Source: Syntrophus sp. (in: bacteria)
GTDB lineage: Bacteria > Desulfobacterota > Syntrophorhabdia > Syntrophorhabdales > Syntrophorhabdaceae
DNA: 64,000 bases
Reading direction: 5' to 3'
Assembly: GCA_013824835.1 (NCBI GenBank)
Contig: PNOM01000005.1
Span: 1-64,000, forward strand
Part shown: piece by piece, positions 1 through 64,000 of the stretch
Layout: every line of letters starts with the position of its first letter
Numbering within the stretch: position 1 is the stretch's first letter
Made by a program: the position numbers and the translations under genes
The notes under the pieces: generated by a model
The model's database searches: none
The model's input: only the letters and a program-made list of their open reading frames with translations
Told to the model about the DNA's origin: nothing

Positions 1-242
1 CTTCTTTGCGCAAATCCGCATATTTTCCGTAAGGGAGGCATATTATGCAGAGGGTATTATCGAGATTATAAACCGCTTTTGCCACAAAGGCCCGTGCGAG
101 AGTACACCGGTCTTCCGGTGGTCTTCCTGTCCATGACTCATTTAGATGACGGACATATCTTTCTATATTCTATGACCTCCAGAATCATAATAAGGTCCTT
201 CTGTTTCTCATGTAGGGAGAGTCTGAATTCCTTATAATTCAT
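1..242 (-). pseudogene. Decayed transposase N-terminal fragment
   Basis: Reading the minus strand from an ATG at 242 gives a start resembling IS1182/IS5-like transposases (a 'LHEKQKDLI' stretch). The frame closes at a stop near 139. Another frame carries on with 'RYVRHLNESWTGRPPEDR' and 'ALARAFVAKAVYNL'-like text (seen: TLARAFVAKAVYNL), and a third frame then gives 'LRKICGF'. These blocks fall in the order expected for such transposases but need two frame changes within 240 bp, so the gene is broken. It also runs off the window edge. Family assignment is from remembered conserved wording, not a search. Confidence 0.55.
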
Positions 243-324
243 CAGAAAAATGAACTAATTTAAGGGTTTTGCAAGAGGCTCACTTGATATGTTTATACCG
301 TGAAAAGTAGGCCAAAACTCGACT

Positions 325-1449
325 TCAGTCAACTATATTTAATTCATCCCTATCTGTGCCGATTGCTGTATCGTTCCATGATTGTAAAAAGCTGTTTCTT
401 TCAAAGAAAATACCGGCCCTTTCTCCTGCTTCTTCCATGCTTTTGCTGTTTTGAATAAGGGAACTGAGCTGGTGTCCGAACTTATAGTTTCCGGCAAAAT
501 AATGGGTAAATTCCTTAAGTCTGCCGAGGCGGCGCTCAGGCCGGAAAAGCTCGTTAATGAGATCTATAAAGTTGCCATAGATCACAGGCGGGAATACTAC
601 CGGCCCGACAATGTTGCAATCATACAGTTCTCGGGCAATTTCGGCAAAAAGCCAGGGCTTAATAACTGCCCCGCGACCAAGCATCAGTCCGTCGGCGCCA
701 GAGACGCGCAAACAATCTTTGGCATCCTGGACGGTAAATATCCCGCCATTAGCGATAACGGGAATCCTGAGCCATTCCTTTATCCTCGCAATCCACTCCC
801 ACCGCGGCCTTCTTGCAAATGACTCTTTCTTGAGCCGGGCATGAACCGACAGCATATCAATACCTTCGTTTTCGAGCATGGTACAAAACTCCTTCAATGC
901 CTGTTCATTGAGTTCGATACCGAGCCTGATTTTTGCAGTAAGGGGCAGGTGCGTTCCTTTTCTTGCCTCGATCACGATGCGGCGGGCATTCTCCGGGTGT
1001 TCCATCAGCGCAAAGCCCCCGCCTGAATTAGTGACAGACCGTTCCGGGCAGCCCATGTTGAGATCAATAGCATCGGCCTGAAGCTTATGAAGGGCACCCA
1101 AGGCCGGGGCAATCTCTATGGCTGTGGAAACGAGGAGCTGATAGGAGAGTGGTTTTTCCAAGGCAGTCCTGATCAGGTAAGGGGAAATCCTGGAATTCTC
1201 AGTGGGCAGGCTTTTTGCCCGGAGCATTTCCGTTGATAAGAGACCGACCCCGCCAAATCCGGAGATAATTTGCCGGAGGGCGCTGTGGGTAAGACCTGCC
1301 ATTGGAGCCAGAAGCAGGGGCGGGTAGAGCTTAAGATGCCGAATTTGAATGTGATGTATTGGTATACTTTTAATTTGTCTTACCCTTCCTTTTTGACACC
1401 CATTGCTGGATATAATCAGATGTCCCATGAGAGACAGGTTAATCTGCAA
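325..1449 (-). CDS. tRNA-dihydrouridine synthase
   Basis: Flavin-dependent reduction of uridine to dihydrouridine in tRNA D-loops. The product has the Dus TIM-barrel signature: 'LLLAPMAGLTHSALR' near residue 45, the active-site motif 'DLNMGCPERSVT' with the catalytic Cys, 'LPLTAKIRLG', 'LSVHARLK', 'PVIANGGI' and 'GADGLMLGRGA'. The first 40 or so residues are not typical of the family, so the true start may be internal; no strong ribosome-binding site decides it. It is transcribed away from the lipoprotein gene that follows. Which of the bacterial subfamilies (DusA/B/C) it belongs to cannot be settled from motifs alone; the length and motif set fit DusB-like enzymes best. Confidence 0.9.
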   Translation of the reverse strand: MQINLSLMGHLIISSNGCQKGRVRQIKSIPIHHIQIRHLKLYPPLLLAPMAGLTHSALRQIISGFGGVGLLSTEMLRAKSLPTENSRISPYLIRTALEKPLSYQLLVSTAIEIAPALGALHKLQADAIDLNMGCPERSVTNSGGGFALMEHPENARRIVIEARKGTHLPLTAKIRLGIELNEQALKEFCTMLENEGIDMLSVHARLKKESFARRPRWEWIARIKEWLRIPVIANGGIFTVQDAKDCLRVSGADGLMLGRGAVIKPWLFAEIARELYDCNIVGPVVFPPVIYGNFIDLINELFRPERRLGRLKEFTHYFAGNYKFGHQLSSLIQNSKSMEEAGERAGIFFERNSFLQSWNDTAIGTDRDELNIVD

Positions 1450-1583
1450 ACATCACTGTAACACAAAATCCCGGTTCGCTCAAAATCCCAGCCCTTTCCG
1501 CATGTAACCACAAGGTGAAAGCAAGAAAGATGTTCCTTTCCATGGGTATTTATGGTATTCGAAACAATGAAAGCGGAGGACGA

Positions 1584-2234
1584 ATGAAAAAATATTTGTG
1601 TGCATTATTTATACTTTTTGTAGGGATATCAGCAATACAGTGCTCTTCAATAGATCAGTCGAAGTATGCTTCCGGCAGAACGAGGAATGTGATCAGCGAA
1701 AAAAACGAATACGGTGGGAAAACAATAGCTTCGACTAATTCACCTGAAGACGAAATGTATATAAAAAATGGGGTATTGAAGGCCGTTATATATTATGACA
1801 GCAGTCCTCAACCCGGGAAGGTAGCGAAATCGGAAACCTTTTTTACCGACAAGTCTACCCGTGAAGATGGGGTATCAAAGAGCATTGACTATTTTGACAG
1901 TAACGAGAAGAGGATAAAAGCAGAAATCTTCTATACTGAAGAGTCTGCCCGGAAAGATGGGGTATCGAAGCTTATTGCATATTATGACCGCAATGAGAAA
2001 ATGGCGAAAATTGAATCCTTTTTTACTGACGAAAGTACCCGTAAAGATGGGGTATTGAAGCTTATTAGATATTATAACAGCAATGAGAAAATGGCGAAAA
2101 TTGAATCTTTCTATACTGAAGAGTCTGCCCGGAAGGATGGGCTGTTCAAGTCCATTGCAAATTTAGACAACAATGGGAAGGTAGCGCAGACGTTTTGTTA
2201 TGACCGCAACGGGAAGGAAATGCGATGTCCTTGA
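1584..2234 (+). CDS. Repeat-containing lipoprotein
   Basis: A 216-residue protein with a hydrophobic signal segment (MKKYLCALFILFVGISA) ending at a Cys in 'AIQCSS', a probable but atypical lipobox. The ATG at 1584 is preferred over an upstream in-frame ATG because GCGGAGGA precedes it at 1573-1580. The mature part carries four 30-residue tandem repeats built on 'FYTEESARKDGV.K.I.YYD.NEKMAKIES', alternating FFTD/FYTE. They resemble the repeated text of MORN_2/YwqK-like proteins, but that link is weak. Likely anchored in the inner or outer membrane facing the periplasm. No neighbour suggests a function. Confidence 0.75.
   Translation: MKKYLCALFILFVGISAIQCSSIDQSKYASGRTRNVISEKNEYGGKTIASTNSPEDEMYIKNGVLKAVIYYDSSPQPGKVAKSETFFTDKSTREDGVSKSIDYFDSNEKRIKAEIFYTEESARKDGVSKLIAYYDRNEKMAKIESFFTDESTRKDGVLKLIRYYNSNEKMAKIESFYTEESARKDGLFKSIANLDNNGKVAQTFCYDRNGKEMRCP
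1839..2198 (+). repeat. Four 90-bp tandem repeats inside lipoprotein gene
   Basis: Units begin at 1839, 1929, 2019 and 2109, each exactly 90 bp and in frame. The second and fourth are closest to each other at the start (TTCTATACTGAAGAGTCTGC), and the second and third share the end (GAGAAAATGGCGAAAATTGA), which points to successive duplications or gene conversion. Confidence 0.85.
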
Positions 2235-2243
2235 GGTTGTCTA

Positions 2244-2432
2244 TTGTCTGCTTCCCTTATTAGTGAAGATATAATGGATAAGGATGGATACGTAAAGACG
2301 GTAGCCGAGATTGGATGCGGGAACAATACTGTTAACCCGTGGGATCAGCAGGGTGTTATTAAAGAGAGAGGCATTTCTTTGAAGTTTGTTCCGCTAAGGG
2401 AATGGTTGCTTAAAAAGGCGAAAGATATTTGA
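2244..2432 (+). CDS. Small unrecognised ORF, possibly a gene remnant
   Basis: A 62-codon frame starting at TTG 2244, ten bases after the lipoprotein stop, or at ATG 2274. The text 'GCGNNTVNPWDQQGVIKERG' and 'LKFVPLREWLLKKAKDI' looks like the tail of a longer globular protein, but I do not recognise the family. There is no clear ribosome-binding site. It is either a small gene co-transcribed with the lipoprotein or a truncated C-terminal fragment. Confidence 0.35.
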   Translation: MSASLISEDIMDKDGYVKTVAEIGCGNNTVNPWDQQGVIKERGISLKFVPLREWLLKKAKDI

Positions 2433-2457
2433 CATTTTTCAATATTTTTTATACCAT
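2429..2457 (+). promoter_or_regulatory. Candidate sigma-70 promoter for ilv operon
   Basis: TTGACA at 2429-2434, a 17-bp AT-rich spacer, then TACCAT at 2452-2457. The -35 is a perfect match, the -10 is weak. It lies about 250 bp upstream of the ydcH-like gene and is the best promoter-like sequence in this gap. No T-box or leucine/valine-rich leader peptide was found downstream. Confidence 0.45.
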
Positions 2458-2548
2458 ATGTTAATTGAAGTAAATATAAAAGGCGTCTCTTGTCCTGTAA
2501 TCCCTGTAAAAAGGAGTAGTAAGAATATAATTATGATGTTTTACTTAC

Positions 2549-2710
2549 ATGCGCTATATGGGTACACGCTGGCAGGAGCTGTCTGAGCATATAAAAAGAA
2601 CTGTGTAAAAAAGAACCGTGGATAAAGAGATGGGGCGGATAATTCTCTGCAAGGCTTTTGAGGGGTGCAATAGAACGGCTAATCTGATTTTACAGGAGAG
2701 AAGAAAATGA
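2549..2710 (+). pseudogene. Decayed Fis-type HTH tail of a sigma-54 regulator
   Basis: A frame from ATG 2549 to TGA 2710 has one internal TAA (2606-2608). Its text, 'TRWQELSEHIKRTV' then 'VDKEMGRIILCKAF' and 'EGCNRTANLILQERRK', follows the layout of the C-terminus of NtrC-family activators: the NxxELxxxI/xR linker, then the Fis helix-turn-helix (I..AL..C..NRT.AA..L.I..R). The expected AA of the second helix is altered and the recognition helix is cut short. It sits between the candidate promoter and the ilv operon, so it is transcribed leader sequence today. Family assignment is an inference. Confidence 0.4.
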
Positions 2711-2916
2711 TAAATCAGGAAGAAAGCAAAGAGGATGTTTACAACAGGGCGAGGGATCAGCACGCAACTCTCGACAGCCGGCTTCAAATGCTGCTTAAAA
2801 AGCCTTACCTCAATGAAGATGAGGAATTGGAGGTAAAGGTGTTAAAGAAGAAAAAACTCTACTTCAAGGATATTATGGAAAGGATGAGTGAAGAAATGAA
2901 GAGAGGGGAAACATAA
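2707..2916 (+). CDS. YdcH/DUF465-like small protein
   Basis: A 69-residue, highly charged, mostly helical protein (probable coiled coil) resembling the YdcH/DUF465 family: 'DSRLQMLLKKPYLNEDEELEVKVLKKKKL' is the family's typical H-x-x-L-D...L-x-x-E-x-x-x-L-K-K-K-K-L-x-x-K-D layout (shown here split: DSRLQMLLKK, then EDEELEVKVLKKKKL). Function of the family is unknown. The start ATG is preceded by GGAGAGAAG. Its stop is immediately followed by the ilvB start codon, so it is translationally linked to the acetolactate synthase operon. Confidence 0.75.
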   Translation: MINQEESKEDVYNRARDQHATLDSRLQMLLKKPYLNEDEELEVKVLKKKKLYFKDIMERMSEEMKRGET

Positions 2917-4608
2917 TTGAAGAAGACCGGCGCACAGATATTTATTGAAGCATTAAAGATGGAGCATATTGATACACTATTCTGCTATCCCGGCGGCGCC
3001 ACTTTGAATATTACTGATGCTTTATCCAGCTCCGATATAGAGCAGATTGTGGTGCGACATGAGCAGGGGGCGGTTCATGCATCGGATGGGTATGCCCGGG
3101 CATCCGGCAGGGTCGGGGTATCTCTTGTTACTTCAGGACCGGGGGCAACAAACGCAGTAACGGGCATTGCCACGGCCTACATGGATTCAATACCCCTTGT
3201 CATTTTTACCTGCCAGGTACCCACCATGCTGATAGGCAACGATGCCTTTCAGGAAGCGGATATCGTAGGCATTACAAGGCCGTGCACCAAGCACAGCTAT
3301 CTTGTTAAGGACGTGAAAGACTTAAGCAGGATTATAAAAGAGGCATTCTATATTGCGAAGTCAGGACGGCCCGGCCCGGTGCTGGTGGACATACCGAAAG
3401 ACGTGTCTGCTGCCCTGGGGGAGTTCAAATATCCGGATAAGGTGAACATAAGGAGCTACCAGCCTACATATGTCGGCCATGTAGGCCAGATAAAAAAGGC
3501 GATGAAGCTTCTTGCCTCATCGAAGAAACCCGTATTTTATACAGGGGGAGGTATTATCTCTTCAGGGGCATCGAATGAGCTTATCAAGCTTGCAGAAAGA
3601 CTTTCAATTCCGGTGACAAATACCCTTATGGGTCTTGGTGGTTTTCCGGGAAATCATCCCTTGTTCCTCGGTATGCTTGGTATGCACGGGACCTATGCGG
3701 CAAACATGGCGATCACAGAGGCTGATCTGATTATTGCTGTCGGGGCACGGTTTGATGACAGGGCTACTGGAAAGGTCGATGAATTCGGGCACCTCGCAAA
3801 GATCATCCATATTGACATTGATCCGACTTCTATAAGCAAGAATATCAAGGTCGATATACCTATAGTGGGCGACTCAAAAAATGTGCTCAAGAAGATGCTT
3901 GACATTGTCCTTGAGGACAAGGAAGATTTCGGGAATTATTCGTCCCGAATTGCCCAATGGCATCATGATACCGAGAAATGGAAAATGGATTTCCCTCTTA
4001 CCTATGGGAGAAGCGGACTGCTCAAGCCCCAGTATGTTATCGAAAGGGTGTGTGAGCTTACAAAGGGTAAGGCCATAGTAACCACTGAGGTGGGGCAGAA
4101 TCAGATGTGGACAGCCCAGTTTTATAAATTTCAGAAACCTCGAACTTTTATTACCTCGGGAGGTCTTGGTACCATGGGTTTTGGTTTCCCTGCGGGCATA
4201 GGCGCCCAGGTTGCCTTTCCCGATGCCCTTGTTATTGATATTGCCGGTGACGGAAGCATTCAGATGAATATCCAGGAACTTGCTACTGCAGTTCAGTACA
4301 ATCTCCCTGTAAAAGTGATAATACTCAATAACCGTTTTCTCGGGATGGTGCGGCAATGGCAGGAACTTTTCTATGAAAAGAGATATACCTGGACCCATAT
4401 GAATCATGCCCCTGACTTTGTGAAGGTTGCCGAAGCCTACGGCGCTGCAGGATACAGGATAGAAAGAGAAGATGAAGTGGATAAGGTGCTGAAAGAGGTT
4501 TTTAAGAACAAGAGGCCTACCTTTGTTGATGTGATGGTAGACCCCGAAGAGTCTGTCTACCCCATGGTACCTGCCGGGGCGCCGCTCCGGGAAATGCTTC
4601 TTGTGTAG
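2917..4608 (+). CDS. ilvB: Acetolactate synthase large subunit
   Basis: Thiamine-diphosphate enzyme that condenses two pyruvates, or pyruvate and 2-oxobutyrate, in the first common step of valine, leucine and isoleucine synthesis. 563 residues, normal length. The N-terminal ThDP-binding domain has the cofactor-activating Glu in 'VRHEQGAVH' (about E49), the middle domain has '[11 protein letters not shown]', and the C-terminal domain has the ThDP motif from 'GDGSIQMN' (about residue 444) to '[14 protein letters not shown]'. The start is TTG directly after the ydcH-like stop, with GAGAGGGGA upstream. ilvN follows after 9 bp, giving the usual large-small subunit pair. Confidence 0.97.
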
Positions 4609-4617
4609 GAGGATTGT

Positions 4618-6768
<2,151 letters not shown>

Positions 6769-6770
6769 AT

Positions 6771-7538
6771 ATGAGAAGAAGGAAAGGTAAAGGCATATAT
6801 ATATTACCTAATCTGCTGACTTCTGCAAGTCTCTTTTGCGCTTTTTACGCCATGATCGCTACGATTAATCAAGAGTTTTCTCATGCGGCCATTGCTATTT
6901 TTGTATCCTGTATTTTTGATATGCTGGATGGCAGGGTTGCGAGGATGACCCATTCATGCAGCAAGTTCGGGGTTGAATACGACTCCCTCTCTGATGTAAT
7001 CGCCTTTGGGGTTGCTCCGGGACTTCTTGTCTATATGTGGGCTCTAAAAGGATATGGAAAGTTCGGTTGGCTCGCTGCTTTTCTCTTTGTCGCATGCGGA
7101 GCTCTCAGGCTCGCCAGATTTAACATCCAGGTGGACGGTGTACAAAAAAAGCAGTTCCTCGGACTACCTGTGCCTGCAGCAGCTTCAACCATTGCTGCGA
7201 GCATCCTTTTCTATACGTGGCTCGGTTTTCCGGGAGGCATTCAGACGGTCCTCATGCCCATTCTTATCTATATACTTGCATTTCTCATGGTCAGCGATGT
7301 CAGATATTACAGCTTTAAAGACCTGGGATACTTTAAAGGGAGACCCTTCAGATCAACGGTGGCAGCGATCATGCTCCTTGTAATAATATTCATTGAACAT
7401 GAGGTTACCCTTTTCATTATTACCTTTGGCTATGCATTGTCTGGTCCTGTCTACACCCTTTTGAGCAGAAAGAAGATCATGATCGAAGATATGGACCGTT
7501 CGAGAGAAAATTCAGCAGATCAAGATGGTCATGTATAA
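6771..7538 (+). CDS. pssA: CDP-diacylglycerol-serine O-phosphatidyltransferase
   Basis: Integral membrane enzyme making phosphatidylserine from CDP-diacylglycerol and serine, the substrate for Psd. 255 residues with several hydrophobic helices. The CDP-alcohol phosphotransferase motif is intact from D50: 'DMLDGRVARM' then 'GVEYDSLSD', matching D-G-x2-A-R-x8-G-x3-D-x3-D. It closes the ilv-psd-pssA operon. The last 62 bp overlap the 3' end of the convergent HAD gene. The leuA gene often found next in related genomes is absent here. Confidence 0.95.
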   Translation: MRRRKGKGIYILPNLLTSASLFCAFYAMIATINQEFSHAAIAIFVSCIFDMLDGRVARMTHSCSKFGVEYDSLSDVIAFGVAPGLLVYMWALKGYGKFGWLAAFLFVACGALRLARFNIQVDGVQKKQFLGLPVPAAASTIAASILFYTWLGFPGGIQTVLMPILIYILAFLMVSDVRYYSFKDLGYFKGRPFRSTVAAIMLLVIIFIEHEVTLFIITFGYALSGPVYTLLSRKKIMIEDMDRSRENSADQDGHV

Positions 7539-8151
7539 GGCCATCCACCGCGATGCTATCGTTCTTGTATGAAATGAATTGAACGCCGCCTGCAAGGGCG
7601 GTTTCTCTGTCTATGGCGGAATCGCCGAGAAAGAGTGTCTTTTCCCGGTCTACCTTTAAGGCATCAAGTATCTTTTCTACTGATTCAGGGTGGGGTTTCG
7701 GATTTTTCACATCCAGGGCTGTTACCACCATATCGAAATAGGGCCACAGGCCGAATTTCTCCATAATATGCGGCATCGAGGAGGTCCTGTTGGTGCTCAC
7801 CGCCCTCTTTATTCCCCGTTCCTTCAGGATTGCAAGGGTTTCGACAAGATGGGGCTCCATTATCAGATAGACGATGAATTCCTGAAAATTGATGCTGTTT
7901 TTCCAGTAGTCAATGGCCTTTATCTCTAAATCCTTATGGAAACGGAAAAGGTGGGAGATTGATTCATTGACTGTATGGGTATGGCAGTACTGCAGTTCCT
8001 CGGGGGTGAGAGGATGTCTTCCCGTGGAAGTGGCTATCTTATTATACAATCTCTCATTTGCGTTGAGAGAGTCAAACATGACGCCATCGCAATCGTAAAT
8101 TACACACTCAATCTGTCCTGTTTTTGTGGAAGTCATAAATACCTCAATCAT
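7477..8151 (-). CDS. HAD-family hydrolase, phosphoglycolate-phosphatase-like
   Basis: Haloacid-dehalogenase superfamily phosphatase of 224 residues. Motif I is 'DCDGVMFDS' (nucleophile D20, acid/base D22), motif II 'STNRTS', motif III the Lys in 'NPKPHPES', motif IV 'FLGDSAIDRETALAGG'. A helical cap lies between motifs I and II (Gph/YjjG-like subclass I). The substrate is not evident. An internal ATG (MTSTKTGQ) could be the true start. It is convergent with pssA and overlaps it. Confidence 0.85.
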   Translation of the reverse strand: MIEVFMTSTKTGQIECVIYDCDGVMFDSLNANERLYNKIATSTGRHPLTPEELQYCHTHTVNESISHLFRFHKDLEIKAIDYWKNSINFQEFIVYLIMEPHLVETLAILKERGIKRAVSTNRTSSMPHIMEKFGLWPYFDMVVTALDVKNPKPHPESVEKILDALKVDREKTLFLGDSAIDRETALAGGVQFISYKNDSIAVDGLIHDHLDLLNFLSNGPYLRS

Positions 8152-8275
8152 ACATTATTTGGCAAAGTAGCTTTGGTTTAAATTTTATTCGGCAAAAAAG
8201 CAAGGAGAAAATTTTATAGTTTTAAATCAATGAATATGTGCTACAATAAACCAAGAAAACGCAGAGGAGGTAATT

Positions 8276-8746
8276 ATGATTAGTGTTTCTATCCCCGGTT
8301 GGGGGGACCTTGACATAGAGTATCTTGTGGTTGACTATAATGGCACATGTGCTTTTGACGGAAAGCTCAAAGAAGGCGTTAAGGAAATTATGGAGAAGAT
8401 TTCCCGGCATATAAAGGTTTTTATCATCACTGCCGACTCCTATGGAAATATAGATAATGAAGGAAATACGATAGGTTTCAGTATTATAAAGGTGAACAAA
8501 GATCAGAGCGGCAAGGATAAGGCGCGGGTAATACGGGAACTGGGTCCTGAAAAGGTCGTTGCCATCGGGAATGGCGCCAATGACGCAACGATGTTAAAGG
8601 AGGCAGCCCTCGGTATCGGTGTAATAGGCGGAGAGGGGTGTTCCGCTATTCTTATGAAAGAAGCGGATCTCGTTGTGAATAACATCGTTGATGCCCTCGG
8701 GGTCATTCTTCATCCGGAAAGATTGCTGGCTACCTTGAGAGACTGA
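8276..8746 (+). CDS. Small soluble P-type-ATPase-like HAD protein
   Basis: A 156-residue HAD protein with motif I 'VVDYNGTCAFDG', in which the usual second Asp is Asn, a state like the DKTGT of P-type ATPases. Motif II is 'IITADS', and motif IV is 'IGNGANDATMLKEAALGIGV', close to the hinge motif of P-type ATPases. It corresponds to the soluble P-type ATPase-like group (COG4087 in my memory), whose role is unclear. GCAGAGGAGG precedes the ATG. It stands alone between the HAD gene and secA. Confidence 0.8.
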   Translation: MISVSIPGWGDLDIEYLVVDYNGTCAFDGKLKEGVKEIMEKISRHIKVFIITADSYGNIDNEGNTIGFSIIKVNKDQSGKDKARVIRELGPEKVVAIGNGANDATMLKEAALGIGVIGGEGCSAILMKEADLVVNNIVDALGVILHPERLLATLRD

Positions 8747-8808
8747 AGCCTCAGACAATAGGTCAAAGCATACAATAAAATCCAGCCGAATATGATACTA
8801 ATAATATT

Positions 8809-11409
8809 ATGATTAGCGCACTTATTAAGAAGATCGTAGGAACAAAGAACGAAAGAGAATTAAAGAGAATCCAGCCCCTTGTGGAAAAAACGGGGACTTA
8901 CGAAGAGGAACTGAAGGGTTTCACCGATGACCAGCTACGGGCAAAAACCCCCTTCTTTAAAGAAAGAATAGACCGTGGAGAGGACCTTGACAGTTTACTC
9001 CCCGAGGCCTTTGCCGTAGTAAGGGAAACGGCCCGGCGGACTGTAAGGATGCGCCATTTTGATTCCCAGTTGATAGGCGGTATTGTCCTTCATGAAGGCA
9101 AGATTGCAGAAATGGCTACCGGTGAAGGCAAGACGCTTGTAGCCACCCTGCCGGTATACCTTAATGCCCTCTCTGGTCTTGGCGTCCATGTGGTGACTGT
9201 CAATGATTATCTCGCAAAAAGGGATGCCCAGTGGATGGGTCCTATATACAAGTTTCTCGGGCTTTCTATTGATACGGTAGTACACGGCCTTGACGACGAT
9301 GAGAGAAAGATTGCATACGGATGTGATGTTACATACGGGACGAACAATGAATTTGGTTTTGATTATCTGAGGGATAACATGAAATACTCTCTGGAGGAAT
9401 GCTCCCAGAGGGAATTCAATTATGCAATAGTCGATGAGGTGGACAGCATACTTGTTGACGAGGCGAGGACGCCCCTGATTATCTCAGGTCCTGCCGAAGA
9501 GTCCACGGACAAATACTACAAGATAAACCGCCTTATCTACCAACTGAAAAAGGATCAGGATTTCAAGGTGGATGAGAAGGCTAAGAGCACCTATCTCATT
9601 GAAGAAGGGGTTGCGAGGATTGAAAAGCTTATTAAGATAGATAACCTCTATGATCCTAATTATGTGGATTTTCTTCATCACATCAATCAGGCCCTGAGGG
9701 CGCACCACCTTTTTCAGAGGGATGTGGACTATATAGTAAAAGATGGCCAGGTGATTATTGTTGACGAATTTACGGGCAGACTGATGCCGGGCAGACGCTT
9801 CAGCGACGGCCTTCACCAGGCATTAGAGGCAAAAGAAAATGTAAAGATCGAACGGGAGAATCAGACCCTTGCGACAGTCACCTTCCAGAACTTTTTCAGA
9901 ATGTATAAGAAGCTTGCAGGCATGACCGGTACTGCTGATACGGAAGCCGTTGAGTTCAAGAAGATATATAACCTCGATGTAATGGTGATACCTACAAACA
10001 GGTCTCTTATAAGAACAAACTACGCTGACGTAGTCTACAGGACGGAAAAAGAGAAATTTAAGGCAGTGATAACAGAGATAGAGGAACTCTACAAGCGGGG
10101 AACACCGGTGCTCGTGGGAACGCTCTCGATAGATAAGTCCGAGAGGGTTGCAGAGATGCTGAAGAGAAAGGGGATACCCCACCATGTCCTGAATGCCAAG
10201 ATCCATGAGCGGGAGGCTGAGGTTGTTGCCCAGGCAGGCAGATCAAAGGCGGTTACCATCTCTACGAATATGGCAGGCAGGGGGACCGATATCCTCCTCG
10301 GAGGGAATCCGGAGTTTCTTGCCATGAGTATGGCGAAGGGGCAGACGGATACAGAAGATTATGAAAAGACTCTGGAGGCGGCGAGAAAGATCTGTGAAAA
10401 AGACAAGGAAGAGGTGATAAAAGTCGGGGGCCTCCATATTCTTGGCACAGAAAGGCACGAATCTCGACGGATCGATAATCAGTTAAGGGGCCGGTCAGGA
10501 AGACAGGGTGACCCTGGTTCTTCGAGGTTCTACGTTTCCCTGGAAGATGAAATAATGAGGCTTTTCGGGTCTGACCGGATTTCTCCTATGCTCGCAAAGC
10601 TCGGCATGTCAGAGGATATGCCCATAGAGCACCCCTTTATTACAAAGGCCATAGAGAATGCCCAGACCAAGGTGGAAGGCCACAACTATGAAATACGGAA
10701 GTATCTCCTTGAGTATGACAATGTAATGAACAAACAGCGGGAGACCGTATACGGGATGCGCCGGGAGATCATGAAGGACGCTGAAATCAAGGAGCGTATC
10801 CTTGAGATGGTGGAAGAGATCTGCGAAGGCATTGTATTTGAGTGTGCCCCTGAGAAGGTCTATCCTGAAGAGTGGGACCTGGTTTCCCTGAAAAGCAGGA
10901 TCTATGAGACATTCCTTTATCGTCTGAATCTCGATTCCATTGATATAAAAGGTCTCACCCGGGAAGGTCTTCTTGATATCGTATGTGAAAAGGTCCTTGC
11001 CGCCTATGAAGAGAAGGAGAAGATATTCGACCCTGATCACTTGCGGGCCATAGAGCACTATATTGCCCTCAATTCCCTGGATAACCACTGGAAAGAACAT
11101 CTCCTTTCCCTTGATCACCTGAAAGAGGGTATCGGCCTTCGGGGTTATGGTCAGAAGGACCCTTTGAGGGAGTACCAGAGGGAGAGCTTCGAGATTTTCA
11201 TTGATATGCTGGAAAGGGTGAAGCTTGATACAGTAAAAAAGATGTTTGCAGTGCAGCCGGCAAAGGAAGAGTTGACCTACGATGAGCCTGTCATGTTTAT
11301 GAACAGGAGCGATGAACCGGCATTTGAAGAGAAGGAAAAGAAGATAGGGAGAAACGATCCCTGCCCATGCGGGAGCGGGAAAAAATATAAAAAATGCTGC
11401 GGGAGGTAG
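8809..11409 (+). CDS. secA: Preprotein translocase ATPase SecA
   Basis: Motor ATPase that drives unfolded preproteins through SecYEG. 866 residues, normal length. Walker A is '[13 protein letters not shown]' (about residue 103) and Walker B '[14 protein letters not shown]' (about 209). The NBD2 text '[14 protein letters not shown]' and '[15 protein letters not shown]' are intact. The C-terminal zinc finger '[15 protein letters not shown]', for SecB or ribosome binding, is present. The start fits the family N-terminus ([16 protein letters not shown]), but I see no Shine-Dalgarno sequence ahead of it. Its end overlaps or abuts argJ. Confidence 0.98.
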
Positions 11410-11411
11410 GG

Positions 11412-12563
11412 TTGGTCGGGGGAGTCGAGTTTGCAGGAGTGGCCTCAGGCATTAAAGGAAAGGGCCTTGATCTGGGTCTTGCCTTTTTTAAAGAGGGGAT
11501 GCATATCTCTGCTCTTTATACACGAAATCGTGTAAAGGCTGCCCACATACTCTACAACCGGAAGATAGAGGGCAACAGCCCGGTCAAGGCTGTGCTCGTC
11601 AACAGCGGCTGTGCCAATGCCTGCACAGGCAAGGAAGGGGTTCTGGACCTGAAGGCCATAGGGAAGAATCTTTCCGGGATCCTCGGGGTAGAGCGGGAGG
11701 AGATCCTCTTTGCATCCACAGGCGTAATAGGGAAAAGACTCCCTGCGGATACCATTATCCGCGCCCTGCCTGCCATCAGCAAAGAGCTGAAGGGTACGCA
11801 GGTTGAGACCTTTGCCCGATCGATCATGACAACCGATACCTTTCCGAAGGTGGTGCAAGAGACCTTTCAGGGAAAGAATACATACAATATTGTAGGCGTT
11901 GCAAAGGGTGCAGGGATGATCAACCCCCTCTTTGCCACCATGCTTGCCTTTGTATTCACTGATTTTCCTGTATCACCCGAAACCATAAGCCGGGCCTTCC
12001 GTCACGCAGCGAGGGAGAGCTTTGAGCGGATCACTGTTGATGGTGAATGCAGCACGAATGATTCGATCATGCTCTTTACAAAGACAGGGGACGAGGACCC
12101 GGATGGTCTTGCTGCCTTTAAGGACGCCCTTTCTTCCGTATTAAAAAAGCTTTCCATGATGGTCGTCAAGGATGGCGAAGGCGCTACCCGAGCGGTGCAT
12201 ATTATTGTAAAAGGGGCAAAGAAAAAAGAGGCAGCGGAAAAGATTGCCCGGAGGATATCCATTTCGCCCCTTACAAAGACCGCATTTTTCGGATGCGACC
12301 CGAACTGGGGGCGGATCATTGCCGCAGTGGGGGATGCTGATGTACCGGTGCAGCCGGGAAAGATCGAGATCATTATGCAGGGCCAGGTCCTTGCCCGGGA
12401 CGGCGCTGAAGTGCCCTTTGATGAAGGGGAAATGAAAAAGCTTATGAATAAGAAGGAAATTGAGGTAATAGTCGACCTCCACGAAGGAAAGATGTCCTTC
12501 GATATCTTCACTACAGACCTGACTTACGATTATATCAAGATAAACGCATCCTACCGCACCTGA
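11412..12563 (+). CDS. argJ: Bifunctional glutamate N-acetyltransferase/N-acetylglutamate synthase
   Basis: Ornithine acetyltransferase that recycles the acetyl group in arginine synthesis and may also acetylate glutamate. The self-processing site is clear: 'VAKGAGMINPLFATMLAF', cleaved before the Thr of ATML. Also present are 'SGCANACTGKEG' and 'GCDPNWGRIIAAVGDAD'. I place the start at TTG 11412 because GGGAGG lies just upstream at 11401; an ATG at 11394 inside the secA end is the alternative. The stop is followed within one base by an inverted-repeat element. No other arginine genes are nearby. Confidence 0.93.
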   Translation: MVGGVEFAGVASGIKGKGLDLGLAFFKEGMHISALYTRNRVKAAHILYNRKIEGNSPVKAVLVNSGCANACTGKEGVLDLKAIGKNLSGILGVEREEILFASTGVIGKRLPADTIIRALPAISKELKGTQVETFARSIMTTDTFPKVVQETFQGKNTYNIVGVAKGAGMINPLFATMLAFVFTDFPVSPETISRAFRHAARESFERITVDGECSTNDSIMLFTKTGDEDPDGLAAFKDALSSVLKKLSMMVVKDGEGATRAVHIIVKGAKKKEAAEKIARRISISPLTKTAFFGCDPNWGRIIAAVGDADVPVQPGKIEIIMQGQVLARDGAEVPFDEGEMKKLMNKKEIEVIVDLHEGKMSFDIFTTDLTYDYIKINASYRT

Positions 12564-12875
12564 ATACCAAATCGCTATCATACATTAGACTTAAAATTGG
12601 TTGGAAATCCTTCCCGACCTTCTCCGGCACTCCACTTTTGACCATGGCTGATGGGTTTGTTCACTTGATTTGTGAACTCGCCCCGCATCAATGCGTGCTG
12701 GGCTCAGACAACACAAATAACCCTTCAGGACGTTCACGAAACCCAAAGCATGGTCCCTTAAGAAGCCGGGTACCCATGGATCAATAATAGGCATCCATGG
12801 GTACCCGTTGATGATTACTCCGGGAAACATTTCCAACTTGCCCTCATTATTCATCGGATGATAGCGATTTGGTAT
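12564..12875. mobile_element. 312-bp element with 18-bp terminal inverted repeats
   Basis: ATACCAAATCGCTATCAT (12564-12581) is perfectly inverted at 12858-12875. Nested inside are a second imperfect pair (12600-12616 with 12821-12837) and a perfect 15-bp stem (12767-12781 with 12793-12807, 11-base loop). No coding frame of note. The structure suggests a MITE-like non-autonomous element or a large structured terminator region after argJ. It begins one base beyond the argJ stop. Confidence 0.6.
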
Positions 12876-12924
12876 AGGGTCTGAAGATTTTTCCCGTTGA
12901 TAACTCCTATTTCACCCTGAATCT

Positions 12925-12955
12925 TTGACAGGTTTTTAACAAATTGTGGTAATAT
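12925..12955 (+). promoter_or_regulatory. Candidate promoter of the Wsp-like operon
   Basis: TTGACA at 12925-12930 followed by GGTAATAT at 12948-12955. Spacing is 17 bp if GGTAAT is the -10 and 19 bp if TAATAT is. It is about 30 bp upstream of the first receptor's start and lies just outside the inverted-repeat element. Confidence 0.4.
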
Positions 12956-12982
12956 AAAAAATAGTTGCGGAGGAGGGGTGAT

Positions 12983-14644
12983 ATGAGCAGATTTGTGGAA
13001 GGAATGAAGATTAAGTACAAGCTCTGGATAATCGTGGGAATATCCCTGGTAAGCCTTATCTTCACTGAAATGGTTTTCCTCGTTTCCCTTAGAACAGACC
13101 TCCTTGAAGAAAAAAAGATGAGGACAAAGAGTGTGGTGGAGACAGCATTCGAGATGGTCCAGTTCTACTACAACTCTGCAAAGGAGGGAGTAAGGACCGA
13201 GGAGGAGGCACAAAAGCGGGTAAAAGACCTCATCAAGGTCTTGCGCTATGACGGGACCGAATACTTCTGGATAAATGATCTGCAGGGCATGATGCTCTCT
13301 CACCCGTTCTTTGAAATGGAAGGCAAAGATCAATCGGGCTTGACGGATGTCAAGGGGAAGAAGATCATAGTCGCCATAATCGAGAAAGCAAAGACCCAGA
13401 AGGCCGGCTATGTCGATTATGTATGGAAAAAACCGGGTTCTGAGGCTTCCGCCCCCAAGGTTGCCTACGTCAAACTCTTTGAACCATGGGGCTGGGTAAT
13501 AGGATCAGGGGTATACACCTATGACGTAGACACAATCTTCTGGAATAAGGCCTTAAAGCTGGCGCTGATGCTCTTGCTCATCTTCTGCGTCATTGCCATT
13601 GTATCTCTTGTTTTGGCAAAAAGCATTACAAGACCCCTCGCAATTGTGAAAGAACGGCTACAAAGAATGGCTGAAGGGGATCTCCAGACACACGAGGAGG
13701 GCGGGACTGCTGTTCAGGCATGGGGCACAAATGAAACCGGTCAACTCCTGGGCGCCCTTCACACCATGAGGGTTAATCTTGACTCCCTTATTGGTAAAGT
13801 TCAGCTTTCAGGAATACAGGTAACTTCATCGACTACTGAAATTGCAGCATCAGCGCGGGAGCTTGAAGCAACGGTAGCCCAACAGGCGGCTTCCATAAAA
13901 GAGGTAACAGCAACAGCAAGGGACATATCAAACATATCTGACACCATGGTCCACACGATGGAAAAGGTAAACGAAGCAGTAGATGAAACCGCAGTTACCG
14001 CTGAGTCGGGGCGTGATAAATTGAACCGCATGGAAAATTCTATGCGCGATTTTATCCATGCTACCGGTTATATTTCTTCCAAACTGGGCGTTATCAATGA
14101 TAAGGCAAACAAGATTTCAAGTATTGTAACCACTATTAACAAGATTTCCGATCAAACCAACCTCCTGTCCCTTAATGCAGCCATTGAAGCGGAGAAGGCA
14201 GGGGAATACGGGAAGGGGTTCTCTGTCGTTGCCCGGGAGATTACCCATCTTTCCGACCAGACCGCCATAGCTACAAAAGATATAGAATATATGGTAAGGG
14301 AAATGCAGTCTTCGGTCTCTTCAGGGGTAATGGAGATGGACAAATTCGCCGAGGGGATAAGGCGCGGGGTTGATGAGGCAGTTTCTGCAAGCGCGCAGCT
14401 TGGCAGGATTATTGACAAGGTAAAGGCCCTTGGCCCTCAGTTCGAACATGCGAGCGGGGCTATGCATACCCAGGTGGAAGGGGCCCAGCAGATCAGTGAG
14501 GCCATGATGCAGCTCTCCGCCATGGCCGAGCAGACAAAGGATTCTTTGTCTGAATTCAAGGAGGTTACGGAACAGCTTAATGATGCGGTGCATGCATTAA
14601 GGGCCGAAGTCTCCCGTTTCAAATTAAGTAAAGGATCGATATGA
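12983..14644 (+). CDS. Methyl-accepting receptor, WspA-like, with sCache domain
   Basis: Inner-membrane chemoreceptor of 553 residues. ATG 12983 has GGAGGAGGGG upstream. Order: TM1 (about 16-36), a periplasmic single Cache_2-type sensor with 'RYDGTEYFWINDLQG' and 'WGWVIGSGVYT', TM2 (about 190-210), HAMP, then the signalling coiled coil. The hairpin tip is 'NLLSLNAAIEAEKAGEYGKG' and the stretch 'GIQVTSSTTEIAASARELEA' is typical of WspA-type receptors. There is no C-terminal CheR-tethering pentapeptide. It overlaps the second receptor by 4 bp, placing both at the head of the operon. Confidence 0.92.
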   Translation: MSRFVEGMKIKYKLWIIVGISLVSLIFTEMVFLVSLRTDLLEEKKMRTKSVVETAFEMVQFYYNSAKEGVRTEEEAQKRVKDLIKVLRYDGTEYFWINDLQGMMLSHPFFEMEGKDQSGLTDVKGKKIIVAIIEKAKTQKAGYVDYVWKKPGSEASAPKVAYVKLFEPWGWVIGSGVYTYDVDTIFWNKALKLALMLLLIFCVIAIVSLVLAKSITRPLAIVKERLQRMAEGDLQTHEEGGTAVQAWGTNETGQLLGALHTMRVNLDSLIGKVQLSGIQVTSSTTEIAASARELEATVAQQAASIKEVTATARDISNISDTMVHTMEKVNEAVDETAVTAESGRDKLNRMENSMRDFIHATGYISSKLGVINDKANKISSIVTTINKISDQTNLLSLNAAIEAEKAGEYGKGFSVVAREITHLSDQTAIATKDIEYMVREMQSSVSSGVMEMDKFAEGIRRGVDEAVSASAQLGRIIDKVKALGPQFEHASGAMHTQVEGAQQISEAMMQLSAMAEQTKDSLSEFKEVTEQLNDAVHALRAEVSRFKLSKGSI

Positions 14645-16767
14645 GAAGGTATTTAAAGGGGCTCAGGATATCACAGAAAATCCTTCTCAGCAGCCTTATT
14701 TTTGCGTTGCCAATCGTGGTGCTCCTCTATTTTATGATCTCCGGGTTCAATCATACAATACGTTTTTCAAACCAGGAGATATGGGGTATGAAGGTGCTGG
14801 AGCCCCTGGAAAGACTCGTTGAACTCGTTTCTGAACATCAGCTTCTCGTAAGACTTTATATTGAAGGTAACAAATCAGTTGAAGATAAGATTAATGGAAA
14901 CGGTAAAAAGGTGGACGAAGCCTTTTCTGCTTTGTTAAAAGAAGGAAAAAGGCTTGAGGTTCCTCTTCGGATCAGCGAGAAACACCTAAAGGCCGCAGGC
15001 ATGGAGGAGCGATTCTATATATTGAATATACACAAAAACTGGCAGGAGCTCAATTCTTCGTGGAAAACGATATCCAGCACCACCCAGAACGACGGGCAGC
15101 ACGAGTTGATCATGGTGCCCGTTCAGGCACTGATAAAGAAGGTAGGGGATACGTCGAATATGGTGCTTGACCCGGATCTCGACTCCTATTACATAATTGA
15201 CGTGAGTCTTCTCACCATGCCGAAGGTTCAGAACCGCTTAAGCTCTTTTATTCTTGACGTTGAGTCAGTCCTTTTTAAGGGTTTCCGTACCCAGACTGAT
15301 GCGGTGAGGTTCGGGTCCTTCGCAGCCCTTCTCGAAAACGATCTGGACCGTCTCCGCCAGAGCATCGCGACGGCGCTGGCTGAAGACAAACACTATTATG
15401 GGGAAAGTCCTACCCTGCAAAAGAATATGCCCCCTCTCCTTGCAGGGTATGAGTCGTCATTAATAGCCTTTATTGTTGTATTGAAAAGGCTTTCCAATGA
15501 CCCTGCCTTCAACATCCCTATAGCAGAATTTATGGAAACCTCGCAGCAGGTCATTGAATCCGGGTCAGCCCTGAGGGCAGGTTCCATGAAGGAATTGACA
15601 ATCCTCCTCGATAGAAGGATTGATAATTTCAAGAAAAAGGCATATGCGGCCCTATCCTTAAGTTTTATGGCTCTCCTTCTCGCCGCAACTGTAGTCTTTT
15701 TCATTTCCCGAGGCATCACGCGCCCCCTTAGAAAAGTGGCCGATATTGCGGGGAAAATTGCAGCCGGAGATCTTCACCAGGCAAGAGAAAGCCTGGAAAC
15801 CATAAAGAATGCGGGGTTTGACATAAACGATCTCTTAATCGATCCATCAAAACAGGTAAAGAATGAAATCCACCAGCTTTTTTACGCAATTGCAACCATG
15901 ACATCAAGTCTCAACTCCCTCCTTGCCCAGGTACAGAAATCGGGGATACAGGTTACCTCGTCATCGACTGAAATTGCCGCATCTGCAAGGGAGCTTGAAG
16001 CGACCGTTGCCGAACAGGCTGCATCCATCAATCAGGTAACCGTGACAAGCAAGGAAATCTCCGCAACTGCCCAGGATTTCGCCGCAACCATGAACAGCGT
16101 GACCGAAATGGCCTCAAAAACCGCTGAACTGGCTGGAACAAGCATGACAGATCTCTCCGACATCAATGCCACTATGAATGCGCTCCTTGAAAGCACGCGT
16201 CAGAGCACCGATAAACTGAACACCATCAACGAAAAGATGGGTAATATCAGTCAGGTAATCACAACCATCACAAAAGTTGCCAATCAGATCAATCTTCTCT
16301 CCCTTAATGCAGCTATCGAGGCGGAGAAGGCTGGTGAATACGGGATAGGATTTTCAGTAGTGGCAAGGGAAATCAGACGCCTTGCCGACCAGACAGCAGT
16401 TGCCGCCCTGGAGATAGAAGCCATGATAACGGAAACCCAGACCTCGGTTGGGGAAGGAATGGCAGCGGTTGAGCTCTATACGCGGCAAACGCGGACAAGC
16501 ACTGAGAGCATTGCGAGTATCAGCATACGCTTAGAAAGGGTTATAGAGCATACACAGGGGTTAAAACCACAATTCGGGGCAGTAAACCAGGGCATGCAGA
16601 TGCAGTCCGACAGCGCATGCCAGATCAGCGAAGCTATGGGTCAGCTTAATGAAACTGCAATACAGACCAGGGATTCCCTCATAGAATTCAAAAAGGTAAC
16701 CCAGCAGCTCAACGAAGCAGTGAGAGATTTGCAGAACGAAGTGAACCGTTTTACGGTGAGTTCATAG
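14641..16767 (+). CDS. Second methyl-accepting receptor, WspA-like
   Basis: A 708-residue chemoreceptor. TM1 is near residues 13-33, then comes a long helical periplasmic region (about 34-335) with 'VLDPDLDSYYIIDVSLLTMP', TM2 (about 336-358), HAMP, and a signalling domain nearly identical in tip sequence to the first receptor ('NLLSLNAAIEAEKAGEYGIG'). The periplasmic domain is not a Cache fold; it looks like a long helical bundle sensor. The two receptors share the QSGIQVTSS.TEIAASARELEATVA region, pointing to duplication of the cytoplasmic part with a different sensor. Start ATG overlaps the previous stop. Confidence 0.92.
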   Translation: MRRYLKGLRISQKILLSSLIFALPIVVLLYFMISGFNHTIRFSNQEIWGMKVLEPLERLVELVSEHQLLVRLYIEGNKSVEDKINGNGKKVDEAFSALLKEGKRLEVPLRISEKHLKAAGMEERFYILNIHKNWQELNSSWKTISSTTQNDGQHELIMVPVQALIKKVGDTSNMVLDPDLDSYYIIDVSLLTMPKVQNRLSSFILDVESVLFKGFRTQTDAVRFGSFAALLENDLDRLRQSIATALAEDKHYYGESPTLQKNMPPLLAGYESSLIAFIVVLKRLSNDPAFNIPIAEFMETSQQVIESGSALRAGSMKELTILLDRRIDNFKKKAYAALSLSFMALLLAATVVFFISRGITRPLRKVADIAGKIAAGDLHQARESLETIKNAGFDINDLLIDPSKQVKNEIHQLFYAIATMTSSLNSLLAQVQKSGIQVTSSSTEIAASARELEATVAEQAASINQVTVTSKEISATAQDFAATMNSVTEMASKTAELAGTSMTDLSDINATMNALLESTRQSTDKLNTINEKMGNISQVITTITKVANQINLLSLNAAIEAEKAGEYGIGFSVVAREIRRLADQTAVAALEIEAMITETQTSVGEGMAAVELYTRQTRTSTESIASISIRLERVIEHTQGLKPQFGAVNQGMQMQSDSACQISEAMGQLNETAIQTRDSLIEFKKVTQQLNEAVRDLQNEVNRFTVSS

Positions 16768-16772
16768 ATACT

Positions 16773-17249
16773 ATGCTTTTTCTCCTTTTCAAGATTCGGA
16801 ATGAACGTTATTGTCTGGATGTTTCCAGAATCGTCGAAGTTGCGCCCATGGTCATTTTCAAAAAGATACCCCATGCCCCGCCCTATCTCTCCGGGCTCTT
16901 CAATTTCAGGGGGACCATTGTTCCTGTCATCGACCTTTCAGCCCTTCTCTATGAAGAACCGTGCAGACCCCTTTTGAGCACCCGTATAATACTCGTTGAT
17001 TACATCGGCCCCAACAGAAAACGCCACATCCTCGGCCTGCTCGCAGAACATGTAACAGAGACAATCTCAAGGAAAGAATCAGATTTTCAGGCTCCCGGTG
17101 TAGAGGTGGAAGATTCACGGTTTCTCGGCGATGTGATCTTTGATGAAGAAGGCATGATTCAGAGGGTGGAGGTGGAGCGAATTCCCCCTCAGGCATTACA
17201 GGAATATCTCTTTTCAGCAGGAAAGGATGAAGCGGTTGACAGTGAATAG
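16773..17249 (+). CDS. CheW-type coupling protein (WspB-like)
   Basis: A 158-residue CheW domain that links receptors to the CheA kinase. Visible CheW landmarks are 'FKIRNERYCLDVSRIVEV' at the start, 'APPYLSGLFNFRGTIVPVID' and 'HILGLLAEHVTE'. Six bases separate it from the second receptor. Its place between receptor and CheR matches WspB of Pseudomonas Wsp operons. Confidence 0.9.
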   Translation: MLFLLFKIRNERYCLDVSRIVEVAPMVIFKKIPHAPPYLSGLFNFRGTIVPVIDLSALLYEEPCRPLLSTRIILVDYIGPNRKRHILGLLAEHVTETISRKESDFQAPGVEVEDSRFLGDVIFDEEGMIQRVEVERIPPQALQEYLFSAGKDEAVDSE

Positions 17250-17251
17250 CG

Positions 17252-18646
17252 ATGGGGAGAGCTGATGGTGGAAGGATGAAGGGCTATCACACGATAGAAG
17301 AATTGCTCTCAGGCGCTATCGGTCTTGAACCGGAGTCGATCGGAATGAATACGATTGCCATGGATATTGACTCCCTTATGAAAACCTCCAGGATTGAGGA
17401 TAAGGGGCTCTACCTGAAAAGACTCATGTCAGTCCCGACGGAAATGGAAAGGCTTATCGAAAAGGTCGTTGTTCCGGAAACATGGTTTTTCCGCGACAGG
17501 GAGGCTTTTCGGTTTTTAAAACAATATGTAAGGGAAAGCCTTTCTATAAATAGAGGAGAGATGTTAAAGGTTCTGTCCGTACCCTGTTCTACAGGGGAAG
17601 AGCCTTATTCCATTGCCATGACCCTTCTTGAGGCAGGCGTGAAGCCCGAGGCCATCCACATCGATGCAGTTGATATCAGCGCACAGGCAATTCGAACCGC
17701 CCATTCTGCCTGTTATGGCCCTTCATCATTCAGGGGAGAGGCGAAGACATATCAAGGCCTTTATTTTACACCCTCTGAAGGGAGGATGCAGCTCAATCCC
17801 CCCGTTGCAGGGCTTGTCCATTTTTATCAGGACAATCTTACGAGGCCGGATTTTATGGCTGATTATGATGGGTCTTACCGGATAATCTTTTGCAAAAACC
17901 TCCTCATATACCTGAACCCCCAGGCAAGACAAAGGGTTTTTGCCAATCTTAACCGGATGCTTATGCCCGGGGGTATCCTCTTTACAGGCCACTCCGAACT
18001 GACCGCTATTCTGCAATGGGGGTATGATCCCGTCACGCATAGGAGGTCATTTGCCTGCATGAAACCGGAAGGTCTTCTTCTCAGGAAGATAGAGAATGTC
18101 ACACCTGCCCCTGTGATAATAGATTCTCATGCCGGGGAGTCCACTGCCGGTTCATCTTATTTGCAGGCAAAGAAAAACAGGGCATCATCCAGCAAACTTC
18201 TGCAAGCAGAGGGGGCGACGCAAGCCTCATTCCGCGCCTTTCCAAGCGAGCTTCTGCGAGCAGAGGGGGTGGCTCCGACGGCTTCGCCGGTGGAGGGGGC
18301 GACGCAAGCCCCATTAATTGAATCGCCTCTGATCACGATTCGCAGGCTCGCTGACATAGGGTCGCTCGACGAGGCATTGAATCTCTGTGAATGCTATCTT
18401 AAGGAAAACAGTGTACACAAGGAGGCTTACTACTTAATGGGCCTCATTAACCATGCCTTAAACCGTATTGAAAGGGCTGAAACGTTTTTCTCGAAGGCCC
18501 TCTATTTAGACCCTTCTTACTATGAGGCATTACTCCATATGTCTCTTCTCTATGACCAGAGAGAAGAGACCGCAAAGGCAGCAGTTTTTAAGGAACGGAT
18601 AAAACGGCTTCAGGAAACAGAACAGGGTATGGGTGGAAACAGATGA
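17252..18646 (+). CDS. CheR methyltransferase with TPR domain (WspC-like)
   Basis: SAM-dependent receptor methyltransferase of 464 residues. The N-terminal CheR helical part leads to the SAM-binding core with 'ETWFFRDREAF', 'VLSVPCSTGEEPYSIAMTLL' and 'IIFCKNLLIYLNPQARQRVF'. The C-terminus has TPR-like repeats ('EAYYLMGLINHALNRIERAE', 'ALYLDPSYYEALLHMSLLYD'), the fusion seen in WspC. The linker between them (about residues 290-355) contains low-complexity repeats from an inserted DNA repeat. ATG 17252 or 17276 could start it; neither has a good ribosome-binding site. Confidence 0.92.
   Translation: MGRADGGRMKGYHTIEELLSGAIGLEPESIGMNTIAMDIDSLMKTSRIEDKGLYLKRLMSVPTEMERLIEKVVVPETWFFRDREAFRFLKQYVRESLSINRGEMLKVLSVPCSTGEEPYSIAMTLLEAGVKPEAIHIDAVDISAQAIRTAHSACYGPSSFRGEAKTYQGLYFTPSEGRMQLNPPVAGLVHFYQDNLTRPDFMADYDGSYRIIFCKNLLIYLNPQARQRVFANLNRMLMPGGILFTGHSELTAILQWGYDPVTHRRSFACMKPEGLLLRKIENVTPAPVIIDSHAGESTAGSSYLQAKKNRASSSKLLQAEGATQASFRAFPSELLRAEGVAPTASPVEGATQAPLIESPLITIRRLADIGSLDEALNLCECYLKENSVHKEAYYLMGLINHALNRIERAETFFSKALYLDPSYYEALLHMSLLYDQREETAKAAVFKERIKRLQETEQGMGGNR
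18196..18310 (+). repeat. Repeat-derived in-frame insertion in cheR linker
   Basis: Two copies of CTTCTGC(A/G)AGCAGAGGGGG (from 18198 and 18252) and two copies of GAGGGGGCGACGCAAGCC lie within about 110 bp. The reverse complement resembles an intergenic sequence at about 38697-38755 (both contain GCCCCCTCCACC followed by GAGCC). The frame is kept, so the repeat now codes for a linker rich in Ala, Glu and Ser. Confidence 0.6.
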
Positions 18647-19320
18647 ATCAAAAAGAAGATGATATTCCGATGAATTGCTGGAGAGAAATCGGCATTTCAG
18701 GAGATTTTACCTGTCCCAGACTCCTCGAACTGGTCCATTGCAGGAACTGTTCTGAGTACAATAAGGCCGGTCGGCAGCTTTTTGACAGGGAGATTCCAAA
18801 AGGGTTTCTCGAAGAATGGACACAAAATCTGACAGGCACGAAGGAGACGGAAACTCTCGATACAACATCGGTGATCATTTTCAGGATCATGAGCGAATGG
18901 CTCGCTTTCCGGACAGTCTATTTACAGGAAACGGTGAATATGCGTCCAATACATTACATCCCTTTCCGCTCAAACAATGTATTCAAGGGTGTTGTAAATG
19001 TGAACGGAGAACTGCTTCTCTGCGTTTCAGCCCTTGACCTCTTTGAATCTACCCGGGGAGAGGGAAGGGCGCCTTCGGGAAAGACCATTTATGAAAGAAT
19101 GCTGGTTATCAGCAGGGAGGGGGAGCGCTATGTCTTTCCTGTTGATGAGGTGCTCGGCATTTACCGTTTGCCCCTGTCGGAGTTGAGCGATCCCCCTGTA
19201 ACCATGTCAAAAACGCCTACTAACCTTGTTATGGGCATCTTTAACCTTCTGGATAAGAGGATTGGTTTCCTCGATGACGAGAAATTCTGTCAGTCTTTGA
19301 AAAGGAGTTGTGCCCACTGA
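18643..19320 (+). CDS. CheW-type protein with Cys motif (WspD-like)
   Basis: A 225-residue protein with a C-terminal CheW domain ('RPIHYIPFRSNNVFKGVVNV', 'ERMLVISREGERYVFPVDEV') and a distinctive N-terminal Cys motif: C12, C24, C33 and C36 in 'CWREIGISGDFTCPRL' and 'VHCRNCSEYNKAG'. This motif is characteristic of WspD and is one of the best identifiers of the operon as Wsp-type. It could bind a metal, though this is not shown. It overlaps cheR by 4 bp and the cheA start by one base. Confidence 0.9.
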   Translation: MNQKEDDIPMNCWREIGISGDFTCPRLLELVHCRNCSEYNKAGRQLFDREIPKGFLEEWTQNLTGTKETETLDTTSVIIFRIMSEWLAFRTVYLQETVNMRPIHYIPFRSNNVFKGVVNVNGELLLCVSALDLFESTRGEGRAPSGKTIYERMLVISREGERYVFPVDEVLGIYRLPLSELSDPPVTMSKTPTNLVMGIFNLLDKRIGFLDDEKFCQSLKRSCAH

Positions 19321-21629
19321 TGGGGATGAACGATCTTGCAGACCTTTCCATGCTTGACCTTTTTCGTATTGAAGCGGAGAACTATACGAGGATTCTCGAA
19401 ACAGGCCTTGTAGAGATTGAAAACAACCAGATCCCGGAAAAAATTGAACCTCTCATGCGCGCAGCCCACTCAATCAAGGGCGCGGCCCGCATTGTGGGAC
19501 TTGACAATCTGGTCTCTCTCACCCATGCCATGGAAGATGTCCTGTCTGCAGCCCAGAAGGGTAGGCTGACCCTTACCTCTGATCATATAGACCTGCTTTT
19601 GCAGGGCAATGATATCCTTCTTCACCTCGCCTCATTAGAAACTGCGATAATGGCGGAATGGCTGGAGGGGCAGGTTGCTGCAATAAATAAACTGAGTCAG
19701 GTGCTCCGGACTATTCTTGAGGGAGGGCCCATTACACCGCCCCCCGGGACAGTTGAGACCCCTGAGGTCAAAGCCCCTGCTACAGAACCTGTGCCGGACC
19801 ATCCGGCACCCCTTGAGAAACCTGTAGAAAAAGGGGCAGAGAAGGGGGCAGAAAGATCCATGGAGCGGTCCGCTGAAAGAAGCGACGATACCTCTGTCCG
19901 GGTTGTTTCCGGAAGCCTGAACCGTCTTATGGGGTTTGCCGGGGAGTGTCTCGTCCAGGCGAAATCAGCAAAACCTCTCTCCTCTTCCCTCCTGTCCATG
20001 AAGAACCTCCACATGGAGCTGGCCACTCAACTTGAAAAAATATTTCATTCCATACACCATCTTGAGGTTGCCCGGGAGGTAAAGGAACGGTTCAATGATG
20101 CCTTGCAGGAGCTGGACAGGATTCGTGATTGTGTCAATGAGCATATAGAAGGCTTTGAGTCCTTTTCCCGCAATCTCGAGCGTCTTGCTGATCATCTGTA
20201 TGGTGAGGTCATTGAGATCAGGATGAGGCCTTTTTCCGATGGACTGCCCGGATTTCCCCGCATGGTCCGTGACCTTGCAAAAGACCTTGGAAAGAAGGTT
20301 GTTTTTCGGATCGTAGGGGAATCTACCAGGGTGGACAGGGATATCCTGGAGAAACTGGAGGCACCTCTCACCCATCTTTTGCGCAATGCTGTGGATCATG
20401 GGATTGAGACGCCCGAGGAACGGCGTGCTGCCTCAAAACCCGAAGAAGGCAGTCTGATCCTTGAAGCACGGCATAGCTCCGGTATGCTCAATATCAGGAT
20501 AAGCGACGATGGAAGTGGGGTTGATCTTGAAAGGCTCCGGGCAAAGATTGTCAGAGAGGGCCATGTATCAGAAGAAATGGCTATTGCCCTGAGCGATGGG
20601 GAGCTTCTTGAGTTCCTGTTTCTGCCCGGTTTTTCTACCGCTTCAAAGGTAACGGAAGTCTCCGGCCGCGGGGTGGGACTTGATGTGGTTATGTCCATGG
20701 TGCAGGAAGTAGGGGGCTCAATCCGCGCAGAAACCAGGCTCGGGAAAGGGACATCCTTCCATATGTACCTCCCCCTTACGCTCTCTGTTCTCAGGACCCT
20801 TCTTGTCGATATAGGCGGGGAACCCTATGCAATACCTCTCGCCCGCATTGACCGCATCATGGAGATCAATCAGGAACAACTGCGGGTTCTGGAGGACAAG
20901 CAGTTCTGTACCTACGGAAACGAACATATAGGCATTGTGGATGCCCACCAGGCGCTCCAGGTTACCACTTCCAACCATACTTCCCCCCACGAACTCCGAA
21001 TAGCCGTTATCAGTGACCGTTTGAACCGTTATGGTCTTGTGGTGGAAAAATTTCTCGGCGAACGGGAACTTGTGGTAATCCCCCTTGACCCCCGTCTCGG
21101 GAGAATACCGAATATCAGTGCCGGTACAATCCTCGAAGACGGCGCCCCCGCACTGATCCTTGACGTCGATGACCTTGTCCGTTCCATCGACAATCTTCTC
21201 ACCCACGGAAGGCTTCACAAGGTGGGTGACCGAAAAGAACAAAGGGGTGCAATAAAAAAACGCGTTCTTGTGGTCGATGATTCCCTGACCGTTCGGGAAG
21301 TAGAGCGAAGGCTTATTGAGAACAACGGTTATGAGGTAGTGGTAGGTGTCGACGGCCTGGACGGCTGGAACCTTCTTCAGGAGAGCAGATTTGACCTTGT
21401 GATTTCCGATATAGACATGCCCCGCATGAATGGCATAGAGTTCATAAGAAAAATGAAAGGCGATCAGAGATACAAGGATTTGCCGGTCATTATTGTTTCT
21501 TACAAAGACCGGGAAGAAGACAGGTTGAAGGGTCTTGAAGCAGGGGCCAATTACTACCTGACAAAAAGCAGCTTCCATGATGACAGCCTTAGTAAGGCGG
21601 TGAGAGATATGATAGGAGAGCCCTTTTAG
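19320..21629 (+). CDS. CheA histidine kinase with C-terminal receiver (WspE-like)
   Basis: Hybrid chemosensory kinase, 769 residues from ATG 19320 (AAAGGAGT upstream). The HPt domain has the phosphorylatable His50 in 'RAAHSIKGAARIVG'. A Pro/Ala/Glu-rich linker (about 145-190) replaces the P2 domain. The ATPase domain has the N box 'LLRNAVDHGIETPEER', 'DDGSGVDLERL' and 'GRGVGLDVVMSM'. A CheW-like domain follows, then a receiver with 'VLVVDDSLTVREV' and the acceptor Asp in 'VISDIDMPRMNG'. The terminal receiver, as in WspE, probably acts as phosphate sink or relay. One base separates it from cheB. Confidence 0.94.
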   Translation: MGMNDLADLSMLDLFRIEAENYTRILETGLVEIENNQIPEKIEPLMRAAHSIKGAARIVGLDNLVSLTHAMEDVLSAAQKGRLTLTSDHIDLLLQGNDILLHLASLETAIMAEWLEGQVAAINKLSQVLRTILEGGPITPPPGTVETPEVKAPATEPVPDHPAPLEKPVEKGAEKGAERSMERSAERSDDTSVRVVSGSLNRLMGFAGECLVQAKSAKPLSSSLLSMKNLHMELATQLEKIFHSIHHLEVAREVKERFNDALQELDRIRDCVNEHIEGFESFSRNLERLADHLYGEVIEIRMRPFSDGLPGFPRMVRDLAKDLGKKVVFRIVGESTRVDRDILEKLEAPLTHLLRNAVDHGIETPEERRAASKPEEGSLILEARHSSGMLNIRISDDGSGVDLERLRAKIVREGHVSEEMAIALSDGELLEFLFLPGFSTASKVTEVSGRGVGLDVVMSMVQEVGGSIRAETRLGKGTSFHMYLPLTLSVLRTLLVDIGGEPYAIPLARIDRIMEINQEQLRVLEDKQFCTYGNEHIGIVDAHQALQVTTSNHTSPHELRIAVISDRLNRYGLVVEKFLGERELVVIPLDPRLGRIPNISAGTILEDGAPALILDVDDLVRSIDNLLTHGRLHKVGDRKEQRGAIKKRVLVVDDSLTVREVERRLIENNGYEVVVGVDGLDGWNLLQESRFDLVISDIDMPRMNGIEFIRKMKGDQRYKDLPVIIVSYKDREEDRLKGLEAGANYYLTKSSFHDDSLSKAVRDMIGEPF

Positions 21630-21630
21630 A

Positions 21631-22638
21631 ATGCGTATTGCTATTGCACAGAGTCTCAGCGGGGCATCGGAGGTCCTCCGGAGGGTTATCATTTCCCATC
21701 CGGGCTATGAAATCCTGTGGACGGCAAAAGACGGGCTTGAAGCAGTAGAAAAGTCCGCCATGGATACCCCGGACCTCATGCTAATAGATATCTCCCTTCC
21801 CGGCATGGACGGGGCAGAAGCAACCCGTCTAATCATGATGGAACGTCCCTGTGCGATCCTCATTGTCACATCATTCGGCTCCGGGAAGGCAGCTCAGGTT
21901 TTTGAAGCCCTGGGCAATGGCGCCCTCGATGTAATTGATATGCCTCTGGTGGATGAGAAAGGCCGCGTGAAAGGCGGGAATAAACTGCTCAAAAAGATCG
22001 CTGCTATCGAGAAACTGATTCGAAAGAAAAGCAGGCAGGGCAAAAGGGTTTCAACGCTCTATAGTGCAGATTCCTCCTACCCTATGATCGCCATAGGCTC
22101 TTCCACGGGCGGCCCGAAGGCCCTGGCTGATATTCTATCCTCTCTGCCCCAACGTATTAGTGCAACGATTGTAATAGTGCAGCACCTTGATGTGCAGTTC
22201 GCCGAAGGGCTGGCTGAATGGCTTAATGAACAGACCAAACTCAAAGTAAGCCTTGCAAAGACGGGCATACACCCTGATCAGGACATGGTGTTTGTTGCAG
22301 GCACTAACGACCATCTGATCCTCGATGGGGATTGTTCATTCAATTATGTGCCTGAACCAAGAGACTATCCCTACAGGCCTTCCGTGGATAGATTCTTTTT
22401 CAGTGCGAGAGACTTTTGGCCCGTGAAAGGAATAGCAGTTCTTCTGACGGGTATGGGCAGGGATGGAGCAAGGGGGCTTCTCGCACTCCGTAATGCGGGC
22501 TGGCATACCATAGCCCAGAACGAGAAAACCTCTGCCGTGTACGGTATGCCGAAGGCTGCAGCGGAATTAGGGGCAGCAGACGAAATTCTGCCTATGGAAG
22601 GAATTGTTGAGGCAATTTTACAGAGACTACACTTATAA
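21631..22638 (+). CDS. CheB-type methylesterase with degenerate receiver (WspF-like)
   Basis: Receptor demethylase/deamidase of 335 residues. The C-terminal catalytic domain is complete: Ser in 'IGSSTGGPKAL', His in 'VIVQHLDVQF', Asp in 'LLTGMGRDGARG'. The N-terminal receiver keeps an acceptor-like Asp ('LIDISLPGMDG') but its acidic pair is lost: the first strand reads 'MRIAIAQSLS', with Ala-Gln where Asp-Asp or Asn-Asp is expected. The conserved Lys position reads 'VIDMP'. Mg-dependent phosphorylation is therefore doubtful. It sits between cheA and the output regulator. Confidence 0.93.
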   Translation: MRIAIAQSLSGASEVLRRVIISHPGYEILWTAKDGLEAVEKSAMDTPDLMLIDISLPGMDGAEATRLIMMERPCAILIVTSFGSGKAAQVFEALGNGALDVIDMPLVDEKGRVKGGNKLLKKIAAIEKLIRKKSRQGKRVSTLYSADSSYPMIAIGSSTGGPKALADILSSLPQRISATIVIVQHLDVQFAEGLAEWLNEQTKLKVSLAKTGIHPDQDMVFVAGTNDHLILDGDCSFNYVPEPRDYPYRPSVDRFFFSARDFWPVKGIAVLLTGMGRDGARGLLALRNAGWHTIAQNEKTSAVYGMPKAAAELGAADEILPMEGIVEAILQRLHL

Positions 22639-22653
22639 AAGGAACTGATATCT

Positions 22654-23853
22654 ATGACCATTGACGGAAACAAGGAGTTTGCAAGCCCGCCCATACATCA
22701 CACCATTACGGTTCTCCTGGTTGATGATCAGCCGATTGTCGGGGAAACGGTAAGGAGAATGCTCGCACCGGAACAGGACATCGTCTTCCATTACTGCAAG
22801 GATCCTACTCAGGCGATTAAGATGGCAACGGAGATCTCCCCTACGGTAATACTTCAGGACCTCGTAATGCCCGAAATAGATGGACTCACGCTGGTAAAAT
22901 TCTTCAGGGCCCACAAAAAGTTAAAGGACGTCCCCCTCATAGTCCTTTCCAGCAAAGAAGAGGCAGTGACCAAGGCGGATTCCTTCGCAGTGGGTGCCAA
23001 TGATTATCTTGTAAAGCTCCCTGACAGGATCGAACTTATCGCCCGTATCCGCTATCACTCAAAAGGGTATATAAATCTCCTCGAGAGGAATGAGGCATAC
23101 GAGGCGCTCTTTAAAAGCCGGCAGGCCTTGGCGTCCCAGCTTGCAAGCGCAGCAGAGTATGTGATTTCTCTTCTTCCCCAGCGGATTATTGAAGGGAACA
23201 TACATACGGATTGGCGTTTTTTCCCTTCCACAGAGCTTGGAGGTGATTCTTTCGGTTATCACTGGATTGACGAGGAACACTTTGCCATGTATCTCCTCGA
23301 TGTGTGCGATCATGGCGTAGGACCCGCGCTCCTCTCTGTTTCAGCCCTCAACGTGCTCAGATCTCAAACATTACGAAATACGGATTTCAGAGCCCCCGAG
23401 AAGGTGCTTGCAGCCCTTAACGATACCTTTCAGATGGAGAGGCAGAATAATCTCTATTTTACGATCTGGTATGGTGTTTTTAATAAAGTTACGAGGCGGA
23501 TTACTTATGGGACCGCAGGCCACCCGCCTGCCCTCCTTGTCTCCCCGGACAAAATGATCCATGAGCTGATAACGCCAAGCATGTTTATCGGCGGAATGGA
23601 AGGCATTGTCTACACAAGCGGCTTCATTGACCTCACAGGTCCGTCAAATCTTTATATCTTTTCCGATGGTGCCTATGAGATTGAAAAGACTGACGGGTCC
23701 ATGTGGAGCCTTCAGGGCTTAAAGGAGTACATAACCTATAGTGCAGGAGGGGACCTTTCCGATATAGAAATGCTCTATAGTTTTCTCCAGGATATGGGAG
23801 GGAAAAAGGACCTGGATGATGATTTCTCCCTGCTCAAGGTGGAATTCGCCTGA
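22654..23853 (+). CDS. WspR-type receiver fused to PP2C/SpoIIE phosphatase
   Basis: Response regulator of 399 residues that should be the operon's output. The receiver (16-135) has D24-D25, the acceptor D69 in 'ILQDLVMPEIDGL', and K121 in 'GANDYLVKLPDRIELIARIR', wording typical of WspR. A short coiled linker (140-165) leads to an RsbU/SpoIIE-type serine phosphatase (about 180-399) with metal-site motifs 'LGGDSFGY' (D198), 'DVCDHGVGPAL' (D216, D219), 'GTAGHPPALL', 'FSDGAYE' (D338) and 'DDDFSLL' (388-390). No GGDEF domain is present. Such phosphatases normally act on phosphorylated STAS anti-anti-sigma proteins; none is encoded in this window. Start ATG follows AAAGGAAC. Confidence 0.93.
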   Translation: MTIDGNKEFASPPIHHTITVLLVDDQPIVGETVRRMLAPEQDIVFHYCKDPTQAIKMATEISPTVILQDLVMPEIDGLTLVKFFRAHKKLKDVPLIVLSSKEEAVTKADSFAVGANDYLVKLPDRIELIARIRYHSKGYINLLERNEAYEALFKSRQALASQLASAAEYVISLLPQRIIEGNIHTDWRFFPSTELGGDSFGYHWIDEEHFAMYLLDVCDHGVGPALLSVSALNVLRSQTLRNTDFRAPEKVLAALNDTFQMERQNNLYFTIWYGVFNKVTRRITYGTAGHPPALLVSPDKMIHELITPSMFIGGMEGIVYTSGFIDLTGPSNLYIFSDGAYEIEKTDGSMWSLQGLKEYITYSAGGDLSDIEMLYSFLQDMGGKKDLDDDFSLLKVEFA

Positions 23854-23975
23854 CAAGGGCTATATTTTTTACCCGGCTGATTTTTTCCTTAGCCTTAAAA
23901 AATGAAGACCATCCATAGAAAATGATCTATCCTTTTGGATAGGGGTGAATTCATAATGAATTATTGGGGAATATC

Positions 23976-24440
23976 GTGAAGAAACATATATCATTAATTT
24001 TTACATGTATTTTTCTTATTTTAATGACCTCAGGATGTTCGTGGATGACCTTCTTTGTTGTCCAGAATAATTCCGATGGAGAAATCCGCATCAGGTATTC
24101 TCTGTGTTGTCCGGGTACAAAGTACTGGTATATCGTTCCGAAAATTATCAAAACGAGCCAAATAGAGGATAGAGTAATAAATTGGAATAGTATTTCTGAG
24201 GCGGAACATACTTACGACAAGGAGAAGGGGATTGTTGAGATAATTGTGCCCGCAAATCATACTGTTTTAGTGAATCACGAGCTGAACTATACTGGTTACA
24301 ACAAAGACAGAAGCTCTCATGCAAAGATGTTGGAACTCACGATAATTTCGCCAAAAGGTCAGACCATATACGCTGGAAATGAATTGGGAAAGGTGTTTAA
24401 GGAACAGTCCAAGCATCTGTATATTTTGAAATATGAATGA
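23976..24440 (+). CDS. Probable lipoprotein, unknown function
   Basis: 154 residues from GTG 23976 (GGGGA upstream), with a signal peptide ending in the lipobox 'LMTSGC'. The mature part is rich in beta-strand-like segments ('FFVVQNNSDGEIRIRY', 'TVLVNHELNYTGYN', 'LELTIISPKGQTIY') and has two adjacent Cys in 'SLCCPG'. I do not recognise the family. It follows the Wsp-like operon by about 120 bp but is probably a separate unit, since a hairpin (CTATCC-TTTT-GGATAG, 23927-23942) lies between. Confidence 0.65.
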   Translation: MKKHISLIFTCIFLILMTSGCSWMTFFVVQNNSDGEIRIRYSLCCPGTKYWYIVPKIIKTSQIEDRVINWNSISEAEHTYDKEKGIVEIIVPANHTVLVNHELNYTGYNKDRSSHAKMLELTIISPKGQTIYAGNELGKVFKEQSKHLYILKYE

Positions 24441-24446
24441 ATCAAC

Positions 24447-24568
24447 TACCCCGCAGCAGAGCTGCGAGGTATCAACGGAATGAGGAACATGATTATGCCC
24501 CCTCACCCTACCCTCTCCCGCGAGGGGCGAGGGAATATGGTTACCCCGAAGCAGAGCTTCGAGGAATC
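24447..24568. repeat. Cluster of small palindromic repeats
   Basis: Two related palindromes, TACCCCGCAGCAGAGCTGCG (from 24448) and TACCCCGAAGCAGAGCTTCG (from 24542), flank a third hairpin-forming stretch (24508-24532, CCCTCTCCCGCGAGGGG). These are REP-like intergenic palindromes. A related form (GCGGGCGTGAGCCCGTGAGG) occurs at about 43293-43312. Confidence 0.6.
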
Positions 24569-24633
24569 TATTGATTGAACGGAAACATAGGCAACACTTT
24601 TGTATTAATTAATAGACACTTGAAGGAGGTGCT

Positions 24634-24870
24634 ATGAACATTTTTATTAAATATTGTGGTGCTTGAAACTTTCTTCCCCAAGCTTCCCGGGCGGAAGCGG
24701 AATTGAGGGTAGATTATCCCGATTCAACTATTAAATTGATCAAAGGCAGCGGCGGTATCTTTGATGTAACGTGTAACGGCAAGTTGATCTACTCTAAACA
24801 AAATATTGAAGGACAGCGATTTCCCAATGATGGAGAAATTGCCAGGTTGATCAAACAGGAGATGGACTGA
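24634..24870 (+). CDS. SelW-like (Rdx family) selenoprotein
   Basis: A 78-residue thioredoxin-like protein read through an in-frame TGA at 24664-24666. The start is ATG 24634 behind AAGGAGGT. The N-terminus is IFIKYCGA-U-NFLPQA, giving the C-x-x-U redox motif (C8, U11) of the SelW/SelT/SelH (Rdx) family. Downstream text fits the same fold: 'ELRVDYPDSTIKLIKGSGGI', 'FDVTCNGKLIYSKQN' and 'GQRFPNDGEIARLIKQEM'. A hairpin of bacterial SECIS type follows the TGA at the proper distance. Without Sec readthrough the product would be a useless 10-mer. The role is presumably a thiol/selenol redox function. Alternative: a Cys-form gene with a nonsense mutation, but SECIS and intact downstream frame argue against it. 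Confidence 0.85.
24682..24698 (+). promoter_or_regulatory. Bacterial SECIS hairpin
   Basis: GCTTCC-CGGGC-GGAAGC forms a perfect 6-bp stem with a 5-base loop carrying G at the second position. The loop begins 21 bases after the TGA, within the 16-37 range known for bacterial SECIS elements. Two further G-C pairs (24678-24679 with 24699-24700) extend the stem past a two-base A bulge. It would recruit SelB with Sec-tRNA. Confidence 0.75.
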
Positions 24871-25185
24871 CTTTTAACTGAAATCGGGAAGACTGGAAGG
24901 CTGGGACCAGGTCTTGTATTATCACACATTATTTATTTGAGTTTCCCTGTCCCTAACTATTTTTCTTAACGCGATCATTCGGATTGGAATTGCAGGGAGG
25001 ATAAGTGTTGAGAATTTATTTGTTTTTGTCATGTAGTTTATGTATGATGAACCAAATATTATGTGTAGCAATGCGGAGATTTAAGACACAGTTTTATGGT
25101 AACAGCAACACCATTAACATGCAATTACAAGCATGAAGTGTCCATCAGAAAGTATTATGCCAGGGTTGGATAAAAAGGGATAATA
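24871..25185. other. Intergenic region with only a doubtful small ORF
   Basis: No clear gene. A 43-codon frame from GTG 25005 to TGA 25136 has GGGAGG upstream and a hydrophobic, Cys-containing start (MLRIYLFLSCSLCMMNQILC), but its tail is unlike a real protein and I do not annotate it as a gene. No terminator or strong promoter stands out. Confidence 0.4.
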
Positions 25186-26694
25186 ATGGCAATCGATTTT
25201 AATGATCAATTGTTTCAAAGAAGTCGCGGAAGAAGAAGAGAAGACAAGATAATTAGGGATCTGCTGAGAGTTGGTCAGACGATTACTTCTGAGATTAACA
25301 TGGATGTTTTATTTAAAATAATCATTGAACAAACCAATGAGCTTGTGGAAATTGAAGGTTCAACGATATTTGTTTTTGATAATAAAACCGGTGAATTATG
25401 TTCGTTTCACCCATCAGATTTTAAAAAGAGCGAGATGCGCAGCGCTCCTGATGCCGGTATTGCCGGGTGGGTTTTTGCACATAAAGAACCGCTTATTGTA
25501 AACAATGTGAGTAACAATCCTTATTTTCACCCGGAAATAGATACTATGGAGGGGTTACAGGCAAAGTCCATCATGTGCGTTCCTCTGATCAACAGGACAA
25601 AGCAGTGTGTAGGCGTATATCAGGCATTCAATAAAAGATCATCATTCGGTATGTATGTGGATTTTGCAGAGGACGACGTGGAACTTCTGTATGCCTTGTC
25701 GTCTTTTGTGGTGATCGCTATAGAAAACTCAAAAATATATGAAAAGCTTAAATCCCTGGATAAAGCGAAAGAAAGAATCATCAATCATCTTTCCCATGAG
25801 ATGAAAACACCGCTGGCCATCACATCGGTTACCCTTGAAAGGATCTCTAAAAAAACCAGAGAATTCAACTTTGAGGGATTAGAAAAAACTATCAATATGG
25901 GAAAACGAAACATCAACCGCCTTCTCCAACTCCAGTTAAAAATAGATGATATTTTGAATGAAAGAGCCTTTGATGAAAAGCTCATGATAGTGAATATTAT
26001 TGAAGATGCGCTTGGTTATGTTGAAGCCATGAAAGAGAATCGCACGGAACACAAAGAGATTATGGAAGGCATTTCCAACTATATCTATTCTTTTTACTCT
26101 GTTTCGGAAATTACCTATGAAAATATTCAACTCTATGACTTCCTGCTGCAGATAAATGAAATTGCTCTCCTGAATGCAAAGGGGAGGGCGGTCGAAATTA
26201 CAGCCGATTTTCAAAAAGATATTATTCTTCATATGAATAGAGCGATTCTTGAAAAGGTTTGCGCCGGTTTGCTTAAAAATGCAATCGAAAATACCCCAGA
26301 TGGAGGAAGGATTGAGGTTGCTTCTCATGTTACGAACAGTGGAATCCATATAACATACAGGGATTATGGGGTTGGGATTACAAATGAGAATCAGAAAATG
26401 ATATTCGGCGGATTTTTCCATACCCAGGATACACTTTTCTATTCTTCCAAAGAACCCTATGCATTCAACGCAGGCGGATCGGGTTCGGATTTACTGAGAA
26501 TGAAGGTGTTGTCTGAACGATGCGGATTCACAATAAGTTTTCAAAGTGTACGGTGCAGCATAATACCATCTGATGTTGATGTATGTTCCGGGCAAATCGC
26601 AACGTGCAGTAAAATTGAGAAGAAAGCGGACTGTTTTACTTCAGGAGGGAGCGAATTTACCGTTAGTTTTCCTTTAAAACTCCTGGTACATTAA
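25186..26694 (+). CDS. Cytoplasmic GAF-domain sensor histidine kinase
   Basis: 502 residues without membrane segments. The GAF domain (about 40-185) has 'GIAGWVFAHKEPLIVNNVSN' and 'IMCVPLINRTKQCVGVYQAF'. The HisKA motif is 'INHLSHEMKTPLAITS', with the phospho-acceptor His near residue 205. The ATPase domain has N box 'LLKNAIENTPDGG', G1 'YRDYGVGI' and 'NAGGSGSDLLRMKVLSERCG'. A Cys-bearing insert ('SVRCSI', 'DVDVCSGQIATCSKI', 'KADCFTSGG') sits before the last strand and could bind a metal or sense redox. No response regulator is adjacent, so its partner is elsewhere. ATG is preceded by AAAGGGATA. Confidence 0.88.
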   Translation: MAIDFNDQLFQRSRGRRREDKIIRDLLRVGQTITSEINMDVLFKIIIEQTNELVEIEGSTIFVFDNKTGELCSFHPSDFKKSEMRSAPDAGIAGWVFAHKEPLIVNNVSNNPYFHPEIDTMEGLQAKSIMCVPLINRTKQCVGVYQAFNKRSSFGMYVDFAEDDVELLYALSSFVVIAIENSKIYEKLKSLDKAKERIINHLSHEMKTPLAITSVTLERISKKTREFNFEGLEKTINMGKRNINRLLQLQLKIDDILNERAFDEKLMIVNIIEDALGYVEAMKENRTEHKEIMEGISNYIYSFYSVSEITYENIQLYDFLLQINEIALLNAKGRAVEITADFQKDIILHMNRAILEKVCAGLLKNAIENTPDGGRIEVASHVTNSGIHITYRDYGVGITNENQKMIFGGFFHTQDTLFYSSKEPYAFNAGGSGSDLLRMKVLSERCGFTISFQSVRCSIIPSDVDVCSGQIATCSKIEKKADCFTSGGSEFTVSFPLKLLVH

Positions 26695-26699
26695 GAAAA

Positions 26700-27116
26700 G
26701 TGGATGTTTCCAATAGAAAAAGGAATAGGCTGAGGTTTCCCGGATGGTGGACCATCCTTGGAATGATTCTCGTCTGTACTGTTATTTATATGTCTCTGGC
26801 CCCTCTATCACTTTCGATGATTATCAGTTTTCCTCAAAGTGACAAGGCCCTGCATTTTGCCGCATATACGGTCACGATGTTCTGGTTTAGCCAGATATAC
26901 CCGAAAAAACCCGCATCTCTCCTCATTGCATCAGGACTTATCATGCTGGGCATCCTTCTTGAGTTCATTCAGGGCGCAACCGGTTACCGGACATTCGAAT
27001 ACCTGGATATGACAGCGAATACCCTTGGCGTTATATTAGGGTTATATCTTGCACAGACAAGGTTAGGAGGTCTTTTCTGCGCCATTGAGCGATGCCTGTC
27101 CCCCACCAGGGGCTGA
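26700..27116 (+). CDS. VanZ-like membrane protein
   Basis: 138 residues from GTG 26700, five bases after the kinase stop. Four hydrophobic helices and the VanZ-like pattern: 'SDKALHFAAYTVTMFWFSQI', then 'GILLEFIQGATGYRTFEYLD' and 'MTANTLGVILGLYLA'. Family members are small membrane proteins of uncertain function, only some linked to teicoplanin resistance. The link with the kinase is position only. Confidence 0.8.
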   Translation: MDVSNRKRNRLRFPGWWTILGMILVCTVIYMSLAPLSLSMIISFPQSDKALHFAAYTVTMFWFSQIYPKKPASLLIASGLIMLGILLEFIQGATGYRTFEYLDMTANTLGVILGLYLAQTRLGGLFCAIERCLSPTRG

Positions 27117-27174
27117 CTGGCGTATAGTACGGATATCAATCGGGCAGGAAGTAAAGAGCAGGAGAAGGAAGGCT

Positions 27175-27588
27175 ATGACAACTGTAGTTGCTGCAATTAT
27201 CATAAAAGAGGGAATGATCCTCATAGGTAAAAGGAAAGAGGGCGGTTCGATGGCCCACAAATGGGAGTTTCCGGGCGGGAAGCTGGAGCCTGGCGAGACC
27301 CCTGAGGAATGTCTTAAAAGAGAACTTTTTGAAGAGCTGGGCGTTGACGTGAAGATCGGTGAATTCTATTGCCTGGGTAGACATATGCCGGAGAGCCCTT
27401 ATGGAATAGAATTGCTTACCTATAAGGTTCTTTATTGTTCCGGCAGTTTTAAGCCCATTGCCCATGAAGAGATCAGGTGGGTAAGGCCGGATGAACTGGG
27501 TTTGTACGAATTTCCCCATGCTGACAGGCCTATTGTGAATAAGCTGATAGAGGAGAGCATAAATGGATTTGAATCAATTGCCAATTAA
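27175..27588 (+). CDS. Nudix hydrolase, MutT-like
   Basis: 137 residues from ATG 27175 (GAGAAGGAAGG upstream). The Nudix box G-x5-E-x7-REUxEExGU is complete: 'GGKLEPGETPEECLKRELFE' followed by 'ELGV'. 'WEFPGG' and the late 'HEEIRWVRPDEL' are typical of 8-oxo-dGTP diphosphatases that clean the nucleotide pool. The exact substrate cannot be proven from motifs. It overlaps the next gene by 26 bp. Confidence 0.9.
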   Translation: MTTVVAAIIIKEGMILIGKRKEGGSMAHKWEFPGGKLEPGETPEECLKRELFEELGVDVKIGEFYCLGRHMPESPYGIELLTYKVLYCSGSFKPIAHEEIRWVRPDELGLYEFPHADRPIVNKLIEESINGFESIAN

Positions 27589-27907
27589 TCTCAAGGCAAG
27601 GGAAATGCTTGCAGAGACAGGAACATCATTCGAACCAGCGAGCCTTTACATTGTACAGCTTGCCCTGTGGGCGCTTGATAACAATAAGATTGAAGGAGAG
27701 AACGACATCCTTGAGACGTTGAAGGCCATGATGACGTGGAGACCTGAAAGAATCATGAATTTCCTTATGATGAGAGAGGATGAAGAAGGCTATGAACCCG
27801 TTGGATGGAGAGAGGCAAAGACCCCCCTTGAGCTTGCCTTTGTTGTTCTGGAAGACCTCGAAAAGAAGATGGTGAAACACTTTCCGTGGTACCGGTGCTT
27901 TGAATGA
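27563..27907 (+). CDS. Unknown 114-residue protein
   Basis: Soluble, mainly helical protein ('SLYIVQLALWALDNNKIEGE', 'ETLKAMMTWRPERIMNFLMM', 'EDLEKKMVKHFPWYRCFE'). I do not recognise a family. It overlaps the Nudix gene by 26 bp, has AGAGGAGAG before the ATG, and shows normal codon use, so it is probably a real gene translated with mutT. One arm of a dispersed repeat follows its stop. Confidence 0.65.
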   Translation: MDLNQLPINLKAREMLAETGTSFEPASLYIVQLALWALDNNKIEGENDILETLKAMMTWRPERIMNFLMMREDEEGYEPVGWREAKTPLELAFVVLEDLEKKMVKHFPWYRCFE

Positions 27908-27910
27908 TGG

Positions 27911-27928
27911 ATGAATGCAACTCGGTAT
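27911..27928. repeat. Single arm of dispersed repeat family (copy E)
   Basis: ATGAATGCAACTCGGTAT is identical to the right arms of the copies at 38790-38807 and 54808-54825. It lies between convergent genes, directly at the stop of the membrane protein gene. Confidence 0.75.
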
Positions 27929-28356
27929 TACTCTTCAGGATGGGTTTCAGATAAAATCTTACGGCTCATTTTAGGTATAAGATAACTGAATACCAGAAAG
28001 ATGATGATAAAATTGAATATTGAAGAGAATCCGAGGCTTAAGAGTGTTTTTATAAGATTATCGATGCCGAGAAATATATTCATAACCAGATAATTGACGA
28101 CAACTGTTACCAGTAAGGCAATTATCATAATCTGGGATTTTTCTGATTTTGTATACAATCTTCTGCTGTCTTTTACAAATTTTTTCCCGGAAAAGATACA
28201 TGCAATAAATAAAGAGCCGTTGTTGACCCAGTTCCCCGGTTTTATCCCGAACATTTTTGCAGCAAGACCTACTGTAACAAGAAAGATAGTATAGTACAGT
28301 GCAAATATAAATATTGTTATGCCCACAGAGGACTTTTCATTGGTAGTGTTCTGCAC
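27928..28356 (-). CDS. Four-helix membrane protein, unknown function
   Basis: 142 residues from a GTG at 28356. Four predicted membrane helices: 'ITIFIFALYYTIFLVTVGL', 'NGSLFIACIF', 'IMIIALLVTVVVNYLVMNIF' and 'FNFIIIFLVFSYLIP'. The layout with 'FSGKKFVKDSRRLYTKSEK' between helices 2 and 3 resembles the ABZJ_00895-type membrane proteins, but this is a weak guess. Its AAGGAG ribosome-binding site lies in a 12-bp tandem repeat. Confidence 0.65.
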   Translation of the reverse strand: MQNTTNEKSSVGITIFIFALYYTIFLVTVGLAAKMFGIKPGNWVNNGSLFIACIFSGKKFVKDSRRLYTKSEKSQIMIIALLVTVVVNYLVMNIFLGIDNLIKTLLSLGFSSIFNFIIIFLVFSYLIPKMSRKILSETHPEE

Positions 28357-28360
28357 GTTT

Positions 28361-28408
28361 CATTCTCCTTATCATTCTCCTTATCATTCTAATTCGCATT
28401 CTAATTCG
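28361..28408. repeat. 12-bp tandem repeats carrying the ribosome-binding site
   Basis: CATTCTCCTTAT twice (28361-28384) then CATTCTAATTCG twice (28385-28408). On the minus strand the first pair reads ATAAGGAGAATG, so each copy is a potential Shine-Dalgarno sequence; the proximal one precedes the GTG start at 28356 by a suitable distance. Confidence 0.8.
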
Positions 28409-28434
28409 CATTCAAGATGACACTAATCTTTTCT

Positions 28435-28504
28435 GTCATTGCGAGCGAAGCGAAGCAATCTCAATGACTTAGATTGCCGCGTCACTACGCTCCTCGCAAT
28501 GACA
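28435..28504. repeat. Dispersed inverted repeat, CATTGCGAG/AATCT type
   Basis: GTCATTGCGAGCGAAGCGAA continuing to GCAATCT (28435-28461) is followed by AGATTGCCGCGTCACTACGC and CTCCTCGCAATGAC (28471-28503), an imperfect inverted repeat. Related pieces form a cluster at 37222-37480. Such palindromes are common non-coding dispersed repeats in bacteria. Confidence 0.75.
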
Positions 28505-28528
28505 TGATTGCGAATTGGAATCAGCATT

Positions 28529-29257
28529 TCATATCCTAAGCAAATGGCCGTTCTCCCGGAGCCAAAGCCTCTGTTTATTATAGTCAGGCAGTATTGTGCC
28601 GAGAAGGTCCCAGAATCTACTTGAATGGTTTTTTTCTTTTATGTGGGCGAGCTCATGGAGGATCACATAGTCTATTGCCGGGTAAGGGGCCATAATGAGT
28701 CTCCAGCTAAAGGATACCTTGTTTCTAACTGAGCACGAACCATACCGGGTGAGGGCGCTCGTAATGGTGATGCCCGTAGCGGGGAGATTGAATTGCCTGC
28801 TGTAGTAGTCAACCCTTTCCGTGATCTTTTCCCGGGCCCGTTTTTTGTACCAGTCGACAAAAACATCACGCGCTTTGGCCAAATTGTCTTCCCTTAAGAG
28901 AAAGATACCATAGGATAATACAAGGGGAGCCCTCGCGCTGGTTGAGTCCGCAACCCTTAAAGGAAATTGCTCGCCGAGATAATGGAAATTTTCTCCTGGA
29001 ATGAATACCTTTTCAGTGTCCCGGGGCTCAGGGAGGCATGCCATTTCTTTAAGCTTTTTTCGGACCCACCCTTCCTTTTGTTTAAAGAACCGGTCTGTCT
29101 CAGCCTCTGATGTCCGGTATGGAACATGCATCATGATTGTCCCGTTTCTTTCCACCTGAAGGGTAAGGGTCTTCTTCCTCTTTTTGCTCCGTTTGAGCTG
29201 GTAGTTGAGATCAGAAGCGTCTTTAAATATCAAGCTCCTCGCCTTTATGGGGAACAT
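28529..29257 (-). CDS. YgjP-like zinc metallopeptidase (DUF45/M48 type)
   Basis: Soluble protein of 242 residues with the zinc site 'DYVILHELAHIKEKNHSSRFW' shortened here to 'ILHELAHIKEKNHSSRFW' (HExxH). Upstream landmarks of the family are present: 'RYGSCSVRNKVSFSWRL' and 'KLKEMACLPE'. A gluzincin fold is expected; the substrate is unknown. The 5' end overlaps the beta-CASP gene by 35 bp; a later start is possible, as the first residues are not conserved in feel. Confidence 0.85.
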   Translation of the reverse strand: MFPIKARSLIFKDASDLNYQLKRSKKRKKTLTLQVERNGTIMMHVPYRTSEAETDRFFKQKEGWVRKKLKEMACLPEPRDTEKVFIPGENFHYLGEQFPLRVADSTSARAPLVLSYGIFLLREDNLAKARDVFVDWYKKRAREKITERVDYYSRQFNLPATGITITSALTRYGSCSVRNKVSFSWRLIMAPYPAIDYVILHELAHIKEKNHSSRFWDLLGTILPDYNKQRLWLRENGHLLRI

Positions 29258-30605
29258 AGGTTTTGAGGCCGAGTTTCTCTCTCACGACTGCCTCAAATTC
29301 GAGAGAAACCGTTTCTTCCCCATGGACTATGAATACCTCAGGGTCCTGAGAAAAGGTGCTGAGCCACTCGATAAGCCCCTTCTGATCGGCATGGGCAGAG
29401 AACCCTCCTATTGTGTATACCCGGGCCCTTATAGCAATCTCTTCTCCAAGGATACGGGCGGTCTTTGCCCCGTCTATAATGTATCTGCCCAGGGTGCCTC
29501 TTACCTGAAAGCCGCTGAATATTATGCTGCACTCAGGCCGCCACAGGTTATGTTTGAAGTGGTGGCGGATACGCCCGCCCTCGCACATTCCGCTGCCGGC
29601 AATGATGATGGCCCCTGATTTTATTTTGTTAAGAGCCTGGGATTCCTCGACGGTTTTGGTGAAGTGAATCCGCATCCCGTCGCTGCCGCCCAGCTTGAAT
29701 AAACCGGATGCGTCTGTGTCAAAATACTCGGGATGGGACAGATAGATGTGGGTCGCCTTGTCTGCAAGGGGACTGTCCACATACACGTCTATGCGGGGAA
29801 GCCTTCCTTCCTTGACGAGTTTGTTCAGTATGTAAAGCAAATCCTGGGTCCTCCCCACAGCAAAGGCAGGAATAAGGATGTTGCCTTTTCTTCTCAAGGT
29901 GTCTTTTATTGCGTCAGCAAGTTCATTGATGCTTTCTTCCGGACTTTTATGGAACCTGTTTCCATAGGTAGACTCTACAAGTACATAATCAGCTTCTTTG
30001 ACATGCTGGGGGTCCTGGATGATAAAATTATCATTCTTTCCCACATCGCCGGAAAAAACGATTTTCTTTTCTCCCTGGGGTCCCGGATACCAGAGCTCAA
30101 GAGATCCGGAGCCGAGTATGTGACCTGCATCAAAAAACCTGTACTTCAGGCCTTCGCCAAGATCATGGATTACCCCGTAGGCAGATCGGTCAATGAGGGA
30201 GACCGCCGCCTTCACATCTTCTTCTCTGTAAAGAGGTTCCACTGCGGTTCCTTTCCCGGTCCTCAAGGCCTTCTTTGTCATCCATATCGCATCCATTTCC
30301 TGAATGTGTGCAGAATCGTAGAGCATGATCTCTACGAGGTCAGCGGTGCCGGGGGTAGTGATAATTCTGCCTTTAAATCCGTCCATTACAAGCTTGGGCA
30401 CAAGACCGGAATGATCAAGGTGGGCATGGGTGAGGAGGAGATAATCTATTTCTTCAGGATTAAAGGCAAAAGGACGCCTGTTTGTTTCGTCCGAATTCTT
30501 TCCCTGATACATGCCGCAGTCCACAAGGATCTGCATACCTCCGGTGGATAAATGATAACATGAACCAGTTACAACCCGCGCAGCCCCCAGGAACCGTATC
30601 TTCAT
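29223..30605 (-). CDS. Beta-CASP metallo-beta-lactamase-fold RNA nuclease
   Basis: 460 residues from ATG 30605, with the conserved start 'MKIRFLGAARVVTGSCY'; an ATG 15 bp upstream is less likely. The metal site is 'LLLTHAHLDHSGLVPKL', followed by 'FDAGHILGSGSLEL' and 'VFSGDVG'. The beta-CASP part has 'LVESTYGNRFH' and 'PAFAVGRTQDLLY', then 'IIAGSGMCEGGRIRHHFKH', and the RMMBL tail has 'GGFSAHADQKGLIEWL' and 'VIVHGEE'-like text (seen: VFIVHGEE). Family members are CPSF-like RNA exo/endonucleases. RNA is the probable substrate. Confidence 0.92.
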   Translation of the reverse strand: MKIRFLGAARVVTGSCYHLSTGGMQILVDCGMYQGKNSDETNRRPFAFNPEEIDYLLLTHAHLDHSGLVPKLVMDGFKGRIITTPGTADLVEIMLYDSAHIQEMDAIWMTKKALRTGKGTAVEPLYREEDVKAAVSLIDRSAYGVIHDLGEGLKYRFFDAGHILGSGSLELWYPGPQGEKKIVFSGDVGKNDNFIIQDPQHVKEADYVLVESTYGNRFHKSPEESINELADAIKDTLRRKGNILIPAFAVGRTQDLLYILNKLVKEGRLPRIDVYVDSPLADKATHIYLSHPEYFDTDASGLFKLGGSDGMRIHFTKTVEESQALNKIKSGAIIIAGSGMCEGGRIRHHFKHNLWRPECSIIFSGFQVRGTLGRYIIDGAKTARILGEEIAIRARVYTIGGFSAHADQKGLIEWLSTFSQDPEVFIVHGEETVSLEFEAVVREKLGLKTYVPHKGEELDI

Positions 30606-30745
30606 ATGCGTATACCTCAATCCTCGTTTTTTATTGAAAACAATAAGTGTATGGGGAAGATTATATATTGGCAGGAATTGTTTTTCAAGGGTAATAAAGG
30701 TCCCTTGAAAGAACAGGTAAAGGTAAATCCCTTACGATGATGCCA

Positions 30746-30964
30746 TTATGCGGCCCTTGCCTTGCCCTTTTTTTCCATATTCCCGGCATAGTGCTTCACA
30801 TTTTTCATCTCTTCATGCTCCCACTTCTGCTGTGCCTTTTCTCCTATCCGGGTAGGGTAGCCGTCGTAAATCCTGCGGCCACAGATGACGCATGCGTGTA
30901 CCATGATCAGATTGACCAGGTCATCATCCCTGTACATGTCTATCTTGCACTTTGGACATAGCAT
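30746..30964 (-). CDS. Small zinc-ribbon-like protein
   Basis: 72 residues with two CxxC pairs, 'MLCPKCKIDMYRDDDL' and 'HACVICGRRIYDGYPTR', consistent with a structural zinc site, then a basic helical tail. GGAGGGTG precedes the ATG. The pattern resembles small proteins often annotated as zinc ribbon or hypothetical. It lies 15 bp after the exported protein gene, probably the same transcript. Confidence 0.7.
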   Translation of the reverse strand: MLCPKCKIDMYRDDDLVNLIMVHACVICGRRIYDGYPTRIGEKAQQKWEHEEMKNVKHYAGNMEKKGKARAA

Positions 30965-30979
30965 GACACCCTCCTTCTG

Positions 30980-31282
30980 TTATTTAATAACGGGCGCCGG
31001 CGCAGGCGGCCGTCCTCTCCCGCCAATCCAGAGATTCTGGTTTTGAAGCATCTTCCATGCATTCTCCTTATCCTTATCCGCGTCCTGTTGGGAGCTGTTG
31101 TCGGATTCGATTGTATACACCGTCTTATCCTTGTCCTCCACCACATCAATGGTATCTTTCGCAAAAACAACGGAATGAAAACCTGTTGTAAACATACAAG
31201 CCCCGATAAAGATTATGACCATGATCAGGGCAAACAGCTTTTTTGTATACACAGCATCCATTCCTTTCAATAAACTAATCAT
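30980..31282 (-). CDS. Small exported protein, unknown function
   Basis: 100 residues from ATG 31282 (AGGGAGA upstream; an in-frame ATG 18 bp earlier lacks one). A hydrophobic segment 'LFALIMVIIFIGACMFTTG' ends near 'VVFAKDT', a probable signal peptide or anchor. The mature part is acidic ('VVEDKDKTVYTIES', 'QQDADKDKENAWKML') with a proline-rich end (PPAPAPVIK). No family recognised. Confidence 0.6.
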   Translation of the reverse strand: MISLLKGMDAVYTKKLFALIMVIIFIGACMFTTGFHSVVFAKDTIDVVEDKDKTVYTIESDNSSQQDADKDKENAWKMLQNQNLWIGGRGRPPAPAPVIK

Positions 31283-31300
31283 TGCAATCTCCCTTGGCAA

Positions 31301-31598
31301 ATGGGTCTCGCCGTATTAATATTAATATATGATCGACAGGATACATTTTTTATTAAGCCGGACCAAGGGTAGTAAAGACGAGTCATGATGGATATTTATG
31401 CAAAAACTATACCTCATATTTCCTTTTCATATCCGGGGCTTCAAGAACAGGGTATGCGGCGCAGTTGCTCCATAAAATGGCTTTAACACAGGATTTTCCG
31501 GGTCAATATGTCGTTGAATGAAAGGTTGACAATGGAGTCAGGCTTTCTGTAAGATTGAGAATGAGATTGAGAATGAGATTTAAGGAGGAAGGAGGAGT
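31301..31598. other. Divergent intergenic region
   Basis: No gene seen. The right side contains the FecR promoter and a short direct repeat (GAGATTGAGAAT type at about 31556-31578). The left side should hold the promoter of the exported protein, but no convincing sigma-70 match was found. Confidence 0.5.
31526..31555 (+). promoter_or_regulatory. Candidate promoter of fecR-HD-GYP operon
   Basis: TTGACA at 31526-31531, 18-bp spacer, TAAGAT at 31550-31555, about 45 bp upstream of the FecR-domain gene. AAGGAGGAAGGAGG then precedes its ATG. Confidence 0.55.
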
Positions 31599-32054
31599 AT
31601 GAGATACCTTATCACCACCATCTTTCTGACTATTTTCTTCTGTAATGTAGCCTCGGCTGCGTCAGACAGCGAGGTAGCAAGGGTTAAAACCTTTACGGGA
31701 ACCGCGTCAATCAAGAGACAGGAGAAAACGATTCCGGCGCAGAGGGAAGAAAAGCTTTTCAAAGGCGATATCCTCCGAACCGGCGGTGACGGAACTCTCG
31801 GCATAATGTTTAAAGACGACACCTGTCTCACTCTGGGGCATGACAGCGCAGTGGTTATTAATGAGTTTCTCTTTGCCCAATCCCAGGGCAAATTTTCCCT
31901 GGTTGTCCGTATGGTCAAAGGGACCGCATCATATCTTTCCGGTATGATAGGAAAACTCTCTCCCCAATCAATACGATTTGAAACACCTGTCGCAACGGTA
32001 GGCATCCGGGGAACAAGATTTCTTGTACAGATTGATGACAGGGGTGGGCAATGA
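31599..32054 (+). CDS. Exported FecR-domain protein
   Basis: 151 residues. A signal peptide ending in 'VASAASDSE' leads to a periplasmic FecR domain: 'KLFKGDILRTGGDGTLGIMF', 'DDTCLTLGHDSAVVINEF' and 'FETPVATVGIRGTRFLVQ', the typical closing motif. No N-terminal anti-sigma part and no membrane helix beyond the signal, so this is a ligand/peptidoglycan-side FecR domain, not a full anti-sigma regulator. FecR domain proteins often accompany CHASE2 signalling proteins, as here. Overlaps the next gene by 4 bp. Confidence 0.88.
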   Translation: MRYLITTIFLTIFFCNVASAASDSEVARVKTFTGTASIKRQEKTIPAQREEKLFKGDILRTGGDGTLGIMFKDDTCLTLGHDSAVVINEFLFAQSQGKFSLVVRMVKGTASYLSGMIGKLSPQSIRFETPVATVGIRGTRFLVQIDDRGGQ

Positions 32055-32353
32055 AATTCATAACTATTTTCATTACAGGTTTTTGCATATTTATGCTCCT
32101 TCCATCCTGTGTTGTCCCGCAAAAAAGAATGTTTGTTCCCCCAAAGGAACCTGTTCTTAAAGTGCAGCCCCGTCCTCGACACCATGAGGAGCTGAAAAAA
32201 AACCTTTTTGTGCTCATACCGGATATTGACGGCAAGATAGGCACGATTACGGTGGGAAACGAACAGGGGTCCCAGGTTATCGCACAACCGGGCCTTGCCG
32301 CGGAGGTAAAAGACACTGCTACCATTCCCGCCCCCCCCAGTACACATGGATGA
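32051..32353 (+). CDS. Lipoprotein N-terminal part (probably split OmpA lipoprotein)
   Basis: 100 residues with a signal peptide and lipobox 'MLLPSC'. The rest is basic/proline-rich ('KRMFVPPKEPVLKVQPRPRH') and ends in 'IPAPPSTHG'. The frame closes just after a run of eight Cs (32328-32338 region). Removing one C would join it in frame to the following OmpA-like domain, which has no ribosome-binding site of its own, so both probably belong to one gene. The split could be a sequencing error, a mutation or a slippage site. Confidence 0.65.
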   Translation: MKFITIFITGFCIFMLLPSCVVPQKRMFVPPKEPVLKVQPRPRHHEELKKNLFVLIPDIDGKIGTITVGNEQGSQVIAQPGLAAEVKDTATIPAPPSTHG

Positions 32354-32735
32354 AAAGGAGATCAAAAGGATCTTCGGGGCAGCCCTCTCGGCGCAGCCTC
32401 ATCTGCCTGTAAGGTTTAAACTCTATTTCAAGACCGGTTCATCTGACTTTACAGGAGAATCTGCGAAGGACCTCCCTTTGATTTTCGCGGTAATTGATGG
32501 GAGAAAATCAAAGGATGTCATCGTGGTGGGTCACGCTGACAGGGTTGGTACGCAACAGAATAACTATAAACTTTCCCTTAAAAGGGCTCAGCGGGTCAAA
32601 GAGATTTTTGTGTCAAGGGGTATGGACCCTCGCGTTGTCGAGATTGATGCGCACGGAGAAGATGACCTCCTTATCAATACCCTGGATAAGGTTGCAGAGC
32701 AGAGGAATCGCAGGGTCGAGGTTACGGTAAGGTAG
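32346..32735 (+). CDS. OmpA-like peptidoglycan-binding domain (C-terminal part)
   Basis: 129 codons starting inside the previous frame. The OmpA C-terminal fold is clear: 'LYFKTGSSDFTGESAKDL', 'VIVVGHADRVGTQQNNYKLS' and 'KRAQRVKEIF', ending in 'EQRNRRVEVTV'. It binds the diaminopimelate of peptidoglycan in family members. There is no signal peptide in this frame, which supports fusion with the upstream lipoprotein part through the C8 tract. Confidence 0.75.
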   Translation: MDEKEIKRIFGAALSAQPHLPVRFKLYFKTGSSDFTGESAKDLPLIFAVIDGRKSKDVIVVGHADRVGTQQNNYKLSLKRAQRVKEIFVSRGMDPRVVEIDAHGEDDLLINTLDKVAEQRNRRVEVTVR

Positions 32736-32758
32736 GTAGTCTTGAGGAGGCTATATTC

Positions 32759-34831
32759 TTGACTCTGCAGGCAGTACGAAAAACAATTCTCCATAAACCT
32801 GAAAAGAGCCGGAAAACGATTATCATAGCGAGTTTGCTCCTTACCTTTGTTATGGCCCTTATCTATCTTTATCGGCCCGTTTTTTTCGGTTTTCTTGATA
32901 ATAAATTCTACGATACACTCCTCAGGGCTGCCCCCAAAGGCGCTGTTACCGGATCAGGACTTCCTGTTATTGTGGAAATAGATGAAAAAAGCCTGTCAAA
33001 ATACGGCCAATGGCCGTGGTCAAGGTATCGCATTGCCCTCCTTATTGACAAATTAACAGAAATGGGTGCATCAACCGTAGGTTTTGATATGGTGCTTGCA
33101 GAACCGGACAGGACTTCCTTAGCGGTAATACAGAAAGATATCTATCGTGATCTGAGGATTGATGTGCCTATGGACCGTGTTCCAAAAGCCCTTATGGATC
33201 ATGACAAGACCCTTTCAAACACCCTTGCCCGGGGACCATTCGTATTGGGATACAAATTTATCTTTACGGAAAATCAGCTTCCTGCCGCAGATTGTCTGCT
33301 CCATCCACTGAATGTTGCAGTTGTAAGAGACGCTGGAATGCCGCCTGTGCTTGGACGCTTTCTTTTCCGCTCCCGCGATGCAGTCTGTAATCTCAGGTCC
33401 CTCGCTGAAAATGTGACTTCTTCCGGATTTTTCAATGTCACACCTGATGCTGATGGTGTTTTAAGACGTGTCCCTCTTCTTATTGAATATAAAGAAAGGC
33501 TCTATCCCAGCCTTGCATTGGCAACCCTTATACAGTCCCAGGGGATAAAACAGGTGTTCCTCAAGGAAGCCCAGGGGGGGATTGAGTACCTCCGCTTGGA
33601 TAATACGGTAATCCCCCTTGACGGGAAGGGCAACATGCTCATTCGGTACCAGGGAAAAGGCAAAACATTCAACTACATTTCCGCTGCAGATCTCCTTGAA
33701 GGGCATGTTTCAAAAAAACAGATAGAGGGGCGCATCGTCTTCCTCTGGGCATCGGCAGCAGGTCTTGCTGATTTGCACTCTACCCCTGTCGACGCCATAT
33801 TCCCTGGGGTAGAGGTCCATGCTACCATTATCGACAATATACTTAAAAAGGATTTTTTCTCAAGACCCAGTTGGATTCCCGGCCTCGAACTTATGCTGGT
33901 AATTGGCGCGGGGCTCTTTTCCACACTCCTGCTCACCTGGACAGGCGCCCTCTGGAGCCTCTTCTTTCTCTCCATAGGCTCCCTGGGTCTCTGGCAATGT
34001 TCCCTCTGGGCTCTTCATTGCAAGGGCATATTTTTTTCCCCTCTGGTGCCCCTAATTGCCCTGGGAAGCAACTTTATCTTTGTTACCCTGCTCAAATACT
34101 GGCGGGAAGAACAAGGGGTAAAGGCGCGAGCAAAAGAATTGATGCTCACCCAGGACTTTACGATCCGGTGCCTTGCATCTTTGACTGAGTGCAGGGACAG
34201 CGAGACAGGAGGACATATCCTGCGCACACAGCGTTATGTCTCTGCCGTGTGCCGTCAAATGGCTACCCATCCCCGGTTTCGTGATGCCCTTGACAGTGAA
34301 ACAGTTGAACATCTCTTCAAGTCTTCACCCCTTCATGATATCGGAAAGGTAGGGGTGCCGGACCATATTCTCCTTAAACCCGGCAAACTTACCCCGGAGG
34401 AATTCGAAGAGATGAAAAAACATACGACTTACGGACGTGATGCGATCCAGAGAGCTGAGGAGAAATTCGGGGGCGGCACAAGCAGTGAATTTCTGCGCCT
34501 TGCCAAGGAGATCGCCTATACCCATCATGAGAAGTGGGATGGAACCGGCTATCCCGAAAGCCTGAAAGGTGAAAATATACCCCTCTCAGGGAGGATAATG
34601 GCCCTCGCAGATGTGTACGATGCCCTTATCTGCGAGAGGGTGTACAAGCCCCCATTCACACACGAAGAGGCGGTAGCCCTCATTGTCCAGTTAAAGGGTC
34701 TTCTCTTTGATCCTGATGTAGTCGCTGCATTCCTTGAAGTAGAGAAGGAGTTCAGGCAGATTTCAATCGATCTTGCAGACAGTGAGGAACATAATGAGGT
34801 GTTTACAGATCACCCGATATTAAATCAGTGA
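32759..34831 (+). CDS. CHASE2 sensor with HD-GYP domain
   Basis: 690 residues from TTG 32759 (TTGAGGAGG upstream). TM1 near residue 25, then a CHASE2 extracytoplasmic sensor ('KFYDTLLR', 'IVEIDEKSLSKYGQWPWSR', 'DGVLRRVPLL', 'FPGVEVHATIIDNIL'), three closely spaced C-terminal helices (about 375-445), and a cytoplasmic HD-GYP domain: 'SSPLHDIGKVGVPDHILLKP', 'EEMKKHTTYGRDAI', 'AYTHHEKWDGTGYP' and 'MALADVYDAL'. Expected to hydrolyse cyclic di-GMP in response to a periplasmic signal relayed by the FecR and OmpA partners. All catalytic motif residues are present. Confidence 0.93.
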   Translation: MTLQAVRKTILHKPEKSRKTIIIASLLLTFVMALIYLYRPVFFGFLDNKFYDTLLRAAPKGAVTGSGLPVIVEIDEKSLSKYGQWPWSRYRIALLIDKLTEMGASTVGFDMVLAEPDRTSLAVIQKDIYRDLRIDVPMDRVPKALMDHDKTLSNTLARGPFVLGYKFIFTENQLPAADCLLHPLNVAVVRDAGMPPVLGRFLFRSRDAVCNLRSLAENVTSSGFFNVTPDADGVLRRVPLLIEYKERLYPSLALATLIQSQGIKQVFLKEAQGGIEYLRLDNTVIPLDGKGNMLIRYQGKGKTFNYISAADLLEGHVSKKQIEGRIVFLWASAAGLADLHSTPVDAIFPGVEVHATIIDNILKKDFFSRPSWIPGLELMLVIGAGLFSTLLLTWTGALWSLFFLSIGSLGLWQCSLWALHCKGIFFSPLVPLIALGSNFIFVTLLKYWREEQGVKARAKELMLTQDFTIRCLASLTECRDSETGGHILRTQRYVSAVCRQMATHPRFRDALDSETVEHLFKSSPLHDIGKVGVPDHILLKPGKLTPEEFEEMKKHTTYGRDAIQRAEEKFGGGTSSEFLRLAKEIAYTHHEKWDGTGYPESLKGENIPLSGRIMALADVYDALICERVYKPPFTHEEAVALIVQLKGLLFDPDVVAAFLEVEKEFRQISIDLADSEEHNEVFTDHPILNQ

Positions 34832-34920
34832 ATAGTATTTAGTTGACAGAAACTTGATTGACCCTTAAGCTATCCCTTGAAATACCCTTAACCCCAACCG
34901 TACTCAGGGAGACATGATCA

Positions 34921-36138
34921 ATGGCAGAAAATGACCTTTCGAGACTGAAAATAGACAAATCCCAGGCTGTCGGTGTTCCCGGGAAAAAGAAAAGGTTTAT
35001 CTACTGGATAGTGGGGGCCTTTCTCATCATCCTTATAAGCTTCCTCTATTTCAAAGGTTTCTTTTCCGGTGCTGTACAGGTGGAGGTGGCAAACGTGGCC
35101 CGTATTTATCCCTCCCAGACCTTTACCCTCCTTAATGCGAGCGGGTATGTGGTCCCCCAGAGAAAGGCCGCGGTTGCATCCAAGATTACAGGCAGGATAG
35201 TAGCCCTTAATGTTGAAGAAGGAAACCGCATTAAAAAAGGGGAAATCATCGCCCGCCTTGAAAATGATGATATTGCCGCGTCGGGAAGGCAGGCAGCTGC
35301 AAACCTCGATGTGGCACGCTTTAACCTGGAACAGGCAAAGGCAGAGATGAATGATGCTGCCCTCGCATATGGAAGGGAAAAGAACCTTCTTGCCAAAGAA
35401 TTCGCTACAAAGGCATCTTATGATACTGCAGAGGCCCGCTACAAAAAGGCCCTCGCCGCCGTTTCAGGCGCGGAAGCGGTCATCAGGGCAAGCGCTGCGG
35501 CACTTAAGGTCGCGGAATGGTCGCTGGAATATACGATGATCCGCGCCCCTTTTGATGGTGTGGTGCTCACAAAGAACGCGGATGTGGGTGATATTGTAAC
35601 CCCCCTTGGTGCGGCAGCCAATGCGAAGGCATCGGCAGTGACCATTGCCGATCTCAATTCACTTATGGTAGAAGCGGATGTCTCGGAATCAAATCTTGGA
35701 AAAGTAAAGCTGGGACAGCCCTGTGAGATTCAGCTTGACGCAATTCCCGACACCCGCTTCCGGGCTGCTGTCCACATGATCGTACCCACTGCAGACAGGA
35801 GCAAGGCGACCGTTATGGTAAAGGTACGCTTTATCGACAAGGACGCACGTATATTGCCTGAGATGAGCGCAAAAGTCGCATTTCTTTCCCGGGAGGTAGG
35901 GGCGCAGGACGAGAAGCCCCGTACAGCCATTGTCCGTAAGGCTATAATTGACCGTAACGGGAAAAAATACGTTTTTCTTATTGCCGGGAACCGTGTTACT
36001 CTTACGCCTATAACAACAGGGGCTCAATTGGGAGATATGATTGAGGTACAAAGCGGTCTCAATACAGGGGACAAAGTGGTGGCAAGACCCTCGGATAGAT
36101 TGAAAAACGGCGACAGGATAAAGTTCGCGGAACAATAA
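34921..36138 (+). CDS. Membrane fusion (adaptor) protein of an efflux system
   Basis: 405 residues, HlyD/MacA-like periplasmic adaptor. One N-terminal membrane anchor (about 25-48), a biotinyl-lipoyl-like half motif 'VVPQRKAAVASKITGRIVAL', a helical hairpin rich in Ala and Glu (about 110-195), the second lipoyl half 'IRAPFDGVVLTKNADVGDIV', and a beta-barrel part ('LNSLMVEADVSESNLGKV', 'GQPCEIQLDAIPDTRF'). It pairs with the ABC ATPase 11 bp downstream. A tripartite macrolide- or lipid-type exporter is implied, but the permease is missing from this locus. Confidence 0.9.
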   Translation: MAENDLSRLKIDKSQAVGVPGKKKRFIYWIVGAFLIILISFLYFKGFFSGAVQVEVANVARIYPSQTFTLLNASGYVVPQRKAAVASKITGRIVALNVEEGNRIKKGEIIARLENDDIAASGRQAAANLDVARFNLEQAKAEMNDAALAYGREKNLLAKEFATKASYDTAEARYKKALAAVSGAEAVIRASAAALKVAEWSLEYTMIRAPFDGVVLTKNADVGDIVTPLGAAANAKASAVTIADLNSLMVEADVSESNLGKVKLGQPCEIQLDAIPDTRFRAAVHMIVPTADRSKATVMVKVRFIDKDARILPEMSAKVAFLSREVGAQDEKPRTAIVRKAIIDRNGKKYVFLIAGNRVTLTPITTGAQLGDMIEVQSGLNTGDKVVARPSDRLKNGDRIKFAEQ

Positions 36139-36149
36139 CAACGAAGATC

Positions 36150-36854
36150 ATGGACACAAAAAAACCGATTGTAGAGATCAGGAACATTTATAAATCATAC
36201 ACGCGGGGCAGCCAGATCGTGCCGGTGCTCCGGGACATCTCCTTCGATATCAACGACGGGGAGTTTCTTGCCCTTATGGGCCCCTCCGGCTCCGGGAAAA
36301 GCACCCTCCTTAACCTCATTGCAGGTATTGACAAGATTGACGAAGGGACCATTACGGTAGGGGGTGTCAATATTACCACCCTGTCGGAAGTGGAGCTTGC
36401 CAAATGGCGCGCTGTAAACGTGGGGTTTATCTTCCAGTTCTATAATCTGATCCCTGTGCTCACTGCTTACGAAAACGTGGAGCTGCCCCTTCTTCTCACA
36501 AGGCTCTCAAAAAAGGAACGGCGTGAGCACACGGAAACTGCCCTGCAGGTAGTCAGCCTTTCAGACAGAATGGACCATTACCCCGGTCAGCTCTCAGGGG
36601 GACAGCAACAGCGCGTGGCCATTGCCCGGGCAATCATTACCGACCCTACCATACTTGTTGCAGATGAGCCTACAGGGGACCTCGACAGGGTATCTGCTGA
36701 GGAAATAATGGAGCTTATGGATCGTCTTAATATTGAGTCCAACAAGACTATTATCATGGTAACCCACGATCCGAGGGCAGCCAAAAAGGCCCATGTCATC
36801 AAACACCTTGATAAGGGCGTCTTAAACAATGCGAATTCTCAAGGCTTGCTCTAA
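36150..36854 (+). CDS. ABC transporter ATP-binding protein (MacB/LolD type)
   Basis: 234 residues. Walker A 'MGPSGSGKSTLLNLIAGID', Q-loop 'FIFQFYNLIPVLTAYENVEL', signature 'YPGQLSGGQQQRVAIARAI', Walker B 'ILVADEPTGDLD' and switch His 'IIMVTHDPRAAKKA'. This is the LolD/MacB/FtsE-like group that works with FtsX-type permeases. The normal permease gene is absent; a dispersed repeat begins at the 3' end and a tRNA follows. The last residues (NNANSQGLL) may come from the repeat. Confidence 0.92.
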   Translation: MDTKKPIVEIRNIYKSYTRGSQIVPVLRDISFDINDGEFLALMGPSGSGKSTLLNLIAGIDKIDEGTITVGGVNITTLSEVELAKWRAVNVGFIFQFYNLIPVLTAYENVELPLLLTRLSKKERREHTETALQVVSLSDRMDHYPGQLSGGQQQRVAIARAIITDPTILVADEPTGDLDRVSAEEIMELMDRLNIESNKTIIMVTHDPRAAKKAHVIKHLDKGVLNNANSQGLL

Positions 36855-36966
36855 TTCAAAGCCCTATCTTTGTTGGCTGCGTCATCTGCTCCTCGATGTA
36901 CTATTAAAGTACGCCTGTGTTGCTTTTTCCTTGCCGACTCGATATCATCTTCGACTTAGAATTGGA
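36852..36966. repeat. Dispersed repeat family, copy D
   Basis: Contains the inverted core CTCCTCGATGTAC...GTACGCCTGTGT shared with copy C (46832-46963), flanked by TCTAATTCAAAG and CTTAGAATTGG. Lies between the ABC ATPase gene and the convergent tRNA-Asn. Confidence 0.6.
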
Positions 36967-36989
36967 ATAAGGGCAGGAAAAGGCAGTAC

Positions 36990-37029
36990 AAAAAAATGGA
37001 TCTATGGAAATTGCCGTCCATAGATCCAT
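36990..37029 (-). terminator. Intrinsic terminator downstream of tRNA-Asn
   Basis: Perfect 13-bp stem ATGGATCTATGGA / TCCATAGATCCAT with a 7-8 base loop (36997-37029). On the minus strand it is followed by seven Ts (36990-36996). It matches a Rho-independent terminator for the tRNA. Confidence 0.85.
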
Positions 37030-37070
37030 CATATCCTTACCCAGCACTCCATTGTGCTGAGAGTTATAGC

Positions 37071-37147
37071 TGGCTCCCCGGGCAGGACTCGAACCTGCAA
37101 CCTACTGGTTAACAGCCAGACGCTACTGCCGATTGAGCTACCGGGGA
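37071..37147 (-). tRNA. tRNA-Asn (anticodon GTT), CCA encoded
   Basis: Acceptor TCCCCGG/CCGGGGA with G discriminator and encoded CCA. D arm 'TAGCTCAATCGGCAGTAGC', anticodon stem-loop CTGGCT-GTT-AACCAG, T arm GGTTCGAGTCC. The cloverleaf is complete at 77 nt including CCA. Confidence 0.95.
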
Positions 37148-37159
37148 ATTAACGCTACA

Positions 37160-37188
37160 ATTAAACAATAAAAACCTTCTTATGTCAA
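37160..37188 (-). promoter_or_regulatory. Promoter of tRNA-Asn
   Basis: On the minus strand: TTGACA (37188-37183), 17-bp spacer, TTTAAT (37165-37160), ending 12 bases upstream of the tRNA 5' end. Confidence 0.65.
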
Positions 37189-37221
37189 GAGTTACGTTAT
37201 TGGATCGGGGATTCTCGGTGA

Positions 37222-37480
37222 ATCCGCAACTGCATAAGATTGCTTCGCTTTGCTCGCAATGACAATAAATAATACCGTAAACGGTCATTGTGAGCAAATT
37301 ACCCCCATGCTTCACAGGGGAGTTGTCAATGAAAGAAACTGTTTGGCAGTCATCGCGAGGAGGCCCAGGCCGACGTGGCGATCTCGTATTTAAAGAAATA
37401 GATTGTCACGCTCCCCAAGGGTCGTTCGCAATGACAAACGGGGAAGTTTCTTAGGAGGAACGAAGTGACGCGGCAATCTA
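37222..37480. repeat. Cluster of CATTGCGAG/AATCT-type palindromic repeats
   Basis: Several related pieces: AGATTGCTTCGCTTTGCTCG with CAATGAC (37233-37262), GTCATTGTGAGC (about 37284), GTCATCGCGAGGAGGCCC paired with GTCGTTCGCAATGAC (37351-37435), and GAACGAAGTGACGCGGCAATCT (37458-37480, read in parts). They fill the gap between tRNA-Asn and the deacetylase gene. No gene is seen here. Confidence 0.65.
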
Positions 37481-37590
37481 TGTCCATTTTCACGGAGAAT
37501 TGCTGTTACCGGATGCATTTGCCCTGGGGCCGTAAACTTCTATTGATTCTTTTTGAAAAAGATAATACCATCTTTTTAAAAAGGAGGGCG

Positions 37591-38628
37591 ATGATGACTG
37601 TTGGTATAGTGAAACACGAGATTTACATGGAGCATGTCATAGACGAGTATCATCCCGAAAGTCCCCGCAGGCTGGAGTATATCTATGCCATGCTTGACGA
37701 GATGGGTCAGGACGACCTTATCCATATACCTCCGCGGATGGCTACCCACGAAGAGATCGCCCTTGCCCACGACCCCGGCTACATAGCCTCAATAGCCGCA
37801 ACACAGGGAAAAGGCCATACCATACTTGATCCGGATACCTCCACATCGCCCAGGTCGTATGAAGCAGCCTGCATGGCGGTGGGAGGGGTTTTAAACCTTC
37901 TGGATGCCCTTAAACGGTCCGAAGTTGATTCGGGATTTGCCCTCGTGAGGCCGCCTGGCCATCATGCGGAGCACTCGCGGGCAATGGGATTTTGTATATT
38001 CAACAACATCGCAGTAGGGGCGCGCTATCTCCAGAAAACATACGGATTCAAAAGAATCCTTATTGTAGATTATGATCTTCATCATGGAAACGGAACACAG
38101 CACAGCTTTTATGGAGACCCTGAGATTCTCTATTTCTCGACGCACCAATACCCTTATTATCCGGGGACAGGAGGCATAAGGGAAACAGGGGAAGGGGAGG
38201 GCAAGGGCTATACGGTCAATATTCCTTTCTCCTACGGTATGGGTGATAATGAGTACGAGTATGCCTTGAGAGAGGTCCTGGTGCCCCTCGCCGATCTGTT
38301 CAAACCAGAGATTGTTCTTGTGTCAGCAGGCTTTGACACCTATTATAATGATCCCCTTGGCGGCATGTCGGTAACGGAACATGGTTTTGCTGCAATGACC
38401 CGTATACTCCTTGATATTGCAAAGGATTACTGCAATGGAAGGATGATGTGTGTCCTTGAAGGCGGATACGATGTGAGGGGTCTGGCGAGTTCTGTAAAGG
38501 CCGTGCTGATGGAAATGAAGGGGGTATTACCTGCAGGCTATCACAAGGAAATCAGCCCGTCAAATGAGGTTATTCAGGTTGTCGGTAAGGTTAAGGAGGT
38601 GTTGCGACCCTTTTGGGGTGAGTTTTGA
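37591..38628 (+). CDS. Histone-deacetylase-family protein (AcuC-like)
   Basis: 345 residues from ATG 37591, chosen because AAAGGAGGG lies just upstream; the frame extends further 5' without support. Zinc-deacetylase fold: 'RPPGHHAEHSRAMGFCIFNN' (His-His charge relay), metal ligands in 'ILIVDYDLHHGNGTQHSFY', and 'LVSAGFDTYYNDPLGG' with the second Asp ligand. 'EGGYDVRGLA' near the end is typical. Bacterial members deacetylate acetyl-CoA synthetase or small acetylated amines. The substrate here is not indicated by neighbours. Confidence 0.92.
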   Translation: MMTVGIVKHEIYMEHVIDEYHPESPRRLEYIYAMLDEMGQDDLIHIPPRMATHEEIALAHDPGYIASIAATQGKGHTILDPDTSTSPRSYEAACMAVGGVLNLLDALKRSEVDSGFALVRPPGHHAEHSRAMGFCIFNNIAVGARYLQKTYGFKRILIVDYDLHHGNGTQHSFYGDPEILYFSTHQYPYYPGTGGIRETGEGEGKGYTVNIPFSYGMGDNEYEYALREVLVPLADLFKPEIVLVSAGFDTYYNDPLGGMSVTEHGFAAMTRILLDIAKDYCNGRMMCVLEGGYDVRGLASSVKAVLMEMKGVLPAGYHKEISPSNEVIQVVGKVKEVLRPFWGEF

Positions 38629-38633
38629 TATAA

Positions 38634-38807
38634 CACCGAGTTGCCTTCATCCGCCCCTTTTTGTTGTCTCCTCCACGCACGCTGCTATTTCTGGGGCTGG
38701 CGTTGCCCCCTCCACCAACAGAGCCGGATGGAGCCCCCCCTGTCGCTTTGCTCCGTGCCCGGGGTACCCACGATGAGTGGGCCGCGCAAATGAATGCAAC
38801 TCGGTAT
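38634..38807. repeat. Dispersed repeat family, copy A, with inner insertion
   Basis: Left arm ACCGAGTTGCCTTCATCCGC (from 38636) and right arm ATGAATGCAACTCGGTAT (38790-38807) are inverted with one mismatch. Between them lies GCCCCCTCCACCAACAGAGC-type text related to the insertion in the CheR linker. It separates the convergent deacetylase and IHF-like genes. Confidence 0.7.
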
Positions 38808-38816
38808 CACGCCCAT

Positions 38817-39122
38817 TTATTTGAATGCAGGTCTGTGTAATGGCAATTTCTTCCAGATCATATCTTTCAATTCCTTCCCTACTTTAAAATAAGGAAGCTT
38901 TTTAGGGTCTACATTTACCACGTCACCGCTTTTTGGGTTGCGCCCTTTATATGCCTTATACTGTCTCAGGGAAAAATTGCCGAATCCTCTGATTTCTACT
39001 CTTTTGCCCTCAACAATTGCCGTTTTTATTGTATCCAGAATGTTATCAACTGCGATTTTAGAAATTTTCTGGTTCAGTTTGAGCTCTTCCGAGAGCTTAT
39101 TTATTATATCCGTTTTGTTCAT
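38817..39122 (-). CDS. HU/IHF-family DNA-bending protein
   Basis: 101 residues. 'MNKTDIINKLSEELKLNQK' starts the helical body, and the DNA-binding arm has 'VEIRGFGNFSLRQYKAYKGR' with the intercalating 'RNPKSGDVV' proline. 'LPYFKVGKELKD' fits the IHF-alpha-like C-terminus. A nucleoid protein that bends DNA. It is the last gene of the cytochrome assembly operon, 4 bp after the small unknown gene. Confidence 0.93.
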   Translation of the reverse strand: MNKTDIINKLSEELKLNQKISKIAVDNILDTIKTAIVEGKRVEIRGFGNFSLRQYKAYKGRNPKSGDVVNVDPKKLPYFKVGKELKDMIWKKLPLHRPAFK

Positions 39123-39126
39123 ATTG

Positions 39127-39348
39127 TCACATACCTCCTATTGATTTTCCAGCGTGTATTCGTAAGCATTCCTGCGTAATATTGCCATTTTCGTCAGCAT
39201 ATTGCAAGGTTATATATCCATCCTTTTCATCTTTGCCTTTCCCATGTCGTATCGAGAGATAGATTTTATCTATATTTTCAGTAAAGATGCAATGGGAAAA
39301 TTGGTTTGTTTTGAGATATGCCCATCTATCCTCATTTCTATCCTTCAT
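39127..39348 (-). CDS. Unknown 73-residue protein
   Basis: Small soluble protein with beta-rich text ('HCIFTENIDKIYLSIRHGKG', 'DGYITLQYADENGNITQECL') and two Cys. No family recognised. Its ATG overlaps the ccsA stop by 4 bp and it ends 4 bp before the IHF-like start, so it is very likely a real gene translated with its neighbours. Confidence 0.6.
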   Translation of the reverse strand: MKDRNEDRWAYLKTNQFSHCIFTENIDKIYLSIRHGKGKDEKDGYITLQYADENGNITQECLRIHAGKSIGGM

Positions 39349-40160
39349 GTCGCGTAGCTATGTAACCCTGACAAGATAAAATTTACCCCAAAATATGTGA
39401 AAATAACACTCAAAAAACCGAGTATGGAGACAAGAGCGATCTTTTTCCCTTTCCATCCCTTCACGAGCCGCGCGTGAAGATAGAGGGCATAGATGATCCA
39501 TGTGATCAACGACCAAGTCTCTTTCGGGTCCCAGCTCCAGTAGGAACCCCATGCGTAATGGGCCCATACGGCGCCTGTAAGTATACCGGCGCTGAGCAGG
39601 GGAAATCCGACGATTATACTTCGGTAGTTTATCTCATCGAGGGTATCCCTGGGGGGGATGATGCCCTTCCAGGTGACAAGATAAAGCAAACCGGCAATAA
39701 AAGATATGACAAATGATGCATACGCCATAAAACACGTAATCACATGGATATGAAGCCAGTTGCTCTGGAGGGCGGGAATAAGGGGCTGTATGTGCCTTTG
39801 TACAGAAGGCGAGAGAGAGGCGTAGCCCATGAGGAAGAGGGATATAAGGGATGCAATCAGGGTGATTATAGGGAAGGAGAGATGTCTTTTCATAACGATA
39901 AGGATAATGCTGACACTCCATCCGTACACAATCAGGGATTCATAGAAGTTGGATAAGGGGGCATGTCCCAAACCGAGTTTATAAGACTCTACCCATCTCA
40001 GTAGGAGGCCCAGAGTGTGAAGCCCGAGGGTGACATAAAGGGTAACCCACATAAATTTCATAATTTGTTCTTTTCTGAGGGCGAAATAGAGGATATGAAT
40101 AAAAAAGAGGAATAGATAAAGGAGAGTAACTATACCGAGTATCCTATCGTTCCATGCCAT
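39345..40160 (-). CDS. ccsA: Cytochrome c biogenesis protein CcsA/CcsB (haem handling)
   Basis: Membrane protein of 271 residues with eight or so helices and the haem-handling WWD-like segment 'YAWGSYWSWDPKETWSLITW'. Conserved His residues that ligate haem are seen, such as 'LHIHVITCFMAYASF'. With ResB it forms the System II synthase that attaches haem to apocytochromes on the periplasmic side. It overlaps resB by 17 bp. Naming of ccsA versus ccsB differs between authors. Confidence 0.92.
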   Translation of the reverse strand: MAWNDRILGIVTLLYLFLFFIHILYFALRKEQIMKFMWVTLYVTLGLHTLGLLLRWVESYKLGLGHAPLSNFYESLIVYGWSVSIILIVMKRHLSFPIITLIASLISLFLMGYASLSPSVQRHIQPLIPALQSNWLHIHVITCFMAYASFVISFIAGLLYLVTWKGIIPPRDTLDEINYRSIIVGFPLLSAGILTGAVWAHYAWGSYWSWDPKETWSLITWIIYALYLHARLVKGWKGKKIALVSILGFLSVIFTYFGVNFILSGLHSYAT

Positions 40161-41559
40161 TGAGATTTCCTTTTATCTTTGCAAATTCCTGTTTAAAAGC
40201 ATCCCTGCCTTTTAAGGCTGTTCCCGCCACAATTATACCCTTTGAACCCTTTCTCACGTATATCTTCCGGTGATACATGAAAAAGTTGATGTAAAGCCCG
40301 AAGAGTATCATGGCGAAACCTGTCCATACAATCCAGACCCCGGGATCCCGTGATATCTCGAGACCCGTGTAGAGGTCTTCTTTGATCTCCTCAAGCCTGA
40401 TATTTACGCCCTGTAGCTGTTTTCCCCGGAGTCTTTCTACGTCTCTCAAGAACCATGATGTCTTAGGTTCTCCATTGTCGAGATAGGCAATAAGAACCCC
40501 CGGACCAAAGTTATGGACCGTATTCTCAAACCTGACCACCATGAGGAGGAGATCACCTTTGCTGTATGTGTCCTGTTCTTTTAAAGTAACATTTTCACCA
40601 TCGATATTAAATAGAAAGGTCGGTGTTTTCCCGTAGCTTGCCTGGTATACGTGGATTCCTTTATAGCTGAGAGGATCATTTACCCTGATTTTCTTTTCCA
40701 GCACAACCCTGCCGTTATCGATAACCTCTACGGTGCTTACATAATCTTTTGGTTCGCCGCCAGGATAAAAGGTTACCTTGAAGTCTTTGCACTTCAGGGC
40801 AAACCCGAGGGGCTGCGCTTTCTCCTGGGCCCCCCTTATAAGCGCCTGATCCTTGCTTTCGCCTTTTCTCAGTACCATATATCCCTTATAGCCGAGCATG
40901 GTGCCTGCGAATCCTCCTGTCAGAATGAGGATAATGCTTGCGTGAATGACAAAAACCCCGTATCTGGATAGAGACCCCTTCTCCAGTACAGCCCCTTCAG
41001 TCTCTTTGTACACACACCGGTATGTACCCTCAAGGGAGCGCATGATTGCCCCGCGGGTCCATACTTCGGAGTTTGTTCCGAGAAGGTTTTCGCGGTTTTG
41101 TCCTGCCTTTGATACCTCGTGGCTTGCCGCGGGGTAGTTCATTTCATCCTGGGCCTTGAAGTCCATCTCGAAGTGCATCTCCATATCAAGGAGGGTGCGT
41201 TCATCGGGAAGGTGCGGTCTTCTTTTGCTGTCTTTAATGAAACGGGAAAACCTTCCCATGGTGCAGAGGGAAAGATTAACCACGAAGAGCATAATGAGTC
41301 CGTAAAACCAGAGGGAATGATAGGCGTCATCGAGGCCCAGAAGTGTTATTAGCCTGTAGGTGTTTTCGGAATAAAGGGAGAGATACTCCTCTGCTGATCC
41401 CCCCTGTTTTATCACAGTTCCGAAGATGGAACCAACAGCGATCATAGAGAGGAGCAGTACGGTAAATCTTATGGATGCAAGGAAGCTGTATATGCTATGG
41501 GACAGACCTTGGGAAGACCCTTTGTCTGCACCTTCAAATTTATTTTTTATGACACTCAT
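40144..41559 (-). CDS. resB: Cytochrome c biogenesis protein ResB
   Basis: 471 residues. Three N-terminal helices ('SFLASIRFTVLLLSMIAVGS', 'LWFYGLIMLFVVNLSLCTMG', 'VFVIHASIILILTGGFAG'), a large periplasmic domain ('LGFALKCKDFKVTFYPGGEP', 'KDYVSTVEVIDNGRVVLEKK', 'SYKGIHVYQASYG') and a last helix ('WIVWTGFAMILFGLYINFFM'). Part of the System II haem ligation complex with CcsA. It overlaps the end of the cytochrome gene by 20 bp. Confidence 0.93.
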   Translation of the reverse strand: MSVIKNKFEGADKGSSQGLSHSIYSFLASIRFTVLLLSMIAVGSIFGTVIKQGGSAEEYLSLYSENTYRLITLLGLDDAYHSLWFYGLIMLFVVNLSLCTMGRFSRFIKDSKRRPHLPDERTLLDMEMHFEMDFKAQDEMNYPAASHEVSKAGQNRENLLGTNSEVWTRGAIMRSLEGTYRCVYKETEGAVLEKGSLSRYGVFVIHASIILILTGGFAGTMLGYKGYMVLRKGESKDQALIRGAQEKAQPLGFALKCKDFKVTFYPGGEPKDYVSTVEVIDNGRVVLEKKIRVNDPLSYKGIHVYQASYGKTPTFLFNIDGENVTLKEQDTYSKGDLLLMVVRFENTVHNFGPGVLIAYLDNGEPKTSWFLRDVERLRGKQLQGVNIRLEEIKEDLYTGLEISRDPGVWIVWTGFAMILFGLYINFFMYHRKIYVRKGSKGIIVAGTALKGRDAFKQEFAKIKGNLNGMER

Positions 41560-41917
41560 TACATTTTACAGGTGCAGTTACCCCTTTTGCAGTGCTCTCT
41601 TTATGGCACGTTATGCATTGTTTGTGAAAGGCTTTCTTTGCGTCAGCTACATTATCTTTTGTCTCTTTCTGATGGCATTGGAGGCATCCCACAGGTTCTT
41701 TCGGGTTTTTATCCTTGTGATGACAGGCTGCGCAGTCTATTTTAGCCTTCTCAATATGGACAGGGTGAGAAAAAGGGACAGGTGCCATCTTTGCCCCTTC
41801 CAGCTTCAGGGAGATTGGGTCAGCAGGTTTTTTTTGGGCCCATGCAAGGCTACACAAAGAGAAGATACAGAATAACAGAATAAAGCAGGCAAAGTACTTG
41901 AAGATATTTGTTTTCAT
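41540..41917 (-). CDS. Periplasmic tetrahaem cytochrome c3-like protein
   Basis: 125 residues from ATG 41917 (GGAGA upstream). A signal peptide ends at 'SLAWAQKK'. Four CxxCH haem sites: 'CAACHHKD', 'CLQCHQKE', 'CITCHKES' and 'CNECHKK'. Additional His residues ('FSHPVHIEKAK', 'FHKQ') can be sixth ligands. Size and motif number fit the cytochrome c3/c7 superfamily of periplasmic electron carriers in anaerobes. It heads the operon with its own maturation genes resB and ccsA. Confidence 0.92.
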   Translation of the reverse strand: MKTNIFKYFACFILLFCIFSLCSLAWAQKKPADPISLKLEGAKMAPVPFSHPVHIEKAKIDCAACHHKDKNPKEPVGCLQCHQKETKDNVADAKKAFHKQCITCHKESTAKGVTAPVKCNECHKK

Positions 41918-41993
41918 GGCAATTCTCCAAAGTGATAGCAATTTTTCATACTATCCCAAAGGATGTTTGGAAGTCAAGGAAATCTTGACAGGT

Positions 41994-43043
41994 TTAAGGG
42001 CTGTCCTCACTAAAAAACGAACTGACCTCCTCACTTAGCTTTTCCGGAGAAACGACACTCACGGGTTCGGAAAGAAGGGTCTGAAAGAAATTAAAATCAG
42101 AGGCATTATCCCTTGTATTGAGGAATGTCCGCGGTATGATCCGGAGGTGGCAGGAGAAATAGCCTTGATCTTCCGGGCCAAAGAAGAGTGAACTGTTGAA
42201 ACTGAATATGTCATGTGTCCTGTAGTATCTGAAAACATTAAGCAGACCTGTGACAAGATCGCGGATATGGCGGTCACTGAAATCATTGATTGAGAAAACA
42301 TCGGGAAAGATGCAAGTAATATCCCCTAATACGCCCAGAGGCACAAAAGAGGCCAGCCAGGTACCTTCCCCTGCGTGCCCTATGAAGCGGTCTCCTCTCC
42401 TTTTCTCCTCCATTACAAGCTCTGACCAGTAATTGAGTCCATGGGTTTTAAGGAACTGTTCCGATGCTCTCAACTCATCCATGAACTGGTTTCCCGGATG
42501 CTCTGTGGCGAAGAACTGTTGATGGGGGTGGACCAGTCCTCCGCCTGAAGGGGGCATATAATTCCAGGCCATGATATGGTAAGGTAGCCGTGGGTCAATA
42601 GACCTGATCCTTTTCAAAAACTCAATACCCACAAACAGGGCGTCATACAGACGCTTTTCATTAAAGTGCTCGAGTGGCGCCACATGCTCGTCCGTCATAA
42701 CAACAATGGCGTTGTAGATGTCATAAGGGAAGAGATTGGGGATTAGGAAGGCCTCATTCCTGATGGATCTTCCCTTAGGGAGGACATCTCTGAGGAATTT
42801 TGGGGTTTTTTTCTCCCTGTAGGGAATACAGAAAGGGCAAAAGCCTTTTACTCCAGGCGTATTATAGAGTTCAAGGGGCAGTTGCTGGGGCGTTATTGCC
42901 CCGAGATGAGAAACATGTCCGGTCCTGTTGGTAAGGGGGTCAATGCGGACCTCGAATTGCTCGCGGGTCTGTTCGAACCCTTTCCTCGGGTCGAGAAATA
43001 TGCTTTCTGATGGAATTGATGTAAAGGTAATCATTTTTGACAT
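41994..43043 (-). CDS. Galactose-1-phosphate uridylyltransferase-like protein
   Basis: 349 residues of the GalT branch of the HIT superfamily. The catalytic nucleotidyl-histidine motif H-x-H-x-Q is 'GGGLVHPHQQFF'. A zinc-type pair 'FCPFCIPYREKK' is present, as are 'LIPNLFPYDIYNAIVVMTDE' and 'FFGPEDQGYFSCHLRIIPR'. It may transfer nucleotide to a sugar phosphate or act as a related phosphorylase; no sugar genes are adjacent. It stands alone upstream of the cytochrome operon. Confidence 0.82.
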   Translation of the reverse strand: MSKMITFTSIPSESIFLDPRKGFEQTREQFEVRIDPLTNRTGHVSHLGAITPQQLPLELYNTPGVKGFCPFCIPYREKKTPKFLRDVLPKGRSIRNEAFLIPNLFPYDIYNAIVVMTDEHVAPLEHFNEKRLYDALFVGIEFLKRIRSIDPRLPYHIMAWNYMPPSGGGLVHPHQQFFATEHPGNQFMDELRASEQFLKTHGLNYWSELVMEEKRRGDRFIGHAGEGTWLASFVPLGVLGDITCIFPDVFSINDFSDRHIRDLVTGLLNVFRYYRTHDIFSFNSSLFFGPEDQGYFSCHLRIIPRTFLNTRDNASDFNFFQTLLSEPVSVVSPEKLSEEVSSFFSEDSP

Positions 43044-43223
43044 AAGGCAGTCTTATTACATTACCTTAGTGATTGCCCTCAATGCAACAGTTTTAACGGA
43101 TAGCTGGAAAGCGCCCTTCGCAGTTTATTGCTGATATCCCCCAATGCGCTGTGTTTGCAGGACAATTATAGAATAAGGGGTAGGCAAGGTTCATGGATAA
43201 GGTACTGGTTAAGAAATTATTTT

Positions 43224-43269
43224 GCAGAGCATTCACCCCCGTGATTACACCCGGGTGTGAATGCTCTGC
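43224..43269. repeat. Strong hairpin between GalT-like gene and dctP
   Basis: GCAGAGCATTCACCCC (from 43224) pairs with GGGTGTGAATGCTCTGC (43253-43269), one mismatch, loop of about 13. It is downstream of dctP on the minus strand but has no T-run, so its role as terminator is uncertain. A REP-like palindrome (GCGGGCGTGAGCCCGTGAGG) follows at 43293-43312, touching the dctP stop. Confidence 0.6.
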
Positions 43270-43314
43270 GTGACAGTATAGTTTTAGTGCCGCGGGCGTG
43301 AGCCCGTGAGGTAT

Positions 43315-44346
43315 CTACTTCTGGTTTTTCTTTATGAAATCAAGGGCAAATTTGAGCGCCTCAGATCCAGGCAATCCCTTTGATTTCATCGTGTTCACGT
43401 AATCTTCCTGAAGGGGTTTTACCGCTTTCGCCCATCTTGCAGCTTCTTCTTTTGACTGGGGAAGCATTTTAACTCCCAGCTTTTGTATAAACTTTATCCC
43501 GTCTTCATCGGTTGACACCCAGAGACGTCCCGTTTTTTCAATATACTCACTGTTGACGTCTGCGAATATCTTCTGGATATCTGCAGGCATGGCATTCCAC
43601 TTGCTCTTATTCATAACAACGAAAAATCCTGTAGAGTAGCTGGAAGAATAGTTGAGTATGGAGTATTTGACGACTTCACCCCATCTGAAACCCTCGAGTG
43701 CCATAAAGGGAGCCATCGCGCCTTCTGCAACGCCTGTCCTGAGTGCATCATATGTCTCAGGCATGGTGGTGCCAACGGGTGCTGCGCCAAGGGCGCCGGC
43801 GATTTTGGATGCAAGTCCTGTAGCCCTGATTTTCATACCCTTAAGTTCTTCGAGTTTGTAAACAGGTTTCTTGGTGGTATGAATCAGGCCGGGACCATGG
43901 GCATGAAGATAAAGAACTTTTGTTTCATCAAGTTCCTTTGGTTTGAACTTCTTGTAATATTCGTTAACCAAATTTGTTGCAACGACACCGCTGTCTATAC
44001 CAAGGGGAAGGTCAATGACCTCGGTGAGGGGAAACTTGCCCCGGGTATAGGAAAAACAACTGAGACCGATATCAGAGATCCCTTTGACCGTCGAATCGTA
44101 GATCTGTGCTGCAGGAGCTAAGGTACCGCCATGAAAGAAAGTAATCTTAACCCTGCCATTGGTCTTTTTCTCGATATCCTTGCCCCATTGCTCGATGATA
44201 ATGCTGTGGGGGTTGGTTGCCGGGAAAAAATTCGCGTAGTTTAGTGTGATTACCTTTTGGGCTGCCGAGTAGCTTGGAATGGATACAATCAGCAAGCCTG
44301 TCAGAAAAACGAAAAGAAAAAACTTTGACCCCAAATGCCTCTTCAT
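43315..44346 (-). CDS. dctP: TRAP transporter substrate-binding protein
   Basis: 343 residues from ATG 44346 (AGGGAGG upstream; the frame's upstream extension is not coding-like). Signal peptide ends near 'SYSAAQKV'. DctP fold landmarks: 'TNPHSIIIEQWGKDIEKKTN', 'GRVKITFFHGGTL', 'ELKGMKIRATGLASKIAGAL' and 'AAPVGTTMPETYDALRTGVA'. Binds an organic acid-like solute in the periplasm for the DctQM permease, which is divergent. The ligand is not evident. Confidence 0.93.
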   Translation of the reverse strand: MKRHLGSKFFLFVFLTGLLIVSIPSYSAAQKVITLNYANFFPATNPHSIIIEQWGKDIEKKTNGRVKITFFHGGTLAPAAQIYDSTVKGISDIGLSCFSYTRGKFPLTEVIDLPLGIDSGVVATNLVNEYYKKFKPKELDETKVLYLHAHGPGLIHTTKKPVYKLEELKGMKIRATGLASKIAGALGAAPVGTTMPETYDALRTGVAEGAMAPFMALEGFRWGEVVKYSILNYSSSYSTGFFVVMNKSKWNAMPADIQKIFADVNSEYIEKTGRLWVSTDEDGIKFIQKLGVKMLPQSKEEAARWAKAVKPLQEDYVNTMKSKGLPGSEALKFALDFIKKNQK

Positions 44347-44506
44347 AAAAACCTCCCTTTTGTAATTAACAGACCAGCCCGGATGCGCCGGGACCGGTTT
44401 GTTTCCCCTAGTTGGTTGAACCGGTGAAACGTAAACATATTTTCGATGATGAAAAACCTGTCGCGCCAGACAAAATTGGTATCCAGATTTCATCCCGTCA
44501 TTAATT

Positions 44507-44535
44507 ACAATATTGAACTGTTACGCAGTTGTCAA
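44507..44535 (-). promoter_or_regulatory. Candidate dctP promoter
   Basis: Minus strand TTGACA (44535-44530), 17-bp spacer, TATTGT (44512-44507). It leaves a 5' leader of about 150 bases before the dctP start. The rest of the 44347-44908 gap shows nothing clear beyond a TTGACA at 44792-44797 that could serve dctQM. Confidence 0.5.
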
Positions 44536-44908
44536 TACATTTCCGGATAAATAGACATAGATATTCGTAAACTTGGGTTTTTCCTTTCTCAAAATTCCTT
44601 CCGGGTTCATTTTTTATGTCTGTAATCTCCATGGTGTTATCCGCTCAGTGGTTTCTCCTTGCGGTACCGGAATATCAGACTTTTCCTGTCATAGATAGAG
44701 GGTTTTATTTACTGATTTTAGCAAATATTCTTTACTATATGGATAATCCCGGTTGTTGCGCAGAAAACTCAGGAAACTCCTGAAAAAATTACTTGACAAA
44801 GCCCTGACAACATGAAAATAATTACTGACAATTACAACAGTATAGTTTAAGTCAGGTCGTAATTGCTTTAAAAGCTTTAAAATTATAGATGTAAAGGGGG
44901 TAACAATT

Positions 44909-45391
44909 ATGGTAGTACTGTTTAGAGTTGTTGAACGGCTTAGCAAATGGATGCAGGATATTTCTGCAGTGGCTTTGACCCTCATCATGCTCCTCACAGG
45001 AGCTGATGTTGTGTTGAGGTTTTTTGGCAGACCGATTATTGGTACCTTCGAAATAGTTGGTCTTGGCGGGGCGATAATTATAGGTTTTGCCATTCCTTTT
45101 ACTTCATGGAATCGGAATCACATCTTTGTCGATTTTCTTTACCAGAAATGCCCGAAGGGTTTTCAGAATGCTTTGAACACCTTCACGAGACTTTTGGGCA
45201 TCGCCCTTTTTCTCCTGTTAGGGTGGAACCTGATTCTTATGGCAGCCGAGCTTTACCGGTCGGGAGAGGTTTCACTTACCCGCCAGTTGCCCTTTTACCC
45301 CATAGCATACGGTTTGGCAGCGAGCTGTTTGTTACAGATATTTGTTTTGATCTGCGATATTTTTAAGATAGCGGGAGGAAAATATGAATGA
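44909..45391 (+). CDS. dctQ: TRAP transporter small permease
   Basis: 160 residues with four membrane helices ('LTLIMLLTGADVVLRFFG', 'GGAIIIGFAIPF', 'LLGIALFLLLGWNLILMAA', 'FYPIAYGLAASCLLQIFVLI'). The DctQ pattern 'PIIGTFEIVGLGGAIIIGFA' and 'RNHIFVDF' is present. Couples the binding protein to DctM. AAAGGGGG precedes the ATG. It overlaps dctM by 8 bp. Confidence 0.93.
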   Translation: MVVLFRVVERLSKWMQDISAVALTLIMLLTGADVVLRFFGRPIIGTFEIVGLGGAIIIGFAIPFTSWNRNHIFVDFLYQKCPKGFQNALNTFTRLLGIALFLLLGWNLILMAAELYRSGEVSLTRQLPFYPIAYGLAASCLLQIFVLICDIFKIAGGKYE

Positions 45392-46691
45392 GGTAACAGT
45401 TGGAATTATAGGTCTTACAGTTGTATTGATTCTTTTCCTCACAGGCATAGAATTGGCATTTGCCATGATCATTATAGGTTTTTTAGGATTCGGCTACCTT
45501 ATTTCATTTGGCGCTGCGTGTAACCTGCTGGCAAAGGATTTTTATGATGTTCTGAATTCTTACGGATTTACCGTTATCCCCCTCTTTATTTTAATGGGCC
45601 AGGTAGCATTTAACTCGGGCATAGCAAAGAGGCTTTTTGACGCGGCATATAAGTATATCGGACATATACCCGGCGGATTGGCAATGGCGACCGTTATCGG
45701 GGCTACAGCCTTTAAATCCATCTGCGGGTCGTCACCAGCAACGGCGGCAACCTTCGCAAGCGTTGCGGTTCCTGAAATGGACCGTTATGGATATGACAAG
45801 AGATTGTCAACAGGGATTGTTGCTTCCGTAGGAACCCTCGGCGTTCTTTTGCCGCCCAGCGTTACCCTCATCATATTCGGCATTATTACTGACCAGTCTA
45901 TTGGAAGGCTTTTTCTTGCAGGGCTTTTCCCCGGCCTCATGATTGCCGGCTTTTTTATGGTAATCATATATGCGTGGTGTACGATAAATCCAAAACTTGG
46001 ACCCAGGGGTCAGAAATCTTCCTGGGGTGAGAGATTTAGGGTGATTCCCGAGGTAATGTGGGTTGTACTGATATTCTTCCTCGTTATCGGCGGTATTCTG
46101 CTCGGTTTTTTCACCCCTACTGAGGCAGGCAGTGTCGGCACCATTCTCGTCCTTATACTGACTTTCGGAAAAAGAGACCTGAACCTCAAGGGGTATATTA
46201 AATCGGCTGTGGAGGCAGTCAGGACGGCATGTATGGTCCTTATGCTAATTGCCGGTTCTACGGTACTCGGTCATTTTATTGCAGTAACAAAGATACCCAT
46301 GCTCGCAGCAGAGTGGATTACCGCACTACCCCTCCATCCGGGTTTAATCCTCATTTTAATCTCACTTATCTATCTCGTAGGCGGTTCTTTTATTGATGAC
46401 CTTGCCTTTATGATCCTTGCTACCCCGATCTTTTACCCTGCAGTTATCAAATTGGGTTACGATCCGCTCTGGTTCGGCATGATGATCTGTATTACGGTCA
46501 TGATTGGCGTGGTGGTGCCTCCGGTGGCAATAAACGTCTTTGTGGTCAAGCAGATCACCAAGACTCCCTTTGGTATAATCTATGCCGGTGTCTACCCGTT
46601 CCTCATAAGCCTTGTATTTGGCGGTGTCATGCTCTTTATCTTCCCCCAGATTGCTACCTGGCTCCCCAAAGCTTTGATGGGAGTGGGATAG
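45384..46691 (+). CDS. dctM: TRAP transporter large permease
   Basis: 435 residues with 12 or more helices, normal length. DctM family text: 'IPLFILMGQVAFNSGIAKRL', 'IGHIPGGLAMATVIGATAFK', 'GVLLPPSVTLIIFGIITDQS' and 'FFTPTEAGSVGTILVLILT', with the later 'VVPPVAINVFVVK'. Cation-driven uptake of the DctP ligand. Followed by a strong intrinsic terminator. Confidence 0.95.
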   Translation: MNEVTVGIIGLTVVLILFLTGIELAFAMIIIGFLGFGYLISFGAACNLLAKDFYDVLNSYGFTVIPLFILMGQVAFNSGIAKRLFDAAYKYIGHIPGGLAMATVIGATAFKSICGSSPATAATFASVAVPEMDRYGYDKRLSTGIVASVGTLGVLLPPSVTLIIFGIITDQSIGRLFLAGLFPGLMIAGFFMVIIYAWCTINPKLGPRGQKSSWGERFRVIPEVMWVVLIFFLVIGGILLGFFTPTEAGSVGTILVLILTFGKRDLNLKGYIKSAVEAVRTACMVLMLIAGSTVLGHFIAVTKIPMLAAEWITALPLHPGLILILISLIYLVGGSFIDDLAFMILATPIFYPAVIKLGYDPLWFGMMICITVMIGVVVPPVAINVFVVKQITKTPFGIIYAGVYPFLISLVFGGVMLFIFPQIATWLPKALMGVG

Positions 46692-46734
46692 GAATCATAG
46701 CTGCACAGAGTCGAAGATTACTCACAACATTAAA

Positions 46735-46762
46735 AAGGGCCTCTCGAAAGAGAGGCCCTTTT
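46735..46762 (+). terminator. Intrinsic terminator after dctM
   Basis: AAGGGCCTCTC-GAAA-GAGAGGCCCTT, an 11-bp perfect stem with a GAAA tetraloop followed by TTTT overall (46758-46762). About 45 bp after the dctM stop. A-rich on the other side, so it could work both ways. Confidence 0.92.
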
Positions 46763-46831
46763 GCATTTAATCAATTTTCCCATACATCACGGACCGGTTT
46801 GTTTTGCCGGGGGGGGGACTGAACAGTGCTT

Positions 46832-46963
46832 ATACCAAGTCGCCTTCAGCCGCACATCTTTGTTATCTCCTCCTCACACTCACACTCCTCGACGTACTTT
46901 TGTGTACGTCTGTGTGGGCTTATCGTTGCTGCCTTGATGTGCATTTGAATGCGATTTGATATT
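46832..46963. repeat. Dispersed repeat family, copy C
   Basis: Left arm ATACCAAGTCGCCTTCAGCC and right arm ATTTGAATGCGATTTGATAT are imperfectly inverted. The core has CTCCTCGACGTAC...GTACGTCTGTGT, shared with copy D. It lies between the dctM terminator and tRNA-Gly. The rest of the 46692-47076 gap shows no gene. Confidence 0.6.
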
Positions 46964-47076
46964 GCTCCATTATCCTTTTTTTAATGAAGCCTGCTGAGAG
47001 CGTCCTGACTGTTCTCCAGATAACTATATGGAAAGGGAATAAATGAAGGCTTCCTGTAAATCGATGAAAGAAAGAA

Positions 47077-47106
47077 TTGACATAGACCTCCATTCTGTAT
47101 TATAAA
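47077..47106 (+). promoter_or_regulatory. Promoter of tRNA-Gly
   Basis: TTGACA at 47077-47082, 18-bp spacer, TATAAA at 47101-47106, ending 10 bases before the tRNA 5' end. Confidence 0.7.
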
Positions 47107-47116
47107 AAGAGACTAC

Positions 47117-47182
<66 letters not shown>

Positions 47183-47191
<9 letters not shown>

Positions 47192-47261
47192 AAAAAACGA
47201 AGCGGGTTGAAACGTTGCCCGCTCCAAAAAAACGAAGCGGGTTGAAACGTTGCCCGCTCCA
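47183..47261 (+). repeat. Tandem duplication of tRNA-Gly 3' end
   Basis: A 35-bp unit starting CCCGCTCCAAAAAAACGAAG, which includes the last nine bases of tRNA-Gly, is repeated at 47183-47217 and 47218-47252, with a third partial copy CCCGCTCCA at 47253-47261. Each unit can fold (CCCGCT with AGCGGG). Confidence 0.9.
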
Positions 47262-47274
47262 TTCAGTAAGCAGA

Positions 47275-47334
47275 TAGTCGTTAGTGAATAGAGGTGAGTA
47301 TAAAGTTAAACTGTTCACTATTCACTAACGACTA
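47275..47334. repeat. Perfect 17-bp inverted repeat between tRNAs
   Basis: TAGTCGTTAGTGAATAG (47275-47291) and its exact complement (47318-47334), 26-base loop. It lies between tRNA-Gly and tRNA-Cys. The loop and flanks are AT-rich; there is no T-run typical of a terminator. Confidence 0.85.
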
Positions 47335-47349
47335 TTAACTGTTTTAAGC

Positions 47350-47424
47350 GGCGGCATAGCCAAGCGGTAAGGCGACGGTCTGCAAAACCGTTATTCTCCG
47401 GTTCAAATCCGGATGCCGCCTCCA
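47350..47424 (+). tRNA. tRNA-Cys (anticodon GCA), CCA encoded
   Basis: Acceptor GGCGGCA/TGCCGCC, discriminator T, encoded CCA. D arm 'AGCCAAGCGGTAAGGC', anticodon stem-loop ACGGTCT-GCA-AAACCGT, T arm CCGGTTCAAATCCGG. Its 3' end touches the stop codon of the convergent exported protein gene. Confidence 0.95.
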
Positions 47425-47886
47425 TTATTCAATAATAAAATCCCACGCCGTATCGTTGATCCAGAGGCAGAAGTAGCCCCGTCCCAGTAATTCTTTGGGT
47501 TTTACTGTAAAAAGATCTTTTCCCCTATCTTTAACCACAAACTCTATGTCCTTGCCAAAGATATAGCGTGGTTTGCCGAGACTGGAGGCTTGCATGAAGA
47601 GCAAGGGATTTATGGTGAGAATCTGCATGTTGTATTTGCCGTAAAGAACAAAATGATCGATGTCCTTGAGGGCATAGCGAGGCGGGTTGTTACTTTCGAT
47701 AAAGGGCATTTCACCTCCATCGGATACAATATTCGGGACAAGTCTTTTCAGCCCTTTGTCGGTCACGATGTATACCCCGAATTCTTTAGGCTGTACCTTG
47801 TGGTCTTTCCCGTAAAGGGGGATGGTGATTGTAAAAATTAAGAAACTGAAAAATAGAATTTTATATAGACCGTGAGGGCTATGCAT
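47425..47886 (-). CDS. Exported protein of unknown function
   Basis: 153 residues with a signal peptide ('ILFFSFLIFTITIPLYGKDH'). The mature part includes 'VYIVTDKGLKRLVPNIVSDG' and 'DIDHFVLYGKYNMQILTINP', beta-rich. No family recognised. The stop codon abuts tRNA-Cys. A clear ribosome-binding site (GGAGGATATT) precedes the ATG. Confidence 0.7.
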   Translation of the reverse strand: MHSPHGLYKILFFSFLIFTITIPLYGKDHKVQPKEFGVYIVTDKGLKRLVPNIVSDGGEMPFIESNNPPRYALKDIDHFVLYGKYNMQILTINPLLFMQASSLGKPRYIFGKDIEFVVKDRGKDLFTVKPKELLGRGYFCLWINDTAWDFIIE

Positions 47887-47918
47887 TAATATCCTCCAAA
47901 ATGAATTTATTCGATATT

Positions 47919-48302
47919 TTATACTATGGTTACAGTAACTTTCCTTTCCCGTGGCCCGTCAAATTCCATCAGGAATATACCCTGCCATGTTCCGAGCAGC
48001 ATCCGTCCCTTTGAAATAGGTACGGTAACTGAGCACCCGACCATGACGGCCTTTATGTGGGCGTGAGAGTTGCCCTCCTTATGCCAATAGGGATATGCTT
48101 CCGGTGCGATACGGTCGAACCCTTCGATAATATCCCTTGCAACGTCAGGATCAGCATTTTCGTTTATCATTATTCCGCACGTTGTATGGGGGGTGTAGAT
48201 ATGAACCAGTCCGCCCTCTTTGCCTTTGACGAACCCAGCCACGTCATTGGTTATATCCCTTGCTTCCGCTGCCCGTGAGGTTCTAAACCTGAACTCAAAC
48301 AT
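47919..48302 (-). CDS. yjbQ: YjbQ-family protein (UPF0047)
   Basis: 127 residues, a complete member of the YjbQ/UPF0047 family. Signature: 'GLVHIYTPHTTCGIMINENA' and 'WHKEGNSHAHIKAVMVG', then 'GRMLLGTWQGIFLMEFDGPR'. Family members have weak thiamine phosphate synthase activity in vitro; the physiological role is unclear. The conserved His residues suggest a metal site. Located 12 bp downstream of iscU, perhaps in the same transcript. Confidence 0.9.
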   Translation of the reverse strand: MFEFRFRTSRAAEARDITNDVAGFVKGKEGGLVHIYTPHTTCGIMINENADPDVARDIIEGFDRIAPEAYPYWHKEGNSHAHIKAVMVGCSVTVPISKGRMLLGTWQGIFLMEFDGPRERKVTVTIV

Positions 48303-48314
48303 AATGGGCCGTCA

Positions 48315-48701
48315 TTAAGCCCCCTGTTTCTTTTTATAGTCTTCCAGGGCGGCCTTGACCGCATCTTCAGCCAATACGGAACAGTGCTGCTTTGCAGGGG
48401 GCAATCCGCCTAATGCCTCGGCCACTGCCTCATTCGAGAGCTTGAGTGCTTCATCTACGGTTTTACCCTTTATCAGCTCTGTTGTCATGCTACTCGATGC
48501 TATAGCAGCGCCACAGCCGAAGGTCTTGAATTTCGCGTCAACTATGACGCCGTTTTCTATCTTCATGTAAAGCCTCATTACATCTCCACAGGCTGGATTA
48601 CCTACTTCGCCCACTGCATTGGCATCTTCAATCTCACCCATGTTGCGGGGGTTCATGAAATGATCCATCACCTTGTCACTATAAGGACCTTGCGGCATCA
48701 C
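48315..48701 (-). CDS. iscU: Fe-S cluster scaffold IscU/NifU N-terminal type
   Basis: 128 residues. The three cluster-ligand Cys are seen in 'VGNPACGDVMRL', 'FKTFGCGAAIASSSM' and 'AKQHCSVLAEDAV'. The Asp next to the first Cys (CGD) that tunes cluster transfer is present. Receives sulfur from a cysteine desulfurase and assembles 2Fe-2S or 4Fe-4S clusters. The start overlaps the IscS-like gene end by 4 bp. Confidence 0.94.
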   Translation of the reverse strand: MMPQGPYSDKVMDHFMNPRNMGEIEDANAVGEVGNPACGDVMRLYMKIENGVIVDAKFKTFGCGAAIASSSMTTELIKGKTVDEALKLSNEAVAEALGGLPPAKQHCSVLAEDAVKAALEDYKKKQGA

Positions 48702-49909
48702 ATACCTCCTTTTTGAGTCTCTTTAAACTTTGAATAGAGGGGGGACATTTCCCTCAGTTTTGTCACAATCCCCGGCAGGATAGAGAGAACGAGTTCTACT
48801 TCTTCCATGGTGCTGTTTTTTCCAAGGCTGAAGGCAATTGAGCCATGACAGATCTCGGGCGGTACGCCAATAGCAGTGAGAACATGGGATGCCTTCAGGC
48901 CGGTCTCGTCGATAGCCATCAGATTGGATGCGCATGCACTGCCGCTCGAGGAAGCAATGCCGTTGAGGTTGAGCCACATAAGCAGAGATTCCCCTTCGAC
49001 GAACTCGATCCAGAAGCTGACGTGACCCGGCAATCTTTGCGTAGGGTGACCGGTGAAATGGAGGAAATCTATTGAAGCATCAATGCCGGTCCACAACCGT
49101 CCCGAAAGGGTCTTGAGGTGTTCCAGGCGTGTGCCCATTTCTTCCATTGCAAGCCGCGATGTTTCACCAAAACCAACTATGGCGGGCACATTTTCCGTAC
49201 CCGGCCTATACCCCATCTCCTGGTATCCACCCTGAATGATCGGTTTGAGCCGCACCCCTTTCCTGATATACAGGGCGGCAATCCCCTTGGGGCCGTAGAA
49301 CTGGTGGGAGGAAAGGGTCATCGTATCGATACCGAGATCATTTACGTAAACCGGTATTGTACCACAGGCGCCAGCGCCGTCGGAGTGAAGAATAATACCC
49401 CTTTCCTTCAAGATAAGGGCTGCTTCCTTAAGGGGCTGAATGGTTCCTATCTCAAGGTTGGCGTACATGATGCAGGCCAGGATTGTTCCTTCGCTGGCCT
49501 TTTTCCGCAAATCGTCGAGATTGATGAGGCCGTTTGTGTCCACCCTTATATAATCAATTTCAAATCCCATGCCTGTAAGAAAATCAGCCTGATTGGTAAT
49601 TGAATAGTGCTCGATGTCTGAAAAGAGTATTCTATTGCCCTTCTGTCTGTTCGCGAGGGCCAGGCCTTTCACCGCGAGATTGTTTGATTCCGTGGCGGAT
49701 GCGGTAAAGACTATCTCATCCGGGCTCGCCCCTATCAAGGCGGCCACATGGGCGCGGGCCTCGCCAACAGCCCTGTGAGGAATACCGCCCTCTTCGATGA
49801 GTATAGATGAGGGGTTTCCGAACTGCTCGGTTAGATAAGGCATCATGGTTTCGAGCACCCTCGGGTCCAATGGTGTAGTTGCGGCATGGTCAAAATAGAT
49901 ACGTTTCAT
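48698..49909 (-). CDS. IscS/NifS-like protein lacking the PLP lysine
   Basis: 403 residues from ATG 49909. Class V aminotransferase fold like cysteine desulfurases: 'IYFDHAATTPLDPRVLETM', 'FTASATESNNLAVKGLAL', 'LHSDGAGACGTIPV' and the loop Cys326 in 'SSSGSACASNL'. The PLP Schiff-base position, normally S-x-H-K, reads 'LSSHQFYGPKGIAALY' with Gln203 (codon CAG), and the PLP Asp motif reads 'HSDGAGA' where H-x-D-A/G-x-Q is usual. An Archaeoglobus IscS also lacks this lysine. The protein could serve as a scaffold partner without desulfurase activity. It is coupled to iscU. Confidence 0.88.
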   Translation of the reverse strand: MKRIYFDHAATTPLDPRVLETMMPYLTEQFGNPSSILIEEGGIPHRAVGEARAHVAALIGASPDEIVFTASATESNNLAVKGLALANRQKGNRILFSDIEHYSITNQADFLTGMGFEIDYIRVDTNGLINLDDLRKKASEGTILACIMYANLEIGTIQPLKEAALILKERGIILHSDGAGACGTIPVYVNDLGIDTMTLSSHQFYGPKGIAALYIRKGVRLKPIIQGGYQEMGYRPGTENVPAIVGFGETSRLAMEEMGTRLEHLKTLSGRLWTGIDASIDFLHFTGHPTQRLPGHVSFWIEFVEGESLLMWLNLNGIASSSGSACASNLMAIDETGLKASHVLTAIGVPPEICHGSIAFSLGKNSTMEEVELVLSILPGIVTKLREMSPLYSKFKETQKGGM

Positions 49910-49959
49910 AGTCAAAATATATCATAAAAATGATAATCATGTATATGGATATTGAACTA

Positions 49960-49988
49960 TTGGAATGATGGTTTTTTTACTATATAAT
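49960..49988 (+). promoter_or_regulatory. Promoter for a probably leaderless regulator mRNA
   Basis: TTGGAA at 49960-49965, 17-bp spacer, TATAAT at 49983-49988. The expected transcription start, 6-8 bases after the -10, falls on or next to the ATG at 49995. No Shine-Dalgarno sequence precedes that ATG. Confidence 0.65.
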
Positions 49989-49994
49989 ATTACC

Positions 49995-50675
49995 ATGAAA
50001 ATTTTAATCGTAGAAGATGAAACCAAGGTAGTCAATTTTATCAAAACGGGCTTAGAGGAAGAGGGCTATTCCATTGACGTGGCATATGACGGCAAAACAG
50101 GCCTTGAGCTTCTGAAAAACAACACCTACGATATTGTCCTCCTTGATCTTATGATACCGGAGATCGACGGACTTGAGCTTTTGAAAAGAATCAGAACCTG
50201 GGGGGTAAATACGCCCGTTCTCATTATTACGGCAAAGACTGCAAAAGAGGACGTGATAAAAGGGCTCGATACAGGGAGCGATGACTATTTAACAAAACCT
50301 TTTTCCTTTGATGAGCTTCTTGCGAGAATACGTGCCCTTTTAAGACGCAGCAAACAGACTGATGCCCGCATACTCAATTACGGACATGCGGTTTTAAATC
50401 CCTACAGCAGAACCTTGGGGGTAAATGATAAAGAGGTAGAGCTGACTGAAAAGGAATTTATGATCATGGAGTTTATGCTCCGAAACCGTGAAAAACCCCT
50501 CACAAGAAATGAGATTGCTGAATATGTATGGCAGAATAAAGGCGAATCAACAAATATTGTGGACGTATATATAAATTTCTTAAGAAAAAAGATTGATTCC
50601 CTCTCCCCGAGGAGATATATCCACACGGTACGGGGTATTGGTTATATCCTTAGAGAAGAAGATGAAAAAGATTAA
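49995..50675 (+). CDS. OmpR-family response regulator
   Basis: 226 residues. Receiver with 'MKILIVEDETKVVNFIKTGL', acceptor Asp in 'IVLLDLMIPEIDGLEL', and 'PVLIITAKTAKEDVIKGLDT' and 'DDYLTKPFSF'. Winged-helix DNA-binding domain with 'ELTEKEFMIMEFMLRN' and 'VDVYINFLRKKID' then 'YIHTVRGIGYIL'. The start is ATG 49995, preferred over the upstream ATG 49965 by homology of the receiver start. It overlaps the kinase gene by 14 bp. Confidence 0.94.
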   Translation: MKILIVEDETKVVNFIKTGLEEEGYSIDVAYDGKTGLELLKNNTYDIVLLDLMIPEIDGLELLKRIRTWGVNTPVLIITAKTAKEDVIKGLDTGSDDYLTKPFSFDELLARIRALLRRSKQTDARILNYGHAVLNPYSRTLGVNDKEVELTEKEFMIMEFMLRNREKPLTRNEIAEYVWQNKGESTNIVDVYINFLRKKIDSLSPRRYIHTVRGIGYILREEDEKD

Positions 50676-52065
50676 TTTACCCATAAAGTGGAAATTGACG
50701 ATATGGTATGGCGCTATCCTTGCCCTTATCCTTGTGGTTTTCTCATCCGGCGTGTATGTCTATTTTAAAAACAGTCTCCAGAAGAGCATCGATGTAAAAA
50801 TTAAATCTATAGGCGAAGTATTATCATCCGCCATGACAGAGGGTAATGGACAGAGCGTGTTCGGAAATTTTGAAAGGTATCTGGAAAACGTGCTCGGAAA
50901 AAAACCAAAGGGAAAATTTATTCAGATTATTGATAAATCGGGAAAGATCGGGGCCAAGATGAGCGACATTGAAACAGGTGAGACGGTATCAACAAGCTAT
51001 GATACCCTCGAAAGAGCCCTTAAAGGCGAAATTGTCTATGAAACAGTCGGCGCAAAGAGGCCGCGTCTAAGAATAATTACCATGCCCATAATGGATAACA
51101 AGAAGGTAACCAGTATTGTTCAGGTCGGGAGCTCTCTGGAGGATTTCGATGAGACGATGACAAAACTCCTTATTATCCTGATCATCGGCATACCCGCATC
51201 CCTGAGCGCAACAGTAATGGTAGGGTATTTCATGGCAAAAAAGGCCTTGAGGCCTGTTGATCAGATAAGAAAAGCGGCAATCAAGATATCCTCAAGGAAC
51301 CTTGATGAAAGGATTGATATCGGAGGCAGGAGGGATGAACTGGCAAGGCTTGCAGAGACTTTTAACGACATGATACGGCGGTTAAAAGACGCCTTTCAGA
51401 GAGTCAACCAGTTCAGCATCGATGTGTCTCATGAGCTTAAGACCCCGCTCACGATACTGAAAGGCGAGACAGAAGTGGCGCTCCGGAAAGACAGGGAAAA
51501 GGACGATTACAAGAAGATTCTTGTAAGCAGCCTTGAAGAAGTAGACAGGATGACGCGGATCATTGACGACCTGATGCTTCTTTCCAAGTCTGATTCAAAG
51601 GACATGAAGCTCAACATAGAAGATGTTGCCCTGAGGGACCTGATCATTGATGTCTGCATGGACATGAAGTTGTTTGCCGACAAGAAGGGAATAGTATTGA
51701 CGGTCAATGAAATTGAGGATGTACGGGTAAAAGGGGATGAACTGAAGCTAAGAAGGATGCTTTACAATATTGTGGAAAACGGGATTAAGTATACCCAGAC
51801 AGGGGGCACCGTAGCAGTTTCCTCTTTTAATAATGATGGGTATGTCAGGGTCGATGTGAAAGACAATGGTGTTGGCATCTCTGAAGAAGATATCAAGTAC
51901 GTGTTTGACAGGTTCTACCAGGCGGACAGGTCGAGAAGACGGGAAGGGGGCAGCGGCCTTGGTCTGTCCATCAGCAAATGGATTGCTGAAGTGCACAAAG
52001 GTTCAATCCAGGTAGAAAGTCAGCTCTCAAAAGGAAGTCTGTTTTCAATTAAACTGCCTATATAA
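50662..52065 (+). CDS. Membrane sensor histidine kinase with HAMP domain
   Basis: 467 residues from ATG 50662, inside the regulator's end. TM1 'LTIWYGAILALILVVFSSGV' , a periplasmic loop of about 130 residues, TM2 'LLIILIIGIPASLSATVMVG', HAMP, and HisKA 'FSIDVSHELKTPLTILKGE'. The ATPase domain has N box 'YNIVENGIKYTQTGG', G1 'VKDNGVGISEED', F box 'VFDRFYQADRSRRREGGSG' and G2 'GSGLGLSISKWI'. A CusS/PcoS-like arrangement. Next to degP, it may respond to envelope stress; this is inference. Confidence 0.94.
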   Translation: MKKINLPIKWKLTIWYGAILALILVVFSSGVYVYFKNSLQKSIDVKIKSIGEVLSSAMTEGNGQSVFGNFERYLENVLGKKPKGKFIQIIDKSGKIGAKMSDIETGETVSTSYDTLERALKGEIVYETVGAKRPRLRIITMPIMDNKKVTSIVQVGSSLEDFDETMTKLLIILIIGIPASLSATVMVGYFMAKKALRPVDQIRKAAIKISSRNLDERIDIGGRRDELARLAETFNDMIRRLKDAFQRVNQFSIDVSHELKTPLTILKGETEVALRKDREKDDYKKILVSSLEEVDRMTRIIDDLMLLSKSDSKDMKLNIEDVALRDLIIDVCMDMKLFADKKGIVLTVNEIEDVRVKGDELKLRRMLYNIVENGIKYTQTGGTVAVSSFNNDGYVRVDVKDNGVGISEEDIKYVFDRFYQADRSRRREGGSGLGLSISKWIAEVHKGSIQVESQLSKGSLFSIKLPI

Positions 52066-52078
52066 ATTGGAGGAATGT

Positions 52079-53542
52079 ATGAGGAACAGGAGATGGTACG
52101 TAACTATTGGAATGCTCGTATGTATCGCGCTGGTTTTCCTGTATGTGAAGGGTAAAGTGGTGTCTCGCGAAACGCACTTCGATGCGCACAGGGCAAATGT
52201 GAAAACTGTCTCCTACGATAAGGGTTTGCCGGGCTTCAGTCCCCTCGTGAAACAGGTGAGGCCTGCTATTGTCAATATCAGTACCACATTGATGGCAAAA
52301 GGGTTTGATTCCGGTGATAGATTTATGGGACCCCAGCATCCTTTTAAGGATTTTTTCGGAGAAGAATTTTTTGAAAAATTTTTTGGTGATGCACCGAAAC
52401 GGGAATTTAAACAGAGGAGTCTTGGATCTGGCTTTATCATCGACAGAGAAGGGTATATCCTCACCAACAATCATGTGGTAGAAAAGGCGCAGACAATAAA
52501 AGTAAAGCTCACTGACGGGAAGGAATATGATGCTGTAATAGTGGGTAAGGACGCAAAAACAGATATTGCCTTAATTAAAATCAATACGAAGCAAAATCAC
52601 CCTGCCGTGGTTTTCGGCGATTCAGATAAAATGGAGGTCGGCGACTGGGTCCTCGCCATTGGAAATCCTTTCGGCCTTGAACATACCGTGACCCAGGGTA
52701 TTGTGAGCGCTAAAGGGAGGGTAATCGGCGCAGGCCCCTATGATGATTTTATCCAGACCGATGCATCAATCAATCCGGGCAACAGCGGCGGACCCCTGTT
52801 TAATCTAAACGGCGAGGTTGTGGGTATAAACACCGCCATGTTTTCGGGAGGGCAGGGTATCGGTTTTGCCATCCCTATCAATGTAGTGAAGGAACTTCTC
52901 CCCCAATTGAAGAGTAAGGGCAAGGTAGCGAGAGGATGGCTTGGAGTGCAGATACAGAGGGTAACACCTGAGATCGCAAAGAACTTTGGCCTCAAAGAGG
53001 CTGAAGGAGCCCTTGTGTCGGATGTAACGGATCAGAGTCCAGCAGATAAGGCAAACATAAAAAGGGGTGATATCATCATCTCCTTCAACGGAAAACCTAT
53101 TAAGGAAATGGATCAACTCCCCAGACTTGTAGGATCTACTGAGATCGGAAAGAAGGTAAAGGTGGGTCTGATACGGGATGGAAAACCCCTTGAAGTGGAG
53201 ACGGTTGTTGGAGAAATGAAGGAAGAAGGCCTGCAGGCCTCAAAAAAGCCGGAAGTCGAAAAGGATTTTGGTCTTGTGGTGCAAAATATTACCCCGGATA
53301 TTGCTAAGCATCTCAACCTGAAGGATAAAAGCGGTGTCATTGTAACAGATGTGCAGCCAGGGAGTCCTGCCCAGAATGGAGATATAAAATCCGGGGATGT
53401 TATCAGAGAGATAGGAAGAAAGCATATCAGAAACCTGGTTGATTTTAAAGAGGCCATGAAAAAGGCGAATCTTAAAGAGGGTATTGTAATCCTGCTAAAA
53501 AGGGAGAATACAACCTTCTATGTTGTGTTGAGAGAGCAGTAG
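52079..53542 (+). CDS. degP: DegP/HtrA-type periplasmic serine protease
   Basis: 487 residues from ATG 52079 (GGAGGA upstream). N-terminal signal anchor ('WYVTIGMLVCIALVFLYVKG'). Trypsin-like catalytic triad: His in 'YILTNNHVVEKA', Asp in 'DAKTDIALIKIN', Ser in 'SINPGNSGGPLFNLNG'. Two PDZ domains follow ('RGWLGVQIQRVTP', 'GLVVQNITPDIAKHLNLK'). Degrades or refolds misfolded envelope proteins. It follows the kinase by 13 bp, as part of one operon. Confidence 0.95.
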   Translation: MRNRRWYVTIGMLVCIALVFLYVKGKVVSRETHFDAHRANVKTVSYDKGLPGFSPLVKQVRPAIVNISTTLMAKGFDSGDRFMGPQHPFKDFFGEEFFEKFFGDAPKREFKQRSLGSGFIIDREGYILTNNHVVEKAQTIKVKLTDGKEYDAVIVGKDAKTDIALIKINTKQNHPAVVFGDSDKMEVGDWVLAIGNPFGLEHTVTQGIVSAKGRVIGAGPYDDFIQTDASINPGNSGGPLFNLNGEVVGINTAMFSGGQGIGFAIPINVVKELLPQLKSKGKVARGWLGVQIQRVTPEIAKNFGLKEAEGALVSDVTDQSPADKANIKRGDIIISFNGKPIKEMDQLPRLVGSTEIGKKVKVGLIRDGKPLEVETVVGEMKEEGLQASKKPEVEKDFGLVVQNITPDIAKHLNLKDKSGVIVTDVQPGSPAQNGDIKSGDVIREIGRKHIRNLVDFKEAMKKANLKEGIVILLKRENTTFYVVLREQ

Positions 53543-53555
53543 GAAAGGGTGACCT

Positions 53556-54758
53556 ATGGCAGCATTTGAGTGGGAAGGCAAAACATTAAGAGGGGAGATT
53601 AAGACTGGCGTTTTAAGGATTGAATCCCCCGGGGCGCTCAGAGCTGCTTTGAGAAAAGACGGCATCATCCTCGTGAAGTGGAGTGAGAAAAAAGAGGGCG
53701 TAAAAGGGGTGCGGCGTAGCAGAAAGATTAAGCCGATGAGCGTACTGATTTTTACGAGGCAGCTTTCAACTATGATTACATCAGGCCTTCCCCTTGTGCA
53801 ATCACTCGACATACTCGCGAATCAGACAGAAGACAAGGATATGAAGGCTATTGTAAAGGAGACAAAGGAAAAGATAGAGGGTGGATCGAGGTTTGCAGAC
53901 GCACTGAGTGATTACCCGAAATGTTTTGATGCCCTTTATGTGAATCTTGTAGCAGCCGGGGAAGAAGGGGGAACGCTCGATACGGTGCTTACGAGATTAT
54001 CCGTATACATGGAAAAGACGGAGAAGTTAAAAAAGAAGGTAAAGTCTGCCATGATCTATCCTGTAAGCATCATTGTTGTTGCCATCGTCGTAGTCCTCGT
54101 GCTGCTTATTTTTGTCATACCCGTTTTTGAAGGCATGTTTAAGGATATGGGTGCAACCCTTCCCGCGCCCACGCAGGTAGTGATTACGGCAAGCAAGATC
54201 ATAAAATCAAGCATCCATTATCTTATAGGTGCGGTAATCCTTGCAGTTTTTTTATTCCGAAGGTATTACAGGACTGAGGGGGGAAGAAGGCGGATCGACA
54301 GGATAATTCTGAAAATACCCCTTTTCGGCGTCCTCGCTATTAAGGCATCAGTTGCCCGGGTAACAAGGACCCTTGCCACACTGCTTTCAAGCGGGGTCGG
54401 AATTCTCGATAGTTTTGTAATAGTTGCAAAGGTCGCGGGAAACAAGATTGTGGAAGATGCAATGGTAATGGCCCGTTTACGGATAAGCGAAGGGAGAAGT
54501 ATGTCGGAACCGCTGGAGCAGAGCGGTATTTTTCCTCCCATGGTGGTCCAGATGGTCCAGGTGGGCGAGTCTACGGGGGCGCTCGATAATATGCTCAATA
54601 AGATTGCTGATTTCTATGAAGAGGATGTAGATACCATGGTGACCAATCTGACAGCCCTCATGGAGCCAATGATCATGATATTTCTCGGGATAGTGCTCGG
54701 CGGTCTGGTTATTGCCATGTATCTGCCCATATTCAAGCTCGGATCAGTGGTCGGCTGA
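53556..54758 (+). CDS. Type II secretion/type IV pilus inner-membrane protein GspF/PilC
   Basis: 400 residues with two T2SSF domains and three membrane helices ('MIYPVSIIVVAIVVVLVLLI', 'YLIGAVILAVFLF', 'MEPMIMIFLGIVLGGLVIAM'). Family text: 'FTRQLSTMITSGLPLVQSLD', 'AAGEEGGTLDTVLTRLSVYM' and 'VQMVQVGESTGALDNMLNKI'. It is the platform of a pilus or secretion motor. None of the usual partners (GspE/PilB, PilT, pilins) is nearby, so it is orphaned at this site. It follows degP by 13 bp. Confidence 0.93.
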   Translation: MAAFEWEGKTLRGEIKTGVLRIESPGALRAALRKDGIILVKWSEKKEGVKGVRRSRKIKPMSVLIFTRQLSTMITSGLPLVQSLDILANQTEDKDMKAIVKETKEKIEGGSRFADALSDYPKCFDALYVNLVAAGEEGGTLDTVLTRLSVYMEKTEKLKKKVKSAMIYPVSIIVVAIVVVLVLLIFVIPVFEGMFKDMGATLPAPTQVVITASKIIKSSIHYLIGAVILAVFLFRRYYRTEGGRRRIDRIILKIPLFGVLAIKASVARVTRTLATLLSSGVGILDSFVIVAKVAGNKIVEDAMVMARLRISEGRSMSEPLEQSGIFPPMVVQMVQVGESTGALDNMLNKIADFYEEDVDTMVTNLTALMEPMIMIFLGIVLGGLVIAMYLPIFKLGSVVG

Positions 54759-54825
54759 TACCGAGTTGCCTTCATCCGCCCCTCTTCGTTGTCGCCTCAA
54801 TGTGCAGATGAATGCAACTCGGTAT
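54759..54825. repeat. Dispersed repeat family, copy B (compact)
   Basis: TACCGAGTTGCCTTCATCCG at the left and ATGAATGCAACTCGGTA at the right form an inverted pair with one mismatch across 67 bp. It begins immediately after the gspF stop and covers the bioB 3' end between the two convergent genes. Confidence 0.85.
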
Positions 54826-55786
54826 AAAATCCGAGGTCTTTTATCATCTCAAGGTCATGGGGCGTATCCCTGCCCTCTGTGGTAAGATAATTGCCTGTCA
54901 TGAATGAATTGCAGCCTGCAATGATCGCGAGTGGAAGGAGTTGCCTCAGGTTTTTCTCCTTGCCGCCGCAGAGTTTTATGTCCTTGGTGGGAAGTATGAA
55001 CCTGAAGAGGGCGATGGTAAGGAGTATTTCAATCGGGGTGAGGGGGGGCGTATCAACAAGGGGTGTACCCGCAATGGGGTTGAGGATGTTGATGGGCACT
55101 GAATCGACGTCGAGCTCTTTAAGGGTCATAGCAAGCTCTATCCTGTGCGCCATGGTCTCCCCCAGGCCTATAATGCCCCCGCAGCATACGGAAAGACCTG
55201 CTGCCTTTGCGGTCCTGTTGGTCTCAATGTCTTCCTCGTAATCATGGGTGGTACAGATATTATGGAAAAAGGTCCGCGATGTTTCGAGATTGTGGTGGTA
55301 TCTGAAAAGGCCTGCTTTCTTGAGCCGCACCGCCTGATCCTTTCCAAGAAGGCCCAGGGAGCCGCAGGGTTTTATTCCAATTCTATTCATGCCGCGAATT
55401 GCTTTGTAAATGCTCTCCCACTCTTCTTCTTTGCTGACTGAAGTGCCGCTTGTGACAATCCCGAAAAAATGGGCGCCCCTTTCTTTTGCGTATTGCGCCT
55501 TTTCTATCATCTCATCCGCCTCTATAAGGGGGTACGTGGGTGCATCGGTTTCATAGTGGGCTGATTGGGCGCAGAATCTGCAATTTTCCGGACAGATGCC
55601 TGATTTTGCGTTCACAATGCTGCATAGACTTATCCCCCTGCCTTTAAACTCATCCCTGATCTCCGATGCAAGGGCCATGAGCGGAAAGGGTTTTTTGATG
55701 CCTTCTTCATAGAGAACCATGGCGTCATCGGTGTTTATGGACCCTTGCCGGGCCTTTTCTTTAAGCATTTCGATTCTGGAATTCAC
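54797..55786 (-). CDS. bioB: Biotin synthase
   Basis: Radical SAM enzyme inserting sulfur into dethiobiotin. 329 residues from GTG 55786, chosen for the AGGGAGA upstream; the frame extends 111 bp further 5' into trmFO without coding character. The SAM cluster motif is C65-x3-C69-x2-C72 in 'SGICPENCRFCAQSAHY'. 'GIGLGETMAHRIELAM'-like text (seen: GGIIGLGETMAHRIELAM) and 'INILNPIAGTPL' are present. The last eight or so codons and the stop lie in repeat copy B. No other biotin genes are nearby. Confidence 0.94.
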   Translation of the reverse strand: MNSRIEMLKEKARQGSINTDDAMVLYEEGIKKPFPLMALASEIRDEFKGRGISLCSIVNAKSGICPENCRFCAQSAHYETDAPTYPLIEADEMIEKAQYAKERGAHFFGIVTSGTSVSKEEEWESIYKAIRGMNRIGIKPCGSLGLLGKDQAVRLKKAGLFRYHHNLETSRTFFHNICTTHDYEEDIETNRTAKAAGLSVCCGGIIGLGETMAHRIELAMTLKELDVDSVPINILNPIAGTPLVDTPPLTPIEILLTIALFRFILPTKDIKLCGGKEKNLRQLLPLAIIAGCNSFMTGNYLTTEGRDTPHDLEMIKDLGFYTELHSSAH

Positions 55787-55799
55787 TGTAATCTCCCTT

Positions 55800-57140
55800 T
55801 TAAGTATCCATGCCATCAGGCGCAAGGAGTGCCGATGGGCGGTTCGGGTATCCGGCGGATGGTTCCATCGCCCTCCCCCAAAGGGAGATCGATTCAAGGG
55901 CCCGATGGATGGTCTTTTCCTTCTCTTTCTTGTTATAATTTTTTAAAAGCCCGAAATTGACATTCATGGGCTGAAAGTTCTTTCTTTCTGTAGTAATGTA
56001 CTGCAAAAGGGCACTTGTACAGGTATCGTCGGGAGGGGGCTCAAAGGGGATGCCTTTGAGATACATGTATGCAGATATGCCTGCAATAAGTCCCATGGCC
56101 GTTGATTCCACATAGCCTTCAACGCCCGTAATCTGACCTGCGAAAAAAATTCTGTTCATATGAGCACACTGAAGACTGCTTGTGAGAACAGAAGGTGAAT
56201 TGATATAGGTATTTCTGTGGATGCTCCCGTGTCTCAGGAAGGCGGCATGGTGTAACCCGGGGATCATCCCGAAGACCCGTTCCTGTTCTTTGTAGGTAAG
56301 TTTCGTCTGAAAGCCTACCAGATTATACATGCTCCCTGACGCATCTTCCCTTCTCAGCTGTACCACTGCATAATATCTTTTCTGGGTTGAGGGATCGGGA
56401 AGCCCAACGGGTTTCATGGGACCAAAGGCAAGGGTTTTTCTCCCCCGTTCTGCCATGATCTCAATGGGCAGACAGCCTTCAAAATATGGAACCTTTTCAA
56501 ATTCCCGGAGGCTGACCCGTTCGGCGGTGATGAGGGCATCATAAAAGGCATCGTACTCATCCCTTGTGAGGGGGCAGTTGAGATAGTCGTCTGTGCCCTC
56601 CATGTAGCGGGACCCAAAGAACACCTTTTCCATATCTATAGTTTCCCCGTCGACAATAGGAGAAATGGCATCAAAAAAGGAGAGGTTCTCTTTACCGGTA
56701 ATCTCTCTGATCCGTTCCGCGAGGCCATCACTCGTAAGGGGGCCTGTTGCGATGATCACGATGCCGGGAGGCATCTCTTTTACCTCTTCCCTTATTACCT
56801 CAATGAGAGGGTGGGCCTCGATCTTTTCTGTAATCATTGTGGCGAATTTTGTTCTGTCTACTACCAGGGCCTTGCCGCCCGGTATTGAGGTGCGGTCTGC
56901 AGCCTCTATGATGATAGAGTGAAGCCTCCTCAGCTCTTCCTTGAGGAGTCCATGGGCATTGGTCAGGTCCTGTGATTTCAATGAATTACTGCACACCAGT
57001 TCCGAGAGGAGGGGCGTGGTGTGGGCCGGCGTATATGCCCCGGGCCTCATTTCGTAAAGGGTAACCCTTTCACCTCTCCTGGCAATCTGCCAGGCAGCCT
57101 CTGCGCCTGCCAGCCCGCCGCCTATTATTGTGATTTCCAT
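55800..57140 (-). CDS. trmFO: Folate/FAD-dependent tRNA m5U54 methyltransferase
   Basis: 446 residues. The FAD-binding start is 'ITIIGGGLAGAEAAWQIARR'. Family text includes 'VTLYEMRPGAYTPAHTT', 'ELVCSNSLKSQDLTNAHGLL' and 'KALVVDRTKFATMITEKIEA', and later 'FFAGQITGVEGYVESTAMGL'. Methylates U54 in the T-loop of tRNA using methylene-tetrahydrofolate. It overlaps topA by 16 bp and bioB follows by 13 bp, an order seen in related genomes. Confidence 0.95.
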   Translation of the reverse strand: MEITIIGGGLAGAEAAWQIARRGERVTLYEMRPGAYTPAHTTPLLSELVCSNSLKSQDLTNAHGLLKEELRRLHSIIIEAADRTSIPGGKALVVDRTKFATMITEKIEAHPLIEVIREEVKEMPPGIVIIATGPLTSDGLAERIREITGKENLSFFDAISPIVDGETIDMEKVFFGSRYMEGTDDYLNCPLTRDEYDAFYDALITAERVSLREFEKVPYFEGCLPIEIMAERGRKTLAFGPMKPVGLPDPSTQKRYYAVVQLRREDASGSMYNLVGFQTKLTYKEQERVFGMIPGLHHAAFLRHGSIHRNTYINSPSVLTSSLQCAHMNRIFFAGQITGVEGYVESTAMGLIAGISAYMYLKGIPFEPPPDDTCTSALLQYITTERKNFQPMNVNFGLLKNYNKKEKEKTIHRALESISLWGRAMEPSAGYPNRPSALLAPDGMDT

Positions 57141-59338
57141 CCGCAGTCCTTACGAAGGCAGGAAGTATTCTTCCTGTAAGCAAAAAGGGTGGGCGCCCCG
57201 CATGACGGACATGGACCTTCCACGGGTTCAGCGTTTGTAGCGAAGGAACAGTCCGGGTATCGGGAGCAGCTCACGAATTTCTTCTTCTTTTTTGATGTTT
57301 TTTCTACCATTTTTCCAATGCAGTCTTCGTTAGGACAGGAAAAACCGAGAGAGTAGGGCTCTGTGTATTTACAGACCGGATAGTTGCTGCACGCGAGAAA
57401 CCTGCCGAACCTGCCGGATTTTTCTACAAGGTTTCCTCCGCATTGGCTGCATGTCCCCTTTACCTCCTGCTCAACGATCTTTATTGCTCCGGCGCTGTCC
57501 AGGACGACATTCTTCTTGTTTTTGCAGACTGGTTTTCCGCTGCAGACCATGTATTCTCCGTTTTTACCCCATCGGAGGAGCATATTCTTGCCGCACTTTT
57601 CGCAGGGAATATCGGTCTCCTTCTCCTCTTTTTTCAGGCTCTTCATCCCGTCCTGGGCAACGGAGAGTTCTTTTTCAAAGGCGCCGTAGAACTTCTCGAG
57701 GGATTTGACCCAGTTTGCCTTGCCGCTTTCAATCTGGTCAAGCCGCTCCTCCAGCTTTGCCGTGAAATCAATGTCCACGATGGTAGGGAAAAACCCCTTC
57801 AGAAGGTTATTTACAGTCCTTCCAAGGGCTGCGGGGACCAGTTTCCCTTTGTCTTTTCCTACATAGCTCCTGTCCTGGACGGTTGTTACAATGGTTGCAT
57901 AGGTTGACGGCCTGCCTATGCCCTTTGTTTCAAGGGTTTTAATGAGAGAGGCCTCTGTGAATCTTGGCGGCGGCATTGTAAAGCGCTGGTTCAACTGGGT
58001 ATCTACGAGAGACACCTTTGCGCCGACCTTCATGTCAGGGAGATAGGCAGCTTCGTCCGGCTCCAGGTCACCCTCTTCCTCATACATCTTTGTAAAGCCG
58101 TCGAAGAGCACCAAGGAGCCGCGGGCAACAAAGATATAGTCACCAACTGTGATATCAACAACCTTTGTCTTTATCTTTTTTTGAACCATTTGAGAAGCGA
58201 TAAACCTTTTCCAAATCAGTTCGTAGAGGGAAAAGAGGTCCTTATCCAGATAGGGTTTAACCTTTTCCGGTGTAATATGTGCATAAGCCGGCCTGATCGC
58301 CTCATGAGCATCCTGGGCGCTCTTCCTGTTTTTGAAAAAATGGGGTGTTTTGGGTAGGTACTCTTTACCGAAATTTGCCCCTATGTATTGCCTTGCAGCA
58401 TCAACCGCCTCGCTTGAAACCCGCACTGAATCGGTCCTCATGTATGTGATAAGCCCTGTGAGTCCTTCCTCTCCGCCCATATCCACCCCTTCATAGAGCT
58501 TCTGGGCAAGCATCATAGTCCTCTTCGGGGAGAATCTTAATTTTCGGGATGCCTCCTGCTGGAGCCTGCTTGTGATAAAGGCCGGCTGGGGAGATATGTT
58601 CTTCTCCTTTACCTCTACATTGGTCACAATAAAGGGACTCTTTTTTATTGCATCATTTATTTTTTCCGCTTCTTTTCCGGAAGAAATCCTGATCTTTCCA
58701 TCACTATTTTTCTCAAGGGTAGCCTTGAAGTGATCTCCGGAGGGCAACTCCAGGTCTGCATCTATTATCCAGTACTCTTCCTTGACAAATCCCTCAATCT
58801 CCTCCTCCCGGTCACATATAATCCTTAGGGCAACAGACTGGACCCTTCCTGCGGAAAGCCCATAGCTGACCTTTTCCCACAATAAAGGGCTTATTTTATA
58901 GCCGACAAGCCTGTCGAGAATTCTTCTCGTCTTCTGGGCGTCATATTTAGATGGGTCCAGGGTGGTATGGTTATTCAGGGCGTCAAGAACACCTTTTTTC
59001 GTAATCTCATGAAAGAGCACCCTTTTTATATTCTTCTTTTTGCCGAGTATTTCCGCAACGTGAAATGCAATAGCCTCCCCTTCCCGGTCAGGGTCTGAGC
59101 CTATATAGATGTTCTCCGCATCGGCGCCCATTTTCTTTATTTCATCAACAGCCTTTGATCTTCCTTTTACTATCACGAAGTGGGGGACAAATCCTTTTTC
59201 GATATCAACCCCTATCTTGCTTTTAGGAAGATCCTTGATGTGACCGTATGTTGCCTTTATGGTAAAGTCTTTTCCGAGAAATTTTGCGAGCGTTTTCATT
59301 TTCGTTGGTGATTCAACGATTAATAGTGACTTACCCAT
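57125..59338 (-). CDS. topA: DNA topoisomerase I
   Basis: 737 residues, type IA. Toprim domain: 'SLLIVESPTKMKTLAKFLG' with the acidic 'YIGSDPDREGEAIAFHVAEI'. The active-site Tyr is in 'GLITYMRTDSVRVSSEA'. Three or four C-terminal zinc ribbons of the CxxC type: 'CEKCGKNMLLRWGKNGEYMV', 'CSQCGGNLVEKSGRFGRFLA', 'CPNEDCIGKMVEK' and 'CPSCGAPTLFAY'. Relaxes negative supercoils. Overlaps trmFO by 16 bp. dprA is upstream by 33 bp. Confidence 0.96.
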   Translation of the reverse strand: MGKSLLIVESPTKMKTLAKFLGKDFTIKATYGHIKDLPKSKIGVDIEKGFVPHFVIVKGRSKAVDEIKKMGADAENIYIGSDPDREGEAIAFHVAEILGKKKNIKRVLFHEITKKGVLDALNNHTTLDPSKYDAQKTRRILDRLVGYKISPLLWEKVSYGLSAGRVQSVALRIICDREEEIEGFVKEEYWIIDADLELPSGDHFKATLEKNSDGKIRISSGKEAEKINDAIKKSPFIVTNVEVKEKNISPQPAFITSRLQQEASRKLRFSPKRTMMLAQKLYEGVDMGGEEGLTGLITYMRTDSVRVSSEAVDAARQYIGANFGKEYLPKTPHFFKNRKSAQDAHEAIRPAYAHITPEKVKPYLDKDLFSLYELIWKRFIASQMVQKKIKTKVVDITVGDYIFVARGSLVLFDGFTKMYEEEGDLEPDEAAYLPDMKVGAKVSLVDTQLNQRFTMPPPRFTEASLIKTLETKGIGRPSTYATIVTTVQDRSYVGKDKGKLVPAALGRTVNNLLKGFFPTIVDIDFTAKLEERLDQIESGKANWVKSLEKFYGAFEKELSVAQDGMKSLKKEEKETDIPCEKCGKNMLLRWGKNGEYMVCSGKPVCKNKKNVVLDSAGAIKIVEQEVKGTCSQCGGNLVEKSGRFGRFLACSNYPVCKYTEPYSLGFSCPNEDCIGKMVEKTSKKKKKFVSCSRYPDCSFATNAEPVEGPCPSCGAPTLFAYRKNTSCLRKDCGWKSQ

Positions 59339-59371
59339 TCTGCCTTTGCCTCCGCCTTTGCTCCTTACTTT

Positions 59372-60424
59372 TCACTTTTTTATATAAAATCCTCCGGCAA
59401 GTTCCTGAATTGCCTCTTTCATTTCAAGCATGGTGAGGATTGCCATTACTTCTTTTGTCGCCATTCTGCTTTTTTCAATCACTTCGTCTATATGAATCTT
59501 ACCCATACCCATAATTGAATAAATATAATCTTCATTACTGTTCATATCAATGGGCTGCTCTTTATATAACCTGAGATCAGGGAAGCATTCAGAAATAATG
59601 TCTTCAACACTGTCAATAAGCTTTGCACCCTCTTTGATAAGGGCGTTTGCCCCCTTATACCCATTATCGAAAATGCTTCCCGGTATTGCCATTACATCTT
59701 TCCCGTACTCGGCGCCAAGCCGTGCAGTGATGAGAGAACCGCTCCTCTCAGCGGCTTCTACAACAAGAATGCCCTTTGAAAGGCCCGCAATAATCCGGTT
59801 TCTCTCTGGAAAATTGCGGGCAAGGGGCTGCAATCCAAGACTGTATTCGGTGAGTATTGCCCCTTCTTCTCCAATGCGATCAAAAAGCCGCTTGTTTTCA
59901 GCAGGGTAGCAGATATCAAGGCCGCACCCCAGAACAGCGATAGTCTTGCCCGCGCCCTTTAATGCCCCTCTATGGGCAGAGGCGTCTATCCCTCTCGCAA
60001 GACCACTTGCCACAGTCACCCCTAAAGTTGAAAGGGTCTCTGCAATCTTTTCCGATATGTGCATACCTTCGCTCGTTGCACGTCTTGACCCGACTATGGC
60101 GAAGGTATGTTCTCCTGCAGGGAGGGCACCTTTCTTGTATAGGACCAGCGGGGGATCGGGAATATTTTTGAGTGCCCCTGGATATGCCCTGTCTTTTATG
60201 GTCACTACCTCTGCGTTCATCCGCTGTAACCGGACCAACTCGCTGTCTATCTCCTTCCATGCCTTAAAGGCCGAGATCTTCCGGCCCGTTGCCTCATCAA
60301 GAAAGGCAGGCCGTCCTTCAAAGAGGGGTGCGACTTGATCTAATTTCTCGACTATCTGTTTTTTTTGGACCCTGTCGAGACCCTTAACACGGGAGAGGGC
60401 TATAATCGCAGTCAGTTCTTCCAC
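59372..60424 (-). CDS. dprA: DNA-processing protein DprA/Smf
   Basis: 350 residues. Rossmann-like DprA core with 'FAIVGSRRATSEGMHISEKI', 'VASGLARGIDASAHRGALKG', 'TIAVLGCGLDICYPAENKRL' and 'GILVVEAAERSGSLITARLG', then 'PGSIFDNGYKGANALIKEGA'. An N-terminal helical part and a C-terminal winged helix ('GKIHIDEVIEKSRMATKEVM') are present. Loads RecA on single-stranded DNA during transformation. Placed with topA as in many bacteria. Confidence 0.95.
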   Translation of the reverse strand: MEELTAIIALSRVKGLDRVQKKQIVEKLDQVAPLFEGRPAFLDEATGRKISAFKAWKEIDSELVRLQRMNAEVVTIKDRAYPGALKNIPDPPLVLYKKGALPAGEHTFAIVGSRRATSEGMHISEKIAETLSTLGVTVASGLARGIDASAHRGALKGAGKTIAVLGCGLDICYPAENKRLFDRIGEEGAILTEYSLGLQPLARNFPERNRIIAGLSKGILVVEAAERSGSLITARLGAEYGKDVMAIPGSIFDNGYKGANALIKEGAKLIDSVEDIISECFPDLRLYKEQPIDMNSNEDYIYSIMGMGKIHIDEVIEKSRMATKEVMAILTMLEMKEAIQELAGGFYIKK

Positions 60425-60466
60425 GGGTAACCCCGATCAATATTCAGCATAATGGTTCCCACGGGT

Positions 60467-61105
60467 TTATTCCTTCTTCTCTCCATGTTTAAAACGGTCG
60501 GCAGCATTTGATCCCATTGAGTAGAGCTCTTTCAGGAGCAACAGTCTTGACGGCCCATCCTTCCACCATCTATCCTTTTTAAAATATGAGACATTAACCG
60601 GCTTGATAAGATAGATCGTTTTCCCTCCATCTCCGGAGCCCTCATAGAGAAGGTGAAATCTTCTTGATGCATATTCAGGGACAAGGATGATCACCTTTCT
60701 GTAACCCATGGCAGCGAATTGTTTCTTCACATTCAGGGTCGCTGTAATGCCATCGCCTCCAGTCTCTATCTTTTTAACTGCTTCTTCCTTAATATTGCGT
60801 GCTTTGGCCATTTTTTGGATTGGCTCCAGGATGCTGGCGCCGAACATTTTATCGTCCTCTGCATAGATGGTCTTTCCATTCCCGGCCCAATATTCCCTGA
60901 AGGCATCAATGTAGAGCTCCCCATTCCTGTCTTCGTGGAAACGGGGGATAAAGATCGCCTCTGAGGGAAATACCTTATCTTCGTATCTGAACTGGTTTCC
61001 TAAAAACTTCAGACTGATCGGATGGGCCAGTAAACCTGCTGCAACGAGGCAACAGACAAGGATGAATATGAGACAGCCGCAACCCGTTTTACCCGAACTG
61101 TTCAT
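60467..61105 (-). CDS. Membrane-anchored DUF218/YdcF-like protein
   Basis: 212 residues with one N-terminal membrane segment ('GCLIFILVCCLVAAGLLAHP'). The rest resembles a DUF218-type (SanA/YdcF) fold: 'SEAIFIPRFHED', 'YWAGNGKTIYAEDD', 'ARNIKEEAVKKIETGGDGIT' and 'YRKVIILVPEYASRRFHLLY'. The similarity is by layout only. GGAGGACTT precedes the ATG. It overlaps the RDD gene by 4 bp. Confidence 0.65.
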   Translation of the reverse strand: MNSSGKTGCGCLIFILVCCLVAAGLLAHPISLKFLGNQFRYEDKVFPSEAIFIPRFHEDRNGELYIDAFREYWAGNGKTIYAEDDKMFGASILEPIQKMAKARNIKEEAVKKIETGGDGITATLNVKKQFAAMGYRKVIILVPEYASRRFHLLYEGSGDGGKTIYLIKPVNVSYFKKDRWWKDGPSRLLLLKELYSMGSNAADRFKHGEKKE

Positions 61106-61548
61106 AAGTCCTCCTCTATTGAAATGACCTGGGTGCCTGCTATAATATCATGAAAGGTTCTCCCTTTGAGGAAAAAGGCCATAAAAAAACCGAGAAACCA
61201 TACTGACGCAGATATCACATAGGACATGGTTCGCACGAGGGATCTGAAAAACCCCGGTTTTACACCCACCCCCATGCCGTCCCGCCTTATTACCCTTATT
61301 CCGAACACCATTTTTCCAACAGTCATCCCTTCATCCATGGTAAGGTAGGTAAAATAAAAAAGAAAAATGAAAGAGGCGACAACAAGGGAAAATAGAAAAA
61401 TAGCAGAAAGACCCGGTAATGTCAAACGGTCCACACCAACACCATAGCCGATAAAGGCGACAATTAAGACTATGACCGAGGAAAAGGATACAATCATCAT
61501 GTCAATGCACAGGGCGATAAACCTCTCAAAAATCGGCGCGTTTTTCAT
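61102..61548 (-). CDS. RDD-family membrane protein
   Basis: 148 residues with four helices. The RDD signature: 'ERFIALCIDMMIVSFSSVIV' starts it, with 'LTMDEGMTVGKMVFGIRVIR' and 'FFRSLVRTMSYVISASVWFL' following, and 'GRTFHDIIAGTQVI' near the end. Function of the family is mostly unknown; some act in ion exchange. Overlaps neighbours by 4 bp on both sides. Confidence 0.88.
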   Translation of the reverse strand: MKNAPIFERFIALCIDMMIVSFSSVIVLIVAFIGYGVGVDRLTLPGLSAIFLFSLVVASFIFLFYFTYLTMDEGMTVGKMVFGIRVIRRDGMGVGVKPGFFRSLVRTMSYVISASVWFLGFFMAFFLKGRTFHDIIAGTQVISIEEDL

Positions 61549-62282
61549 CTCTTGCAGTATTCATAGAGGATTATTGAGAGTATTACAAGGGGGGTTGTTT
61601 CAGACCTGAAGATGTTTTCTCCTAATGTACAGGTGACAAAACCGTTTTCTTTCAGCCATTCTATCTCCAGCTCTTCAATGCCGCCTTCAGGACCGATAAT
61701 AATGCATATCTCTCCCTCAACCTGAGAGTAGATAAGGTCTTTCATGGACCGAACCTTCTCTCTTTCGTAAAAGGCCCAACGGTTTTCGATATGGTCAATA
61801 TGGGACAAAATGCCCCTGAGGGGTGTTGGTTCGATCACCTCGGGAATGGTGAATCTGCCCGACTGACGGGACGCTTCTATGGTAATCCGCCGCCACCGGT
61901 CAAATTTCTCCTTTTCTTTTTCCTCGAATCTGACAACGGTTCGTTTAAAAAGCACGGGAAGGATCTTTTCAACCCCTAATTCCGTTGCCTTTTCCATGAG
62001 CCAATCCATGCGGGGACCCTTGATAGGACTTACACAGAGGGTAACCTTCGGTCTTTTTTCTTCCGGTCGATGCTCTGCATCAAGGACCTGAAGGTAGAGC
62101 TCCTTCCCTTTTATATTATTGATAACACAGCGATAGAGATACCCTTTACCATCGATAAGGTCTATCCTCTCACCCACTGCCTTTCGAAGAACGGTGACTA
62201 TGTACTTGTACATGGGGCCTGCAAGGAGGGCCATGCCGTTTTTTATCTTAAGTTTATCTACAAAAACTCTTCTGATTTCCAT
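61545..62282 (-). CDS. rsmE: 16S rRNA m3U1498 methyltransferase
   Basis: 245 residues, SPOUT-class enzyme. The N-terminal PUA-like part is followed by the knotted domain: 'LCVSPIKGPRMDWLMEKATE', 'LGVEKILPVLFKRTVVRF', 'ASRQSGRFTIPEV', 'IIGPEGGIEELEIEWLKENG' and 'TLGENIFRSETTPLVILSII'. Methylates N3 of U1498 in the small-subunit rRNA. Two bases separate it from the HD nuclease gene. Confidence 0.95.
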   Translation of the reverse strand: MEIRRVFVDKLKIKNGMALLAGPMYKYIVTVLRKAVGERIDLIDGKGYLYRCVINNIKGKELYLQVLDAEHRPEEKRPKVTLCVSPIKGPRMDWLMEKATELGVEKILPVLFKRTVVRFEEKEKEKFDRWRRITIEASRQSGRFTIPEVIEPTPLRGILSHIDHIENRWAFYEREKVRSMKDLIYSQVEGEICIIIGPEGGIEELEIEWLKENGFVTCTLGENIFRSETTPLVILSIILYEYCKR

Positions 62283-62284
62283 GT

Positions 62285-63244
62285 TTACCCTTCCGGAAGC
62301 TTATAAAAAAAAGATTCATACAGCCTGTGAAACTCCGACCACCGCTCATTTTCCATATTCTCTTTCATGTGCTCCTTGACGCCCATAACCTTGGCATCGA
62401 GGTTATCAAGGTAATGGACTATAAGGGCCTCTACACACATGGGCTTTTTGGGTGATCCCCACTCCTCGACTCCATGATGGCTGACAATAATATGAGTGAG
62501 AATATCTCCGATCTCTTGAGGGAAACCCTCAATTTCTTTAATCAATCCCTCCAGCATCATTACTCCGAGGGCGATATGTCCGAGGAGCCGGCCTTTATCC
62601 GAATACTTGAATCCCCCTTTCAACTCCAGTTCCTCAATCTTGCCGATATCATGGAGCAGACTTCCTGCGATAATCACATCCCTGTTTCCGCCCACAACCG
62701 TTGCTGTATGGATGCCCATCCGCGCCATGGAAAGGGAGTGCTCGATAAGTCCTCCTATATACACGTGGTGTACCCCTACGGATGCAGGAAAAAGAAAGAA
62801 CTTCTCAAACATATCTTTTCTCTTCTCAAGGGCTGAAAAGAGTGACCGTACATGAGGATTTTTTATTCCGTCCACCAGTTCCCTGTAGGTCTCCATAAAC
62901 TGCCCGTTTCCTCCTTCCGGTGAAGGATAAAATTCCTTTATGCCTTCAAGGGGGAGCCCTTCTGCAACCCGCCTGATATCGGTAATGGTTAGCTGAGGTT
63001 TCTGCTGGTAAAGTCTTGCCCTGGATTTGACATACACAAGATCATTTTTTTCAAAAAGCGTACTCAGCTCATCGACCCGGTCCCAGATTTTACCTTCAAT
63101 AGTACCTGTCTTGTCGCGGAGTCCCACGCTCATATACCGGGTATTGTTCCTGCTCGAAAAGATCCCCTTCTTGACCACAATAAAGAAATCGTTTACCTCA
63201 GTCTGCTCATTCTGGATATCACTGACATATTTCACCTTCTTCAT
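62285..63244 (-). CDS. YhaM-like 3'-5' exoribonuclease (OB plus HD domain)
   Basis: 319 residues. An OB-fold nucleic-acid domain ('MSVGLRDKTGTIEGKIWDRV', 'YVKSRARLYQQKPQLTITDI') precedes an HD domain with 'GLIEHSLSMARMGIHTAT', 'AGSLLHDIGKIEELELKGGF' and 'IIVSHHGVEEWGSPKKPMCV'. The layout is that of YhaM/CBF1, 3'-5' RNA and ssDNA exonucleases. The start overlaps the thiL stop by 4 bp. Confidence 0.9.
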   Translation of the reverse strand: MKKVKYVSDIQNEQTEVNDFFIVVKKGIFSSRNNTRYMSVGLRDKTGTIEGKIWDRVDELSTLFEKNDLVYVKSRARLYQQKPQLTITDIRRVAEGLPLEGIKEFYPSPEGGNGQFMETYRELVDGIKNPHVRSLFSALEKRKDMFEKFFLFPASVGVHHVYIGGLIEHSLSMARMGIHTATVVGGNRDVIIAGSLLHDIGKIEELELKGGFKYSDKGRLLGHIALGVMMLEGLIKEIEGFPQEIGDILTHIIVSHHGVEEWGSPKKPMCVEALIVHYLDNLDAKVMGVKEHMKENMENERWSEFHRLYESFFYKLPEG

Positions 63245-64000
63245 GAAACAGCTCCGAAATGTTCATAACCTTTTGACGTAATCTTCATCGCCTGTCCTTT
63301 ATTAAAGAGCTTCACACCCCTGCCTTTTACTACCCTGCCAATAACGGAAAGGGGAAAGCCCTTTTTGCGTACTTCCTCGACCAGCCCGAGCCTTGACTCC
63401 GGAAAGGTGAAGAGGAACTGATAATCTTCTCCTCCCGCAAGGGCAAGGTTCTCTTTTTTCGCCCTTATTATATCACGGGGAATGGGCACTTGTTCAAAAT
63501 ATATATGGGCGCCCTTCCTGCTTTCCTTCATCATCCTTTCAAGGTCAATGATCAGTCCGTCGCTTATATCCATCATGGCAACAGGAATGTTGTAATGGAC
63601 CAGTTCTTTCCATGCCTCAAGGGGGGGCTTCGGGTTCACATATCTCTGAATAAACCTGTTTCTTTTCCCGCCATGAAACCCGTTTTTTAGGAGGTAAAGG
63701 CCGTAGGCGCTCTCCCCGAGCCATCCCGTAACCCCTATTAAATCACCTTCCATGGCCTTATCCCTTCCGAGATAATCTGTGCCCGTTTGTTTGCCCACCA
63801 TGGAGACATCGATAAAAAAATCGTTTTTTGCTGCCGATGTATCGCCCCCCAGGAGGCGTATATCGAACTCCCCGGCGGCCTGCATGATTCCACTGTAGAG
63901 GCTCCGGATATCCTTGCGGGACATATGCTCCGGTATGCCTATGGTAACAAGAAAGTAGAGGGGCAGGGCGCCCATGGAGAGTATATCCGATGCGTTGACG
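63241..64000 (-). CDS. thiL: Thiamine-monophosphate kinase, 5' end beyond window
   Basis: The coding frame runs to the window edge (64000), so the N-terminus is missing. Visible ThiL text: 'VNASDILSMGALPLYFLVTI', 'LLGGDTSAAKNDFFIDVSM', 'GVTGWLGESAYGLYLL' and 'VAMMDISDGLIIDLERMM'. It phosphorylates thiamine monophosphate to the active diphosphate, the cofactor of IlvB among others. The visible ATG 63975 is internal. Overlaps the nuclease gene by 4 bp. Confidence 0.93.
   Translation of the reverse strand, partial: VNASDILSMGALPLYFLVTIGIPEHMSRKDIRSLYSGIMQAAGEFDIRLLGGDTSAAKNDFFIDVSMVGKQTGTDYLGRDKAMEGDLIGVTGWLGESAYGLYLLKNGFHGGKRNRFIQRYVNPKPPLEAWKELVHYNIPVAMMDISDGLIIDLERMMKESRKGAHIYFEQVPIPRDIIRAKKENLALAGGEDYQFLFTFPESRLGLVEEVRKKGFPLSVIGRVVKGRGVKLFNKGQAMKITSKGYEHFGAVS

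Follow-up and report, generated by a model that had tools for sequence, protein, structure and literature searches.

A very probable selW-like selenoprotein gene, with UGA at its redox site, in a Syntrophus genome

Introduction

SelW-like selenoproteins carrying a CxxU motif are established in bacteria, the present phylum included, and have been known since about 2005. They form the most abundant selenoprotein family of the Sargasso Sea (PMC1088965), rank among the most abundant families in the GOS data (PMC2398784), and are included in current catalogues of the selenoprotein families of prokaryotes (PMC9312934, PMC13188914). Desulfotalea psychrophila and Geobacter sulfurreducens are also recorded as having SelW-like selenoproteins (PMC1794560). 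The function of SelW is unclear, and its CXXU motif is suggestive of redox (PMC1088965). In the Epsilonproteobacteria, SelW genes have been missed in annotation (PMC4607533).

Here, we analyzed a stretch of 64,000 nucleotides from contig PNOM01000005.1 of Syntrophus sp. (hereafter called the “window”), in which positions 24634-24870 had been predicted, from the letters alone, to encode a hidden SelW-like selenoprotein. The gene shares with the bacterial SelW-like proteins (SELENOW-like, PF10262) the domain, the CxxU motif, the small single-domain architecture, and a SECIS element directly behind the UGA. It differs from them only in species and sequence, and we found no distinguishing architecture.

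Results

The reading frame and the predicted fold

In the region read directly (24600-24900), an ATG at 24634 opens a run of ten codons ending in Tyr-Cys-Gly-Ala, followed by a TGA at 24664-24666. Beyond this TGA, the frame remains open for 67 sense codons and closes with another TGA at 24868-24870. The features of the locus, and the evidence for each, are listed below.

24623..24630, + strand: Shine-Dalgarno sequence AAGGAGGT (read directly in the sequence)
24634..24870, + strand: selW-like gene, 78 aa, with Sec as residue 11 (Pfam Rdx, TIGR02174, close homologues, AlphaFold model)
24655..24666, + strand: C-x-x-Sec redox motif, TGT GGT GCT TGA (Cys8 invariant; UGA at the same codon in homologues)
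24664-24666, + strand: UGA Sec codon (UGA at the same codon in homologues; Cys in loci L038 and L047)
24682..24698, + strand: core of the bacterial SECIS hairpin (base-pair probability, comparative pairing, compensatory changes, published bSECIS constraints)

Motifs of the AAGGAGG type occupy the place of the Shine-Dalgarno sequence in nearly all of the homologues from the same taxonomic family. Translated across the UGA, the frame gives MNIFIKYCGAUNFLPQASRAEAELRVDYPDSTIKLIKGSGGIFDVTCNGKLIYSKQNIEGQRFPNDGEIARLIKQEMD. The Pfam Rdx model (PF10262) matches the full read-through frame above its gathering score (E = 7.7e-17; 61.7 bits, cut-off 22.6), and the match covers residues 3-74 (profile positions 2-73 of 74), on both sides of the UGA. 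The original prediction had described an ATG, YCGA followed by TGA, and an intact Rdx-type frame downstream; all of these are seen in the sequence, and the Rdx match spans the UGA. In addition, the protein matches TIGR02174, the “SelT/SelW/SelH family” (E = 2.5e-14), as well as NF041051 (SelTWH_Campy). The latter model describes the SelW of the Epsilonproteobacteria, a different phylum from that of the window gene, and the 88 bits obtained are exactly the curated cut-off of 88, a match that is only borderline at this equivalog threshold.

The AlphaFold model, built from 20 homologues, has a mean pLDDT of 96.5 and the element order beta-alpha-beta-beta-beta-alpha. The top 23 Foldseek matches of this model (E ≤ 0.001) are bacterial Rdx/SelW-type proteins, MIEN1, and mouse SelW, with TM-scores to the query of 0.75-0.87 for the crystal structures of bacterial SelW-related proteins and 0.64 for mouse SelW. 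The sequence matches in the PDB are also SelW-related bacterial proteins, C17orf37 (MIEN1), and mouse SelW, and both the predicted fold and the sequence match the Rdx structures 2FA8, 2OKA, 2OBK, 3DEX, and 2P0G, together with mouse SelW (2NPB). In 2FA8, the top PDB sequence match, a second Cys stands where the window protein has its UGA-encoded Sec. The window protein is thus predicted to adopt a thioredoxin-like fold of the Rdx/SelW type. In the model, the first beta strand spans residues 2-8 and a helix begins at residue 14; the CxxU motif, Cys8-Gly-Ala-U11, comes just behind this strand, where thioredoxin-like folds carry their CxxC redox motif. The assignment to the SelW/Rdx family with a CxxU motif, likewise part of the prediction, holds on the grounds of Pfam Rdx, TIGR02174, the predicted fold, and the motif itself.

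A mechanical search yielded 136 UGA-interrupted frames in the window; among those overlapping little with other long frames, which were read by eye, only selW appeared selenoprotein-like. Between the upstream frame and selW (24441-24580), we observed the short repeated motifs CCCCGCAGCAGAGCTGCGAGG and CCCCGAAGCAGAGCTTCGAGG together with a CCCTCACCCTACCCTCTCCCGCGAGGGGCGAGGG stretch, which look like small intergenic repeats.

Conservation of the UGA codon

The first search detected homologues in 18 of 119 related genomes. Among GTDB genomes, the named relatives comprise Syntrophus, Syntrophales, Syntrophaceae, and further delta-proteobacterial drafts, and one is labelled Cloacimonadota; judged by these relatives, the window probably belongs to the Syntrophales (Thermodesulfobacteriota). 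Within the same taxonomic family, where the occurrence is patchy (8 of 39 genomes), the homologues are 60-77% identical to the window protein where the full Sec form is present. Each has exactly one in-frame TGA, with two exceptions: the gene of G008, which is cut by the contig end, and the second copy in G001, described below. No homologue was found in the plasmid collection searched. When we applied the Pfam model to 297 genomes of the phylum, an Rdx gene was found in 41, and 38 of these genes contain an in-frame TGA, including one with an additional TAG (G154). The three genes without an in-frame TGA belong to G117, G135, and G149. G149 is from the same genus as G117. Two of the three, both single-copy relatives, were read, and Cys lies at the UGA position in each: G117 (Cys-Gly-Val-Cys) and G135 (Cys-Thr-Gln-Cys). 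Cys at this position was read in the loci L038 and L047. The prediction had been staked on homologues aligning Cys or Sec with the UGA, and UGA does occupy this very codon in the homologues, with Cys taking its place in G117 and G135.

Could the UGA be a damaged Cys codon? A degraded Rdx gene whose Cys codon (TGT or TGC) has turned into TGA, or a sequencing error with the same outcome, is conceivable: a single base separates UGA from a Cys codon, and forms with Cys do exist. However, the same UGA recurs in many independent genomes with the downstream frame intact, the third codon positions downstream of the UGA change fastest in most pairwise comparisons, and the synonymous sites of the SECIS stem described below are conserved by pairing. 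On the strength of the conserved UGA and the covarying SECIS, we dismissed decay or error as having next to no probability.

Two relatives deserve mention in their own right. One, L042 (JAQICU010000099.1), is a selW-like gene that shares 75% identity with the window protein and resides on a contig binned as Cloacimonadota, by horizontal transfer or mis-binning. Moreover, the UGA-form relative in G154 (L073, G154:C32:38644-38853) has its additional in-frame TAG in the following helix, indicative of a pseudogene or an assembly error.

The SECIS hairpin

Is the hairpin behind the UGA a genuine SECIS element? The stem consists of GCTTCC (24682-24687) paired with GGAAGC (24693-24698), and the six pairs, without a mismatch, enclose the five-nucleotide loop CGGGC (24688-24692), whose second base is G. 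The original prediction had reported a perfect 6-bp hairpin with a G in its loop, starting 21 bases after the TGA. The stem and the loop G stand, and the distance, the one error of the prediction, does not: the stem starts 15 nucleotides after the UGA and the loop 21, so the figure of 21 is the UGA-to-loop distance.

Each of the six stem pairs has a probability of about 0.99 or more, and the minimum free energy is -15.5 kcal/mol for a 49-nucleotide stretch and -7.5 kcal/mol for the 17-nucleotide core. Nevertheless, the single-sequence folding test of the hairpin stretch in the window was not significant (z = -0.65), and 52 of 200 shuffles folded equally well; therefore, a lone hairpin proves nothing, and we set single-sequence folding aside as uninformative proof of a SECIS.

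One may further suppose that the UGA does encode Sec in a real Rdx gene, with the hairpin being a mere by-product of the peptide (ASRAEA type) and some other signal serving SelB. In fact, the encoded residues largely dictate the codon positions at which four of the six pairs are found, and all six pairs also arise in about 5% of the synonymous recodings of the same peptide (976 of 20,000). The other two pairs, 24684-24696 and 24687-24693, lie wholly at third codon positions. We examined them in 39 distinct homologous sequences, aligned without gaps from the UGA, against a null of random synonymous recodings that follow the codon usage in the rest of these genes. These third-position pairs form without exception (78 of 78; 39/39 homologues for each pair), as compared to 25.8 ± 4.2 under the synonymous null, with a maximum of 39 in 2,000 recodings. 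Restricting the set to 11 divergent representatives (<75% identical) gave 22 of 22 pairs, as compared to 7.6 ± 2.2 (maximum 16). The pairing thus persists far above the null although the encoded residues differ, and the second loop base is G in all 39 homologues; we accordingly regard a by-product hairpin as very improbable.

Covariation leads to the same SECIS reading. Among 28 sequences, the covariation score is 0.436, as compared to 0.193 for shuffled data (0/500) and at most 0.164 for slid structures, and three pairs have changed in both partners, in a compensatory manner. Other lineages often lack the lowest pair (24682-24698), so the conserved core comprises five pairs.

The bSECIS model specifies a loop of 3-9 nucleotides, an upper stem of 4-16 bp, a G in the first two loop positions, a UGA-to-loop distance of 16-37 nucleotides, and a minimum free energy of at most -7.5 kcal/mol (PMC13188914). 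The window hairpin lies within every one of these published limits, in loop (5 nucleotides), stem (6 bp), G (position 2), spacing (21 nucleotides), and free energy. The Rfam scan of the window at gathering thresholds returned only three tRNAs and no SECIS family match. The claim of a SECIS just behind the UGA is upheld by the third-position pairing, the covariation, and the published constraints. We consider the comparative test of the hairpin, unlike single-sequence folding, to be decisive.

The selenocysteine machinery

The prediction also hinged on selA, selB, selC, and selD, and all four exceed the curated cut-offs in the window's own assembly: tRNA-Sec (selC) with 71.4 bits (gathering 47) and, by reading, a UCA anticodon; SelB with 383 (cut-off 242); SelA with 581 (cut-off 268); and SelD with 370 (cut-off 125). 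This draft assembly has 235 contigs and a completeness of 93.87%. Because the sel genes are found on contigs other than that of selW, their assignment to the same genome depends on assembly or binning. The selD gene itself (L018, G000:C70) contains one in-frame UGA in the N-terminal active-site loop (GAGUASK), and one Fdh-alpha gene of the same assembly (fdhA, L077, G000:C43) contains one in-frame TGA. Together with selW, the genome thus has at least three probable selenoproteins.

UGA reassignment occurs in some lineages, and the codon might accordingly be read as another amino acid, by general reassignment or unprogrammed readthrough. In contrast, the genome contains the complete Sec machinery, with the UCA-anticodon tRNA-Sec, and the selW-like gene itself terminates in UGA (24868-24870). 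Furthermore, the homologous residue is Cys, the usual counterpart of Sec, and a SECIS is present. These observations make an amino acid other than Sec a very unlikely reading.

The machinery accompanies the UGA form in other genomes as well. Among 42 UGA-form genomes, tRNA-Sec was detected in 38 and SelB over the cut-off in 37, with at least one of the two in 41; G093, the only genome with neither over the cut-off, has a completeness of 82%. In the Cys-form genome G135, neither tRNA-Sec nor SelB is over the cut-off. G117 and G149, which lack the UGA form, do carry Sec machinery, and the machinery alone therefore does not dictate the UGA form.

A tandem Gly-type copy in a relative

In G001, from the same genus, two selW copies lie in tandem, about 570 bases apart: the UGA form at 8328-8552 and a second copy (L039, G001:C134:8895-9173) with GGA (Gly) in place of Sec/Cys and an extended C-terminus. 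Its SECIS stem has decayed, with one pair broken by a C-C mismatch and another reduced to a G-U wobble, and it keeps most of the fold residues and a good ribosome-binding site. Such a Gly-type second copy was found only in G001 among the 39 genomes of the family. It might be a specialized partner, or a non-redox SelW version, working beside the Sec copy; we consider this unlikely. If it were true, it would be relevant to the function of bacterial SelW.

Discussion

We conclude, with a probability of about 96%, that positions 24634-24870 constitute a genuine selW-like selenoprotein gene in which the UGA at 24664 is read as Sec. We infer the insertion of Sec at this codon, as well as the catalysis and the redox chemistry of the product.

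We propose the following mechanism, in which the SelB delivery step is modelled on the established bacterial system. The ribosome would start at the ATG at 24634. The SECIS hairpin in the mRNA, just past the UGA at 24664, would then recruit SelB with Sec-tRNA(Sec), bearing the UCA anticodon. Sec would be placed at the UGA, and translation would run on to 24868, producing a 78-residue Rdx protein with a thioredoxin-like fold. In this protein, the Cys8-x-x-Sec11 pair probably cycles between the selenenylsulfide and selenol/thiol forms, and the protein may serve as a small thiol-dependent oxidoreductase or redox carrier. A thiol-linked redox role of this kind would be the standard expectation for such a protein.

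What might its substrate be? The genes that immediately flank selW in the window were not found next to the homologues, and the gene order is not shared with the homologous loci; the neighbourhood comparison returned two unrelated similarities, involving more distant genes only. The neighbourhood therefore does not point to a substrate.

The window gene is a well-supported addition to a known selenoprotein family, and nothing in it alters the knowledge of selenium use. With a frame that breaks off after ten codons, it shows how such genes can escape annotation, and the prediction that standard gene callers would miss it is plausible. Both the patchy occurrence and the set of 39 SECIS sequences are useful for detecting genes of this kind.
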